Position numbers and translations under genes: made by a program. A stretch of DNA of 50,748 bases from assembly GCA_021801355.1 (NCBI GenBank), contig JAJYYB010000010.1, positions 128,272-179,019 of the forward strand. The letters are read 5' to 3'. The notes under the pieces were generated by a model. It was given only the letters and a program-made list of their open reading frames with translations. It was not told the DNA's origin and did no database searches. Shown here piece by piece: positions 1 to 50,748 of this stretch. Within the stretch, counting starts at the first letter, position 1; every line of letters begins with the position of its first letter. The stretch comes from Microcaldota archaeon. Its GTDB lineage: Archaea; Micrarchaeota; Micrarchaeia; Micrarchaeales; Micrarchaeaceae.

Positions 1-934
1 CGCCAATCAGCTTCTTTGTGCTCTCATAATCTTCATCAGTCTCGCCAGGATAACCTACTATCACATCTGTAGAGAGTGTTATGTCAGGTATCGCATCCCT
101 TAGCTGCTTTATGTAGTCAAGAAATTCACCCGATGAATAGTGCCTGCCCATAGATTCCAGTATAGTGTCGCTTCCAGACTGAACGGGCAGATGGAGGAAC
201 TTGTAGAACTTGTCTTCCCTAAGCGCCTCGATCAGGGTATCGATGTACCTGTGGAGGTGTTCGGGATTGAGCATGCCTATCCTTACCTTGAAGTTTCCAT
301 CGAGCGCGGCGATCTTGCGCATGAGCTCGGCGATGTTTGTGCCTTTTTCAAGGCCGTATGCGCCCATGTCCTGTGACGTAAGCTGTATCTCCATGCTGCC
401 ACGTTCAACACTGCACTTTATCGCCTTGATTATCAAATTCTCTGAGAAACTGTTTAGCGGTCCGCGAGCGAATTTTGTCTCGCAGAAAGAGCAGTTGCTT
501 AGGCATCCCTCGCTCACCGGCACCTTTGCGATTACGCTCTCTCCGGGGTTGAAAAGAGCCAGCTTGTCGGTCCTTTCATATGCATCGAATACTACTTTCT
601 TGCCAGCCGATGCGCCCTTCACTGCTTCGGTTATGTGCTGTATGTTGCTTGTGGTAACGATGCTCGCTCTGGGAGCATACTTTGATATCTTGTCCTTGTT
701 GGCACTTGCCATGCACCCTGTAACAACTATGCGCTTTCCTTGTTTCTCAAGGTTGCTCAGATGGTAAAGTATCTTCTGCTCGGTAGCCTTCTTCACTGTA
801 CAGGTATTCACAACGACAACTTCAGCGTCTGGGGCTTCAGAAACAGCGATTCCGCTTTGCCTAAGTACGTTGGTCATCAATTCGCTGTCGCTCTGGTTGA
901 GGGTGCAGCCGTATGTTTTAATGGAAACTTGCAT
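1..934 (-). CDS. MiaB/CDKAL1-type tRNA methylthiotransferase (partial)
   Basis: Radical-SAM enzyme that adds a methylthio group to N6-threonylcarbamoyladenosine at position 37 of tRNAs. Reading the minus strand gives 311 residues from the ATG at 934. An N-terminal UPF0004 domain carries cysteines at about residues 10, 45 and 74 (first cluster). The radical-SAM motif CLSNCSFC at 144-151 binds the second 4Fe-4S cluster. The reading frame is open to the window edge, so the end of the radical-SAM domain and the expected TRAM domain lie outside. A TATA-like stretch near 949-958 lies about 20 bases upstream, which suggests a leaderless message. The archaeal context favours the e-MtaB (CDKAL1-like) branch over bacterial MiaB; that subfamily call is inferred. 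Confidence 0.9.
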   Translation of the reverse strand, partial: MQVSIKTYGCTLNQSDSELMTNVLRQSGIAVSEAPDAEVVVVNTCTVKKATEQKILYHLSNLEKQGKRIVVTGCMASANKDKISKYAPRASIVTTSNIQHITEAVKGASAGKKVVFDAYERTDKLALFNPGESVIAKVPVSEGCLSNCSFCETKFARGPLNSFSENLIIKAIKCSVERGSMEIQLTSQDMGAYGLEKGTNIAELMRKIAALDGNFKVRIGMLNPEHLHRYIDTLIEALREDKFYKFLHLPVQSGSDTILESMGRHYSSGEFLDYIKQLRDAIPDITLSTDVIVGYPGETDEDYESTKKLIG

Positions 935-1018
935 GACATCTGCTACATTTTTATATATTGATGATTAAATTGTAACGGAAGCAATATTAAACCTTTTTAT
1001 ACTGGTTTGGTGTTAAAA

Positions 1019-1240
1019 ATGCCTTTACTATGCGAGAGATGCAAGAGAGAAGTTTACAGACTTGAAACCTGTAATTCATGCGGAAGGAAGATAGGCGTGG
1101 AATGCATGAAGAGTTCGCAGAGGATTTCAAAGACCACGCGGCTTGTTATCTGCAAGGATGACTGGAGCGACATGAAAAAGAGGACTGTTTACAAGAACAG
1201 GGGACTCCAAGCGCAGGCCTCTACAGAGACGACCGCTTGA
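1019..1240 (+). CDS. Small zinc-ribbon protein
   Basis: Short protein of 73 residues with a four-cysteine zinc ribbon near its N terminus (CERC followed by CNSCGRK) and a later lone cysteine pair; the C-terminal half is basic. I do not recognise a named family. Frame extension to a TTG at 1007 is possible, but a TATA-like tttttata near 994-1001 sits about 25 bases before the ATG at 1019, which fits a leaderless start there. The gene lies 33 bases upstream of the EF-Tu-like gene on the same strand and may be co-transcribed with it. Small zinc ribbons of this kind are often nucleic-acid binding, but that is only inference here. Confidence 0.7.
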   Translation: MPLLCERCKREVYRLETCNSCGRKIGVECMKSSQRISKTTRLVICKDDWSDMKKRTVYKNRGLQAQASTETTA

Positions 1241-1273
1241 ATGTCCTTCTCTGTTTTAAGATAAAATGGTTAC

Positions 1274-2176
1274 ATGCGAGGCATAGTAGTGGCTCTGCCG
1301 AATGATAGCAAGTTGGCTGCCAGCATAGGCAAGGGAGGAACTGAAAGCAGTCTCATCTTTTATAACAGGCGGATAGATGATGATACTATAGCAGTGCTTG
1401 CTCCTGCCGATCTTGAGAAGAAGTACTATGCCGTGCCTGAATCGCTACTTCTAGCGGATGTCATAGTACTGAGTACGGCCAACGTTGATGCGCTGCTTGG
1501 CGAAACGCTCATAGCAGCCGGAATGATAGACAAGCCAGTAATCCTGACTGACGAGAACGACGTCTCTAGGTTCACCAAGGATGCTAATGTAACGAAAGTG
1601 AGCATAGTGAAGAGAGAGGCGGTGCTTGATGAGATAAGGAAGTCTGGAACAGCGGAGTCGAGAGGCGATGTAAGAGTAGACTTGGACGCCGCGTTCAATG
1701 TTAAGGGCGTTGGGACGGTGCTGTTAGGGCTTGTCCGAAATGGCACCATAAAAGTGCATGACAACCTAACCCATTCAAGCGGAAAGATGGTGAGCGTGAG
1801 GTCCATACAGAGCCTTGACGTTGACATCGAATCCGCGGTTAAGAGCATAAGGGTAGGGCTCGCTGTGAAAGGCATTGAAAGCGATGAGGTCCAGAAGGGC
1901 GATGTCTTGACCGGCAAAGCCATACCGAGGGTGAAGTCGGCCAAGGCGATAATCAGGTTAGGGAAGATTTACAGCGAGGGGAACATAAAAGGCGAAATGA
2001 TAGGGTTCACATCCGGCTTTTCACAATGCAAGGCTAAAATATCAGCGATGGAAGGCGATTCGTGCACCATAAACTTCGAGAAAGCGATTCCTGTTGATGT
2101 TGGGGATACATTCTTGCTGACTCAGGACAACAAGCCCAGGATATTCGGGGCTGGGAGCATATTGGGCGTGTCCTGA
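1274..2176 (+). CDS. EF-Tu/SelB-like translation-factor homologue with degenerate G domain
   Basis: 300 residues. The part from about residue 130 to the end resembles domains 2 and 3 of EF-Tu/SelB-type factors: a VKGVGTVLLGLVRNGTIKVH stretch matches the beta-barrel of domain 2, followed by RSIQS and the VGLAVKGI..DEVQKGDVL signature. The first 125 residues look like a collapsed GTPase domain. The Walker A loop is absent and no NKxD motif can be read. Archaeal genomes carry such GTPase-dead paralogues of SelB/EF1A; their function is unknown to me. The gene follows the zinc-ribbon gene and converges on ftsY, with 28 bases between them. It is not evidence for selenocysteine use. Confidence 0.75.
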   Translation: MRGIVVALPNDSKLAASIGKGGTESSLIFYNRRIDDDTIAVLAPADLEKKYYAVPESLLLADVIVLSTANVDALLGETLIAAGMIDKPVILTDENDVSRFTKDANVTKVSIVKREAVLDEIRKSGTAESRGDVRVDLDAAFNVKGVGTVLLGLVRNGTIKVHDNLTHSSGKMVSVRSIQSLDVDIESAVKSIRVGLAVKGIESDEVQKGDVLTGKAIPRVKSAKAIIRLGKIYSEGNIKGEMIGFTSGFSQCKAKISAMEGDSCTINFEKAIPVDVGDTFLLTQDNKPRIFGAGSILGVS

Positions 2177-2204
2177 GCGCTTAAAAAATCAAAGTACGGC
2201 AGAT

Positions 2205-3338
2205 TCAGTTTGGTATCACTGATTTTATTATGAATTCAGGACTGTACGGCACTATTGCATCGTAGGCTTCACCAACACCGAAGAAAAGTATTGGTATACC
2301 GGTCACGTTTGATATAGATAAAGCGTTACCTCCGCGAGCGTCGCAATCGAGCTTAGTTAGGATTATCCCATCTATCTTGACGTGTTTAGAAAGTTCGTTT
2401 ACCTGCTCCGCTATGACGCTGCCGGCAGTGCTCTCACCGACGAAGACCGTTATGTCAGGCTGCGCCACACGGACTATCTTCTGCATCTCATTGATCAGGT
2501 TCTTGTTTGTCTCCTGCCTGCCTGCGCTGTCTATAAGCACCACCGATATGTTTCTGGCCTTCGCATAGGCTATGGCATCGAACGCTATGCTTGCAGGATC
2601 GGCACCATAACTGCTTTTCACTACAGGGACGCCTATCTTGTTTGCATGATATTCGGTCTGCTCTATGGCAGCCGCCCTGAAGGTGTCGCTTGCCGACATG
2701 ACGCATGAGACGTCCTTTGCCTTAAGCGAGTACGCGATCTTGCCTATTGTGGTAGTCTTGCCTGTGCCATTCGAGCCTATGAAAAGTATCTTGACAGGCA
2801 GCATTCCGCTGCTGATCCTGTGCGATATGTAAGAATATATGTCTATCCCGGGCTTTGCCCTGCCCAGCATGTCGGCGAGGGCATCTTTTACAACGTTGAA
2901 AAGTGCGTTTGTCATATCCTTCGAATCTATTTCCGCACCGCTGAGACGTGTTTTCATGTCATTTATCAGGTACTCTGCGACGTCAAGCGATACATCTGAC
3001 TGAAGTAGGGAAATTTTTACCTGGTCTAGAAAATTGTCTATCTCATTTTCATTTAGTTTGACAGAACTGCGGAAGATTTTCTTTACTTTAGTTGCGATGG
3101 AAAGCTTTACGGCATCTTGACTTTCCTTGTTGGCCTCGCTTGCCTCTTTCTCAGGCTCATTTGAAATTGTCTCGTCATCTTGCGGCTGCAGTGCCTCATC
3201 TTCGATTTGGATTGGCTGTTCTGCGGGCGCAGGTGTAGTATTATCAGGGGCCTTATTCTGTTCCTCTGCGGCCTCACTTTTGACGAACGTTTTGACTGCG
3301 CTGGCTAGTTTCTTTTTAAGGCCGTCAAACATGCGCAT
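2205..3338 (-). CDS. ftsY: Signal recognition particle receptor FtsY
   Basis: SRP receptor GTPase that docks ribosome-SRP complexes at the membrane. The 377 residues divide into an acidic, low-complexity N-terminal region (about 20-75) that probably contacts the membrane or translocon, a helical N domain (80-165) and the NG GTPase domain. Visible motifs are the P-loop GSNGTGKTT at about 188-196, DTFRAAA near 218, DSAGRQ near 270 and TKLDCDARGG near 328. The gene is the last of the S19e-aIF6-LX-prefoldin operon, its usual archaeal position, and starts 4 bases after the prefoldin stop. A second ATG two codons downstream is an alternative start. No SRP54 gene is in the window. Confidence 0.96.
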   Translation of the reverse strand: MRMFDGLKKKLASAVKTFVKSEAAEEQNKAPDNTTPAPAEQPIQIEDEALQPQDDETISNEPEKEASEANKESQDAVKLSIATKVKKIFRSSVKLNENEIDNFLDQVKISLLQSDVSLDVAEYLINDMKTRLSGAEIDSKDMTNALFNVVKDALADMLGRAKPGIDIYSYISHRISSGMLPVKILFIGSNGTGKTTTIGKIAYSLKAKDVSCVMSASDTFRAAAIEQTEYHANKIGVPVVKSSYGADPASIAFDAIAYAKARNISVVLIDSAGRQETNKNLINEMQKIVRVAQPDITVFVGESTAGSVIAEQVNELSKHVKIDGIILTKLDCDARGGNALSISNVTGIPILFFGVGEAYDAIVPYSPEFIIKSVIPN

Positions 3339-3342
3339 TTAC

Positions 3343-3741
3343 CTAGTGTGAGATTTGTTCGAGCCTGTAGGATATCTCAAGTACGGCCTGTTCCAGTTCC
3401 CTCTTATTTTTCATCATGGAATTTATCTCCTGGGTTTGTTTCTGGGCCTGCTTGTTTATGAACTGCTTTGCCTCGTCTATCGTCTGCTCGATTAAGTAGC
3501 CTCCTCCTACGCTTATTATAACGGATTTGGAGTCACCTATCGAAGCATCAAGGTATATATCACCGCCCAGCGGCATGAGTGCATTCCTGTTCTTGACATC
3601 GTCCATGCTGTTTACTGTCTTCTGCGCGTTGTTTAGCTTCGCCAGTTCATCAAGCATAGCGTTTATTTCCTGCGTTAGCAGCATATATTGGCTCTGATAT
3701 AGCTGGTGCAGATACTGTAAGCCTTCAACTGTCTGGTCCAT
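3343..3741 (-). CDS. pfdA: Prefoldin subunit alpha
   Basis: Subunit of the archaeal prefoldin hexamer (two alpha, four beta), which holds unfolded proteins and hands them to the thermosome. The 132-residue protein has the expected alpha-class plan: an N-terminal coiled-coil helix, a central beta-hairpin region with LMPLGGDIYLDASI and VGGGYLIEQTIDEAKQFI, and a C-terminal coiled-coil helix. It lies directly upstream of ftsY, as in many archaea. The start ATG at 3741 gives the family's usual length. Confidence 0.93.
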   Translation of the reverse strand: MDQTVEGLQYLHQLYQSQYMLLTQEINAMLDELAKLNNAQKTVNSMDDVKNRNALMPLGGDIYLDASIGDSKSVIISVGGGYLIEQTIDEAKQFINKQAQKQTQEINSMMKNKRELEQAVLEISYRLEQISH

Positions 3742-3781
3742 GCGCGTTTGATTCGTAGGTATTGATTGATCCGCCGTCTAA

Positions 3782-4159
3782 TCACCATGCTGTGCTGCGT
3801 GAACGTGATTTCGGAGTATAGACGATATTTAGTATCTCGCCCTTCTCTATCATCTGGCACTTTTCCTGCCTTTTATCGAGCGCTTCGCAAACCATTTGTA
3901 ATACGGAGTCCATGTTATCTGATTTTATAGTGTCACTTATAAGCACAAGCCTTGAGTTTAGGTGGGTTGAGTTGAGGTCGCGAAGGAAGAATTCCTTGTT
4001 CCTTGTGATGAGATCTGCGCCGAGACTGTTAGCCAAGGCTATTATGTCATCGCCGCTAGAGCCTTTGCGTACCGTCTCGCCTACCCATAAAACATCATAG
4101 CCAGCCCTGCGTAGGGCATCGACGAATGGTTTTGGTATGTTCTCATCAGCAAGTATCAT
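3782..4159 (-). CDS. DUF5615/Mut7-C-like PIN-fold protein
   Basis: 125 residues. The N terminus (LADENIPKPFVDALRRAGYDV) and the later DDIIALANSLGADLITRNKEF match the DUF5615 branch of the PIN-like fold, which is often found in toxin-antitoxin pairs. The usual acidic residue in TRDKDF reads Asn here (TRNKEF), so nuclease activity is uncertain. The C-terminal tail is rich in Lys/Arg/Ser. No DUF433-type antitoxin sits beside it. The gene interrupts the ribosomal/prefoldin operon, on the same strand, between the unknown gene at 4185-4598 and prefoldin, so it should be co-transcribed. Confidence 0.7.
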   Translation of the reverse strand: MILADENIPKPFVDALRRAGYDVLWVGETVRKGSSGDDIIALANSLGADLITRNKEFFLRDLNSTHLNSRLVLISDTIKSDNMDSVLQMVCEALDKRQEKCQMIEKGEILNIVYTPKSRSRSTAW

Positions 4160-4184
4160 TTTGTCATCTTAAAGTTTATTTTGA

Positions 4185-4598
4185 TCAGAGCCTTACGTTT
4201 TCAGTAACATCGACAAGCTTCTGGTCCTTAATCTGGTAGAACTTATTCGGCAGACCATCAACATATAGGTCTACGCCGGCCATCTGTACACCAGTGCTCT
4301 GCTTGCGCCAGACGGAATTGCAAGCCACTTTGCGATGGCTGTTTATCTCCTTGGTTTTTGCATCATCGCCTGCTGTGACTATAAGAGGCTTATAGTTTTT
4401 ATCATCAAATACAAGGAACATGGTGCTCTCCTTAACTTCTTTTGAAGCAAGAAGTGAGCCGAACTTCTGAAGCTCGGAATTGAAATATGAGTCTGCCTCG
4501 GCCTCCTTGTCAAAGTCCTTTTGATTTGAGATATTGGTGCCAGTACTGCTCTCTGCGATGCTCTTCCAGTAAATCGAGTATGTATTTTTTATGTCCAT
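4185..4598 (-). CDS. Hypothetical soluble protein inside the LX-prefoldin operon
   Basis: 137 residues without signal peptide or membrane segment. The sequence is mixed alpha/beta in appearance, with a helix-forming acidic N-terminal half and a C-terminal half containing short beta-like stretches (TMFLVFDDKNYKPLIVTAG, DLYVDGLPNKFYQI). I do not recognise a family. It lies about 70 bases downstream of the LX gene and 25 bases upstream of the PIN-like gene. Together the two interrupt an otherwise conserved operon. Codon use (many ATA and AGG codons) looks like the neighbours, so a recent foreign origin is not obvious. Confidence 0.7.
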   Translation of the reverse strand: MDIKNTYSIYWKSIAESSTGTNISNQKDFDKEAEADSYFNSELQKFGSLLASKEVKESTMFLVFDDKNYKPLIVTAGDDAKTKEINSHRKVACNSVWRKQSTGVQMAGVDLYVDGLPNKFYQIKDQKLVDVTENVRL

Positions 4599-4666
4599 AC
4601 GAACAACCGGAATTACGTTAAGGATAGCTCACTGAAAAGATAATAACTTATCGCATGACCGGGGCT

Positions 4667-4846
4667 TCACTTTTTCTCCCCTTTCTTTACCGAAGATATG
4701 GTTATCATCGATTTGGCTATGCCCTGGGCTCCGCCTATCTTTACCATGGCAAGAGCGGATGCATGCTTCTCGTTCTTCGCTTCTACCCCTATCTCGAATG
4801 ACCTCTCTGTACCTTTTCTTATGGATCCTGCCACTACGAATTTCAT
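4667..4846 (-). CDS. rpl18a: Large ribosomal subunit protein LX (L18Ae/L20A)
   Basis: A 59-residue archaeal ribosomal protein of the L18Ae/LX family. The minus strand from ATG 4846 gives a start of MKFVVAGSIRKGTE, a central EIGVEAKNEKHASALAMVKIGG and a lysine-rich end. The length fits the short archaeal form, which has one of the two repeats of eukaryotic L18a. It follows aIF6 by 8 bases in the conserved S19e-L39e-L31e-aIF6-LX order, which supports the call. Confidence 0.93.
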   Translation of the reverse strand: MKFVVAGSIRKGTERSFEIGVEAKNEKHASALAMVKIGGAQGIAKSMITISSVKKGEKK

Positions 4847-4854
4847 GTTTACAC

Positions 4855-5526
4855 CTATTCCAATTCAAGCCCTTCCATGATTCTTGCAAGCTCAAAACCT
4901 GTGGTGGCATCGCCAACCACGATCCCTTTTGAGTTTGTTATCACGGAAAGCCCTATATTAACGGAACCAGTATTTGCCGTCGTGCTTACTGATTTCATGC
5001 GGATGAGCTTATCAACCTGCTCCTTTTCCTCGTCCGTACTCCTGTTGTTTATCACGAAGCCCTTATTGGTCATTATGTTGTTTGCGCCCAGAGTCTTGAA
5101 ACCGCCTATTACCATCCTCACGACCTCTACACCAAGCGTGTCCTGCACAACCTTAGCAGCTTCGTTGCTGTAATCCTCATTTATAAGTGCTATTTTATCG
5201 TTGGCTATTATATTGTTTCCTATAGCGTTCATGCCTGACTCAAGAACTGCTATATTTATGCCAAGCTTCTTTTTCTTCAGTGCATCAAGTTCTCTATCGT
5301 CTATCAGGTTCGAGACTATTATGCCATTGGAGTTCGCACGGGAGAATATGCCGATGAGATCCGAGGCGAATATCGACATCTCGACAGCCTCTACATCGAG
5401 AGTATGCGCGACAAGTGTTTTTACAGAAATTGGAACGTCATTGCCCATGAAGACGTGCCTATCGGTCGCGGTGGCAAAAACGCCAACGTAATCGCTGCCA
5501 GCTACCCTGCATTTGGTAACTGCCAT
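4855..5526 (-). CDS. eif6: Translation initiation factor aIF6
   Basis: Ribosome anti-association factor that binds the large subunit near L14 and stops premature joining to the small subunit. The 223 residues form the five-fold pseudosymmetric pentein fold, visible as repeated units containing G(N)N-type turns: VFATATDRHVFMG, SRANSNGIIVSNLI, GNNIIANDKIALIN, GANNIMTNKGFVIN and NSKGIVVGDATTG. It is placed between L31e and LX, the usual archaeal order. The start at 5526 gives a full-length protein. Confidence 0.96.
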   Translation of the reverse strand: MAVTKCRVAGSDYVGVFATATDRHVFMGNDVPISVKTLVAHTLDVEAVEMSIFASDLIGIFSRANSNGIIVSNLIDDRELDALKKKKLGINIAVLESGMNAIGNNIIANDKIALINEDYSNEAAKVVQDTLGVEVVRMVIGGFKTLGANNIMTNKGFVINNRSTDEEKEQVDKLIRMKSVSTTANTGSVNIGLSVITNSKGIVVGDATTGFELARIMEGLELE

Positions 5527-5544
5527 CTCATTCTACCATTGTAA

Positions 5545-5934
5545 TTATTTCTTTGCCTCGGTAGGGGCTGGCTTTACAGCTGATGGAGCTGCTACAGTCT
5601 GCGCTGCAGCAGGCAGCGCCGCTTCTGACGCACCAGTACCCTTCTTTGCCGCTTCAGGCTTAGCCGGTTCAACAGGCTTCTGCTCGGAGAAAGGAGTAGC
5701 ATTGACCTTGCCGTTGTCTATGTTAAGGCTCACCTTAACCGGCACCATATACTTCGAGTAGCGCTTTATTATAGCGTTGTTCAGGCTCATGCTCAGCTTC
5801 ACGTTCTCCACATCAGTCTTAGTGGCATGAGCTATCCTGTCTTTTATGAACTTTACAGCACTGGCGCGCCGCTTCGTGCGCGACTTGCCTACTAGATAGT
5901 TCCTTATACCTATAGTCAGTACTCTTGTTGCCAT
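5545..5934 (-). CDS. rpl31e: Large ribosomal subunit protein L31e with Ala/Pro-rich tail
   Basis: Archaeal/eukaryotic ribosomal protein located near the exit tunnel of the large subunit. The L31e core spans about residues 1-88, including RASAVKFIKDRIAHATKTD and VENVKLSMSLNNAIIKRYS. A further ~40 residues rich in Ala, Pro, Glu and Lys extend beyond the usual end and are probably disordered. The gene sits between L39e and aIF6 in the conserved operon; its start lies only 5 bases after the L39e stop. Confidence 0.94.
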   Translation of the reverse strand: MATRVLTIGIRNYLVGKSRTKRRASAVKFIKDRIAHATKTDVENVKLSMSLNNAIIKRYSKYMVPVKVSLNIDNGKVNATPFSEQKPVEPAKPEAAKKGTGASEAALPAAAQTVAAPSAVKPAPTEAKK

Positions 5935-5939
5935 CCTAA

Positions 5940-6101
5940 TCAGTCCACTTTTAGCCTAAGCTTGCGGCTGCGCCAGTTCCTGTTGAAGGCATTCTGCTGC
6001 ACAGACCTGTGCGTTCGCAGCGATGTCAACAGCGGGAGCCTCCTCGCCTGCTTCAGCTTCTTTCCGAGCATCCTTTTCTTCTCCATGGATTTCTTTGACA
6101 T
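5940..6101 (-). CDS. rpl39e: Large ribosomal subunit protein L39e
   Basis: Very small, strongly basic protein of 53 residues lining the peptide exit tunnel. The minus strand from ATG 6101 reads MSKKSMEKKRMLGKKLKQAR and continues to the family signature QQNAFNRNWRSRKLRL near the end. The length matches archaeal L39e (about 50). It lies between the PDCD5-like gene (4 bases upstream) and L31e. A long open frame on the opposite strand (5962-6765) is a shadow. Confidence 0.95.
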   Translation of the reverse strand: MSKKSMEKKRMLGKKLKQARRLPLLTSLRTHRSVQQNAFNRNWRSRKLRLKVD

Positions 6102-6105
6102 AAAA

Positions 6106-6420
6106 TCACTTGTGCTTGAACTCTATTGTAGGTTCACGCCTATATGTAACCTTGTTCAGTATCGCGACGAATTGCGCCTCTGTGAGCTTGCCTTGTATTC
6201 TGTTGCTCTGTGCGAGCGATATTATGAGGTCGAGCAACTGCAGATAAAGCTCGTAATTGGCTGCCTTTATGTTGGTCAGCCTCTCATAAGCATTTGCATC
6301 GAGGAGTTGCTTGGCCATCTCCCTCTTCTGCTGCTCTATCTGCGAGCGCCTTATGGCACCAGCGAGCTGTTTCCTGAGCCTTTTCTGTTCCTCCTGATCC
6401 TCGCCCTCTTCCTCAGCCAT
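6106..6420 (-). CDS. PDCD5-family DNA-binding protein
   Basis: Archaeal homologue of PDCD5/TFAR19, a small helical-bundle protein reported to bind DNA; its exact cellular role is unsettled. From ATG 6420 it has 104 residues: an acidic, highly charged N-terminal helix (EEEGEDQEEQKRLRKQL), the core with ANAYERLTNIKAANYELYLQ and LTEAQFVAILNKV, and the typical basic end. An ATG three codons upstream (6429) is possible. It lies between S19e and L39e, its normal location in archaeal genomes. Confidence 0.92.
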   Translation of the reverse strand: MAEEEGEDQEEQKRLRKQLAGAIRRSQIEQQKREMAKQLLDANAYERLTNIKAANYELYLQLLDLIISLAQSNRIQGKLTEAQFVAILNKVTYRREPTIEFKHK

Positions 6421-6440
6421 CTCAAACACCTGAACGTGAC

Positions 6441-6857
6441 TCAGATCTTTGCCCTGGCCAGGTCGGAGCTTATCTTGTCGAGGAAAGACTTGCCTGTGGG
6501 CGTTATCACCCTTCCCTCCTTGGTTTTCTTTATGAACTTGAGCGCTTCCAGTTCCTTGAAAGAGTCGGATATTATGCTGCCTCCGGCCTTCCTGTGGTGC
6601 TGGGCGTGTATAACGTGCTGCTTCCTGCCTCCATACCTTGTCCTCAACCTTGATATGCCTATAGGGCCGTTGAGGTATATCTGCCTTAGTATCGATGCGT
6701 TCCTCACATACCAGAAGTCAGGATCAGCCGGAGTGCGTTCCTTGTCGGCGCCAGACTTGACGTAATTCAGGTAATCTGGCTTCTTCATCATGCCCTTCAG
6801 CTTCGAAGCTGCTGCGTTCACTAGGTCTGATGCCTTTACATCGTAAACGTTAGTCAT
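6441..6857 (-). CDS. rps19e: Small ribosomal subunit protein S19e
   Basis: Small-subunit protein needed for 30S maturation. The 138 residues carry S19e hallmarks: the N-terminal VKASDLVNAAASKLK, DPDFWYVRNASILRQIY, GPIGISRLRTRYGGRK and the C-terminal winged-helix end ITPTGKSFLDKIS. It is the first gene of the ribosomal/aIF6/ftsY operon. A T-run hairpin of the upstream gene and an AT-rich promoter region lie just before it. Confidence 0.97.
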   Translation of the reverse strand: MTNVYDVKASDLVNAAASKLKGMMKKPDYLNYVKSGADKERTPADPDFWYVRNASILRQIYLNGPIGISRLRTRYGGRKQHVIHAQHHRKAGGSIISDSFKELEALKFIKKTKEGRVITPTGKSFLDKISSDLARAKI

Positions 6858-6905
6858 TCATTTCACTTAGCATATGTCGAACATAAGTTGCTACAATATT
6901 ACTAT

Positions 6906-6925
6906 AAAAAAGCTATTAATAGCTT
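6906..6925 (-). terminator. Hairpin plus T-run between the tail-anchored regulator gene and S19e
   Basis: A perfect 16-base palindrome at 6910-6925 (aagctattaatagctt) is followed on the minus strand by a run of six T, ending at 6906. It lies downstream of the gene ending at 6978 and upstream of S19e. This would fit a T-rich archaeal terminator. The same A/T tract may supply the S19e TATA element, so a promoter or operator role is an alternative. A second short inverted repeat (ctgtaa/ttacag) lies at 6942-6955. Confidence 0.4.
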
Positions 6926-6977
6926 TCCATCTCCAACACGACTGTAAAATTACAGATGTGGAAACGCTACATAGCGG

Positions 6978-7703
6978 CTAGATCGCCATAAAGTAACCGT
7001 ATGACCTCAGCGCTAGAAGTGCAATTACTATGATCACTATTACTACTGCGGCCACTGCAATTTTCTTGTTGCTCCTAGACGGCATTACGGTATCCTGCAT
7101 CATGCCCTGCATCGCTTCCGTTGCCTGATTTGGCTGGGCCGTGCCGCCACCCATACTTGAGGTAGCCGTATTCTGTTCGGACTGGCTTGATTCCATCTGT
7201 TGGGCGGCCGCTGCGGACTGCTGCTCTGGTGATGGTTCCGGCTTCGGCATCCCTGCCTTTGCCTGGAGGAAGCCCTTTTCCGTAAGCGTTATGTCAAGAT
7301 TTCCGTTCCTTATGGTGTATGAAGCGTATTGCTGCTGTACAAGCTTGAATATGTGAAGTGCGAGATCTCGGGGTCTGAGGTTGACTGCTCCGGTGAGCTC
7401 CTGCAGGGTGCGCTTGCTTGATGACAAATGCGATATTATTGCAAAGTCAAGCTCATCGAACTTGTCGCTGGACTTTGCTGCTGCCTCATCAAGCAGCTGC
7501 TTGCCTGAATCAGTGATCTTTATGCCGTTTTGGCCAGGGAATATTGTGGAAAAGTCTATCAGCCCCTTGAGCTTTAATGTGCCAAGTATGTTTGAGGCAT
7601 CGAAGAATGATGAGTTTATGAGCGCACCGTATTTTTCCACTACCGTGTCCGGACCTATCTTTGATAAGGTGGCCAAATCAAGGAAGTTTATTTCTTCTGC
7701 CAT
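6978..7703 (-). CDS. Tail-anchored protein with winged-helix-like domains
   Basis: 241 residues. The first ~155 look like two consecutive winged-helix units: one around 10-75 ending in GIKITDSGKQLLDEA, the second around 85-155 ending in LDITLTEKGFLQAK. Both have the beta-wing plus helix pattern of archaeal wHTH proteins. A low-complexity linker rich in Gln, Ser and Met (about 156-210) leads to a basic SRSNKK and a single C-terminal membrane helix (about 214-232), so the DNA-binding part would face the cytoplasm. The family is not recognised. It is a likely membrane-tethered regulator, by inference from architecture. Confidence 0.65.
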   Translation of the reverse strand: MAEEINFLDLATLSKIGPDTVVEKYGALINSSFFDASNILGTLKLKGLIDFSTIFPGQNGIKITDSGKQLLDEAAAKSSDKFDELDFAIISHLSSSKRTLQELTGAVNLRPRDLALHIFKLVQQQYASYTIRNGNLDITLTEKGFLQAKAGMPKPEPSPEQQSAAAAQQMESSQSEQNTATSSMGGGTAQPNQATEAMQGMMQDTVMPSRSNKKIAVAAVVIVIIVIALLALRSYGYFMAI

Positions 7704-7884
7704 TTAATCCTTATATTTATTAGTGCTCTGCTTTAAATCTCTTTCTTCCTCATTTCCGGGTTTTGCAGCGCCGCATTTTAAATCGGCTAGGTTGGGACGC
7801 TGCATGCGCCTGTTTGATAAAATAAATGAATAAAAAGGATAATATAGAAGAAAATTAAAAGAAAAAGAAAAAGGGATTGCTTAA

Positions 7885-8109
7885 TTACTTCCTTCCCCTC
7901 CTGTTCATCTTTGCCCTAGCGACGTATCCGGCCTTGTCTATGAAGTACAGATAGCCTTCAGACCTCTGGATTTTCTCTGTTCCCATCTTGGCCTTCTTGC
8001 CTCTTGGATTTGTCTTCATTGGTGTTCGCCATACATACCCGTCCTTCCCGAGGAAGTACAGATATCCGTCTTCTCTGCTCAGCTTTTCGCTTCCTATTCG
8101 TTCAGCCAT
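7885..8109 (-). CDS. Small basic protein with two GYLYF/GYV repeats
   Basis: 74 residues made of two copies of one ~26-residue unit, at about 7-32 (EKLSREDGYLYFLGKDGYVW) and 44-69 (EKIQRSEGYLYFIDKAGYVA), each ending in a basic stretch. The units resemble short beta-hairpins with an aromatic core. The protein is very basic, with no signal or membrane helix. A TATA-like tract around 8125-8145 (minus strand) lies upstream. I do not recognise a named family; a nucleic-acid or ribosome-associated role is only a guess from charge and size. Non-coding, AT-rich sequence of about 180 bases separates it from the next gene downstream. Confidence 0.65.
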   Translation of the reverse strand: MAERIGSEKLSREDGYLYFLGKDGYVWRTPMKTNPRGKKAKMGTEKIQRSEGYLYFIDKAGYVARAKMNRRGRK

Positions 8110-8260
8110 AAATTCACCTTGTCTATATATTTATAGATATGCTTAAATATCTATCGTCGATATGCCGTCATAGACGTAAGGCTTTGGATGTCAAATTATT
8201 GAGGAAAAATAACATTTCGTAAATAATTAAATATCTTTCAAACGAAAGGACTCTGATTGA

Positions 8261-8995
8261 ATGATTGAGATAAAAACCTTCCAAAAGGTAAACCTGAAAG
8301 GATTCACTTTTATAGAGGGATTTCCGGGGATAGGGCTTGTTGGACCTATGGCCATAAGCTACATAATAGACAAGCTCGGCTTTGATTATATAGGTTATAT
8401 CGAGAGTTCGGCGTTTCCGCCACTTGTTTCTATACACAAGGACAGACCTATGCCACCAGTCAGGCTTTACTTCTCCAACAAGTACAAGCTGTTCACAATA
8501 TTCGCGGAATTCGCAATACCTGTGGAACTGACTTATGAGATGAGCAACACGCTTTACTCTTTCGTAAAGGAAAGTGGGGTAACCAAGATAATATCAATAG
8601 GCGGCATACCATCCCAAAACATCAAGGAGAGCGCCTTCGGCATAGCTTCAAACGATTCGCTGAAGAGGGATATAAAGGTAGCCGGGCTCAGGCAGGTGGG
8701 AGAAGGCGTATCGACGGGCGTAAGCGCGATACTGCTGACCAAAGCGGTGCTCGATGACCTTCCGGATATAAGCGTACTGGTGCCTACGGACCCTAACATA
8801 ATAGATCCGGCTTATGCTGAAGTAGTCATAGAAAGCCTGAACAGGTTGCTCGGGCTTAATATAGATGTAACAGAGCTCGAGAAGGAGGCCAGGGATATAG
8901 AGGCAAAGGTCCGCGAGCTCATGAAGAAGAACAGGGAAACGCACGACAATTACAAGAAGGCGATTGAGGGCGCCGGGCCGTCAATGTACGCATGA
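8261..8995 (+). CDS. PAC2-family protein (proteasome assembly chaperone type)
   Basis: 244 residues of the PAC2/DUF75 fold, related to eukaryotic proteasome-assembly chaperones and archaeal PbaA/PbaB. The signature FIEGFPGIGLVGPMAISYII is near residues 17-36. Other family features are SSAFPPLVSIHKDRPMPPVR and ISIGGIPSQN, followed by a C-terminal charged helix (about 205-235). A TATA-like ttaaatat at about 8227-8234 lies 27 bases before the ATG, so the mRNA is probably leaderless. It is transcribed divergently from the small repeat protein and is followed by tRNA-Leu. Confidence 0.85.
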   Translation: MIEIKTFQKVNLKGFTFIEGFPGIGLVGPMAISYIIDKLGFDYIGYIESSAFPPLVSIHKDRPMPPVRLYFSNKYKLFTIFAEFAIPVELTYEMSNTLYSFVKESGVTKIISIGGIPSQNIKESAFGIASNDSLKRDIKVAGLRQVGEGVSTGVSAILLTKAVLDDLPDISVLVPTDPNIIDPAYAEVVIESLNRLLGLNIDVTELEKEARDIEAKVRELMKKNRETHDNYKKAIEGAGPSMYA

Positions 8996-9011
8996 ATTGA
9001 TTTTGCTAAAA

Positions 9012-9121
9012 GCAGGGGTTGCAGAGTCTGGTCTGGCTGAAGTGTAAAGCCACAGAAAATTGCGCAGGACTTAAGATCCTGTGGCTTAGCGCCTTCGTGA
9101 GTTCAAATCTCACCCCCTGCA
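9012..9121 (+). tRNA. tRNA-Leu (TAA) with an oversized D-loop
   Basis: Class II tRNA. The acceptor stem 9012-9018 pairs with 9114-9120, and the discriminator A is at 9121. The anticodon arm is cagga-cttaaga-tcctg (9065-9081) with anticodon TAA. A long variable arm occupies about 9082-9096, and the T arm gtgag-ttcaaat-ctcac 9097-9113. The D-stem gca/tgc (9021-9023, 9061-9063) encloses 37 bases, about 24 more than normal, including a 5-bp hairpin tggct/agcca (9034-9038, 9048-9052). The extra bases may be a non-canonical intron; I could not place a convincing bulge-helix-bulge. No encoded CCA. Confidence 0.9.
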
Positions 9122-9151
9122 CATTCAAGCTACGACGGCGGAGCATGGTTC

Positions 9152-9200
9152 GGAAATCCTGAAAAGAAATCTTCGATGGGTGAAGATTTTTAGGATTTCC
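9152..9200. repeat. Long imperfect hairpin downstream of tRNA-Leu
   Basis: Arms ggaaatcct (9152-9160) and aggatttcc (9192-9200) pair over 9 bases. Inside them aaatcttc (9167-9174) pairs with gaagattt (9182-9189) around a 7-base loop. The total is 17 base pairs with an uneven internal loop. It lies 30 bases past the tRNA. It could be a terminator/processing structure, a small RNA or the remnant of a mobile element. The rest of 9201-9359 shows only the promoter of the next gene (tattaaatag near 9320). Confidence 0.5.
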
Positions 9201-9359
9201 ACAAAACCTTCCAGAAGCGCGCGATCCGGCACAGCTAATGAAGAAGTTTACGCACGTTGTTTAAACCTATGCTGAATCTTATACTGTCTGATTCCGAATG
9301 GCTAACATGAAGAACATACTTATTAAATAGGTTTAGACACATAAAAAAAGGTTGCTTTT

Positions 9360-10166
9360 ATGAAAAAATCTGAAGATAATGAGGCACCAGCAAGTGATAT
9401 TAAGAAGGGAAGGTTTGGGAAAGGAAAGATTCTGCTCGGCATGATTCTTGTTGTTGTCTTGGCAGGTGTTTATCTATATTATACTTACGGCTCGCTTCCT
9501 TCGGCGCTTCTCGGAGCAAAGCAGATCAATACGACAATTATTATATCAACAATAGCCGATAAGATAAATTCGGCGCAGAATGTGAGATTGGATTACGGCG
9601 GTTCAGTAATAATAAACAATGCAGATCCGATTATCAGCTTTTCTTATAATAAGTATGATAATATTTCATCCTCGAATTTCAGTCTTTTTTATGTTAGTGG
9701 GTACCCAAATGTCATGGCAAGCGCCCAGGTTTATGACAACAATGATTCGGGAACGAGTTGCGCTTTCTACTCATACGAATTAACCAATCTCAATTCGACT
9801 ACGGCAAAAATATTGCCTTCCGGATGCCAGAAAACCAATTATCCATATGCGATATATTTGCGGATGCTTGGAGAACTTGTAAATGTCTCGAGCGTCAGAA
9901 TCAACAACAATACTAATGCAACCTCATACAGCCTCCAGTTATTTAACGGGCAACCGTACTACTGCGTCTCGAGTTCCGGATCGGTAATGATCAACGAAGC
10001 TGCAATGGGCATTATGAAAGGGTACGCCCCAGCAAATTTTATTTTTAATACGTGCTTATCTGCGCAATACGATATACCACTTTACATCAATGCAAATGTC
10101 GTTACGTCAAGCGGAAGTACAATGGACTTCAACATAACGAACGAAGGTTCATCATTCGATGGCTAG
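9360..10166 (+). CDS. Orphan membrane-anchored extracytoplasmic protein
   Basis: 268 residues. A basic N-terminal cytoplasmic tail (1-23) and one membrane helix (about 24-44) are followed by an extracytoplasmic part of about 220 residues. That part is rich in Asn, Ser, Thr and Tyr, with many N-glycosylation sequons (NNS/NNT, NVS, NAT types) and four to five cysteines that could form disulfides. No family is recognised. It is more AT-rich than most neighbours and lies between tRNA-Leu and a second copy of part of that tRNA, so it may be cargo of a small integrated element. A TATA-like tattaaatag about 35 bases upstream suggests its own promoter. Confidence 0.65.
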   Translation: MKKSEDNEAPASDIKKGRFGKGKILLGMILVVVLAGVYLYYTYGSLPSALLGAKQINTTIIISTIADKINSAQNVRLDYGGSVIINNADPIISFSYNKYDNISSSNFSLFYVSGYPNVMASAQVYDNNDSGTSCAFYSYELTNLNSTTAKILPSGCQKTNYPYAIYLRMLGELVNVSSVRINNNTNATSYSLQLFNGQPYYCVSSSGSVMINEAAMGIMKGYAPANFIFNTCLSAQYDIPLYINANVVTSSGSTMDFNITNEGSSFDG

Positions 10167-10621
10167 TGCAGCATGCTACGTATTAATCCCTGCAAGATTT
10201 CTACGGGTTTGATCGTCTATTTTATTTCTCGGCAGATGATAGATTTTTGGCGTATTTTGTTATAATGACCAATACGTATGACCTTCCTACTATGAATTGA
10301 CAAAATTAATTTGAGTCCAGATATGCAGTATATCTGAACGCTAGCTGCTTATAGGTTTTGCTTGGCTCGTATCTGCAGCAGACGCATCCGCTTTGTGCTT
10401 AGGATTTTTGGTTTGGCACCGAATATGGCTTGAAACATTATCGTGGGAACTGCAACGCTCGGCTCCCGAACCATTAGCCGATTCGTGAGTTCAAATCACA
10501 CCGACCACATATGTTGCGGTTACTTAAACTATCGCCCATCTTCAACGTGCCTGTTAGGGACTTAATATTTAGTTATGGTATGAGATTTATATACGTGCAC
10601 GAAAGTAAAAGTGGTTAGCGT
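10167..10621. other. Gene-poor interval with tRNA-like remnant
   Basis: About 455 bases with no convincing coding frame. It contains a perfect small hairpin cagatat-gcagt-atatctg (10318-10336) and the partial tRNA-Leu repeat at 10474-10497. It ends in an AT-rich promoter region for the methyltransferase (gagatttatatacg near 10582-10595). Confidence 0.5.
10474..10497 (+). repeat. Degenerate copy of the tRNA-Leu 3' segment (possible att site)
   Basis: The 24 bases here match 9086-9109 of tRNA-Leu (end of variable arm plus 5' T arm) at 21 of 24 positions, including 16 identical bases in a row (ttcgtgagttcaaatc). The following T-stem half reads cacac instead of ctcac and the acceptor end does not match, so no intact tRNA forms. 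Integrative elements often leave such partial tRNA repeats; a decayed tRNA gene is the alternative. Confidence 0.45.
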
Positions 10622-11392
10622 ATGCAGAGGGCGATAGTACCACCGGATATTGAATGGCACATACGTATGGATAATGGCGCTTCGGAGTCTGATGCTGCTT
10701 ACATAGACGCGCTCATACGCATGACCAGCCAAAAGCTGAGGCTCAAACTCACTAGAGTGTTGGACGCACCGTGTGGCAACGGGCGGCTACACAGATATCT
10801 TATAAAGTACGGCTATTCTGTTTACGGTGTGGACATAAACAAAGCGCTAATAAAACAGGCAAAGGAGGCGCATCCTGCGAATGCAGGGAATTACTTTGTC
10901 GGGGATATAAGGAACTTTAACCTAAAAAGGGAATTTGACGTTTACATCTCTTGGTTTACGAGCTTAGGGTATTTTGAAGACTTTGGGAATCTGGCAGTGC
11001 TGAGGAATGCGGCGAGGCATCTTAAAAGACACGGCATAATAATAATAGATCTGGGTAACAGGGAAGCCACTGTTGCCGCGTTACTAACAAACCCAAACGC
11101 GATATTCTATAATGAGAGGGATGGATACGCAATGATAGAACGCCCTAAAATAGAAGTCTCACATGGTGTGTCGTATCAAGTCAGAAACGAAAGCTTTTAT
11201 CGCAAAAGAGGCAAAAATCTTATTTTTGTAAAAAGGCACACACTCGAAAGATTAAGGTTATACTCTGAGGAGGACTTAAGGCGCCAGCTTTGTGAAGCGG
11301 GATTTAAACCGATATACACATTTTCTGGCAAGTCGTTCACCAACTTTAGGAGGGACGCAAAACGTATAGTGATGATCGCGATGAAGCGATAA
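10622..11392 (+). CDS. Class I SAM-dependent methyltransferase
   Basis: 256 residues with a Rossmann methyltransferase core. Motif I, VLDAPCGNGRLHRYL, is at about 47-60, and the acidic residue after strand 2 (VYGVDINKALIKQA) is Asp71. The FVGDIRNF and YISWFTSLGYFEDF segments stand where motifs II-IV are expected. The C-terminal ~80 residues include RLYSEEDLRRQLCEAGFKPI, typical of the methyltransferase 11/25 group that acts on small molecules or glycans. The substrate cannot be told. A TATA-like tatatacg lies about 33 bases upstream. It is a single gene with no operon partner. Confidence 0.85.
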   Translation: MQRAIVPPDIEWHIRMDNGASESDAAYIDALIRMTSQKLRLKLTRVLDAPCGNGRLHRYLIKYGYSVYGVDINKALIKQAKEAHPANAGNYFVGDIRNFNLKREFDVYISWFTSLGYFEDFGNLAVLRNAARHLKRHGIIIIDLGNREATVAALLTNPNAIFYNERDGYAMIERPKIEVSHGVSYQVRNESFYRKRGKNLIFVKRHTLERLRLYSEEDLRRQLCEAGFKPIYTFSGKSFTNFRRDAKRIVMIAMKR

Positions 11393-11891
11393 GTTGCAGT
11401 GGGCTACGACGATTAAGCTATTAGCGTAAGTGAGACAAATTGTTTTGGGCGAGGCTCAGACTGTGGCCCTAGCTAGAACGTCTGCGCGCAGTAAGATGCG
11501 AACGCCCCTCGAACAGATTGTATGGCATTTTAATCCGCATTCCTGAGCTAGGTATTTCGAAGTTCAAGCACATTAAGCAACGCGTGGCAGGAGCGCGCGA
11601 TTTATGCCCTTGGGTTGCTGCCTGCCTTACAAAGAACATCGAGATTTAATGGCTCGCGGCCAAAAAGAATGCTCTTCGCTCCAGCTTGGCATCCATAGGA
11701 TTTGATAGTGCTTCTTGCACATTATGGGATTTGACCATAACCATTATTGTAGGTACAAAGATCCCGACTGTCGTCACGGTACTCTATTCTTGATTGTTTT
11801 AGTCTCATGCCTAGACCCATCTTCGTATAGCTGCCCTATATCCTGGGCAAGAGACGTTATCGGCCTGCGCATGTTACTACATGGAAACGTG
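11393..11891. other. 500-base interval without a convincing gene
   Basis: No frame here has plausible protein character. Two stretches are GC-rich with self-complementary segments: 11446-11515 (bounded by gggcg and cgccc) and 11575-11630 (agcaac...gttgct, ggcagg...cctgcc). These could be a structured RNA or remnants of a mobile element. I cannot match them to a known RNA family. Open frames across 11715-11968 are overlapping shadows. Confidence 0.4.
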
Positions 11892-13115
11892 CTACTTGTA
11901 GGCCTCGAAGCCTTTGCCGAGCAGGTCTGAAGCGAGCTTGAGCTCAAGAACGTCATTTGAGCCCTCATATATTCTCGATGCCCTTATGTCTATGTAGTGC
12001 CTGCCAACAGGCGTCAAAATTGAGTATCCGGACCCGCCGAACAACTGTATTGCGTTGTCTGCCGCCTCTCCTGCTGCATTCGTAGCTATGACCTTGGCCA
12101 GAGTTACGTTGTGATCAGCTGACTTTCTAAGATCTAGATTCTGAGTGTCATCATCGTACCTCTTCTTCCAGTAAGCTGCCCGCTCTACGGAATGCGAAGC
12201 GATTTCAAGCTGCTGCTCTATTACAGATAGCCTGTGCTGGACAAGCTGGTGCTTTCCTATCTCCTTCCCGAACTGGATCCTTTCCTTGGAGCGTGATACA
12301 GAGGCGTTGAGGCAGTCTTCTATGACACCAACGCATCCTGCAGCTATACCGAGCCTTCCAGTGAGCAAGCCCGTATAAGCGAGCTTCAGACCATCGCCGA
12401 AATTTGCCAGAAGATTTTCCTTGGGAGCGAACGCTTCGTCGAACTTTAGCAAAGTGGTGTCTGAGGTGAAAAGGCCTAGCTTCTCGCTTATCTCAGCCTC
12501 CTTGGTCACGTGCTTCTCGTCCCTGTCAACTATTATAGCGGAGATGCCTTTCTGGCTATTCCTGCAGAAGACTATAAATGCATTGGCTATGGAACCGTTA
12601 GTTATCAGGTACTTCTCGCCGCTAACCTTGAAACCGCCATCCACTTCCTCGAACTTCGTCTGCAATGAGCCCGGATCACTACCTTCGCTAGGCTCTGTAA
12701 GGCAAAACGACATGAATTTGTCACCCTTAGCCTCGGGTACGAGGTATTTCTTCTTTTGCTCCTCGTTAGCCCATCGGTTGAGTATCGCCTCAGTAAGACA
12801 CGTTTGCACATCAAACCCGGTAACGACGCCCATCCCTACCTGCCCTAGACGCTCGAATATCAAGGCTAAAGATACCGCATCGCACCCCATGCCGGAGTAT
12901 TTTTTAGGGACGTGTGCACCGAGCAACCCGTATTTTTTCAGAACCTTAAACTGCTGGGTTACATTTACTTCGTGCTTCAGGTAAGCTTCAATCTCATCGA
13001 CGTAGAGTTCTTCTGCTGCCTTATCAACAGCCTCGGCAACTTTCACGTTTTCTGCATCTATTATGCCCCGCTCCTTTAGCTCATTAACGTGATTCTGGAA
13101 TAGAGTTTCCATCAT
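11892..13115 (-). CDS. Acyl-CoA dehydrogenase
   Basis: FAD enzyme that introduces the alpha-beta double bond of acyl-CoA, the first step of beta-oxidation. The 407 residues have the helical N-terminal domain, the middle beta-domain with FCLTEPSEGSDPG (flavin-contacting signature) and GEKYLITNGS, and the C-terminal helical domain. GRLGIAAGCVGVIEDCLNA and IQLFGGSGY are visible. The RIYEGSNDV motif places the catalytic base at about Glu384, as in short/medium-chain dehydrogenases. It lies 25 bases downstream of the acyl-CoA ligase on the same strand. No electron-transfer flavoprotein gene is in the window. Confidence 0.95.
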   Translation of the reverse strand: MMETLFQNHVNELKERGIIDAENVKVAEAVDKAAEELYVDEIEAYLKHEVNVTQQFKVLKKYGLLGAHVPKKYSGMGCDAVSLALIFERLGQVGMGVVTGFDVQTCLTEAILNRWANEEQKKKYLVPEAKGDKFMSFCLTEPSEGSDPGSLQTKFEEVDGGFKVSGEKYLITNGSIANAFIVFCRNSQKGISAIIVDRDEKHVTKEAEISEKLGLFTSDTTLLKFDEAFAPKENLLANFGDGLKLAYTGLLTGRLGIAAGCVGVIEDCLNASVSRSKERIQFGKEIGKHQLVQHRLSVIEQQLEIASHSVERAAYWKKRYDDDTQNLDLRKSADHNVTLAKVIATNAAGEAADNAIQLFGGSGYSILTPVGRHYIDIRASRIYEGSNDVLELKLASDLLGKGFEAYK

Positions 13116-13140
13116 GCCACCGATTTACACACTACCAATT

Positions 13141-15156
13141 TTACTTTCCTATTATAAACCCCTTACTGAGCTGTAGTATTTCATTTATGCTATCCTTGTT
13201 CCTTATCGTTGATGTATCGCCTATGTCCTCCCCTGTAAAAGCCTTCTTTATTATCCTCAAAGCAGGTTTGTTGTTTATAGTATATGGTATCGCATTTACA
13301 AAAAATACTTTATATGGCTTTGCAAGTTTGTTCACTTTTTCTTTTACTGTGCCCTTTATCCTAGAATCGAGTTGCCCTTTATCCTCGCCATCTAGGTTTG
13401 CGCTTCCCTTGTTTAGCACAGCGAATATTAGGAGCTCGCCGCCGTCACCTTCATGAACCGATAATGATATGGGCGCAACATCTTGAATCTCTGGATTGTA
13501 TTTCAGTATCGCGTCTTGCACGTCCATAGGGCTCAGTTTACTTCCGTGTACTACAAGTAGGTCATCGGCCCTTCCGTGGACCGTAAGATAGCCTTTGGCA
13601 TCGAAAGAAGCCAAATCGCCATGGAACCAATACTTGCCTTCATAGTCGCTCTTTGGATAGCGGCTGTTATGAAAATAGGTCTTCTTGAAGATCTGCATAT
13701 CAAAGCCATCGCTTAGCAGGCCTCTGGTCATCGATGGAAATGGGGATTTTATCACTATTTCGCCTATCTCATCAGGCTTTGCATCGCGCCAGTGGCCTTC
13801 TTCATTCAGCATTACATGGACATCTATGCCAAGCCCCGGGAGCATTTTGGCGCCATTCTTTCTTACAACAGAATTACAACTGCAATAGCAGAAGCATCCG
13901 TCAGTGCCACCGCACGCCCCGTTAGGCGCGTAACCTAGCTTGTCCAGCCTTTTAGCAAGGCTATCGGCTAGGGGCGAAGACGTGTATCGTATCTGCCTAA
14001 GCTTACCTATTTGACCGGCGTAATTAGGCATCTCGTCAAGTGATTCTACAAAATTTATTATTAGAGGAGGCGATATTCCAATGTGAGTCAGATTGAAGTC
14101 CTGCGCAAATTTTACCAAAGTTTCTTTTCCTCCTATTGTTGGTGAGCCATCGTACAAAACAATCGTGGCACCAAGCCCATTGCCGCCCATAAGAAGCCAT
14201 GGGAACATCATCCAACCGGGGCTCGTGTACCACATAAACCTGTCACCCTCATTTAAATCAGATGAATAGGCATTTTCGAGCATGTCTTCAATCAGGGCCG
14301 CATATGTATGCATTGTGCCCTTCGGCGTTCCTGTGGTTCCGGAAGTGAAAAGTATCATTGTAATGTCTTTATTGGACATAGGTTCTGTCGCACCGCTTTT
14401 TGTGGTTTTTGCAGATATCCAGTAAGTGTATTCAACCGCATTTGAAGCAGTATGGTTATCCTGCTTTCCTGAGCTGTCAATGTAGGCTATCTTTATCAGC
14501 TTAGGCGCGTATTGCTCTTTTTTGTTTATCTCTCTAAGCGCATTAGTTATGTTGAGAATGCCGGGGGTTACCTTTTTGTTGTAAACAAAATTGTCTACTG
14601 AAAAAATTATTTTAGGGCGTGTCATCTCCAATCTTTTTATTAGTGCCATGTCCATAACTTCGGTTGGTATTGGTACGAAGACTGCGCCTATTTTCTGCGT
14701 CGCATAAAAAATAAGGTAGGAGTATTCTGATGATGGGAGTATTATGCAAACTCTGTCACCTTTCCTTACGCCATCATTGACCAAATGTGCTGCAAGCGCT
14801 TCGACTTTATCCTTAACCTGATTGAATGTTAGCTGCGTGGCAAGTCCGTCTTCCCTATAGAATATTGCAGCTATAGAGTCGCCTCGGCCTCTCCTTATAT
14901 GCTCCTCTATGCATGCGTCGTAAACATTTGCCTTTCCACCTACGAACCACTCTGCAGTGTATATAGGTTCATCTTTCTTGTACTCGAGGATCTTGCTTGG
15001 TTTCTTTATCCAGGGAAATTTTATGTCATCAAGCGCCTTAGAATAGAACTTATCTTGGCTTGAGACGCTCCAATCATGAAACTTTTTATACGAGGATGAA
15101 TCCTCACTTACGTTGAAGCCGTTGGCCTGCATAAATTTGGATAGCCTGCTTTCCAT
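13141..15156 (-). CDS. AMP-forming acyl-CoA synthetase, acetoacetyl-CoA synthetase-like
   Basis: ANL-superfamily ligase activating a carboxylate through an acyl-adenylate to acyl-CoA. 671 residues, near the length of acetyl- and acetoacetyl-CoA synthetases. The N-terminal FHDWSVSSQDKFY resembles the ACS/AACS leader. The phosphate-binding loop TSGTTGTPKG is at 271-280. A GGTD motif stands at the A5 position as in acetoacetyl-CoA synthetases, followed by a run of cysteines (CFCYCSC). The A8 region reads YWFHGDLASFDAKGYLTVHG and the catalytic Lys region is INNKPALRIIKKAF. The substrate (acetoacetate, short- or branched-chain acid) is not settled by sequence. It forms an operon with the downstream acyl-CoA dehydrogenase. 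Confidence 0.88.
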   Translation of the reverse strand: MESRLSKFMQANGFNVSEDSSSYKKFHDWSVSSQDKFYSKALDDIKFPWIKKPSKILEYKKDEPIYTAEWFVGGKANVYDACIEEHIRRGRGDSIAAIFYREDGLATQLTFNQVKDKVEALAAHLVNDGVRKGDRVCIILPSSEYSYLIFYATQKIGAVFVPIPTEVMDMALIKRLEMTRPKIIFSVDNFVYNKKVTPGILNITNALREINKKEQYAPKLIKIAYIDSSGKQDNHTASNAVEYTYWISAKTTKSGATEPMSNKDITMILFTSGTTGTPKGTMHTYAALIEDMLENAYSSDLNEGDRFMWYTSPGWMMFPWLLMGGNGLGATIVLYDGSPTIGGKETLVKFAQDFNLTHIGISPPLIINFVESLDEMPNYAGQIGKLRQIRYTSSPLADSLAKRLDKLGYAPNGACGGTDGCFCYCSCNSVVRKNGAKMLPGLGIDVHVMLNEEGHWRDAKPDEIGEIVIKSPFPSMTRGLLSDGFDMQIFKKTYFHNSRYPKSDYEGKYWFHGDLASFDAKGYLTVHGRADDLLVVHGSKLSPMDVQDAILKYNPEIQDVAPISLSVHEGDGGELLIFAVLNKGSANLDGEDKGQLDSRIKGTVKEKVNKLAKPYKVFFVNAIPYTINNKPALRIIKKAFTGEDIGDTSTIRNKDSINEILQLSKGFIIGK

Positions 15157-15245
15157 AGCAATCCTTACGATATAAGTTTACATGAGGAATTTAAACATTG
15201 CTTGGGTTCGCAATAATATAGCAGTAAAACCATAGAAGGATAAGA

Positions 15246-15253
15246 AATTTAAA
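15246..15253 (+). promoter_or_regulatory. TATA box of the thiolase-like operon
   Basis: The AT-rich element atttaaag lies about 25 bases before the ATG at 15273, so transcription should begin at or very near the start codon (leaderless). The 116-base gap to the divergent acyl-CoA ligase gene would hold both promoters. Confidence 0.5.
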
Positions 15254-15272
15254 GATATAAAGTTTTATTGCA

Positions 15273-16634
15273 ATGGTTAATATGAGGAATCAGAGGAAAG
15301 TTTATGCAATTTCTGGGGGCGTTACAAAATTCGCAAAGGCCCATCCTGAAATGGATTTCAGGCTGATGGTAAAGAAAGCGTTTGATTACGCAATGAATGA
15401 TGTACCAAACCTAGAGACTAAGGACATCGAAAGCAGCAGGATATCTTATTTTTCAGACCATTTTACCAGACAGCTGAAGGCTGCGTCTATGGTCCAAGAC
15501 TTCCTGGGCTTAAACCCTAAGGATTCAAGGAGGATAGAGTGGGGCGGCGCGACAGGAGGGCAGTGCATACAGGCGGCTTGGGAAACCATAGCAAGTGGTA
15601 GAAACGATGTATGTCTCGCTGCCGGGTTCGAAACGATGTCCAGAGTAGAGACCTGGAAGGGGAACGAGTTTATAGCGCTGGCTTCTGATACAAACTTTGA
15701 CTATCCAGTAGGTGGATTTTATACCGGTTATTACGCGCTTATGGTACAGAGACACATTTATGAGTATATAAGGAAGGCACGTTTCGCAAATGTAAAGGAC
15801 GAGAAGGAGGCGCAGAGGCTTGCAAACAAGGAAGCCATGAGGATAATGGCCTTAGTATCTGTAAAGAACCACATAAACGCGCTCCATAATCCTTATGCCC
15901 AGTATCCTATGAAGGTTACAGTGGATGATGTTCTCAAAAGCGAGATGATAGCGTATCCGCTCAACAGGCAGAACATATGCACGATGAGCGATGGCGCAGC
16001 CGTTATGGTTCTTGCTTCAGAGGATGTAGCTTTCAAGTACACTGACAAGCCGATATTGATTAAGGGCGTAGGCTGTGGAACAGATACGATGAGGCTTGCG
16101 GATAGACCACACGGCGAAGTCCCGCTTTTTGAGTGGGAGAAGAAGACGGATTATTCGGGCCTTAAATATCCGGGGGTTCACTCTTTCAGGGCGGGAAGGA
16201 CTGCTGCACTCGAAGCCTACAAACACGCAGGGATAAAAGACCCAATAAAGGAGCTTAGTTTCATAGAACTCCATGACGCTTATGCAAGCTCTGAGATACA
16301 GACATACGAAGATTTGGGGCTCTGCAAATACGGAGAAGGCTATTCGTTCGTTGAAAAGGGGCATCCATTCCTTGAAAATATAGATTATGGGCTTAAGCTA
16401 CCTACAAAAGGTACGATACCGGTGAATCCGTCCGGCGGTCTGATCGCGTGCGGCCATCCGGTGGGGGCTACCGGCATAATGCAGGGCGTTTTCGCTATGT
16501 GGCAATTGCAGGGCAGGATAAAGAAGCATTTTGGGGATGGGGCTTTGCAGATTAAGAACGCGAAGCGTGGGCTTATACATAGCCACGCAGGCACGGGAAG
16601 CTCTGTGACTGTTAGCATACTTGAGGCGGTTTAA
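15273..16634 (+). CDS. SCP-2/Ltp-type thiolase-fold protein lacking the nucleophilic cysteine
   Basis: 453 residues of the thiolase superfamily, closest in pattern to SCP-2/lipid-transfer types: SFIELHDAYASSEIQTYEDL (His334), SGGLIACGHPVGATG (His395) and a C-terminal HSHAGTGSS. In ordinary thiolases the reactive Cys sits in a CASG-type motif; here the aligned stretch is IEWGGATGGQC (about 88-98), so Gly replaces that Cys. The second catalytic Cys is also missing, with the archaeal-type His in its place. A DUF35 gene overlaps its end by one base. Cys-less Ltp2 proteins with DUF35 partners are known as retro-aldolases in steroid side-chain breakdown, so carbon-carbon lyase/aldolase chemistry is possible. 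Classical thiolysis is doubtful. Confidence 0.85.
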   Translation: MVNMRNQRKVYAISGGVTKFAKAHPEMDFRLMVKKAFDYAMNDVPNLETKDIESSRISYFSDHFTRQLKAASMVQDFLGLNPKDSRRIEWGGATGGQCIQAAWETIASGRNDVCLAAGFETMSRVETWKGNEFIALASDTNFDYPVGGFYTGYYALMVQRHIYEYIRKARFANVKDEKEAQRLANKEAMRIMALVSVKNHINALHNPYAQYPMKVTVDDVLKSEMIAYPLNRQNICTMSDGAAVMVLASEDVAFKYTDKPILIKGVGCGTDTMRLADRPHGEVPLFEWEKKTDYSGLKYPGVHSFRAGRTAALEAYKHAGIKDPIKELSFIELHDAYASSEIQTYEDLGLCKYGEGYSFVEKGHPFLENIDYGLKLPTKGTIPVNPSGGLIACGHPVGATGIMQGVFAMWQLQGRIKKHFGDGALQIKNAKRGLIHSHAGTGSSVTVSILEAV

Positions 16635-17146
16635 TGGTGCAAAAATTCGAAAAGTTCAAGGACGTGATGGGCGAGATAAACAAGACAGGCGTGGCGATCT
16701 ACAAAAACCCGGTAGGCACAGAGGATCTTGTGGTGCTTTCACCTTACAGAATAAACTATATCCACAGCTATGCTCAGGACTCTAAGTTTTTCATGGCCTT
16801 ATCTGAAGGTAAGCTTTTGGGCAGCGTGTGCAAGAACTGCAAGCATAAGTATGGAACACCGAGAAGCCATTGCATGGAATGCGGTAGCGAGACTAAGTGG
16901 TTCGAGCTTCCGCTCGAAGGCAAGGTACATTCATGGACCACGTGCTATTTCGGAGGCGAGGAATTCCTAAAGGAGACACCTTTCAACCTTGTGCTTGTGG
17001 AGTTCCCCGGAGTTGATACGCTGTTTCTTGCAAGACTTATGCAGGCAAAAAATGAGGAAGTTTACGTGGGCATGAAGGTCAAGGCCGAATTCAGGAAGGA
17101 GCCGAGATATCTTGTATCCGACGTTTACTTCGTGCCGGCAAAGTGA
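16634..17146 (+). CDS. DUF35 zinc-ribbon/OB-fold acyl-CoA-associated protein
   Basis: 170 residues. A rubredoxin-like zinc ribbon with cysteines at 66, 69, 80 and 83 (CKNC and CMEC) is followed by an OB-fold starting LEGKVHSWTTC. DUF35 proteins bind CoA esters and scaffold thiolase-like enzymes, as in the archaeal acetoacetyl-CoA thiolase/HMG-CoA synthase complex and in Ltp2-type aldolases. The start codon shares one base with the stop of the thiolase-like gene (taATG), indicating translational coupling and a shared complex. No HMG-CoA synthase is adjacent. The N-terminal ~60 residues are longer than in minimal DUF35 proteins. Confidence 0.92.
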   Translation: MVQKFEKFKDVMGEINKTGVAIYKNPVGTEDLVVLSPYRINYIHSYAQDSKFFMALSEGKLLGSVCKNCKHKYGTPRSHCMECGSETKWFELPLEGKVHSWTTCYFGGEEFLKETPFNLVLVEFPGVDTLFLARLMQAKNEEVYVGMKVKAEFRKEPRYLVSDVYFVPAK

Positions 17147-17160
17147 AACAGCGAATTTCT

Positions 17161-17931
17161 ATGGCAGGAGAGGACATCCTTTTAAGCAAATATGGGAAGG
17201 CTCTCACGCTTACGCTTAATAGACCTGAAAGGCTCAACGTACTTGACAATAAACTCATAGAGGAACTTATAGACCTGATTAAGAGTTACGAAAACGATGA
17301 AAACATAAGAGTTATTGTCTTACGCGGTGCAGGCGGCAAGGCATTCTGCGCTGGAGTCGATATAAACTATCTCTCAGGTCTAAAAACTTCGGAAGAGCGC
17401 AGGGCTTTCTCGCTTCTTGCGGATGAACTGTTCTTTCTTATTGAGTTTATGGGCAAGGTTTTCATAGCTGCAATTGATGGATATTGCTTGGGAGGCGGAT
17501 TGGAACTTGCAATGGCGTGCGACATTAGGATAGCAACCAAGAATTCGAGTTTCGGCCTTCCTGAGACCAAATTGGGCATAATACCTGGCGGAGGAGGCAC
17601 GCAGAGGTTCCCGCAAATTGTTGGTGTGCAGAAGGCGAAAGAGCTGCTTTTTACCTCCGATATAGTAGGGGCGGACGAGGCATTCAGGCTAGGGATACTC
17701 AATGATGTGACAGGTAATGATAAGCTCGCTGAAAAAGTGGATGAGTTGGTAGGAAAAATAAGCGCAAATAGTTTCAAAGCGGTGCGGGCTTCCAAAATGG
17801 CTATCAACAGAGGCGTGCAGCTAAGCGGTTACAAATTGGAGAATCGATTTTTTGTCAGGAGCTTTGAGCACCCCGACCAGAAGGAGGGGATGAGTGCGTT
17901 CTTAGGGAAACGTATACCGAAATTCGAATGA
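17161..17931 (+). CDS. Enoyl-CoA hydratase/isomerase (crotonase family), copy 1
   Basis: Hydrates trans-2-enoyl-CoA to 3-hydroxyacyl-CoA. From ATG 17161 it has 256 residues; a GTG at 17143 in the same frame overlaps the DUF35 stop and is an alternative. The oxyanion-hole segment GKAFCAGVDINYL and the second GGGLELAMACDIRIA are present. Both catalytic glutamates of true hydratases are in place: the Glu in GGGLELAM and the Glu in FGLPETKLGIIPG. It is a clear paralogue of the gene at 20044-20823. It is the third gene of the thiolase-like/DUF35 operon and converges on the hydroxyacyl-CoA dehydrogenase gene, with 15 bases between. Confidence 0.93.
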   Translation: MAGEDILLSKYGKALTLTLNRPERLNVLDNKLIEELIDLIKSYENDENIRVIVLRGAGGKAFCAGVDINYLSGLKTSEERRAFSLLADELFFLIEFMGKVFIAAIDGYCLGGGLELAMACDIRIATKNSSFGLPETKLGIIPGGGGTQRFPQIVGVQKAKELLFTSDIVGADEAFRLGILNDVTGNDKLAEKVDELVGKISANSFKAVRASKMAINRGVQLSGYKLENRFFVRSFEHPDQKEGMSAFLGKRIPKFE

Positions 17932-17946
17932 ACTTTCGCTTGCGTA

Positions 17947-18795
17947 TTAATTGTATTTATAGAATCCTTCGCCTGCCTTCCTCCCGAGTTTGCCTTCTTT
18001 GACAAGCTTCACCAAAAGAGGTGAGGGCTTGAACTTCTCCTCTTTTGTTTCAAGATATATGAAGTCCATTATGTCCTTGCATACGTCCAGACCTATGAAG
18101 TCCGCAAGTTCTATTGGACCCATCGGATGATTGAAGCCAAGTTTTGCTATAGAGTCTATTGCCTCCTTTTCGGCTATGCCTTTTTCGAGGGCAGTGATTG
18201 ACTCATTAATGAACACCATCAGTATCCTGTTTGATATGAAACCAGGGGCATCGTTAACCTTGACTGGTATCTTGTTCATGGAAGTTATGAAAGCAAGCGA
18301 CTCATCAACTGTCTTTTTTGATGTCTTCTCCCCGACCACCACTTCGACTAGTTTCATTACATTGGCCGGATTGAAAAAATGCAGACCTATGAACCTGCTT
18401 GGATCACTTACTGCAGTAGCAAGCCTGTTTATCAGTATAGACGACGTATTTGTAGCCAATATCGAATCCTTTGAACAGAATTTATCCGCGTTCTTGAATA
18501 TCTCGAGCTTTAGGTCTATGAGTTCTGGTACTGCCTCCATTATTATTGAGGAATCCTTAATCGCGTCCATAGTTTGGGACAGCTTTACACGCTTTAGCAT
18601 CGCTTCCTTTTCTTGTGCCGTAATTTTCCCTTTTTCTAAAGCCTTGTCCAAGTTTGTGGTGAGGCGGGCGAATCCTTTGTTCAGGAAGTCGATGTTCTTG
18701 TCAATCAAGACTACGCTGTAGCCAACCTGTAGCGCTGCCTGCGCTATCCCGGTTCCCATTTGACCTACCCCTATTACTGTTATCTCTTGGCCCAT
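17947..18795 (-). CDS. 3-hydroxyacyl-CoA (3-hydroxybutyryl-CoA) dehydrogenase
   Basis: NAD(P)-dependent oxidation of 3-hydroxyacyl-CoA to 3-ketoacyl-CoA. The 282 residues match the monofunctional short form. The dinucleotide fold starts with VIGVGQMGTGIAQAAL (GxGxxG). LATNTSSILIN (catalytic Ser area) and FIGLHFFNPANVMKLVEVV (catalytic His) follow. The C-terminal domain contains NDAPGFISNRILM and GFNHPMGPIELADFIGLD. The gene starts 1 base after the thiolase stop on the same strand and completes the beta-oxidation set. Confidence 0.96.
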   Translation of the reverse strand: MGQEITVIGVGQMGTGIAQAALQVGYSVVLIDKNIDFLNKGFARLTTNLDKALEKGKITAQEKEAMLKRVKLSQTMDAIKDSSIIMEAVPELIDLKLEIFKNADKFCSKDSILATNTSSILINRLATAVSDPSRFIGLHFFNPANVMKLVEVVVGEKTSKKTVDESLAFITSMNKIPVKVNDAPGFISNRILMVFINESITALEKGIAEKEAIDSIAKLGFNHPMGPIELADFIGLDVCKDIMDFIYLETKEEKFKPSPLLVKLVKEGKLGRKAGEGFYKYN

Positions 18796-18796
18796 T

Positions 18797-20047
18797 TCAA
18801 CTTACCCTTCTTATTATCATCGCAGCTGCTCCTCCGCCGCCATGGCAAAGCGAGGCCATTCCAAGGTCCTTCTTTCTATCTTGCATCGCATAGATGAGCG
18901 TTGTTAGTATCCTTGCGCCTGATGCACCTATAGGATGGCCGAGTGCCGTAGCACCGCCGTTAACGTTAAGCCTTTTTATGTCTATGCCAAGTTCCCTTAC
19001 AACGCTAAGTGCCTGGACGCAGAATGCCTCGTTCAGCTCTATAAGATCTACAGAGTCGAGCTTTTCACCGGCTTTGTCAAGCGCCCTGCGCATTGCAGTG
19101 CTTGGCGCTACGCCGTACCAGCTCGGGTCTATGCCAGAGGATGCGAAGGACTCTATCTTCGCAATCGGCTTCAGACCTAATTCCTTCACTTTTCTCCCGG
19201 AGGCCAGAATAACGAAAGATGCCCCATCGCTTATCTGGGACGCGTTGCCCGCAGTTATAGTGCCATTCTCACCGAACGCGGGCTTGAGACTCGCAAGTTT
19301 CTTGATGTCAGTATCATGCCTTATTCCCTCATCCTTATCGAACTCTGATCCTGAACCGAGTTTTATTGGTATTATCTCGCGCTTGAACTTTCCTCCGTCT
19401 GTTGCAGCAGCAGCCTTCATATGGCTTTCAAAAGCGAAGGCGTCCTGCTCCTCTCTTGATATGCCGTATTTTCCGCCCAGCTTCTCCGCTATGGCGCCCA
19501 TGTGCAGATTCGTATAGCAATCCCAAAGACCTGCGAAAATCAGCTCGTCAGTAAGCTCCGCCTTTGATGGGTCATTTCCAGCACCGGAAAGGTAGGTGCT
19601 GAATTCCTTGATGCTGGTATTTCCTAGCTTTTTGAACTGCCTCACGCCTTTAATGGTGTGCGGTGCGTTGCTCATGCTTTCTATGCCCCCAGCGATTATC
19701 AGCTCTGAATTTCCAGAACTTATAGACGCTGAACCAACGCCTATGGCTCTCAGCCCTGATGCACAGACCATGTTGACGTTTGTGCTAGAAACGCCGTTTG
19801 GCAGACCGGAATAAACGATTACCTGCTTGGCAGGATTTTGGCCGAGCCCTGCTGATATGACATTGCCAGCTATCAGCTCTTCTATCTGTTCTTTGGGAAT
19901 GCTGTTCCTTGCGAGCATGCCCTTTACCACTGCGGCGCCGATTTGAGGCGCGGAGAATTCAGTGAGCGAGCCAAGAAACTTGCCTATGGCGCTTCGTGAC
20001 GCATCGATTATATAAACATCTTCCATCTTAAAACCGCAAATGATCAT
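18797..20047 (-). CDS. Acetyl-CoA acetyltransferase / 3-ketoacyl-CoA thiolase
   Basis: Canonical thiolase: cleaves 3-ketoacyl-CoA with CoA, or condenses two acetyl-CoA. All catalytic features are visible in the 416 residues: the nucleophile in NMVCASGLRA, ELNEAFCVQAL, the His in GGATALGHPIGASG and the second Cys in LCHGGGG. The frame start at 20047 overlaps the upstream hydratase by 4 bases (ATGA). A second start at 20026 (MEDVYIIDASR) gives the more usual thiolase N terminus. It contrasts with the Cys-less thiolase-like protein in the same island. Confidence 0.95.
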   Translation of the reverse strand: MIICGFKMEDVYIIDASRSAIGKFLGSLTEFSAPQIGAAVVKGMLARNSIPKEQIEELIAGNVISAGLGQNPAKQVIVYSGLPNGVSSTNVNMVCASGLRAIGVGSASISSGNSELIIAGGIESMSNAPHTIKGVRQFKKLGNTSIKEFSTYLSGAGNDPSKAELTDELIFAGLWDCYTNLHMGAIAEKLGGKYGISREEQDAFAFESHMKAAAATDGGKFKREIIPIKLGSGSEFDKDEGIRHDTDIKKLASLKPAFGENGTITAGNASQISDGASFVILASGRKVKELGLKPIAKIESFASSGIDPSWYGVAPSTAMRRALDKAGEKLDSVDLIELNEAFCVQALSVVRELGIDIKRLNVNGGATALGHPIGASGARILTTLIYAMQDRKKDLGMASLCHGGGGAAAMIIRRVS

Positions 20048-20823
20048 TTGAAATTCGGCTTGCGCTTCTGCAGGAAAGCGTCCATCCCTTCCTTCCTGTC
20101 CGGATGCTCAAAGCACTCGACGAAGAGCTGTTTCTCAATTTTGTATCCGGTGGGATGGAAACTCTCGTTAACCACACGTTTTGAGGCTTTCACCGAATTG
20201 AAGCTGTTCGCGCTTATCTTGCCTATCAGCTCGTCCACCTTGGATTCAAGCTCTGCCTTGCCTACGACGTAGTTCACAAGGCCTAGCCTTAGGGCCTCAT
20301 CAGCCCCTATTGATTCACCTGTGAATATGAGCTCCTTTGATTTCGATACTCCGATAAGCTGGGTCAGGCGCTGCGTCCCACCCGCTCCTGGTATTACGCC
20401 AATCTTTATTTCAGGTTGGCCGAAAAGTGATGTTGAGGTAGCTACCCTTATGTCACATGCCATTGCTATCTCATTGCCAAGACCAAAGCAGTACCCGTCT
20501 ATTGCCGCGATAACTACTTTATCAATCGATTCTATAAGGAAGCCCAGACCTTGAACAGAATCTATGAACGTCTCGGCCTCCTGCTTGGACTTAAGGCCAT
20601 TTAGGTAGTTTATGTCAGTGCCGGCGCAGAATGCCTTGCCGCCTGCACCGGATATTACTATGCTGCGCACCGAGTCATCTTTCCCCAGCTCATTAAGAAG
20701 CAGAGACATCTTGTCTATGGTGGGCTTATCGAATGCGTTGAGTTTGCCAGGCCTGTTCACGGTAATTACTACCTTGCTGCCTGTTTTGGACATGAGTATG
20801 TTCTCTTCATCCATAAGTGCCAT
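20044..20823 (-). CDS. Enoyl-CoA hydratase/isomerase (crotonase family), copy 2
   Basis: 259 residues, paralogous to the gene at 17161-17931. Motifs are GKAFCAGTDINYLNG, then GLGNEIAMACDIRVA and FGQPEIKIGVIPGAGGTQR with both catalytic glutamates. The first glycine-rich motif reads GLGNE rather than GGGLE, so substrate preference may differ. It is first in a three-gene operon (hydratase, thiolase, dehydrogenase) with overlapping or abutting genes. The end (FEHPDRKEGMDAFLQKRKP) is a standard crotonase tail. Confidence 0.94.
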   Translation of the reverse strand: MALMDEENILMSKTGSKVVITVNRPGKLNAFDKPTIDKMSLLLNELGKDDSVRSIVISGAGGKAFCAGTDINYLNGLKSKQEAETFIDSVQGLGFLIESIDKVVIAAIDGYCFGLGNEIAMACDIRVATSTSLFGQPEIKIGVIPGAGGTQRLTQLIGVSKSKELIFTGESIGADEALRLGLVNYVVGKAELESKVDELIGKISANSFNSVKASKRVVNESFHPTGYKIEKQLFVECFEHPDRKEGMDAFLQKRKPNFK

Positions 20824-20874
20824 ATTTCAAAACCCCGGAAGGAAAAAGCAAAGGAACTGCTAGTATGGCTCGAG

Positions 20875-21207
20875 TTACTTTTTCGAGCTTGCCTTGTACT
20901 TCTTTATAAGTTCTACGGCAAGAGCCACTGCCCTGTTTACATCGGCAGAAGTCCTCGTTCCTGTGCATATTATCTTGCCGTTCTTGAAAAGCAAGAGCGC
21001 TGCCTTTGGGTCGTGAACCTTCAGGATTGCACCAGGGAACTGCTCAGGCTCATAGTCTATGTCGTGCGAAGAACTTGCAAGGCCGTATAAGTCCAGATCG
21101 GTGTTTAGATCAGCGCTTGCGACTATGTTTTCTACCCTGTAGGTAGGTTTTAGTATAACGTGCTTGTGAGGAGGCGATATGGGCCTGTTAGGCGAGCTTT
21201 TTGCCAT
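20875..21207 (-). CDS. Single-repeat TBP-like protein (half TATA-binding protein)
   Basis: About 110 residues from ATG 21207 (a GTG at 21216 is in frame). After a short Pro/Lys-rich leader comes one TBP repeat: VENIVASADLNTDLDL, DYEPEQFPGAILKVHDPKAA, LLLFKNGKIICTGTRTSADV and a closing helix AVALAVELIKKY. Archaeal TBP has two such repeats in about 180 residues; here only one is encoded. No second repeat lies in any frame between this gene and its neighbours (51 bases downstream, 86 upstream). It could work as a homodimer or be a paralogue beside a full TBP elsewhere. A TATA tract is near 21236-21248. Confidence 0.85.
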   Translation of the reverse strand: MAKSSPNRPISPPHKHVILKPTYRVENIVASADLNTDLDLYGLASSSHDIDYEPEQFPGAILKVHDPKAALLLFKNGKIICTGTRTSADVNRAVALAVELIKKYKASSKK

Positions 21208-21256
21208 GGAGAACACCGATGATTTATTTGCAACTAAACTATATATATGTTGTGCA

Positions 21257-21264
21257 TTTAAATA
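21257..21264 (+). promoter_or_regulatory. TATA box of the L21e gene
   Basis: tttaaata lies 30 bases before the L21e ATG, in the 86-base region shared with the divergent TBP-like gene, whose own TATA tract (atatatat) is about 10 bases away. The two promoters are close enough to compete. Confidence 0.5.
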
Positions 21265-21293
21265 CTCTACAGTCTAATTTAGACGTGGTTTTC

Positions 21294-21584
21294 ATGACGA
21301 AGCGTTCACATGGATTATTTATTGGGAGGACTAGGCACCTTTCAAGGCACCATAAGCCTTCCTCGCTCGGCCTCACCAGCAGGATAAAGAGCTTCGAGAT
21401 AGGGGATAAGGTGGCGATAGTGCCGAAGGGCAACGTAAAGAACATACCACATCCAAGATTCAGGGGCAGGATAGGCAGCGTCGTTGAGAAGAGGGGATCC
21501 GCCTACGTTGTCGAGGTTCGCATGATGAATGCTATTAGGCAGGTAATAGTCCCGGCAATACATCTTGAAAAGGCGCAGTCCTGA
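21294..21584 (+). CDS. rpl21e: Large ribosomal subunit protein L21e
   Basis: 96 residues from ATG 21294. The basic N-terminal part (GRTRHLSRHHKPSS) is followed by an SH3-like barrel: FEIGDKVAIVPKGNVKNIPH, FRGRIGSVVEKRGSAYVVEV and the terminal IVPAIHLEKAQ. The open frame extends upstream to 21201, but the extra residues are not L21e-like. In many archaea L21e, RpoF and DUF655 form one operon; here L21e is on the opposite strand and converges on the DUF655 gene. Confidence 0.95.
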   Translation: MTKRSHGLFIGRTRHLSRHHKPSSLGLTSRIKSFEIGDKVAIVPKGNVKNIPHPRFRGRIGSVVEKRGSAYVVEVRMMNAIRQVIVPAIHLEKAQS

Positions 21585-21594
21585 GAAAAAGACA

Positions 21595-22182
21595 TCAATA
21601 CCTCTGATCCTTCTTGACGTAAGGCTTCACGAACATGTAGAACCTTTGATTGCCCTGCAGTTCCAACAGCACCCTGTCCGCTATGAGCTTTATCGGATCC
21701 TGCAGCAGTGCGACGCGCGCGGCTATGTCTGAGAATGACTCGAACTTCTTCTCATCTCTCGCCTTAAGTATTGCGGTGAGGTGCTTCTTGCCTATGCCTG
21801 GCAGAAGCTCGAGCGAATGCTGCCTTATGTTGAGCGGGCCTGCGTTGTTGAAAAGCTCCACGAACCTTGGCTCTGTGCCATTTATTATCTGGCTTACTAT
21901 AAGAGGCAGCTCATTCTTTGCGTTCTGGGTCAGGTCGAAGTATTCGACCCTAGTCTTTATCATTGCAATCTTGTCGCGCTCCGCCCTACCTATGTAAACG
22001 CGCTCAGAAGGCTTAAGCGCGACTCCTAGCTTTGGCTCGGCCTCAAGAAGCGTGAACCATGTATCGCCTATTATCTGGGCGACCGGTTCTGCCCTGTTAG
22101 AAAAAGACTTGCCAGTAAGAAGGAAGTCGAGGACGTATGCGTATTCCTCACGGCGCTCTTCATGCTTCTCTTCGTTTTCCAT
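21595..22182 (-). CDS. DUF655 family protein (helix-hairpin-helix, nucleic-acid binding)
   Basis: 195 residues from ATG 22182. The N-terminal part (YAYVLDFLLTGKSFSN, GDTWFTLLEAEPK, ERVYIGRAERDKI) is the S1-like half of the DUF655 family. The C-terminal half contains a helix-hairpin-helix LELLPGIGKKHLTAILKARD that should bind nucleic acid. The family is archaeal, commonly next to rpoF and L21e, and is presumed to act in RNA or translation-related processes; its exact role is unknown. An in-frame TTG at 22200 is less likely as start. Confidence 0.9.
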   Translation of the reverse strand: MENEEKHEERREEYAYVLDFLLTGKSFSNRAEPVAQIIGDTWFTLLEAEPKLGVALKPSERVYIGRAERDKIAMIKTRVEYFDLTQNAKNELPLIVSQIINGTEPRFVELFNNAGPLNIRQHSLELLPGIGKKHLTAILKARDEKKFESFSDIAARVALLQDPIKLIADRVLLELQGNQRFYMFVKPYVKKDQRY

Positions 22183-22208
22183 GCACCCAACTTCTTGCAA
22201 GACTGCAT

Positions 22209-22547
22209 TTAAACACTAACCTTCTTTACGATATCGAATACCTTGGCGACCTCGTCGTCCTTGAGCGGCTTCTTGGATCCGGCCATGATCTGCTTGAGCC
22301 CCATCTCGCTCTTCGGGAGCACGCTCAGTACGCTTGCTATCGTGCTGTCATCCATAAGATCCAATTCCTTCAAGGCCTTCCTCGCGCTCTCATACTTTGC
22401 CTTTGGCACTGCGAACTTCTTCGCATGGTCTAAGGCGAGCTGCTGCTCGTATGTGAGATCCTTCCTCTTGCCGAGTATCTCCTCGACATCATTTATCGAA
22501 ACTGCGCTATCAAACTTCGAACTCCTGCCTATCACTAAAACACCCAC
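22209..22547 (-). CDS. rpoF: DNA-directed RNA polymerase subunit F (Rpb4 homologue)
   Basis: 112 residues. Together with subunit E it forms the polymerase stalk that binds RNA and helps promoter opening. The N-terminal strand (VLVIGRSSKF) and the helical HRDC-like domain are visible: LTYEQQLALDHAKKFAVP, ESARKALKELDLMDDSTIAS and LKQIMAGSKKPLKDDEVAKV. The short spacing to the DUF655 gene and the shared strand match the conserved archaeal arrangement. Confidence 0.9.
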   Translation of the reverse strand: MGVLVIGRSSKFDSAVSINDVEEILGKRKDLTYEQQLALDHAKKFAVPKAKYESARKALKELDLMDDSTIASVLSVLPKSEMGLKQIMAGSKKPLKDDEVAKVFDIVKKVSV

Positions 22548-22661
22548 AATCTTATACGAAGGCTTGGAACATTCTGTTATTAAAGCCTTCTATGCAAATT
22601 GGTTAACGTCATTTGCAAATTATAATATAATTTTCGTGATATATATAAAAAGGTTTTGAAA

Positions 22662-23570
22662 ATGGAGCCAAAGGCCGCCTTCGACGCCGTCATGACAGAG
22701 GTGAAGAAGAAGATAGCGGGCAAGCTGGATGTCGTAGAGCTCATGTTTATAGCCATGGTAGCGAACGGCCACGTGCTGCTCGAAGGGGTGCCAGGGGTGG
22801 CGAAGACGACCATGGCGAAGACGCTTGCGGATACGGTGCAGGCGCAGTTCTCAAGGATACAGGGAATGCCTGACCTTGAGATAAGGGACATAATAGGGTA
22901 CACCTACATCGACGAGGGGAACCAGGTGCAGCTCAAGAAGGGGCCGATATTCACTAACATGCTGCTCATAGACGAGCTAAACAGGGCCTCGCCAAGAACA
23001 ACCACATCGCTCCTTGAGGCGCTAGAGGAGAGACAGGTGACCATAGGGGGCGAGACCATGCCGCTCTTCAAGCCTTTCATGGCCCTCGCGACCCAGAACC
23101 CGCTGAACATCGAGGGGACAACTTCGCTGCCAAAGGTGCTTTGCGACAGATTCCTGATGAGGCTGGCGGTTTCATACGCTGATATGGAATCCGAGCAGCA
23201 GATGCTAAGGATAAAGGAGCGCGAGGAACAGATAGTGACCAACAGGGTGCTCAGCATAGAGGACATAATTTCGCTGCAGAAAATGGCGAAGACGGTTGTC
23301 ATACCTGACGAGGCGCTCGCTTACATAACAAGAATCGTGGATGCGACAAGGAAGGACATACACATCGTCATGGGCGCAAGCCCTAGGTCTGAGATAAGCT
23401 TCATGAACTGCGCGAAGGCAAGGGCGCTGGTGCAAGGCAGGAAGGAAGTTACGATTGAGGATATAAAGTATCTGGCCAAGCCTATACTCAGCCACAGGAT
23501 AGTGGTAAGATCCACGGGCGGGGTAGGAGTGAACGGAATAATAGACGGAATAGTTGCCACGTTGAGATGA
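22662..23570 (+). CDS. MoxR-family AAA ATPase
   Basis: 302 residues from ATG 22662, with a TATA-like atatataaaa about 20 bases upstream. The P-loop GVPGVAKTT (42-50), the Walker B LLIDELNRASPRTT, the sensor-1 ALATQNPLNIEGTTSLPKVL and the C-terminal MoxR domain with GASPRSEISFMNCAKARAL are clear. MoxR ATPases usually act as chaperones with DUF58 and von Willebrand A proteins encoded next to them. None is present here; the following gene encodes a pilin-like surface protein instead. Confidence 0.93.
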   Translation: MEPKAAFDAVMTEVKKKIAGKLDVVELMFIAMVANGHVLLEGVPGVAKTTMAKTLADTVQAQFSRIQGMPDLEIRDIIGYTYIDEGNQVQLKKGPIFTNMLLIDELNRASPRTTTSLLEALEERQVTIGGETMPLFKPFMALATQNPLNIEGTTSLPKVLCDRFLMRLAVSYADMESEQQMLRIKEREEQIVTNRVLSIEDIISLQKMAKTVVIPDEALAYITRIVDATRKDIHIVMGASPRSEISFMNCAKARALVQGRKEVTIEDIKYLAKPILSHRIVVRSTGGVGVNGIIDGIVATLR

Positions 23571-23609
23571 CAGATATTCAGGAGTAAAGTATGTTAAAGA
23601 AGTGAAACG

Positions 23610-25022
23610 ATGACTAGGCCCAGGAGTAAGGCTAGGGATAAGCGCGCGCAGAGTGCGATAGAATATCTAGTCACTTATGGGTGGATGGTCTTAGTATTAG
23701 GGATAGTCCTTATAGGGCTTTATGCGCTTGGTGTGTTCCAGAACCCATCAACGACCACCGTATGCATTTTTCCTTCCCAGTTCGGATGCATAAACAGCTA
23801 CATGTATGCGGATGGCGGGCTAAGCATAAACATGCAGCAATCCAGCTCGACAAACATAAACATAACATCGATAGGCTGCAATACCAATATTACAACTGCT
23901 AACATGATAAGCTTCCATCCGCAACTCGCATTGCAGATGGGGAATAACGTTACCATCGGTGGGAACGCCACAACCGCGCTCAGGTGTTACCAAAATGGTA
24001 AGGTTTACACGGCTCCAGTAGGAACGGTCTTCCATGGTTATATAACGCTCGAATACGTGAACCTTGAGAGCGGCCTGACGCACACTGTTGTCGGGCAGCT
24101 TATCGAGGAGATACAGGGCTCGAATACGCAGTACACTACGAGCACCACGGTGACAACCACTTCGAGCACGTCATCGACATCTACCTCGACTACAACAAGT
24201 ACATCAACTTCAACAAGTACATCAACTTCAACAAGTACATCAACTTCAACAACCACCATACTAACGCTTTATAACCAGCCGAGCTACTCCGGTAACGCCA
24301 ACCTGGTTTATTCGAGCAGTATGGCGCTTACCGGAAACCTGATGACCACAGGCGACATATCGATAAACGTTGGCATAACGGTGACGACCAATGGCGCCAT
24401 GATTGTATCGGGTGGCACCTTCAACAATCAGGGCACCATAAACACTGGTTATCTTAACAGCAGTTTCATACCTGTGGCGCAGCGCAGTTCTTACAGCTTC
24501 CCGAATTCCTATGGAGGTTCAGGCGGCGGGGGGGGCAGCGGCTGCTCCAGCAGTTCCTTCTCTGGTCAGTCGACGCTCGTACCAGGAGGTGCGGGTGGCA
24601 ACCCAGCAGGTAGCCCGGGTTCCACGCCAGGACCCCCGACGATGTCGAACGCGAACATAGCCGCATGGTACACAGGCGGGTTCTCTAACTATCTGTCGGG
24701 TGCTGCGGGTGGCGGCGCTAGCAACACAAACTATGTCACCGGTGGAGGAGCTGGCGTTTATATACAAGCTAATGATCTTGTTGCTGGCACAATAAACGCG
24801 CCTGGTGGCAGCAGCCAGGCCTGTCCAGTCAGCGGCGGCAATACTGCGGATCCAATGGGGGCGGGTGGAGGAGGTGGTGCTATAATGCTGGCTTACGGTC
24901 CTGGCGGCTATACCGTAGGCACATACAACATAAATGGTGGAGGAGGTGGCGACTGGGGAGCCAACGGCGGCAACGGTCAGATAATAACTTATCTTTGGTC
25001 ATCCGCACCGATTAATCCATAA
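23610..25022 (+). CDS. Large surface protein with class III (pilin-type) signal, Ser/Thr linker and Gly-rich domain
   Basis: 470 residues. KRAQSAIEYLVTYGWM near the N terminus is a class III signal: cleavage by a prepilin peptidase is expected between Ala13 and Gln14, with Glu at +5 and a hydrophobic helix (20-43). A small beta domain with Cys residues follows, then an almost pure Ser/Thr linker (about 176-217) partly encoded by 18-base repeats. The C-terminal half carries beta-helix-like units (GDISINVGITVTTNGAMIVS) and a Gly/Ser-rich domain with several GGGGG runs. It is probably a secreted or filament-associated glycoprotein. It lies 40 bases after the MoxR gene. Confidence 0.75.
   Translation: MTRPRSKARDKRAQSAIEYLVTYGWMVLVLGIVLIGLYALGVFQNPSTTTVCIFPSQFGCINSYMYADGGLSINMQQSSSTNINITSIGCNTNITTANMISFHPQLALQMGNNVTIGGNATTALRCYQNGKVYTAPVGTVFHGYITLEYVNLESGLTHTVVGQLIEEIQGSNTQYTTSTTVTTTSSTSSTSTSTTTSTSTSTSTSTSTSTSTSTTTILTLYNQPSYSGNANLVYSSSMALTGNLMTTGDISINVGITVTTNGAMIVSGGTFNNQGTINTGYLNSSFIPVAQRSSYSFPNSYGGSGGGGGSGCSSSSFSGQSTLVPGGAGGNPAGSPGSTPGPPTMSNANIAAWYTGGFSNYLSGAAGGGASNTNYVTGGGAGVYIQANDLVAGTINAPGGSSQACPVSGGNTADPMGAGGGGGAIMLAYGPGGYTVGTYNINGGGGGDWGANGGNGQIITYLWSSAPINP
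24195..24252 (+). repeat. 18-base tandem repeat encoding the Ser/Thr linker
   Basis: Three exact copies of acaagtacatcaacttca plus a partial fourth. Each unit encodes six Ser/Thr residues, so copy-number change would alter linker length without a frameshift. Confidence 0.9.
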
Positions 25023-25079
25023 AAATAAAGTCATTAGCAATCTTCCAGCTAGTTCATATGGAGTGGGGTTTATTTCGGG

Positions 25080-25200
25080 GATTTTAGAATATAATATTCT
25101 AGCAATGGGCCAGGGTGAGGCTCTACCCGCCCGATGGGGACGCTCCGATAGTGAATTTCGGTTCTCTAAGCCGATTGCCTATTAATAGGAAGCAGAGGAT
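25080..25200 (+). ncRNA. Possible structured RNA with its own promoter
   Basis: In the 190-base gap after the surface protein, a TATA-like gaatataata (25087-25096) is followed about 20 bases later by a GC-rich stretch (about 25105-25180) able to fold. One possible stem is gggc-ca-gggt with accc-cgccc, followed by a second hairpin around ccga...tcgg. It matches no RNA family I can name, and the strand is inferred from the TATA element. It could also be untranslated 3' sequence. Confidence 0.25.
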
Positions 25201-25214
25201 AAGCATAAGCGCTC

Positions 25215-25370
25215 TCATTTCAAGATGAATATTATGAGGAGCAGTATGAGTATGAGGCCAACTATTATGTTAGTGGCTATGACTATGCGCTTCAGCCGCT
25301 TGAACTTCCTTATGGCGCGCTCCTCTTCTGTTTCTTCCGTTGGCACACCCTGTGCTTTTGAGTGGATCAT
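25215..25370 (-). CDS. Small single-span membrane protein coupled to the ATP synthase operon
   Basis: 51 residues. An acidic/basic N-terminal half (TEETEEERAIRKFKRLKRI) precedes one membrane helix (about 31-50) ending in Lys. Its ATG overlaps the stop of subunit D by four bases (ATGA), the pattern of translationally coupled genes, so it belongs to the A-ATPase operon. No known A-ATPase subunit matches. It could be a small accessory or assembly factor, by position only. Confidence 0.65.
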   Translation of the reverse strand: MIHSKAQGVPTEETEEERAIRKFKRLKRIVIATNIIVGLILILLLIIFILK

Positions 25371-25990
25371 TCTGCCTGGTTCTTTGAAGCAAGCTTTCTC
25401 TTGACGTGCTTGAGCGCAGAGAAGGTGTCCCTGTCTATCTCCTCAAGCCTCATTCTTATGTACTTTGACTGTGAGAGCATATTCGGTATGACTTTGTAGT
25501 CCAGCGCGTTTACCCTCCTCTTCGTCTTGTCTATTTCTATGACCAGGCGCTTCAGGCCCTGCTCCCTCTGGGCTATGTCTATTATCGCGTTTGTAGCCTT
25601 TGAAAACGTGCCATGGATGTCATCGACTGCCAGACTGGATGGAAGTATTGAGAAAGTGAGGTTCGCCTTCTGCTGCACCCTGCTTATATCTGGGATCTTC
25701 ACACCCATGATGTTCCTTACCTTGATCTTGACAGGTTCAGCCTCTGTCATGTACTGGGCTATGCTCTCCAGTTCGAAGTTGCCTACATAGGTTGATGCAG
25801 TAGTGACCATCTTGTAGGACTGTTGCATCATGTCGTTGAGCGCGCTCCTGCTCTGCTTGGACTGCTTGAGAAGCTTCAGGAATTCGATGACAAGGATCTC
25901 CCTCTTCCTCTTGAGTATGTCATGGCCCTTCCTGGCTATCACTATCCTGCGCCTCAGGTTTATCAGGTTTATCCTTGTAGGGTTCAGCAT
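25367..25990 (-). CDS. atpD: A-type ATP synthase subunit D
   Basis: Central-stalk rotor subunit linking the catalytic head to the membrane ring. The 207 residues form the long antiparallel coiled coil: the N-terminal helix (NPTRINLINLRRRIVIARKG, then LKRKREILVIEFLKLL) and the C-terminal helix (VIEIDKTKRRVNALDYKVIP). The stop overlaps the start of the small membrane protein. The MazG-like gene ends just upstream, so D is separated from B by that extra gene. Confidence 0.95.
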   Translation of the reverse strand: MLNPTRINLINLRRRIVIARKGHDILKRKREILVIEFLKLLKQSKQSRSALNDMMQQSYKMVTTASTYVGNFELESIAQYMTEAEPVKIKVRNIMGVKIPDISRVQQKANLTFSILPSSLAVDDIHGTFSKATNAIIDIAQREQGLKRLVIEIDKTKRRVNALDYKVIPNMLSQSKYIRMRLEEIDRDTFSALKHVKRKLASKNQAE

Positions 25991-25994
25991 GAGA

Positions 25995-26330
25995 TCATCT
26001 GTTGTCGCCGCTTCCCTTTAGGGTTCCGTTCCTCTTCCTCCTTAAAAGCTTGTCGATGTTGTCAGCGGCTACGTCTCCCAGGTCAATGCCAAGATCGGTC
26101 GCGAGAGCGCTCAGGTACCAGAGCACATCGCCAAGCTCTGATTTCATGTCGTCCTTGTCGAGCTTCGCGTTGTCGCGTATCTTCTTCTTTATCTTGTTGT
26201 TGAGCTCGCCGACCTCGCCAGAGAGCCCTAGTGCCGGGTAGTATATCCTGTACTTGCGTGGATATATCGCGGTTGTCATGGCTATCCGCTGGTACTCGCT
26301 GAAACCTATATCATTTGACCTGCTCTGCAT
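25995..26330 (-). CDS. MazG-type nucleoside triphosphate pyrophosphohydrolase
   Basis: 111 residues of the all-alpha NTP-PPase superfamily. The metal-binding pattern is visible as GLSGEVGELNNKIKK (ExxE) and, one helix later, SELGDVLWYLSALATDLG (ExxD). The N-terminal FSEYQRIAMTTAIYP is typical of the MazG-like/RS21-C6 branch that hydrolyses (d)NTPs. It is embedded between subunits B and D of the ATP synthase operon with almost no spacing, so it is co-transcribed. This location is unusual, and any functional link is unknown. Confidence 0.88.
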   Translation of the reverse strand: MQSRSNDIGFSEYQRIAMTTAIYPRKYRIYYPALGLSGEVGELNNKIKKKIRDNAKLDKDDMKSELGDVLWYLSALATDLGIDLGDVAADNIDKLLRRKRNGTLKGSGDNR

Positions 26331-27710
26331 CTATTTACCCTTGTAGTACTTGTCTATGAAGTCCTTCTTGATCCTTGTAAGGTCGCTTGCAGGAAGCGTG
26401 GACAGTAGCTCCCAGCCAAGCTGCAGAGTATCCTCGATAGTCCTGCGCTCGTAGAAGCCCTGGTTGAGGAACCTGTTCTCGAACTCCTCTCCGAACTTTA
26501 GGTACTTCTTGTCCGTGTCGCTAAGCGCCTCGACCCCTACTATGGCGCTGAGGCTCTTTGCGTCCTGCGCCTTCGCATAGCATCCATAAAGCTGGTCGGA
26601 CACGCCTCTGTGGTCCTCCCTCGTCTTTCCTGCGCCTATGCCTCCGTTCATCAGCCTTGAAAGCGAACCCAATGGCTGGACTGGCGGATATATACCCTTG
26701 TTCACAAGCTCCCTGCTCAGGAATACTTGGCCCTCGGTTATGTAACCTGTAAGGTCAGGTATCGGGTGGGTGACGTCGTCGCTAGGCATCGTCACCACGT
26801 TCAGCTGCGTTATGCTGCCCTTCTTACCCTTTATTATCCCTGCCCTCTCGTAAATGCTTGCCAGGTCGGTGTACATGTAACCGGGGTAACCTCTCCTTCC
26901 GGGCACCTCCTCCCTTGCGCTGGAAAGCTCTCTCAGCGCTTCGGCGTAGTTTGTCATGTCGTCCAGTATGACCAGAACGTGCATCCCCTTCTCGTAAGCC
27001 AGGAATTCGGCTGCCGTAAGAGCGAGCCTTGGAGTTATTATTCGCTCTATGCTCGGGTCGTCGGCCAGGTTTATGAACGTTACAGCGCGTTCTAGCGCGC
27101 CGGTCTTCCTGAATTCATTCACGAAATAGGAATAGTCGTCGTATGTTATACCGATACCTGCGAATATGACTGCGAAGCTCTCGGACGAGTTCTTGACGTT
27201 AGCCTGCCTCGTTATCTGCGCCACGAGCTGGTTGTGCGGAAGCCCGGACGATGAGAATATGGGAAGCTTCTGGCCCCTTACCAGTGTGTTCAGGCCGTCG
27301 ATAGAGGATATGCCGGTCTCTATGAAGTCGCTCGGGTAAGACCTTGCCACAGGATTCATCGGCTCGCCGTTTATATCGCGCTTCTGCTCGTATGATATTG
27401 CCGCGCCTCCGTCTCTCGGCCTGCCCTGCCCGTCGAATACCCTGCCGAGCATCTCCTCGCTAACGCCTATCGTGAAAGTCTCGCCAAGGAAGCTAACTGC
27501 GGTATCGCCTATGTTGATGCCGTCAGTAGAGCCGAAGATTTGCACGACTGCGTTGGTGTCGCTGGTATCGAGTACCTGGCCCAGCCTCTCCTCGCCGTTG
27601 TGCAATTTTATCTTCACTATCTCGTTGTACTTCGCATTACCTACCTTGCCGACCACTACCAGGGGACCGGCGACGTTTTCTATAGTGTTATATTCTACTT
27701 CGAATTTCAT
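26331..27710 (-). CDS. atpB: A-type ATP synthase subunit B
   Basis: Non-catalytic nucleotide-binding subunit of the A3B3 head. From ATG 27710 it has 459 residues, starting [20 protein letters not shown]; an aaaggtg ribosome-binding site lies 5-10 bases before, which favours this ATG over an in-frame TTG at 27734. The family signatures [35 protein letters not shown] and [16 protein letters not shown] are present, and the P-loop is absent as expected. Confidence 0.97.
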
Positions 27711-27720
27711 ATCGACACCT

Positions 27721-29493
27721 TTATTTCTCTTCAACCTGCTTGTACTCCTTCACAAGCGCATTGAACTCATCATCAATCTCGGATTTTATCTTCGTTTGGG
27801 ACTTGTCAACCTCAGCCTCCTTTATCTCCTTCAGCCTTGAGATCTGCTCCCTAACCTTGAGCTTTGCTATCTTGTCGACGCTTACTCCGCTCTTCACTGC
27901 GTCTGCAGCGAGCCTCCTGAAATAGAGCATCACGCCCAACATGAACGCCTGCTTCTTCATGCTCGTATAGGAATCAACTTCATCGAATGCGCTCTGCCTC
28001 AAGAAGTCCTCCCTTATCATCTTGCCTATCTCGAGAATCAAGCGCTCCTCGTCAGGCAGTGCCTCCGCACCTACCAGCTGCACTATGTCCTTTAGCTCTG
28101 CCTCCTTCTGCAGAATCTTCATCGCCTCCTTCCTGTTCTGCACGAACTCCTCGCCGTAGTTCTTTAGATACCAGGGCTCGAGGTCGGCAAGATAAAGAGA
28201 GTAGCTCGTCAACCAGTTTATCGAAGGGAAGTGCTTCGAGTTCGCCAACGATGCGTCCAGTGCCCAGAAGGTCTTTACCACCCTGAGCGTACCTTGCGAT
28301 ACTGGCTCCGAAAGGTCTCCCCCAGGCGGCGAGACTGCACCGACTATCGTGACAGAACCTATCTTGCCGCCGAGCGATTCGACCTTGCCGCTTCTTTCAT
28401 AGTATTCGGCAAGCCTCTTTGGCAGGTAAGCGGGGTAACCTTCCTCTCCCGGCATCTCCTCCAGCCTGGCCGAGATCTCTCTCATCGCCTCCGCCCATCT
28501 TGATGTGGAGTCTGCGAGTATGGCGACGCTGTAACCCATATCGCGGAAGTATTCTGCTATCGTTATGCCCGTGTAAACGCTGGCCTCCCTTGCAGCCACT
28601 GGCATGTTACTGGTGTTCGCTATCAGTATCGTCCTTTCTATTAGCGGCCTGTTTGTTTTCGGGTCCTTCAGCTCCGGAAATTCAGTAAGCACCTCGGTCA
28701 TCTCGTTTCCTCGCTCTCCGCACCCTACGTATACTATTATGTCCGCGTCAGACCACTTGGCTAGTTGGTGCTGTATTACGGTCTTGCCTGAACCGAAAGG
28801 TCCTGGAGCAGCCGCCGTGCCGCCTTTTGCTACAGGGAAGAGCATGTCTATTATCCTCTGGCCCGTTATGAGCGGCTCCTCTGCCCTGAACTTTTTCGTG
28901 AATTTTGTGGATCTCCTAACCGATCTCTTTTGAAGCAGAGTCAATTCTGTCGTCTTGCCTCCCTTCTCCACCTTCGCTATAACGTCGTCGACCTTGAATG
29001 TTCCAGACTTAAGTCCGCTTATCTTTCCCTCTGTCCCTGGCGGCACCATTATGTAGTGCTTTATGAATTCGGTCTCCTGGACGAAGCCGATTATCTCTCC
29101 TGGCTTGACACTGCCCCCGTTCTTTACCTTATCATCTGCATTGAACTTCCATTTCTTGCCCCTGCTTATGGCATCGGCGACTATTCCCTTGGCTATGAAT
29201 GAGCCGCTCTTTGCCTTGAGGATCTCCAGCGGCCTCTGTATTCCGTCGTATATGTTGCTAAGTATGCCAGGACCCAATTCGACAGATAGGGGCACGTTAG
29301 TGGACTTCACAGGCTCACCTGGGCGCAGACCGGTTGTGTCTTCATAGACCTGTATCACAGCGCGCTCCTTCTTGAGCTGTATTATCTCCCCTATCAACCC
29401 TTGGTCACCGACCTTGACTACGTCGTACATCTTCGTGCCGAGCATCCCCTTGGCTACGACCAGCGGCCCTGAAATCCTCTCAATATTTCCCAT
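27721..29493 (-). CDS. atpA: A-type ATP synthase subunit A (catalytic)
   Basis: Catalytic subunit of the A1 head. From ATG 29493 it has 590 residues; a GTG three codons upstream is possible. It shows the beta-barrel ([16 protein letters not shown]), the A-type bulge domain (around 110-190), the P-loop [13 protein letters not shown], the [12 protein letters not shown] segment with the catalytic Glu, and [20 protein letters not shown]. No intein is present. It lies between F and B in standard order. Confidence 0.98.
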
Positions 29494-29504
29494 ATGAATC
29501 ACTT

Positions 29505-29852
29505 TTAAACGTTCTTCGTTATGTCGATGCCTATCGCCCTCATTATGAGTTGGCGCAAAGTATCCTCTTCTTCCATGTTCTCGTTGAGCTCAGGCAGCTC
29601 TACCACCAGCGGCATTATGCTCGTAGTTACAGAATCGGCGAGCCTCCTGTCCTTTATCATCCTCCTGACCGATGAGGTCATTATTATTATGCCTACGTCG
29701 CTCATTCCGAGGAGCTCCTTTAGCTTCCTTTCTGAGTGTTCGGTGTCAGAGACCACGTATGCGTCGGTTATGCCCGCTATCTTGAAGCCGACGCTGAGCA
29801 CGCCGTTGCCCAAGTAAGCTATCTTTAGCGGCTTGTCTACTCTGTCTTCCAA
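29505..29852 (-). CDS. atpF: A-type ATP synthase subunit F
   Basis: Small central-stalk subunit with a CheY-like fold: [20 protein letters not shown] at the start and [17 protein letters not shown] in the middle are typical. 115 residues. The frame has no ATG near the start; a TTG at 29852 is the only reasonable initiator, because an in-frame stop lies four codons upstream. The start overlaps the end of subunit C by 16 bases, so the TTG start is probably used through translational coupling. Confidence 0.92.
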
Positions 29853-30907
29853 ACAATCAACCTAGAAGTCTCCTCCTTGCTGAGGCCGTAGATCCTGCTG
29901 TTTATCAGCACCCTCAGCGTGAATATCTCTATCTCCTTCATGTAAGCATAAGCCAGTATTGTGCCGAAAGTGAGCATGCTATGCCTGAGCAGGCTCATGC
30001 TGCGCTCGAATATTGCGTTCCTGAGCCCTATCTCAAAAACCAGCAGCTGCTTTACCTTGCTCTGCTTGTAGACGTCGACAGCGTTCTTCAGGTCATAGGC
30101 CTTTATCTGGAGGGCCATGGTCTCGACATCCTTCGAGCCGTTGTATATCTGCTCCAGCTCCGGAAGCCCGATGTTGCCCCTCTCTATCATGCTGCCGCTT
30201 ATCTCCGAGAACTTCAGCTCCATGTGCTTCGCCTTCAGCATGTACAGTATGTTCTTCATGTCTATGTCCATCTTTATTATCCTCGCAGACTCATTGTGCG
30301 TCACCCTTAGACCCACTATTACGTTACCGAGGCTCTTGAAGTAGCTCTTGTCTATCGTTGCTATAGCCTCTGCACCGCTCTTGCTCTTCTTGTAGGATTC
30401 GAGCGCGTCCCTGAGTATGTCCGCGTAAGGCGAGTTTATCATCAGCTTGCTGAGCAGACCCTCGACTGATTCCTCCCTCATTGCCTCCTTTGCAGCTGTT
30501 GCGTCGTACCTCCCGTAATCTATTATGTATCTCGCTATAGCTTCGTAGCTCTGGTGCCTTTCCTTGGCCTCTACGAGCAGCTTTACGTTGTATATGTCCC
30601 ACTTCCCGACTATAGCCCTTATGAGCTTCCTTTCAGTTGAAGGCGATATGTGCACGAGCTTGCCGACGTTCTTGGCGAGGTTCTTGCTGAGTGCGAAGTC
30701 TATCAGCTCGTTCTTTATCTCTAGGCCGCCGAACTCCTCGATGTCCTCCTTGAACTCGCCATGGAAGAGTATGGCTATTATTGTGCTTATGTCCTTGGCG
30801 TTGATGATGTCGTTCATTGTCTTACGGTCTATCAGCTTGCTGCCCATGGCCTTCGCTCTCGCGCTTGAGTAGCCATAGTGCCTTGCAGCAGCCGTTCCGG
30901 ATAACAA
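29837..30907 (-). CDS. atpC: A-type ATP synthase subunit C
   Basis: Funnel-shaped subunit (V-type d homologue) that docks the central stalk on the proteolipid ring. The 356 residues are nearly all helical, with YGYSSARAKAMGSKLIDRKT at the N terminus and repeats of the AC39 family. The C-terminal AYAYMKEIEIFTLRVLINSR is a family signature. It starts 4 bases after the subunit E stop and overlaps subunit F by 16 bases. Confidence 0.94.
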   Translation of the reverse strand: MLSGTAAARHYGYSSARAKAMGSKLIDRKTMNDIINAKDISTIIAILFHGEFKEDIEEFGGLEIKNELIDFALSKNLAKNVGKLVHISPSTERKLIRAIVGKWDIYNVKLLVEAKERHQSYEAIARYIIDYGRYDATAAKEAMREESVEGLLSKLMINSPYADILRDALESYKKSKSGAEAIATIDKSYFKSLGNVIVGLRVTHNESARIIKMDIDMKNILYMLKAKHMELKFSEISGSMIERGNIGLPELEQIYNGSKDVETMALQIKAYDLKNAVDVYKQSKVKQLLVFEIGLRNAIFERSMSLLRHSMLTFGTILAYAYMKEIEIFTLRVLINSRIYGLSKEETSRLIVWKTE

Positions 30908-30911
30908 AAAC

Positions 30912-31628
30912 TCACCTACCTTTCTTCCTTGTCTTTTTGGCCCTTCGCCATGTCTTCTTGGCCTTTCGACCTGCCTTCTTGGCCTTCACTGGCTTCTTCC
31001 CGTGCGCCGCATTCTTTGCCTTCTTCGGCGCAGCCGGTGTTGAGATGTGCTTGCGGGCGGGTTGCCTTGAACCGAAAAGCTCTGCAGCGACAACCCTCCT
31101 TGCAGCATCGGCCTCGCCGTTCACGATGTTTGACACGGTAGCGTTGAGCGCGATCCTCTTGTCCTTGGTGTAGAGCATGAAGCCATCAACATCGGCGTAT
31201 TCGATGTCATAGCCCTTGCCCTTGAGCGTCGCTGCGTTGCGCTTTGAGGTGCTGACTATTATCGCGTCCTCAGAAGCTATCTCGGCGAACTGCTTTATAC
31301 CGTGCGCGAGTATCTTTTTCATCCCTTCCTCGTTCTCCATCGAGCTCCTCACCTTCTCCATAACGGCCTTCAGCGAACGCTCGACGGCCTTACCCTTCGC
31401 GTCGAGAATGAGAGCGCTGACCTCCATATCTAGCGCTGCCTTGTGCTCGTTTTTCAGCCTGACGACCTCCTTCTCCGCCTCCTCCTCGGCGCTCTTCAGT
31501 ATGTGCTTGGCGCTCTCCTCGGCCTCGTGCCTTATCGCCGAGACCTGCCTTCCGGCCTCGCTTTCGATAGCAGAAGATCTGGAATAGGCGTCGTGCATGA
31601 TGGACTTCTTTATCTCATCCAGTGCCAT
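30912..31628 (-). CDS. atpE: A-type ATP synthase subunit E with histone-like basic tail
   Basis: Peripheral-stalk subunit that pairs with H. From ATG 31628 it has 238 residues: a long N-terminal coiled coil (SRSSAIESEAGRQVSAIRHE onward) and the globular C-terminal domain (EIASEDAIIVSTSKRNAA, LNATVSNIVNGEADAARRVV). After the normal end (about residue 196) there is a 40-residue tail made mainly of Lys, Arg and Ala, resembling histone H1 tails. Such a tail is not part of the ordinary family. A GTG at 31637 is an alternative start. Confidence 0.93.
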   Translation of the reverse strand: MALDEIKKSIMHDAYSRSSAIESEAGRQVSAIRHEAEESAKHILKSAEEEAEKEVVRLKNEHKAALDMEVSALILDAKGKAVERSLKAVMEKVRSSMENEEGMKKILAHGIKQFAEIASEDAIIVSTSKRNAATLKGKGYDIEYADVDGFMLYTKDKRIALNATVSNIVNGEADAARRVVAAELFGSRQPARKHISTPAAPKKAKNAAHGKKPVKAKKAGRKAKKTWRRAKKTRKKGR

Positions 31629-31638
31629 GTGAAACACT

Positions 31639-31875
31639 TCATATTATGCCGGCCTGCAGCATTATGAGTATCGCAATGACGAAACCGAATATCAGCAACG
31701 TCTCAGGTATGACGAAGAACAGAAGCACTATTCCAAGGTTTTCCTTCTTCTCTGCTATCAATCCTAGACCTGCGCTTCCAATTCCAGATTGCGCAACTCC
31801 GGTACCAACTGCACCTCCAGCTATTGCCACACCTGCACCTATTGCCGCCGTAGCAGCGTTTATGTCTATTGTCAT
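31639..31875 (-). CDS. atpK: A-type ATP synthase proteolipid subunit K (c)
   Basis: 78-residue membrane rotor subunit, one two-helix hairpin. The first helix is glycine-rich (GAGVAIAGGAVGTGVAQSG); a polar AEKKEN loop follows; the second helix carries the ion-binding carboxylate Glu58 in VIPETLLIFG. Gln29 in helix 1 and Thr59 beside the Glu match the ligand pattern of sodium-binding c-subunits, so sodium coupling is possible, though protons cannot be excluded. It lies between I and E. Confidence 0.95.
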   Translation of the reverse strand: MTIDINAATAAIGAGVAIAGGAVGTGVAQSGIGSAGLGLIAEKKENLGIVLLFFVIPETLLIFGFVIAILIMLQAGII

Positions 31876-31880
31876 TCAAA

Positions 31881-33749
31881 TCACGTCTCATTTTCTTTAG
31901 TATAAACCCTCTTGTACTTGAACGGCGAGAAGGGGATGCCGTTGCCCGTGTAGAACTTTGAGAAGAACTCAACGAAGTTGAGCCTCACCCCTTGCACTAT
32001 GCCCTCGAAGATTGAGAGCACCATATTCAGGAAATGAAGGGCTATAAAGATGATGGCATAGATTATGAAAATTATTATCCCGCTGTTCAGGTTAGGGGTG
32101 AAAGAGAGGTCTATCAGGTATGCTATTATCACGCTGCCTAGGCCGAAGCCCATAAGCCTTGCGTAGCTGAGCGGGTGCGTTATTAGGTTTGTTATCTCGG
32201 TCGCCTCGCTGCCGCTCAGTACGGCCGTTATCAAAAGTGATACTACGGCTATCCCTGCATTTATCTCGCTTATCACGATGTTGAATGCGCCGAAGAAGAA
32301 GCCTGCTACGGCAACAGTACCGCACAGTACTACTAATATGGAGGTGAACCTTGCGATTGCCAGCTTCTTATGGCCATGGTGGTAGCTGTTGTAAACCCCG
32401 AAGACCAGCCCGAGCACGACCTGGAACACGCCGAATAGTACTGTCAGCGCTATAAGCTCTGGAGTGTTGGTGAGCCAGTTGAATGCGCCCTGGGTGAGGC
32501 CAACATAGTTGTTAAGCTGGAAGCCGAACCATTGATTTGATAGCAGGCCGAAGGCTATCGCGGCCAATGCATTTATCTGCCATAGCTTTGCGGCGTTGTA
32601 CATGAGCCCCTCCGGGCTCGTCTTCTTCGTTATCAGCGTTGCAAGTATCAGGGACGATATGCCGTAACCCACGTCCGTTACCATGAGCCCGTAGAATATC
32701 GGGAATGTTAGTATGAATATCCATGTAGGGTCTATCTCGTCGCTCCTCTGTACGGAATAGAAGCCCACTAGATAATCGAAAGACTTGAGGAAGCCGGGCC
32801 TGTTGGTGTATGTTGGCGCAAGCTCGTCTGTCTCGAGCTCCTCGAAGAATAGCCTGTAATCGACAAGTATCTGCAGCTCCGCCTTCAGCATTGGAAGCTG
32901 GCGCTTCCTCACCCAGCCCTCTATAACGAATGTGCTCTCCGTCCTCTTGAACATTGAGCCCACCTCGGATCTCTCGAGCTCTATCTCTAACATCTCCTTG
33001 ATGTTTGCGAGCTCGGAGTAGTGCTTCTTGCTCAACGCCTCGAGCTTTTGCCGTATCTCAGAGAGCTTTTTATCGTTCTCGGCCCTCTTTTTCTTTGCGT
33101 TATTTATTATCTCGGCACTGCCGCCCTCTATGTATTTGGCGGTTAGGTCAAGCTCGTTTATCTTGAGGCCCTTGTAAAGCTCGTCTATGCTTGTCTCTTT
33201 GGCGTACGCAGCCATGACGACAAAATTCTTCTTCGTGGTCTTCCTTATGTTTAAGTCTATCTTCCTGCCCATCGCGTTAGCTCGCTGCTTTAAAGCCTTG
33301 GCGCCTGCCTTGTCTGTCTCGAACGCCCTATATACGATATAGTCGCTCTTGAGCCTGCCGAAGTCAATTTTTATATCGGAGAATGACTCAGCAACGTGTT
33401 GCGCGTAGTCGAGGCTCTTCTGGTCGTCGCGGAGCTCCTTCCGTTCCTCATCCAGCCTGTATATAGTATTGATGGCTTCAATGCCGTTGGCCTTCCTTAT
33501 CAGCTCGTTGACATCCAGATGCTTCTCGTTATTAACAGTCTGCTTTGAGAGTATCTGCAGAGCGCCTGTGACTTTTATTAGCGCGTCGGAAACTTCAGTG
33601 GAATAGACTGCTGGCTTGTCATCGCTCAGATTCAGAGAGCTTTTCCTTAGGTCTATGACACCCATCTTGTGCAGCTTGGATATTATGACATCCCTATCCT
33701 TATCCAGGGAGACTATCCTTACCTTCTGCATGGGCTCGGTGCGCAGCAC
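31881..33749 (-). CDS. atpI: A-type ATP synthase subunit I (a)
   Basis: Membrane stator subunit forming the ion half-channels. The cytoplasmic N-terminal half (about 1-330) has coiled-coil arms; the C-terminal half has about seven or eight membrane helices, starting after WIFILTFPIFYGLMVTDVGY. The family signature GFGLGSVIIAYLIDL and a final FVEFFSKFYTGNGIPFSPFK are present. The start is uncertain: a TTG at 33773 overlaps subunit H, a GTG at 33749 gives the typical MLRTEPMQKVRIV beginning, and an ATG follows at 33731. I chose the GTG by family comparison. Confidence 0.9.
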   Translation of the reverse strand: MLRTEPMQKVRIVSLDKDRDVIISKLHKMGVIDLRKSSLNLSDDKPAVYSTEVSDALIKVTGALQILSKQTVNNEKHLDVNELIRKANGIEAINTIYRLDEERKELRDDQKSLDYAQHVAESFSDIKIDFGRLKSDYIVYRAFETDKAGAKALKQRANAMGRKIDLNIRKTTKKNFVVMAAYAKETSIDELYKGLKINELDLTAKYIEGGSAEIINNAKKKRAENDKKLSEIRQKLEALSKKHYSELANIKEMLEIELERSEVGSMFKRTESTFVIEGWVRKRQLPMLKAELQILVDYRLFFEELETDELAPTYTNRPGFLKSFDYLVGFYSVQRSDEIDPTWIFILTFPIFYGLMVTDVGYGISSLILATLITKKTSPEGLMYNAAKLWQINALAAIAFGLLSNQWFGFQLNNYVGLTQGAFNWLTNTPELIALTVLFGVFQVVLGLVFGVYNSYHHGHKKLAIARFTSILVVLCGTVAVAGFFFGAFNIVISEINAGIAVVSLLITAVLSGSEATEITNLITHPLSYARLMGFGLGSVIIAYLIDLSFTPNLNSGIIIFIIYAIIFIALHFLNMVLSIFEGIVQGVRLNFVEFFSKFYTGNGIPFSPFKYKRVYTKENET

Positions 33750-33765
33750 AGAATCAACTTCGGGA

Positions 33766-34083
33766 TCAACCAAAAATCTGCTTTATTACCTTTGCCGCGG
33801 TCTTTTCCACGGCCTCCTTGCTCAGAGACATCTTCTCAAACTTCTTAGCGTCAGACTTGGCATCGGAGAGCGCCTTCTCCCTTTCCTTGTCGAGCGCATC
33901 CACGGCCTTCTTTACCGCCACTTCCTTCATTTGCTTGGCCTTGGCCTCGGCCTCATCTATGGTAGCCTTTGCAGCTATCTTCGCCCTGTCAACCTTCTCC
34001 AGGGCCTCTTTCTCAGCCTCTTCAACGGCCTTCTTGGCCTCTGTCTCGGTATCCTGTACGTCCTCTATAGTCGAATGAGCCAT
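33766..34083 (-). CDS. atpH: A-type ATP synthase subunit H
   Basis: Peripheral-stalk coiled-coil partner of subunit E. From ATG 34083 it has 105 residues, nearly all Ala, Glu, Lys and Asp in heptad-like order (EAKKAVEEAEKEALEKVDRA), ending AAKVIKQIFG. A good ribosome-binding site (gggaaggtg) lies 6-14 bases upstream and excludes the longer open frame to 34242. It is the first gene of the ATP synthase operon; a TATA-like tttaaaag stretch lies near 34168-34176. Confidence 0.9.
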   Translation of the reverse strand: MAHSTIEDVQDTETEAKKAVEEAEKEALEKVDRAKIAAKATIDEAEAKAKQMKEVAVKKAVDALDKEREKALSDAKSDAKKFEKMSLSKEAVEKTAAKVIKQIFG

Positions 34084-34253
34084 TAACACACCTTCCCAAT
34101 TTACACCCCAAGATAAGCTGCAGAACGTCGATTTTAGGGCAAAATCCACGGTTTTGATAACTATAGCCAGATTAAGTTTAAAAGGTTTATGATGAAAACT
34201 GGTGAAATGACGCAACATAGCATAAATACGCGGTATTCGCACAGAATGTGCGC

Positions 34254-35693
34254 TCAGCCCTTCGCGACGCCAAGAGGCACCAGCCTTGCAACTATGTTCG
34301 ATATGAGCGCCCCGGACACGCTGTCCACCACGTCATCGACGTTCTTGTATGCCCATTCGGCCTCCTCGCTCACGAGCTGGCGGTTCCTTACCCGTATCTG
34401 TATGCCCTTGCTCTCCATATCGTCCAGGGTCCTCGCCGAAGAGATCTCCCTTATCGCCTGGTGCCTTGACATGAGCCTCCCAGAGCCATGGCATGATGAG
34501 CCAAACGTCTCTGCCATCGCCTCGACCCTCCCAGCAAGCACGTAGCTTGCGGTGCCCATGCTGCCAGGGATGAGCACCGGCTGTCCGTAGCTCCTGTATA
34601 TTTTCGGTATTTCAGGCCTGCCCGGACCGAAGGCACGCGTGGCGCCCTTCCTGTGCACAAAAAGCCTCATGCGCTTGCCGTCTACGTCATGCTCCTCAAG
34701 CTTGGCTATGTTGTGGGCAAGGTCGTAGACTATCTCCATCCCAAGCGCATCGGCGCTCTTCCCGAAGACCTGCTCGAAGCTGTGCCTTATTGAATTCGTC
34801 ATTATCTGCCTGTTCGTGAACGCAAAATTAACAGCGGCACGCATCGCGCCTAGATAGCCGTCCGCCTCGTTTGTGCCTACTGAGGCGTAGCTGAGCTCAG
34901 GGTCGACAAGCTTTATGTTGTGGGACCTCTGGTATTCTGATAGCTTCTCGAGGAAGTCGCTGCACACCTGATGGCCGTATCCGCGTGACCCGCTGTGCAC
35001 CATTATGACCACTTGATCCTGCTCCAGCCCGAATGCCTTGGCCAGCCTTTGGTCTACGACTTTCCCGACTTTCTGCACCTCGAGGAAATGGTTGCCTGCG
35101 CCCAGCGTGCCTAGCTGGTTAAGGCCGCGCTTCTTGGCGAGCTGGCTGACCTTGTCCGGCTCCGCGCCTTCCATGCAGCCGTTCTCCTCTATGCGCTCGA
35201 TGTCCTCCTTGAAGCCGTAACCCTTTTCGATTACGTATGGGGCGCCTCCGGTCGATATGTTCTCCAGCTCCTCCTTGCTGAAACCTAGCATTATCTTGCT
35301 GCCAACACCGCTGGGCACCTCCCTGAAGAGCGTGTCGATAAGTTGCGACAGCTTGGGCCTGACGTCTTTCTCGTACAGGTTGGTCTTTATGAGCCTTATG
35401 CCGCAGTTTATATCGAAGCCTACGACTCCGGGCGATATTATCCCGTTATCGGCGTCGAACGCTGCGACGCCGCCGACAGGGAAACCGTAGCCCTCATGCC
35501 CGTCAGGCATGACTAGCATGTGCTTGACTATCGATGGCAGTGTGGTGGCGTTCACGGCCTGTGAAAGCGTCCTGTCCTTCTGCATGAACTTGGCTAGCGC
35601 CGGATTGCTGTATATGTGCACAGGGACGTGCATGCCTATGCTCTCGTCCCTCTTTATCTCCCATACAAAGTCGCTTATCTTATCAACTTCCAT
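34254..35693 (-). CDS. rtcB: tRNA-splicing ligase RtcB
   Basis: GTP/Mn-dependent ligase that joins 2',3'-cyclic phosphate and 5'-OH ends, sealing tRNA exons after intron removal. From ATG 35693 it has 479 residues with all family motifs: PGVVGFDINCGIRL (metal-binding Asp and Cys), LGTLGAGNHFLEVQ, MVHSGSRGYGHQV, DLAHNIAK, FVHRKGATRAFGPG and the SSCHGSGRLMSR segment containing the guanylylated His. No intein is seen. The intron-bearing tRNA genes in this window are its likely substrates. It is a single gene, with the promoter in the AT-rich 35700-35841 region. Confidence 0.97.
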   Translation of the reverse strand: MEVDKISDFVWEIKRDESIGMHVPVHIYSNPALAKFMQKDRTLSQAVNATTLPSIVKHMLVMPDGHEGYGFPVGGVAAFDADNGIISPGVVGFDINCGIRLIKTNLYEKDVRPKLSQLIDTLFREVPSGVGSKIMLGFSKEELENISTGGAPYVIEKGYGFKEDIERIEENGCMEGAEPDKVSQLAKKRGLNQLGTLGAGNHFLEVQKVGKVVDQRLAKAFGLEQDQVVIMVHSGSRGYGHQVCSDFLEKLSEYQRSHNIKLVDPELSYASVGTNEADGYLGAMRAAVNFAFTNRQIMTNSIRHSFEQVFGKSADALGMEIVYDLAHNIAKLEEHDVDGKRMRLFVHRKGATRAFGPGRPEIPKIYRSYGQPVLIPGSMGTASYVLAGRVEAMAETFGSSCHGSGRLMSRHQAIREISSARTLDDMESKGIQIRVRNRQLVSEEAEWAYKNVDDVVDSVSGALISNIVARLVPLGVAKG

Positions 35694-35841
35694 GGCCACA
35701 CGCTATTAAGGCTTTGATGGACTAGACTAAAAGCCGTATGATATTCTAAAGGATTAGATATAAAAGCGAATAAAAAGCGATTGGACTGCGCAATCCGAAG
35801 GAAGAGTGCGCAATCACCTTATAAAAGCTGGGGTAGACGGC

Positions 35842-36348
35842 TCAGCCTGGGGTGGCGTTAGCGCTCCTGTTCTTCAGCTCTGACCTTAATTCGTCTACGG
35901 CGTTCTCTATGCCTATTATATGGTTATAATAGTTGGCCATAGCTATGAACATCCTCTGCTTTGAAAGCACCTTTGCCATATACTTTTCCTCATCAGTGAA
36001 GTTCTGGCTCGAAGCGAGAGCGGCGTCCGCCTCGTTTACGGTCAGTTCGTTGACATCTATTCCAAGCTCATCTGCAGTGTCCTGGAAGAGCTTTTCCAAC
36101 TTTCCGTCGATATTGCGCATAGACTTGGCAAGGACCGCTTCTATTTCTGGTGTGAGAACGTCCTGGATCTTAACATTGAAATCAGAGAAAACGCGCATAG
36201 CATCCTGCAACTCCTTCTTTGTGTATGCACCCGTCTGGGTTGCATTCAACTCTGATACGCTCTCATCAATGACCTTCTCTACGGCCTTGTACGCATCCAC
36301 TACCTTGACTTCAGAAACCCCTGCATTGCTTATTGTCTTCTCTGGCAT
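35842..36348 (-). CDS. Hypothetical helical protein
   Basis: 168 residues from ATG 36348, where the TATA-like ttatatac tract near 36392-36400 would place the transcript start shortly upstream; the longer frame to 36411 crosses that TATA and is unlikely. The protein is acidic, soluble and predicted mostly helical (VVDAYKAVEKVIDESVSELN, KYMAKVLSKQRMFIAMANYY). No motif or family is recognised. It stands alone between rtcB and the ABC exporter operon, all on the minus strand. Confidence 0.65.
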   Translation of the reverse strand: MPEKTISNAGVSEVKVVDAYKAVEKVIDESVSELNATQTGAYTKKELQDAMRVFSDFNVKIQDVLTPEIEAVLAKSMRNIDGKLEKLFQDTADELGIDVNELTVNEADAALASSQNFTDEEKYMAKVLSKQRMFIAMANYYNHIIGIENAVDELRSELKNRSANATPG

Positions 36349-36520
36349 ATAATCGAACCTATTATCGTTACAATCATATTGGGTCTGGCTTAAGTATATA
36401 AACGTTCCCAACGATTTTATCTCGCTAAATGAGGCTTTTTGGCACTCAATTTATGCTGATTCATAGTGAGAGTATATGTATTTAGTGCTTCCCTATCGAG
36501 AGATTCGGACAGCGATACAG

Positions 36521-37858
36521 TCATAGTTGGCGGAGCGCCTGTATAGGCTCCATTTTTGCAGCCCTCTGTGCCGGATACATGCCAGCCAAAACGCTTACTA
36601 TGATGGCAACAAGTATGGCCTCGAATAGGGTTGCTGGAGTGAAAACAGGACTGTAAGATATTGAGGAACCTGGGCTTGACGATGAAGTTGAACCAAAGCT
36701 GCCTCCTCCAGAGACGAATACGCCGCTGCCACCGCTCCCGGCACGGCTCCCGGTAAAGCCGCCACCCGTAGCCGATACGGCTGCAGTGTGGGAACTGCTC
36801 AGGGAGGAGTTTGTCGGTGAAGTCGCATGTGATAGTATGAACGTGAGGCCGTAGGACGATCCTGCGCCGATGAATATGCCGACTATGCCGCCCACGAAGC
36901 CTATGATTACGGCCTGGAACAGGAATATGGTGAGTATGTGCCTGTTCTTAAATCCGAGGGCCTTCAGTATGCCTATCTCATGGGTCCTCTCGTAAACCGC
37001 TATCAGCATTATGTTCATTATTCCTATCGCAGCTACTACCAGCGATATCCCTGCTATGACCAGGAGAAGCAGGGTTATCGATCCTATTATCGAATTTGTA
37101 GTCTGGATAAGCTGCTGGGTGGTTATGACCCTGGCACCAGTACCGTAAACCGTAGTTATAAGCGATGAAAGCGCGTTCACGCTGCTCGTGTTTGTGGCCT
37201 TGACAAGGATCATGTTGAATGAGGACCTGTGGAGGAGTACTTCGGCTGCAGGCATCGAGACCACTACGCCGCTGTCTACGGATATAAGCGACGCGCCGTA
37301 CTGCTGGAATATGCCGTCAACAGGTACAGTTATAGTCGCTCCGTCCTTACCGGAAAGCTTTACGGTGAGCGGCTGGCCTATGACGACGTTCTGCCTGCCG
37401 GCCAAGCTCGATGGGAATGCTATGCTGTACCCTATGTCAGCCGCCGGATTTATGGTGTCTTGATACAGTGTGCCCTGATACAGGTTTACAGTCCCGAGTA
37501 TGTTCGTGAGGTCCTCTGATGACACGCCTATCAGCGTTCCGGTAGTGTTCTGGCCGTTTGACAGCACCGTAACAGGACCTGTGAGTATCGGTGTGACACT
37601 GCTGACGTTTGGCAGACTTGCTATCCTAGACGTGTCTGCAACCGTGAATCCTGTGCTGCCAACAGAAGTTATTATTATTGACGTAGGTCCAAGTGCATCG
37701 AGTGACGATTGGATGCTCTGGCTTATGCCTTGGGTCTGCGATGAGAGCGCTATTATTGAGGCTACGCCTATCATGACCATTACTATGGTGAGAGCGGTCC
37801 TTACCTTCTTCTCCCTCAGGTCCTTGTAGCTGAGCCAGAAGATGTCTTTTATATTCAT
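36521..37858 (-). CDS. MacB/FtsX-type ABC transporter permease
   Basis: 445 residues. The layout is that of MacB permeases: an N-terminal helix with [20 protein letters not shown], a large extracytoplasmic domain (about 45-255), then three membrane helices, including [20 protein letters not shown] and [20 protein letters not shown], the ATPase-coupling region. The outer loop between the last two helices carries an unusual insert (about 345-400) made of Gly and Ser. The start overlaps the stop of the Ig-like gene by 4 bases. It likely works in export or mechanotransmission on the cell surface; the substrate is unknown. Confidence 0.92.
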
Positions 37859-39159
37859 TTAGCATGACGCCTTTTTCTTCTCTCCCTGATGTAGAGGGAC
37901 AAAAATACTATGGTTGTTATGGCTAGTATTGGCGTCAGTATCCCGTATAGCTCGAAACCGCCACCGCTGAAGTTGCGCCGTACTGCTACCTGAGACGCGT
38001 TGCTAGATGCACCAAGAGCGAATCCTGCCGCACCCACTTCTACGGAAGTATTGAACGATATGCTGAGATTGCTCCTCAGGCTGTTGAGATAGCTTACCTC
38101 GACAGGTATCTGGTAGTTGCCAGCTTTCGTGTTATTGGCTATGGTGAACGTCAGGGTAACAGGTGACTGCCCGCTAGGTGCTATCGTACCGACAAATACC
38201 GAGTTGGAGCCGAACGGGACGAATCCCGGAGGGGCAGTCGGGGTTACTATAACAGTGGATGCGCTTGAGGTACCAAGATTTGTCAGGATGAATGATATCG
38301 AGACTATAGAACCTGGCGTGACTGGCGATGGCGATGTAGTAAGGCTTGAAGGTTCGATGCTTATTATCCCACCGGAGAGCATTATTATGCTGTCGGATAT
38401 CTGGCCCAGCCTGCTGTTGTTGTAGAAGTAGTTTGCTGAGAAGTTAAGCGGGAAAAGCTGGGACGCGTTCTGCGCCACGTAAACTGTTTCATTCACATGA
38501 GCGCTTGACTTAGGCATTAGGTGCGGCACCTGTATTGTCTGGCTCGTAAGCCATGCCAGGTCAGTGGACGGTGCGGTAACGTGAAGCGTTATTGAATTTA
38601 GAGTGGTGGAGCCGTTGTTTGTAAGGTTGAACGTTATGTTCTCCCTCGTCTGTGTTGTCAGCGCTTGGGGAGATATGTCGACACGCAGCGGCGAATTGCA
38701 GGTCTCTGTGCCGAACGTAAGGTTCCTGACCTCGCTGTCTTCATAGAAAGTATCGAAGTAGTAATTGATTGATATCCCGAGTGATAGCACCGAGGAGGCG
38801 TTTGCGTTTATGAAAACCGGGATATTCACGCTCGTGGAATTCGTTGCGTTAAGTGGTGGGACGCTTACCGTACCGTTCCCTATCAGATATCCGCTTTTCG
38901 TGCCAGATAGGCCGAGCTGTATGTCGTCCATAGCAGGGCCCTTTGTGTTTGTACCTCCTATGTTTAGATATTCGGGTATACCGCCATTTGTTAGGGTTAT
39001 TGGTATGTAATTCACAAGACCCTTGCATAAGTCTGATGTGTTCGAGGTTATGTAAAAGTTGGGCGGAGCTGGGGCGGATGATGTAGTTACTGCCGCTAAC
39101 GCTACCGGTACGCATACAGACAATGAAATCAACAACATCGTTATAGCTCCTATCTTCAT
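37855..39159 (-). CDS. Secreted membrane-anchored Ig-like (CARDB/NEW3-type) protein of the exporter
   Basis: 434 residues with an N-terminal signal peptide (about 1-22), three or more Ig-like beta domains with repeated patterns such as [20 protein letters not shown] and [20 protein letters not shown], many N-glycosylation sequons, and a C-terminal membrane helix (about 406-424) followed by a basic tail. Genes on both sides overlap it by 4 bases, so it is an integral part of the ABC exporter operon. It takes the place that MacA-type adaptor proteins have in bacteria, but the fold is different. Confidence 0.8.
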
Positions 39160-39848
39160 TTCACCACCTCTTCGCTCTCTATTCTACCATCCCTAATATG
39201 TATGATCTTATCGCAATACTTTGTCGTGTCAAGATTGTGCGTGACCATTATTATAGTGACGCCATCTTTCTGGCTTATGCCCCTAAGCAACTTTACTACG
39301 TTTTCACCGGTCTTTGAATCAAGGTCTCCTGTAGGCTCGTCTGCCAATATCAATGATGGATTGTTAACCAATGCCCTGGCCACCGCAACCCTCTGCTGTT
39401 CGCCACCACTCAGCTGCGTAGGCCGCAACTTGAGGCGCTCCCCCAAACCGAGTTGCCTGAGTAGTGCATCAGCCCTCCTGCGCCTCTCGCTCTCAGGCAT
39501 CGGGCTAACCATTAGCGGCAGCTCGACGTTTTTCTCCGTATCCAGCCCATTTATTAGGTTGAACGCTTGAAAAATGAAACCTAGCTTCTTGTTCCTGAAA
39601 GCAGAGAGGTCGTTGCCGTCCATTTTTGATGTAGGTACGCCGTCTATGTACACCTCGCCTGACGTAGGCCGGTCTATAGTCCCTAGTATGTTCATCAGCG
39701 TGGATTTTCCGCTTCCCGAAGGACCAACTATTGCCGCGAATTCGCCGCGCTTGAGGGTGAACGATATGCCTTCTAAAGCATTGACCTCTATGTCTCCACT
39801 GCGGTAGACCTTATTTACATTGTTTACTCTGACTGAGTAGTCTACCAT
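39156..39848 (-). CDS. ABC transporter ATP-binding protein, MacB/LolD type
   Basis: 230 residues: Walker A VGPSGSGKSTLMNI, Q-loop FIFQAFNLI, signature QLSGGEQQRVAVARAL, Walker B LILADEPTGDLD, and the switch His in IIMVTHNLD. The family pattern (GTIDRPTSGEVYIDG) is the MacB/LolD subgroup that pairs with FtsX-like permeases rather than with importers. It is the first gene of the three-gene exporter operon, and its stop overlaps the start of the Ig-like gene. Confidence 0.96.
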   Translation of the reverse strand: MVDYSVRVNNVNKVYRSGDIEVNALEGISFTLKRGEFAAIVGPSGSGKSTLMNILGTIDRPTSGEVYIDGVPTSKMDGNDLSAFRNKKLGFIFQAFNLINGLDTEKNVELPLMVSPMPESERRRRADALLRQLGLGERLKLRPTQLSGGEQQRVAVARALVNNPSLILADEPTGDLDSKTGENVVKLLRGISQKDGVTIIMVTHNLDTTKYCDKIIHIRDGRIESEEVVK

Positions 39849-39878
39849 AAAATACCCAATTTACCAAGAACCATTCAT

Positions 39879-41549
39879 TTAGCTAGCAATGATATTGTAG
39901 CTTGCATAAGCGCCCCCAACTCCTATCACGTCTATTGTATATACGGAGCCATATTTAAATTCTGTAGTGATGAATCCTGCGCCAAGTGATACTGTGCCAT
40001 TGAAGCCCAGCGTGGTAACTTGGCCCGGATTTAGTATGAAGCCCTGCTGCGGCGAACTGGCGTGGCCCGTGTACATTGGTTGGCTAAGAGTGCCATCGTC
40101 GTCCACTATGAAGTTTATTACACCGAGGCGCTCCTTATATGATCCTATGACAAAGGCGTTCCTCATTCCGGTAGACATATTGCTTGGCGAGACGTTTTTG
40201 CCTATGTTGAGCGGGATGTTGAAGAATCCGCTTACGGACATCCACTTACCTGGCATGCCGCCAACTGACATAGACGGTATGCCGTTGGGGTCGAATGGCG
40301 AGTTTGCCTCTCCCGTAGACCAATTGTACATGTCACTCCAATCTCCGACGTTAGTCGCATTAAACCTGCTAGTCATGTTGAAGCCCATCCGGCCATGATT
40401 AGCGCTAGCGTTAATGTTGTGCATATGATTAATTCCTCTGCTAACACTGATGCGTGCCGCTTGGATAGGCAATATCAAATCAGGATGCAAGTGGTTACGT
40501 TTTATGGAATTGCTGTTGAAGTATAGTGACTCGTTACCGAATATTAGCACGTGGCCCAGCATCACACTTTTGTTTGACGTGTCTTTAACCATTATTTCTA
40601 TTTTGGTGATGTTGCCGGTTGAGTTTATGGTGCCGCCGATTATTTCTATGCTACCCTTCAAGATGCTAAGGTTTTCTAACACACTTCTGTTTAATGGGAT
40701 TGGGTGGTGCGTCATGCTGCCTGATTTTGATGATGATGGGAGTCCAAGCTGCTGCTTTCCTACCATTATCGCTTTCACTGAAGGAACCATCTCGAACAAT
40801 GTGGCATTTGCCATATAAAGAGTTATTATTGTTGGGGATAGATCAAACAGCAATCCGGAGCTGCCGTTAAATCTTCCGCTCATGGAGACGTTAGCTATTA
40901 TCCTATTTTCAGGGACATCCACGGGATAACTTTCGTTGTTTATCTCTATTGTGGCTTTTGTTATATTGAATGCAGCCATATCAATTATAGTGTTAACGGG
41001 TATTGGCACTGATGCCATCAGAGTACTCAGATTTACCAGGGACATAAGGTCCAATGTGCCGTTCGCATTCACAGGGATCCAACTACTTGAATTGGCAGTC
41101 GATGCACGAACCTCAAGCGATGAGTAAGTTATATTGAGGCTCTGCGTGCCGAGAGGGACGTGGGGCGGATCGGTAAGCAGTATTGACAGGTTGTTAGATT
41201 TAGGGTATTGAGTAGTGGAAGCACCAGATGGATAATAGAGCAATAGCGCCGCTAGGACTGCTGCTATTACAATCACACTTATGGATATCCTGAGCATCTG
41301 GGGCTTGAGAAGCTTTTCATTGTTTATCTCGTCTGAGTTTGAGGTTTTATTGGAAAGCGTATAATATTTCATGTTCTTGAAGTGTGAATTATCGGTCTCC
41401 TTTATGATATTCATTTCCTTCAGTTCTTTCAGATGTTGAGAAACAGTAGCTGCGGATAGTCCTAGCTTAGGATAGATGTCTATGAGGCGCTTGTCCCCGT
41501 CTTCAAGCAATTCCAGTATCTTGTCTTTAGTCTCCGAAGTCTTGCTCAT
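39879..41549 (-). CDS. Membrane-spanning winged-helix regulator with DUF4382-like outer domain
   Basis: 556 residues. An ArsR-like winged helix occupies about 5-66 (DKRLIDIYPKLGLSAATVSQ, then YYTL). A single membrane helix (about 88-106) follows, then a 450-residue extracytoplasmic part with many N-glycosylation sequons. Its beginning (NLSILLTDPPHVPLGTQSLN and SSWIPVNANGTLDLMSL) resembles DUF4382 domains. The design is that of a one-component transmembrane regulator, with an outer sensor and a cytoplasmic DNA-binding domain. It lies 30 bases upstream of the exporter operon on the same strand and probably controls it or the divergent protease. Confidence 0.75.
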   Translation of the reverse strand: MSKTSETKDKILELLEDGDKRLIDIYPKLGLSAATVSQHLKELKEMNIIKETDNSHFKNMKYYTLSNKTSNSDEINNEKLLKPQMLRISISVIVIAAVLAALLLYYPSGASTTQYPKSNNLSILLTDPPHVPLGTQSLNITYSSLEVRASTANSSSWIPVNANGTLDLMSLVNLSTLMASVPIPVNTIIDMAAFNITKATIEINNESYPVDVPENRIIANVSMSGRFNGSSGLLFDLSPTIITLYMANATLFEMVPSVKAIMVGKQQLGLPSSSKSGSMTHHPIPLNRSVLENLSILKGSIEIIGGTINSTGNITKIEIMVKDTSNKSVMLGHVLIFGNESLYFNSNSIKRNHLHPDLILPIQAARISVSRGINHMHNINASANHGRMGFNMTSRFNATNVGDWSDMYNWSTGEANSPFDPNGIPSMSVGGMPGKWMSVSGFFNIPLNIGKNVSPSNMSTGMRNAFVIGSYKERLGVINFIVDDDGTLSQPMYTGHASSPQQGFILNPGQVTTLGFNGTVSLGAGFITTEFKYGSVYTIDVIGVGGAYASYNIIAS

Positions 41550-41732
41550 CTAACCACCCTTGCCGCAGAGCACTGCACATCGTTAGTATGACAGCCTATA
41601 ATTTATATGCATAACTGGACGTTTCGGTTTTAGTTAGGTTAAAATTAGGGCCGCTTAGATATAGATTTCTTGGGGTGTATTTAGACTTTGGCGGATTATA
41701 GGCATATGTGTGGAATGTGCAGCCTAATTGTT

Positions 41733-41757
41733 ATTTAAAGCTTATAACTGATATAAG
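41733..41757 (+). promoter_or_regulatory. Promoter and inverted repeat of the HtpX-like gene
   Basis: A TATA-like tatttaaag at 41732-41740 lies about 25 bases before the ATG, so the transcript is likely leaderless. Immediately after it, cttata-actga-tataag (41741-41757) forms a 6-base inverted repeat over the expected transcription start, a typical place for a repressor operator. The winged-helix regulator gene across the 211-base gap is a candidate binder. Confidence 0.4.
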
Positions 41758-41760
41758 TAC

Positions 41761-43515
41761 ATGGATTCCAAGACCAATTATTTCGATCAGATAGGAAAGA
41801 ACCAGATTAGATCACTTATACTGATACTCATATTAGGCGTTTTTTATATTTTTATAGCATACGCATTCAGCTACTACATTGCGAATGAGTTCATTACCTA
41901 CGGAGTGACAGGTTATTTCCTTGGATTTCATATGCTGCCGTATCCTTCTGAGTTCTCCAACTTTTTTAACTTTTCTTCGCAGTTGAACATAGAGTTGCTG
42001 GCTTTCAGTGTAGTCCTAATAGCAACTTATCTCCTGTATTCTTATCGCAATGCAGGAAATAGTGTATTGAGATACAATAATGCTAAAGAAGCGGACAAGA
42101 AGGAGTACAGCAGCTTATACAATCTTGTAGAAGGTTTGGCGGGATCTGTCCAGATACATATGCCGAGGTTGTATATACAACAGAACGATCAGCCTAATGC
42201 ATTCGCGACGGGCCTGAACAAAAACAGCACATCGATAACTGTAACAACCGGCCTGCTTTCCAGTATGGATAAACAGGAACTGCAGGGAGTGTTGGCGCAT
42301 GAGGTCTCTCACATAGCGAACAGTGACACGCAGCTCATGGTAGTAGCTATGTCATTCGCCGGTGCGATGGGCCTCTTCACAGGATTAGCTACAGTAATCT
42401 CTTACATAGAGGCAGCAATTGTACAGGTTTTTGTTTACATGGTTGAAGCAGTTGCCATGTTAACAGTCGAGATTGTGTTCTTCGTATTAGTGATAATAGC
42501 TCTGCTTCTGGTTGCTGCGTTAGGCTTCTCCTTCGTATCTGGCGTGTTGGCATTGCCTGCGGTCAGCAGTTTGATTTCACTGGCATACCATTTAATTTTT
42601 GCAAGCCGTGCGAGCGAAACGGCTATGATAATAATTGCAGCAGTGATGGCCGTCATAGTATATAGATTCAGAGACATTGCAGGTCGAATAGCCAGGATTA
42701 TAGAGATTGCATTAGCAGCTATATTTGGGATTTTTGTACTGGTGGTTTCCGGGCAATTTATCAACACCAATGGAGGTGCGCCTCTATTTCAATGGATTGC
42801 AGCTAATCCTCTCATACCAGTTTCGATTGTACTGCTAGTGATGGCGATTTATTTCCTCAGGAACAGGATCGGCAACTTTGTAGCTAAACTTCTACCGTTA
42901 GGTTTCTCCATACTGTTCAGTGCGATAATAGTAGGCGCTTTGGAAACGTACATCGTCCTGGCGTCGGCCGCAAATCTCAGCAATACCGCGGTAGAAGCAG
43001 CGTTTTACGGATCGCTTAACGCACAGAATATTGTATTGCTTTCTGTATGCGCGGTGATTATGGCATTTGTTGGCTATGAGGTGATATTACCACTATTAAA
43101 ATACGCTAGCGGGAAGGAGCTTGGCTTCGGACTGGTGATTGGGGCCATATTGTCACCGTTCGTCTTCTTAATGGCTGCGGTAGTACCGCTCTTCATGCTC
43201 ATTACCAGGATGGCAGTTTCCAGGAAGAGGGAATTCATTGCCGACGCAAACGGAGCTAGGATAACGAGGAACCCGAAGGCGCTGGCTAGGGCCCTTGGCA
43301 AGATCAAGAAGTACAACGATGAAATTACAAAAAATGCTGAAAGGCAGGGCAATGTTCACTTAATTGCGAGACTTGTCGGTGATTACAGGAGGTCCTGTAT
43401 GTCCATGATATACTTCAATCCGGCAAGCATGGATTTGAGGAACTGGCTTTCCGACTTGTTCTCTACGCATCCGCGGCTGGAAGACAGGATAAAGATCCTC
43501 GAGAACATGCACTGA
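41761..43515 (+). CDS. HtpX-like M48 membrane metalloprotease with a large transmembrane insertion
   Basis: 584 residues, about twice normal HtpX. N-terminal membrane helices are at about 16-40 and 78-94, QPNAFATG (144-151) is a family motif, and the zinc motif HEVSH is at 180-184. The third ligand is expected in REFIADANGARITRN at Glu491. In ordinary HtpX that Glu comes about 80 residues after HExxH; here about 307 residues lie between, holding roughly eight hydrophobic helices. The C-terminal FSTHPRLEDRIKIL is the standard M48 ending. It probably degrades misfolded membrane proteins; the insert may form a channel or a substrate gate. Confidence 0.85.
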   Translation: MDSKTNYFDQIGKNQIRSLILILILGVFYIFIAYAFSYYIANEFITYGVTGYFLGFHMLPYPSEFSNFFNFSSQLNIELLAFSVVLIATYLLYSYRNAGNSVLRYNNAKEADKKEYSSLYNLVEGLAGSVQIHMPRLYIQQNDQPNAFATGLNKNSTSITVTTGLLSSMDKQELQGVLAHEVSHIANSDTQLMVVAMSFAGAMGLFTGLATVISYIEAAIVQVFVYMVEAVAMLTVEIVFFVLVIIALLLVAALGFSFVSGVLALPAVSSLISLAYHLIFASRASETAMIIIAAVMAVIVYRFRDIAGRIARIIEIALAAIFGIFVLVVSGQFINTNGGAPLFQWIAANPLIPVSIVLLVMAIYFLRNRIGNFVAKLLPLGFSILFSAIIVGALETYIVLASAANLSNTAVEAAFYGSLNAQNIVLLSVCAVIMAFVGYEVILPLLKYASGKELGFGLVIGAILSPFVFLMAAVVPLFMLITRMAVSRKREFIADANGARITRNPKALARALGKIKKYNDEITKNAERQGNVHLIARLVGDYRRSCMSMIYFNPASMDLRNWLSDLFSTHPRLEDRIKILENMH

Positions 43516-43539
43516 ATCTTGGCGCATGCTTCAAGGCTT

Positions 43540-43656
43540 TGGCGGGGGCGGGATTTTAACCCGCGGCCTCTAGATTTCTCGTCATCGCAAAAAGCTCATC
43601 ACTCATAATGCTATGCATATGAGTCTAGCGCTCTAAACAGGCTGAGCTACCCCGCC
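43540..43656 (-). tRNA. tRNA with CAT anticodon (Met) and 42-base intron
   Basis: On the minus strand the acceptor stem GGCGGGG pairs with CCCCGCC, discriminator A at 43540, and the T arm is GCGGG-TTAAAAT-CCCGC. The anticodon stem CTAGA/TCTAG encloses CTCATA, an intron, then A, giving the loop CTCATAA with anticodon CAT. The intron (43576-43617, 42 bases) is at the canonical 37/38 site. Elongator Met is the first choice; Ile2 with a modified C34 is possible. No encoded CCA. Confidence 0.9.
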
Positions 43657-43736
43657 GCTGCGTGGTAGAGATAAGCACTTTAACCTTTATATACTTTTTA
43701 CAAACGGCCTCATTTTTTGAAGCCGTTCGGACAGCC

Positions 43737-44057
43737 TCATTGGGGCGACGCCCTCATCTCTTCCCTCTCCTTCTTTATCTTGCACATAACGCATATGTTG
43801 AGCGGCTGATCGAAGTGCCTGTCGCAGATGCTGCGGTTGCAGCTCTTGCAGACGTGCTTGGCAGGATTAGGGCAAACGGAGCACATGTCGTTCGTGCGCG
43901 CCTTGTTATCTTGCACTTGCATCGCCTCGCGGTTTTTCCTTATCGCGCATGCGGAGCATATGCTCATCTGTACGTTATAATGAATGTCGCAGATGCTCTT
44001 GTTGCAATTCCTGCAAGTGTGTCTGGCTTCGCGGCTGCAGAATTCGCACATGCGCAT
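43737..44057 (-). CDS. Two-module zinc-binding protein (B-box-like repeats)
   Basis: 106 residues from ATG 44057; the longer frame to 44186 would run into the tRNA-Gly gene. Two tandem copies of one module (about 4-46 and 59-101) share the spacing CxxC-7-CxxC-4-C-2-H-7-CxxC, for example CRNCNKSICDIH and CKSCNRSICDRH. Each could bind two zinc ions, as B-box or HIT-like fingers do. Each ends in a charged helix (KNREAM, KEREEM). No family name can be given. It lies between the Met and Gly tRNA genes on the same strand. Confidence 0.75.
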   Translation of the reverse strand: MRMCEFCSREARHTCRNCNKSICDIHYNVQMSICSACAIRKNREAMQVQDNKARTNDMCSVCPNPAKHVCKSCNRSICDRHFDQPLNICVMCKIKKEREEMRASPQ

Positions 44058-44138
44058 TGAAGTGCTAAAACGCCTTGATTGGATGGGCTGCATTGAATCA
44101 CTGTTAAATAGTGCATATTGAAAGCATTGCATATTGTA

Positions 44139-44224
44139 TGCGATCGCCGGGATTTGAACCCGGGTCGTTGACTTTCGTCTTTTCAATGGAAGGCCAAAGT
44201 CCTACCAGGCTAGACTACGATCGC
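44139..44224 (-). tRNA. tRNA-Gly (TCC) with 13-base intron
   Basis: Acceptor GCGATCG pairs with CGATCGC, discriminator A at 44139. The D arm GTCTAGCCTGGTAGGAC and T arm CCGGG-TTCAAAT-CCCGG match archaeal tRNA-Gly. The anticodon stem TTGGC/GTCAA (one G-U pair) encloses CTTCCA, a 13-base intron (44174-44186) and A, giving anticodon TCC. The intron is at the canonical 37/38 position and is very short. No encoded CCA. Confidence 0.88.
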
Positions 44225-44380
44225 TCCACAATATTCTGTATGGCAACCTTAAAATTCCTATCTTAGAGCAAGCAGCGCCATCAATATGGCAAAAACTGGA
44301 GCACAGCGTAAAAAATACTGCACTGGTATATATTTTATAGTTTTGCGTTGATATTCTGATGTTTTTAACGGCGGGTTTAC

Positions 44381-45697
44381 ATGGATGAGGAACTAGTCAT
44401 ATTCGAAGACAAGTTGCTTAACGAGCTGAAGGGCAAGTTCGTAAACGTGACCACCGAGAACAGACGCAGGGCGATGGTTACCTCTATAGCCAAACGCATA
44501 AACCCTTCGATAAGCCCGCACGAAATAGATGAGCTGATAGATGACATGCTGGATCTAGGCAAGATAACACCAATGCTCACGGATGAGCGTATAGAAGACA
44601 TAATGATAAACAACACTAACAACATCTTTGTTTACGATTCAAAAGTAGGGCATAAGAAGCTCGACATAGGCATATCAGACAGGATAGATTTGGAGAGACT
44701 CGTAAAGAAGTTGCAGCTCTATGCGACGAACGAGACAGCAAAAGGAAATATTATGGACGTGCACCTTCCGCAGGGCAGCAGGGTCAACATAATAACTTCG
44801 CCAGTAGGATATGACGTGACGATCAGGAACTTCAAGGCTAAGGCCCTCAGCATAATAGACCTTATAAACTATGGCGAACTCGATTACCAGATCGCTTCGA
44901 GGCTCTGGCTTTATGTCGACGGTTTCAGAGTGAGACCGGCAAACATGCTCATCGCAGGCATGCCGGGCGCAGGCAAGACCACATTGCTCAACGCGATGTT
45001 CTCATTCCTCAGGCCTGAGACGAGGGTAATAACGATAGAGGAGACTTACGAACTCGACACCAGCACGCAGGAGAACTGCGTAAGGCTGGAGACCAAGGAG
45101 GATATGCCTATGGTAGACCTTGTGAAGAACTCGCTTAGGATGAGGCCAGACTTAATAGTGATAGGAGAGGTAAGGGGGCAAGAAGCGAACGACATGATAA
45201 CCGCAATGAACATAGGAAAAATAACAATGGGAACGATACACGCCTCTTCAACAAGGGATATAATCAACAGGTTGCAGCACTCGCCGATGAACGTGCCAAA
45301 GGACATACTGCAGGTTATAGACGCTTTGGTGGTCGTCTCACAGGTTTGGGAGCGGGGTGCGATAGCCAGGAGGATAGTGCAGATGTCAGAGATATCCGGG
45401 CTGGAAACCCAGGTGCTGCTTTCGGACCTCTTCAAATTTGACTACAAGACACACAGGGCCAGCCCGATACTGCCTAGCGTTACTTACAGAGACACGATAT
45501 CTGCGCTCATCGGCGTCCCTCCACCAGACGTACTCGAGGAGGAGAAGGTCAGGGCCGTCATATTGGCTAGGCTGAACCAGCTAGGGAAGAGGGACCTGAG
45601 AAGCATAAACGAGGTGGTGAGGGACTATTACGACAATCCGGAAGCGACCTTGCAGAGGCTCGGATTGGTTAACGTACATCCGATAATAAAGATATAG
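44381..45697 (+). CDS. Type II/IV secretion system ATPase (GspE/FlaI/TadA type)
   Basis: 438 residues of the archaeal secretion/pilus ATPase family, which powers assembly of pilin-like filaments. The N-terminal domain contains PMLTDERIEDIMINNTNNIF. The Walker A GMPGAGKTT is at 193-201, an Asp box and Walker B appear as PDLIVIGEVRGQEA, and the His box is MGTIHASSTRDIINRL. The usual companion, a TadC/FlaJ membrane protein, is not adjacent. The class III signal protein at 23610-25022 is a possible client. It converges on top6A, with 5 bases between. Confidence 0.94.
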   Translation: MDEELVIFEDKLLNELKGKFVNVTTENRRRAMVTSIAKRINPSISPHEIDELIDDMLDLGKITPMLTDERIEDIMINNTNNIFVYDSKVGHKKLDIGISDRIDLERLVKKLQLYATNETAKGNIMDVHLPQGSRVNIITSPVGYDVTIRNFKAKALSIIDLINYGELDYQIASRLWLYVDGFRVRPANMLIAGMPGAGKTTLLNAMFSFLRPETRVITIEETYELDTSTQENCVRLETKEDMPMVDLVKNSLRMRPDLIVIGEVRGQEANDMITAMNIGKITMGTIHASSTRDIINRLQHSPMNVPKDILQVIDALVVVSQVWERGAIARRIVQMSEISGLETQVLLSDLFKFDYKTHRASPILPSVTYRDTISALIGVPPPDVLEEEKVRAVILARLNQLGKRDLRSINEVVRDYYDNPEATLQRLGLVNVHPIIKI

Positions 45698-45702
45698 ATT
45701 CT

Positions 45703-46824
45703 TTATGGAAGGAATTCCTTGTTCTTTATCTTGTCCTTTATGTAGTCGTCTATGAAAGTCAGCCTGGGTCCCTGTAGCGTATCCTGCTCCAGCTTGACCT
45801 TAAGCTTTATCGCGTTCTGGAGCTCCTCCACCCATTCCTTGTGCTTGTTTATCCATTGATACTCGAGCATCTCCTGGCAGCGCTTAAGGTCGCCTTCGCT
45901 GGCCTTCATAGTCATGTTCTTCAGGAACTCGTATCGCTTCATGTCAGAAAGAGTGACTCCTATGAAGCGCGCACTGGGCGTCGCTATCTCGTTTCCTATG
46001 TAAGCCAGGTTTATGCTACCTGTCTTTATAGTCCAGTATATGTACCAGCCCCATACGTCACCATCGTTGAAAACATATACGGGCAAATCCATGTCCGCGA
46101 ACTTCCTTATCAGCCTCCTTGTGCCCCTGGTCGCCTGGCCCTGTGGCGATATCAAGATGCAGTTCTCCTTCTTCCAGAAGCCGTCCTCATTGAGCCTCTG
46201 CCAGACCGCGTCCTTCTCTATCACAAGAACGTACTTGGCCTTGACGTCCGTGAACTCTATATCGTTATCAACGTCGCTCGGTATGGCCCATCCGCTCCTG
46301 CCTAGCTTGCTTGTATCAGTCTCTGTCCGCTCGTTGCCGAAGTTGTCTATCACGCGCAGGTTGCCTGCGAGCACGCCGCGCCGGTTGGCATTGAGATTGA
46401 GCGATTCCCTCTTAGTGCTTAGCGCAGCCTCGAGGTCTTCTATGAGCGGGTTGGACTCTGCCTGCTCGTTAAATATGTTCTCGTCTATGTCCTCCCCCAG
46501 TGAGTATTTCAATTGGTAGAAAAGACCTCTTATAGAGGTATGCAGGTTCTCCTTGACGAACTTGTGGCACTTAGCAGCTATCGCAATCGTCTGCATGAAC
46601 CTCTTGCTCTGCGCTATGTTTAGGAAGTTCCTCTCCTCCGACTGGGAGCCAAGGGATAGGAAGCCGGCCTTCTCGTTGAATATTATGTTCGACTTGGCCC
46701 TGCTAAGAGTTGTGAACTTCGGGTTCTTGCCCTTCTTCACGTCCTGCAGTATCTCGTCGCCAAAATCCTCGAGCTGCTTCTTCGTCTCAGCCTCTGATAC
46801 CCTTGCACCAGGTTTTGCAGCCAT
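45703..46824 (-). CDS. top6A: DNA topoisomerase VI subunit A
   Basis: Spo11-like DNA-cleaving subunit of type IIB topoisomerase VI. 373 residues. The catalytic Tyr is in TSIRGLFYQLKYSLG (5Y-CAP winged helix). The Toprim domain shows KYVLVIEKDAVWQRL with the metal-binding Glu and VYVFNDGDVWGWYI with the DxD pair. The subunit B gene, often directly upstream in archaea, is not in this window; LonB occupies that side. The N-terminal 65 residues form a charged helical extension. Confidence 0.95.
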   Translation of the reverse strand: MAAKPGARVSEAETKKQLEDFGDEILQDVKKGKNPKFTTLSRAKSNIIFNEKAGFLSLGSQSEERNFLNIAQSKRFMQTIAIAAKCHKFVKENLHTSIRGLFYQLKYSLGEDIDENIFNEQAESNPLIEDLEAALSTKRESLNLNANRRGVLAGNLRVIDNFGNERTETDTSKLGRSGWAIPSDVDNDIEFTDVKAKYVLVIEKDAVWQRLNEDGFWKKENCILISPQGQATRGTRRLIRKFADMDLPVYVFNDGDVWGWYIYWTIKTGSINLAYIGNEIATPSARFIGVTLSDMKRYEFLKNMTMKASEGDLKRCQEMLEYQWINKHKEWVEELQNAIKLKVKLEQDTLQGPRLTFIDDYIKDKIKNKEFLP

Positions 46825-46828
46825 ACTA

Positions 46829-48757
46829 TCACATGTGCTCCGATTTCCTGAGGTCCCTTATTATTGCGTCGCGCTTGGCGCTTTTCTTTATCGCGTGCTG
46901 CAGAACGTCTGCGAGGGTCTTCACGGTTATAAGGTTTATCCTCTTGAGCATATCTGCACTAAGGTAAACGTCGCCCTTGTTGCTCTCCGGTATTATGACT
47001 GACCTCATTCCCGCGCTGACCGCCGCTTCGACCTTGCTCGTTACGCCCCCTACAGGAAGCACCTCACCCCTGACCGAAAGCGATCCGGTCATCGCTATAG
47101 ACTCATCTACCGGTATTTCCTCCATGGCGGATATTATGCTAACTGCGACGGATATGCTTGCACTGTCACCTTCTATCCCTTCATATGTCTGGAGGAATTG
47201 CACGTGCATATCGTAGTTCGCTATGTCCTTGCCCATGTGCTTCTTTATCACTGCGCTCACGTTCTTGACGGCCTCTGATGCGATCTTGCCCAGTCTTCCA
47301 GTAGGTATGAACTTCCCTTCAGCTCTCGAGCCTGCCGGGGTCACCTCGGCTACTATGGGCATTACTATACCGGCAAAATGCGGTGGTGAACCCAATACTG
47401 CAAGCCCATTGACCTTGCCTACGCTGTATCCATTTGTCTTGAATATCTTGTAGTCTTTCCTGTAGTCTATCAACTGTGAGACGACCTGCGATTCTATGGG
47501 CCTCGCCAGCCCCTTGGCCTCGGTCACCTCCGCAGCAGTTACCACTTTCTTTTTCCTCTCTACAGCTATGTCACCGGCAGCCCTTATCAGGCCGCCCAGA
47601 TCTCTTAGTATGAGGGAAAGCTTGTTCTTCCTGCCGGATCTGCGCCTCGCTTCTTCAATGATTTCCTCTATTGCACCCCTGTCGAACGGTGGTATCTTTG
47701 TATCCTTCTTGACCTCCTGCGCTATGAACTGTACGATCTTGTCCCTGTTCTCTGCGTTATCATCCATTACCGACTCCATGTATATCTCGTAGCCGTATCC
47801 GCGTATCCTCGACCTGAGAGCAGGGTGCATGTGCTGAATGTCCTGGAGGTTTCCTGCAGCTACAAGTATGAAATCACATGGGACAGGCTCGGTCTTTACC
47901 AGTGCGCCTGAGCTCATCTCGCTCTGGCCAGTTATCGGGTACTTTTTCTCCTGCATTGCGGTAAGCAGCTCCTGCTGCGCTCTTGGCTCAAGGCTCGAGA
48001 CTTCGTCTATGAAAAGGACCCCTTTGTTAGCCTTGTGTATCCCTCCGCTCTCGACCCTCAGGTGCGCCGGCGTGCCCAGGCCACCGGTCTGCAGCGGGTC
48101 GTGCCTAACGTCACCGAAAAGCGCGCCGGCTTTTGAACCGGTTGCATCTATGAAAGGCGCATGAACGAGGCCGGTATTGTCGACTATGAGCTTTGGCTCA
48201 TCCAGTCCTGTGAGACCTGGGACTCCGCCACGCCTCGTCAGCCCGCTCATAAAAAGCAGCATTGATCCGAATATCATTATGCCGAGCGAGAGCGCAGCGA
48301 GCATTATCTCCTGGCCTTCGTTGAACCAGCCGGTAAGAGCCAGGGCAAAAAGCACTATAACGAGTATGAATACTATTGGCGTGACTATGGAGCCACCCCT
48401 GCTGAGTGACATTGTGCTCTTCGCCCTTTCCTTCTGGAGTGTAAGCCGGCCCTGACCTGATCCGAGTTTCTCTGTGGATGCGCTAGCAGGGTAGGTCTTT
48501 ATCGCCTTGACGAGAGGCATGTTTTCATCGTTAGGATTCTTGTATACGAGCACATCCTCTAGGTCGGTCACGGGAAGCAGCTCTGCCATCGCCTGCGCGA
48601 GCATGGTCTTGCCTGTTCCCGGCTCGCCTATCAAAAGAACGTTCCTGCGCTGGCGGGCGGCCTTCTTTATTATCTCGACGGCCTTGTCCTGGCCGACTAC
48701 TTGATCCACTAGTTTTGACGGTATCTTTATGTCGTTGGTGGTCTTGAATTTCAGCAT
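46829..48757 (-). CDS. lonB: Archaeal membrane-bound Lon protease (LonB)
   Basis: ATP-dependent protease anchored in the membrane. 642 residues: AAA+ domain with Walker A GEPGTGKT at about 44-51; an inserted pair of membrane helices (about 127-172) typical of archaeal LonB; Walker [14 protein letters not shown]; and a C-terminal protease domain with the catalytic Ser in [12 protein letters not shown] and the Lys in [15 protein letters not shown]. It starts 5 bases before the top6A gene region on the same strand; that pairing has no known functional meaning. Confidence 0.97.
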
Positions 48758-48930
48758 CAGATTACCTAGGTTCGGACAGTAATATTTGCTGGAATCACAT
48801 TTAAATAAGACTGCGCTTGCAATGATTGCCTTAGATAAAAGATTTGAACCTTATTGTGCAATCGAATGCGTTTAGAATGCTGCGAAGGCATAGAAACGCT
48901 TTAATATCTTGTAGTGCATTATAAAGTAAG

Positions 48931-49137
48931 GTGCTTTTTATAAAAATACACGAGCTGAAGGCATTGCAGGAAGGGGCCTTGAAGGCCAAGCTTGGCGAGC
49001 TTGAACTTGAGCTTGCCATAGAGAGGAGGAAGATAGCCTCTACTGGGGTCTCCAGCAAGGTTGTCAAGACAAGGGAGCTCAGGAGGACTATAGCTAGGAT
49101 AAACACTATTCTTAGAGAAAGGGGTGCAACGAGCTAA
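48931..49137 (+). CDS. rpl29: Large ribosomal subunit protein L29
   Basis: 68 residues with the L29 plan of two antiparallel helices: IKIHELKALQEGALKAKLGE and the signature VVKTRELRRTIARINTILRE. The likely start is GTG at 48931, since no ATG precedes the conserved residues. Its stop shares one base with the start of the aIF1 gene (taATG). In most archaea L29 sits within the S10/spc cluster; here only the L29-aIF1 pair is kept. Confidence 0.92.
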   Translation: MLFIKIHELKALQEGALKAKLGELELELAIERRKIASTGVSSKVVKTRELRRTIARINTILRERGATS

Positions 49138-49442
49138 TGCCGGATATCTGCCCTAATTGTGGCCTACCTAAGGAGCTGTGCGTCTGCACGGTTCTGGAGA
49201 AGGAGACAGAGAACAAGATAAAAGTCTATACGAAGAAGGCAAAGTTCGACAAGTTCGTTACCGTAGTTGAGGGCATAGGGCAGGAGGATTTAGAGAGGAC
49301 GGCCAAGAGCCTGAAGCGCATACTGGCTTGCGGAGGCACGTACAAGGGTGCTGCGATAGAATTGCAGGGCGAGCACAAGGACGCGACAAAGAAGGCACTC
49401 ATAGGCATAGGGTATAGGGAAGAGAACATAGACGTCGCCTGA
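49137..49442 (+). CDS. sui1: Translation initiation factor aIF1 (SUI1)
   Basis: Start-codon selection factor, homologue of eIF1. 101 residues: a small N-terminal zinc knuckle (CPNCGLPKELCVC) typical of archaeal SUI1, then the core with FDKFVTVVEGIGQEDLERTA, LKRILACGGTYKGAAIELQG and KKALIGIGYREENIDV. One-base overlap with the L29 stop indicates coupled translation. A hairpin follows the stop codon. Confidence 0.96.
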   Translation: MPDICPNCGLPKELCVCTVLEKETENKIKVYTKKAKFDKFVTVVEGIGQEDLERTAKSLKRILACGGTYKGAAIELQGEHKDATKKALIGIGYREENIDVA

Positions 49443-49443
49443 A

Positions 49444-49460
49444 CCTATCGAGGCGATAGG
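49444..49460 (+). terminator. Hairpin after the L29-aIF1 operon
   Basis: cctatcg (49444-49450) pairs with cgatagg (49454-49460) around a 3-base loop, two bases after the aIF1 stop codon. There is no T-run, so it may stabilise the mRNA 3' end rather than terminate. Confidence 0.35.
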
Positions 49461-49545
49461 GGGGCCTTGGTATAAGCCTGAAAAAGAGTTATGGTAACTG
49501 ATATAAATCATAAGGTTAAATGTAATATTGAAAAATAGTGATACG

Positions 49546-49737
49546 ATGAAGGGAAAAGTGAAGATGTTCAATGCTGAACGCGGTTTCGGTTTCATAACCG
49601 GAGATGATGGGAAGGACGTTTACGTGCACACATCCGCAATCGCAGGCGGAGGGCCGCTTGCGATAGGCGACATGGTAGAATACGAAGTCGAGGAAGGCCA
49701 ACGCGGACCGCGCGCAAAGAACGTGAAGAAACTCTGA
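49546..49737 (+). CDS. Cold-shock domain protein (CspA family)
   Basis: 63 residues from ATG 49546. The OB-fold RNA-binding motifs are present: RNP1 as RGFGFIT and RNP2 as VYVHTSAI, with [15 protein letters not shown] at the N terminus. Bacterial-type cold-shock proteins are uncommon in archaea and are usually taken as acquired from bacteria. A TATA-like atataaatc at 49501-49509 lies about 37 bases upstream, so the 5' leader is short and no long cold-shock leader is visible. It probably acts as an RNA chaperone. Confidence 0.93.
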
Positions 49738-49772
49738 AGCGCTATGCTTTGGCGTCGTTTGTTTTTGTTGAA

Positions 49773-49792
49773 GGAGAGCCATTGCGCTCTCC
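49773..49792 (+). terminator. Hairpin downstream of the cold-shock gene
   Basis: ggagagc (49773-49779) pairs with gctctcc (49786-49792) over 7 bases. A T-rich stretch (gtttgtttttg) precedes it, 36 bases after the stop codon. T-rich sequence alone can end archaeal transcripts, so the exact end is uncertain. Confidence 0.35.
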
Positions 49793-49885
49793 AACCAGCC
49801 AATGTTTATTGGGCGCAACTTAACTGTTTTTAATCGCAGTATGCTGCATAAAATGAGCAGGGCATTATGAATATTGCTTCGTTTG

Positions 49886-50434
49886 ATGGCCATGGCTATC
49901 CCACCGATGAAAATCAAGCGTTATCCGTTGTCGAATCTCGCAAGAGCGGCGCTGCTCATCGGGCTTATACTCAACATATTCGTTTGGTTGACTATTGCGT
50001 ACTATTATCCTACATCAATTACGCAGAACTCCAAGGCGTTCTTCATAATACCGACAGTATTCACTCTCATATTCGTCCTGTTCCTATTAATTCTGCGCTT
50101 CAGATACGCGCTGCTTGAGAGATACCCGTATCTCATAAACATGCCATCGTTCGTCTATAGGCTTGGAATGGCAAAAGATCCTGAGACCGAAGGCAAAATA
50201 ATAAACAAGGTTTTTATTATCCATTCGTTAGCTGCGCTTTACATCTCCGTACTCGAGATTGTCATAACGTATTCTGTGCTGCCGATAAACGGAGTAGAGC
50301 ACACCCAATTACTGCTCCCTTCACTTCTCATTGTCATAGTAGTTTTCGTGGTATCCGTATTTGGACTCTACAGGAACATTTACATCAGCTTCGCGAAAAA
50401 AGTTAACAGAAGAAGTCAACTAAAGAAAGATTAG
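49886..50434 (+). CDS. Hypothetical four-helix membrane protein
   Basis: 182 residues from ATG 49886 (further in-frame ATGs at 49892 and 49907). Four membrane helices are predicted by hydrophobicity: about 20-42, 51-73, 107-128 and 140-163. A basic loop (RFRYALLERYPYLINMP) lies between the second and third, and the C terminus is lysine-rich. The layout resembles DUF1648-type proteins, but I see no defining motif. No operon partner is clear; a short AT-rich promoter region precedes it. Confidence 0.65.
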   Translation: MAMAIPPMKIKRYPLSNLARAALLIGLILNIFVWLTIAYYYPTSITQNSKAFFIIPTVFTLIFVLFLLILRFRYALLERYPYLINMPSFVYRLGMAKDPETEGKIINKVFIIHSLAALYISVLEIVITYSVLPINGVEHTQLLLPSLLIVIVVFVVSVFGLYRNIYISFAKKVNRRSQLKKD

Positions 50435-50685
50435 GATAGTTCGCTTCTTTTTTAGTTTATAGGGCTGGCGCATTCTTTGCGACATTAACTTAGGTTGTTA
50501 ATTTTGGTTTTGCCTGTCGCCTTATTTTGCAGCTTTATTTTTGCCTAACCTTCTTCATGCTGAAGCAATGCATACAGAGTTGCAGATGCTCTGAACGCTT
50601 CTATTTCACTATAGCTGAAACGGCTCTGTCCCAGAATACGATGGATGATAAATAATAAAGGTGGCCATATCGTTTTGCGACCGAG
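50435..50685. other. Intergenic region with possible insertion-sequence end
   Basis: About 250 bases, T-rich, with no coding frame. The stretch ggctctgtcccagaatacg (50622-50640), 46 bases before the partial gene, looks like the terminal repeat style of some IS6-like elements, but the matching end is not in the window. A TATA-like aaataataaag is near 50649-50659. Confidence 0.3.
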
Positions 50686-50748
50686 ATGGCGGACCTTTAT
50701 TGTGTATACTGTAGAGCGAAAACTATAGTAAGGAATGGGTTCCGAAGG
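50686..50748 (+). CDS. Partial zinc-ribbon protein, possibly transposase N terminus
   Basis: Only the first 21 codons are in the window, starting MADLYCVYCRAKTIVRNG. The CxxC pair followed by a basic, hydrophobic turn and NG(F)RR resembles the N-terminal zinc ribbon of several transposases (for example the KNGxRR region of IS1/IS6-like proteins) and of other small zinc proteins. A TATA-like element about 30 bases upstream suggests a real start. Identity cannot be settled from 21 residues. Confidence 0.45.
   Translation, partial: MADLYCVYCRAKTIVRNGFRR

Follow-up and report, generated by a model that had tools for sequence, protein, structure and literature searches.

The usual teaching is that TATA-binding protein (TBP) is a universal saddle of two lobes, born of a dimer of halves. 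The gene considered here encodes one lobe. It lies in a stretch of 50,748 nt of the genome of a Microcaldota archaeon (GCA_021801355.1, contig JAJYYB010000010.1, positions 128,272–179,019 of the forward strand), which is referred to below as the window. The question raised by this locus is whether such a half protein may be the general TBP of the organism and, if so, how it could build a saddle at all.

The half-length gene and the TBP complement of its genome

The open reading frame of the single-lobe protein (copy A, 20875–21207, minus strand) runs from the ATG at 21207 to the stop at 20875 and encodes 110 aa, of which residues 23–104 fill the PF00352 repeat (2–85 of its 85 positions; 87.8 bits, E 4e-25, cut-off 22.9). 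The first-pass annotation had proposed that the protein carries one TBP repeat instead of the two (about 180 aa) expected of a TBP, and the single PF00352 match bears this out. Ten two-repeat NCBIfam TBP models score 65–84 bits on copy A against cut-offs of 181–347, and the two lobes of each structure-solved archaeal TBP, aligned one at a time, fall on the same part of the chain. The flanking gaps are of 51 and 86 bases, exactly as had been noted in arguing that they leave no room for a missing repeat, and no second TBP repeat was found in them.

The shorter gap leads to an enoyl-CoA hydratase gene (start 20823, minus strand; Pfam). This gene adjoins thiolase-like and 3-hydroxyacyl-CoA dehydrogenase-like genes, assigned by eye, and together they make up a beta-oxidation-like cluster (17947–20823, minus strand) in an archaeon with a genome of 1 Mb. 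The longer gap (21208–21293) is a putative divergent promoter region between copy A and the gene of ribosomal protein eL21 (21294–21584, plus strand; PF01157, 56 bits), and contains the TATA-like elements TATATATA at 21240–21248 and TTTAAATA at about 21257–21265. Next come a DUF655 protein (21595–22200, minus strand; PF04919, 194 bits) and an Rpb4-like subunit F of RNA polymerase (22209–22547, minus strand), the latter identified by synteny and by a PF03874 match of 23.2 bits (E 9e-5) that is just below the curated cut-off of 25.6. Elsewhere in the window, a tRNA gene of 117 bases (43540–43656, minus strand), detected by Rfam and missed by ARAGORN, probably contains an intron.

PF00352 picks out two genes in the source genome (1.07 Mb, 96% complete). 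Each encodes a single lobe, copy A lying in the window and copy B on contig C3. The whole-genome search for a full-length TBP, which had been suggested as a check, found none, and the PF00352 profile and a canonical two-lobe TBP query led to the same two places only. With the canonical query, no two-lobe TBP was detected either in six complete or near-complete relatives (G034, G013, G051, G049, G176 and G180), which showed single lobes only; the sole extra match in these seven genomes was a weak one (E 0.07) in a 296-aa frame. The half TBPs are 36–48% identical to canonical TBP, and a partner lobe may have diverged beyond the reach of sequence search. One of these relatives, Ca. Micrarchaeum sp. 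A_DKE (G034, NZ_CP060530.1), is a cultured member of the window's family with a complete chromosome (the genus Micrarchaeum is placed in Micrarchaeaceae by NCBI); two single-lobe genes are the only TBP genes found in this chromosome. The TFB of the source genome has the usual two cyclin repeats, as does the TFB in all 10 of the genomes checked for it.

Half-length TBPs across Micrarchaeota and related phyla

The phylum-wide search gave TBP matches in 214 of 223 genomes. As tallied from the resulting table, 15 families (f1, f2, f13–f24 and f26; 144 genomes) are single-lobe and 11 (f3–f12 and f25; 70 genomes) have both repeats in one frame of roughly 190–230 aa, as read among the matches listed. 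Half-length TBP is a trait of whole families that make up most of the phylum Micrarchaeota. Half genes usually number two per genome in f1; f2 genomes have one or two, and most other single-lobe families have one. In the window's family the number is exactly two in nearly all genomes, and many genomes of its sister family have one only. Genomes assembled as a single contig and carrying only half genes include G012, G013, G028, G034 (A_DKE, with two) and G051 (with one). A frameshift or an assembly artefact is rejected on these grounds, in agreement with the first-pass annotation, which had reasoned that the short frame was no simple frameshift: related half genes are shared by the 144 genomes of the single-lobe families, complete chromosomes included. 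Beyond what that annotation had described, the trait proves to be lineage-wide, a second half gene (copy B) exists, and the lobes of the two-repeat TBPs of the phylum are unusually similar to each other.

Two exceptions were seen within the single-lobe families. In G014 (L104; G014:C43:2733-3251) a small contig, which is perhaps foreign, encodes a canonical two-lobe TBP whose lobes group with canonical lobes. In G071 (L026, at the end of contig C39) two half-TBP copies, identical at 98 of 99 bases, are fused in frame, perhaps through tandem duplication in the very recent past, or else as an effect of the assembly. Outside Micrarchaeota, single lobes were found in a small third phylum and in one genome of Iainarchaeota (Diapherotrites), G237; the other Iainarchaeota have two-lobe TBPs. 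No half TBPs were found among the 11 viral matches, 10 of which have two lobes in one frame and one of which has two adjacent short frames.

Several other unusual TBP-like proteins were observed during this survey. L219 of the third phylum (G250:C8:9538-10695) is a 726-aa frame with four TBP lobes (PF00352, 239 bits in four stretches), after which come a hydrophobic segment and more sequence. L221/L223 (G256:C1:23919-24398; 217 aa) combines a lipoprotein-like signal (LLAGC) with two TBP repeats, as if the TBP fold were exported. Many Iainarchaeota genomes encode an extra protein of about 90–118 aa whose weak TBP match (about 19–32 bits) covers the later part of the repeat (e.g. G302:C46:71835-72029 and G290:C7:25815-26012).

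In a synteny test by tblastn of the window's neighbour genes against the fetched TBP loci, eL21, the Rpb4-like gene and DUF655 were found to accompany TBP across Micrarchaeota, be it one-lobe or two-lobe, and their company was weaker in the two other phyla. Since half and two-lobe TBPs alike are found at this eL21/Rpb4/DUF655 locus, we regard copy A as the positional orthologue of the Micrarchaeota TBP; copy B sits away from this locus.

These data bear on the proposal of a regulatory or inhibitory half protein beside a real TBP that was missed by assembly. Small TBP paralogues do exist elsewhere and some of the genomes are incomplete, but the single-contig genomes named above have half genes only, the 144 genomes of the single-lobe families concur, and copy A occupies the main TBP locus. 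The inhibitory role put forward at first pass would, moreover, have no full-length TBP in the source genome to act upon. We consider this explanation largely refuted and scarcely credible.

Functional residues, fold and promoters

The roles of individual TBP positions in DNA contact, DNA kinking and formation of the TFB-binding stirrup are here those known from the established TBP–DNA and TBP–TFB structures. Among 81 single lobes the DNA contact and kink positions are kept as follows: N27 in 81, V29 in 80, F57 in 81, F74 in 81, I80 in 81 (Val in canonical lobes) and T82 in 70. The stirrup is likewise kept (E53 in 81/81, E55 in 80/81 and Q56 in 81/81), as in canonical C lobes, and both copies A and B have stirrups of this C type. 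The residue before the central Asn is Q in copy B, as in canonical C lobes, and mostly E in copy A, as in N lobes. After the second Phe, FKNGK replaces F-x-SGK, with the K present in all of the 81 single lobes and the N in 80.

The AlphaFold2 model of copy A (pLDDT 93) matched only TBPs in the PDB below E 0.001, each over one lobe, with rmsd values against single TBP lobes of mostly 0.8–1.4 over about 80 columns. The predicted structure is thus that of a TBP lobe; lack of this fold had been named in advance as an outcome that would speak against the identification. Set beside canonical archaeal TBPs (P. woesei 1pcz/1ais, M. jannaschii 2z8u and S. acidocaldarius 1mp9), the half TBP shares the fold of one lobe, the kinking phenylalanines, the central Asn and Val, the Thr and the EPEQFPG stirrup, and its genome likewise has TFB and TATA promoters; it differs in having one lobe, in FKNGK for F-x-SGK and in its place in the tree, apart from the groups of canonical N lobes and C lobes. 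With the two-lobe TBPs of other Micrarchaeota, Iainarchaeota and the third phylum it has the locus, the FKNGK signature and the lobe clade in common, and the difference is that they carry two lobes per chain.

The conserved residues also bear on the suggestion that the protein has a TBP-like fold with an unrelated function, such as RNA binding or repair. Domains resembling TBP are indeed found in bacterial proteins, RNase H3 among them (PMC7221094, PMC4132731), but the half TBPs are close in sequence to the transcription TBPs, retain both the TBP functional residues and the TBP locus, and occur in genomes that have no other TBP. An unrelated RNA or DNA binder, as the first-pass annotation had also envisaged, is accordingly poorly supported for a positional orthologue of two-repeat TBP, and we find it most improbable.

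TATA-like hexamers are enriched 24–55 bases before the start codon in the half-TBP genomes G000 (z 2.9 to 5.2) and G051 (z 4.8 to 5.3), and the two-lobe genome G080 shows the same enrichment (z up to 6.3). Motif discovery in G051 produced a purine/AA element and then a TATA box; BRE followed by TATA is the usual archaeal order. Held-out tests of the BRE-plus-TATA motif, made on small sets, gave weak results. Symmetry of the TATA element, considered as a sign of a homodimer, was not rejected in any of three genomes and did not discriminate between them. Judging from these upstream sequences, the half-TBP genomes keep TATA boxes, to which the half protein would presumably bind.

That the half protein serves as general TBP of its lineage is the most likely reading, since no other TBP is present, the residues needed for function are kept, the gene stands at the TBP locus, and TFB and TATA boxes are retained. 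We have considerable confidence that copy A is this general TBP in half-length form and that it would act as a dimer, either with itself or with copy B. Two single-lobe chains very probably join via the strand that normally links both halves of TBP and would so restore the saddle of 10 strands on the TATA box. Where a genome has a single half gene, the dimer would be a homodimer; A-A, B-B or A-B pairs may form in the window's family, where A and B coexist. Every lobe has both of the DNA-kinking phenylalanines, and its TFB stirrup is of the C-lobe type. A symmetric dimer would present two equal stirrups to TFB, and the direction of transcription would therefore rest on the TFB–BRE contact; A-B pairing could restore asymmetry, and hence direction, in the window's family. 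A two-lobe TBP of the third phylum, the lobes of which are 79% identical, was modelled by AlphaFold2 with pLDDT 94 and matched whole saddles (best TM 0.83–0.92). The model indicates that two nearly identical lobes can form a saddle, this one-chain relative serving as a proxy for the dimer. The homodimeric TBP suggested at first pass fares well in the light of these data.

A single lobe might also work as a monomer, TFB holding the half saddle on DNA without a second lobe. TFB could well stabilise such a half saddle, genomes with one half gene exist, and the dimerisation of half TBP is something that we infer. On the other hand, N27 and V29 of the central strand, beside the dyad, are kept in the lobe together with both phenylalanines, two-lobe forms recur at the half-TBP locus, and in all known TBPs both lobes contact the 8 bp of TATA. 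We therefore judge the monomer to be quite unlikely and prefer the dimer.

Ancestry of the lobes

Identity between the N and C lobes is 50–80% in Micrarchaeota and the third phylum, mostly 45–63% in Iainarchaeota and 39–56% in canonical TBPs. Lobe trees were built from 87 columns with a canonical sample of five to six TBPs, archaea outside the three phyla being represented by PDB, plasmid and viral TBPs only; L232, a canonical-looking protein from an Iainarchaeota genome that falls among canonical lobes, was omitted from the smaller tree. One branch separates the lobes of the three phyla, be they single, N or C, from the canonical N and C lobes (99/92), and a tree constrained to unite every N lobe on one side and every C lobe on the other is rejected (AU p = 0.0007). 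That this signal is due solely to the LLLFKNGK stretch was considered and discarded, as both results survive its removal (98/90 and p = 0.0045). Because the N-versus-C constraint is rejected, the two-lobe TBPs of the three phyla are not orthologous to canonical TBP lobe for lobe. Within Micrarchaeota, separation of N from C lobes was not rejected (AU p = 0.23), nor was it within subgroups.

The trees suggest that either a single-lobe ancestor was later re-duplicated or the lobes were homogenised by gene conversion. The identity between lobes at third bases is high in several two-lobe proteins, which would fit a recent duplication or conversion, and the bootstrap branches hint that there may have been at least three re-duplications. 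Whether the common ancestor of the three phyla reverted to one lobe, with two-lobe TBP rebuilt by new duplications, is in our estimation an evenly balanced matter. It is nevertheless more likely than that the single lobes are uninterrupted descendants of a half-TBP predating the original TBP duplication, a reading to which we give very little credence. The single lobe may instead derive from a canonical N lobe or from a canonical C lobe; holding the canonical N lobes together gave p = 0.24. The tree of TBP repeats called for at first pass sets the single lobes apart from the canonical ones. The single-repeat ancestor invoked there is suggested for the clade of Micrarchaeota, Iainarchaeota and the third phylum only, and a relic from before the founding duplication is unlikely.

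Copies A and B both trace back to single lobes of the sister-family kind (100/92), and wherever both genes were examined in the window's family, each of the two types was represented once. The idea that A and B are a canonical TBP split into an N-lobe and a C-lobe gene is not supported, since they group with the sister-family lobes. A related possibility, a special case of the dimer model for the window's family only, is that A and B form an obligate split TBP in which the heterodimer alone works. The presence of exactly two half genes in nearly every genome of the family, and the C-lobe-like Q of copy B opposite the mostly N-lobe-like E of copy A, speak in its favour; their descent from sister-family single lobes and not from canonical N and C lobes, the many sister-family genomes with one half gene and the C-type stirrup in both copies speak against it. 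We hold an obligate heterodimer to be rather doubtful, and the broader dimer model, with A-A, B-B or A-B pairs, is preferred.

In the literature, one sentence of Ravarani et al. 2020 (PMC7221094) mentions single-lobe TBPs found in archaea and credits Brindefalk et al. 2013. It gives no lineage, locus or mechanism, and its proteins probably include some of the half TBPs described here. A 2021 survey of DPANN genomes (PMC8407392) reported TBP simply as conserved. Beyond that one sentence we found no account of a lineage-wide half-TBP replacement, of the shared locus or of a dimeric mechanism, part of which Brindefalk et al. 2013 may cover.

Whole archaeal families, one member of which is kept in laboratory co-culture, thus appear to run all of their transcription on free TBP halves, while relatives carry a fused TBP at the same locus. 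If the reversal and re-duplication are true, the founding event of TBP has been replayed in these phyla. The dimeric TBP, its orientation on promoters and the duplication that created TBP would in this way become directly testable in living organisms.
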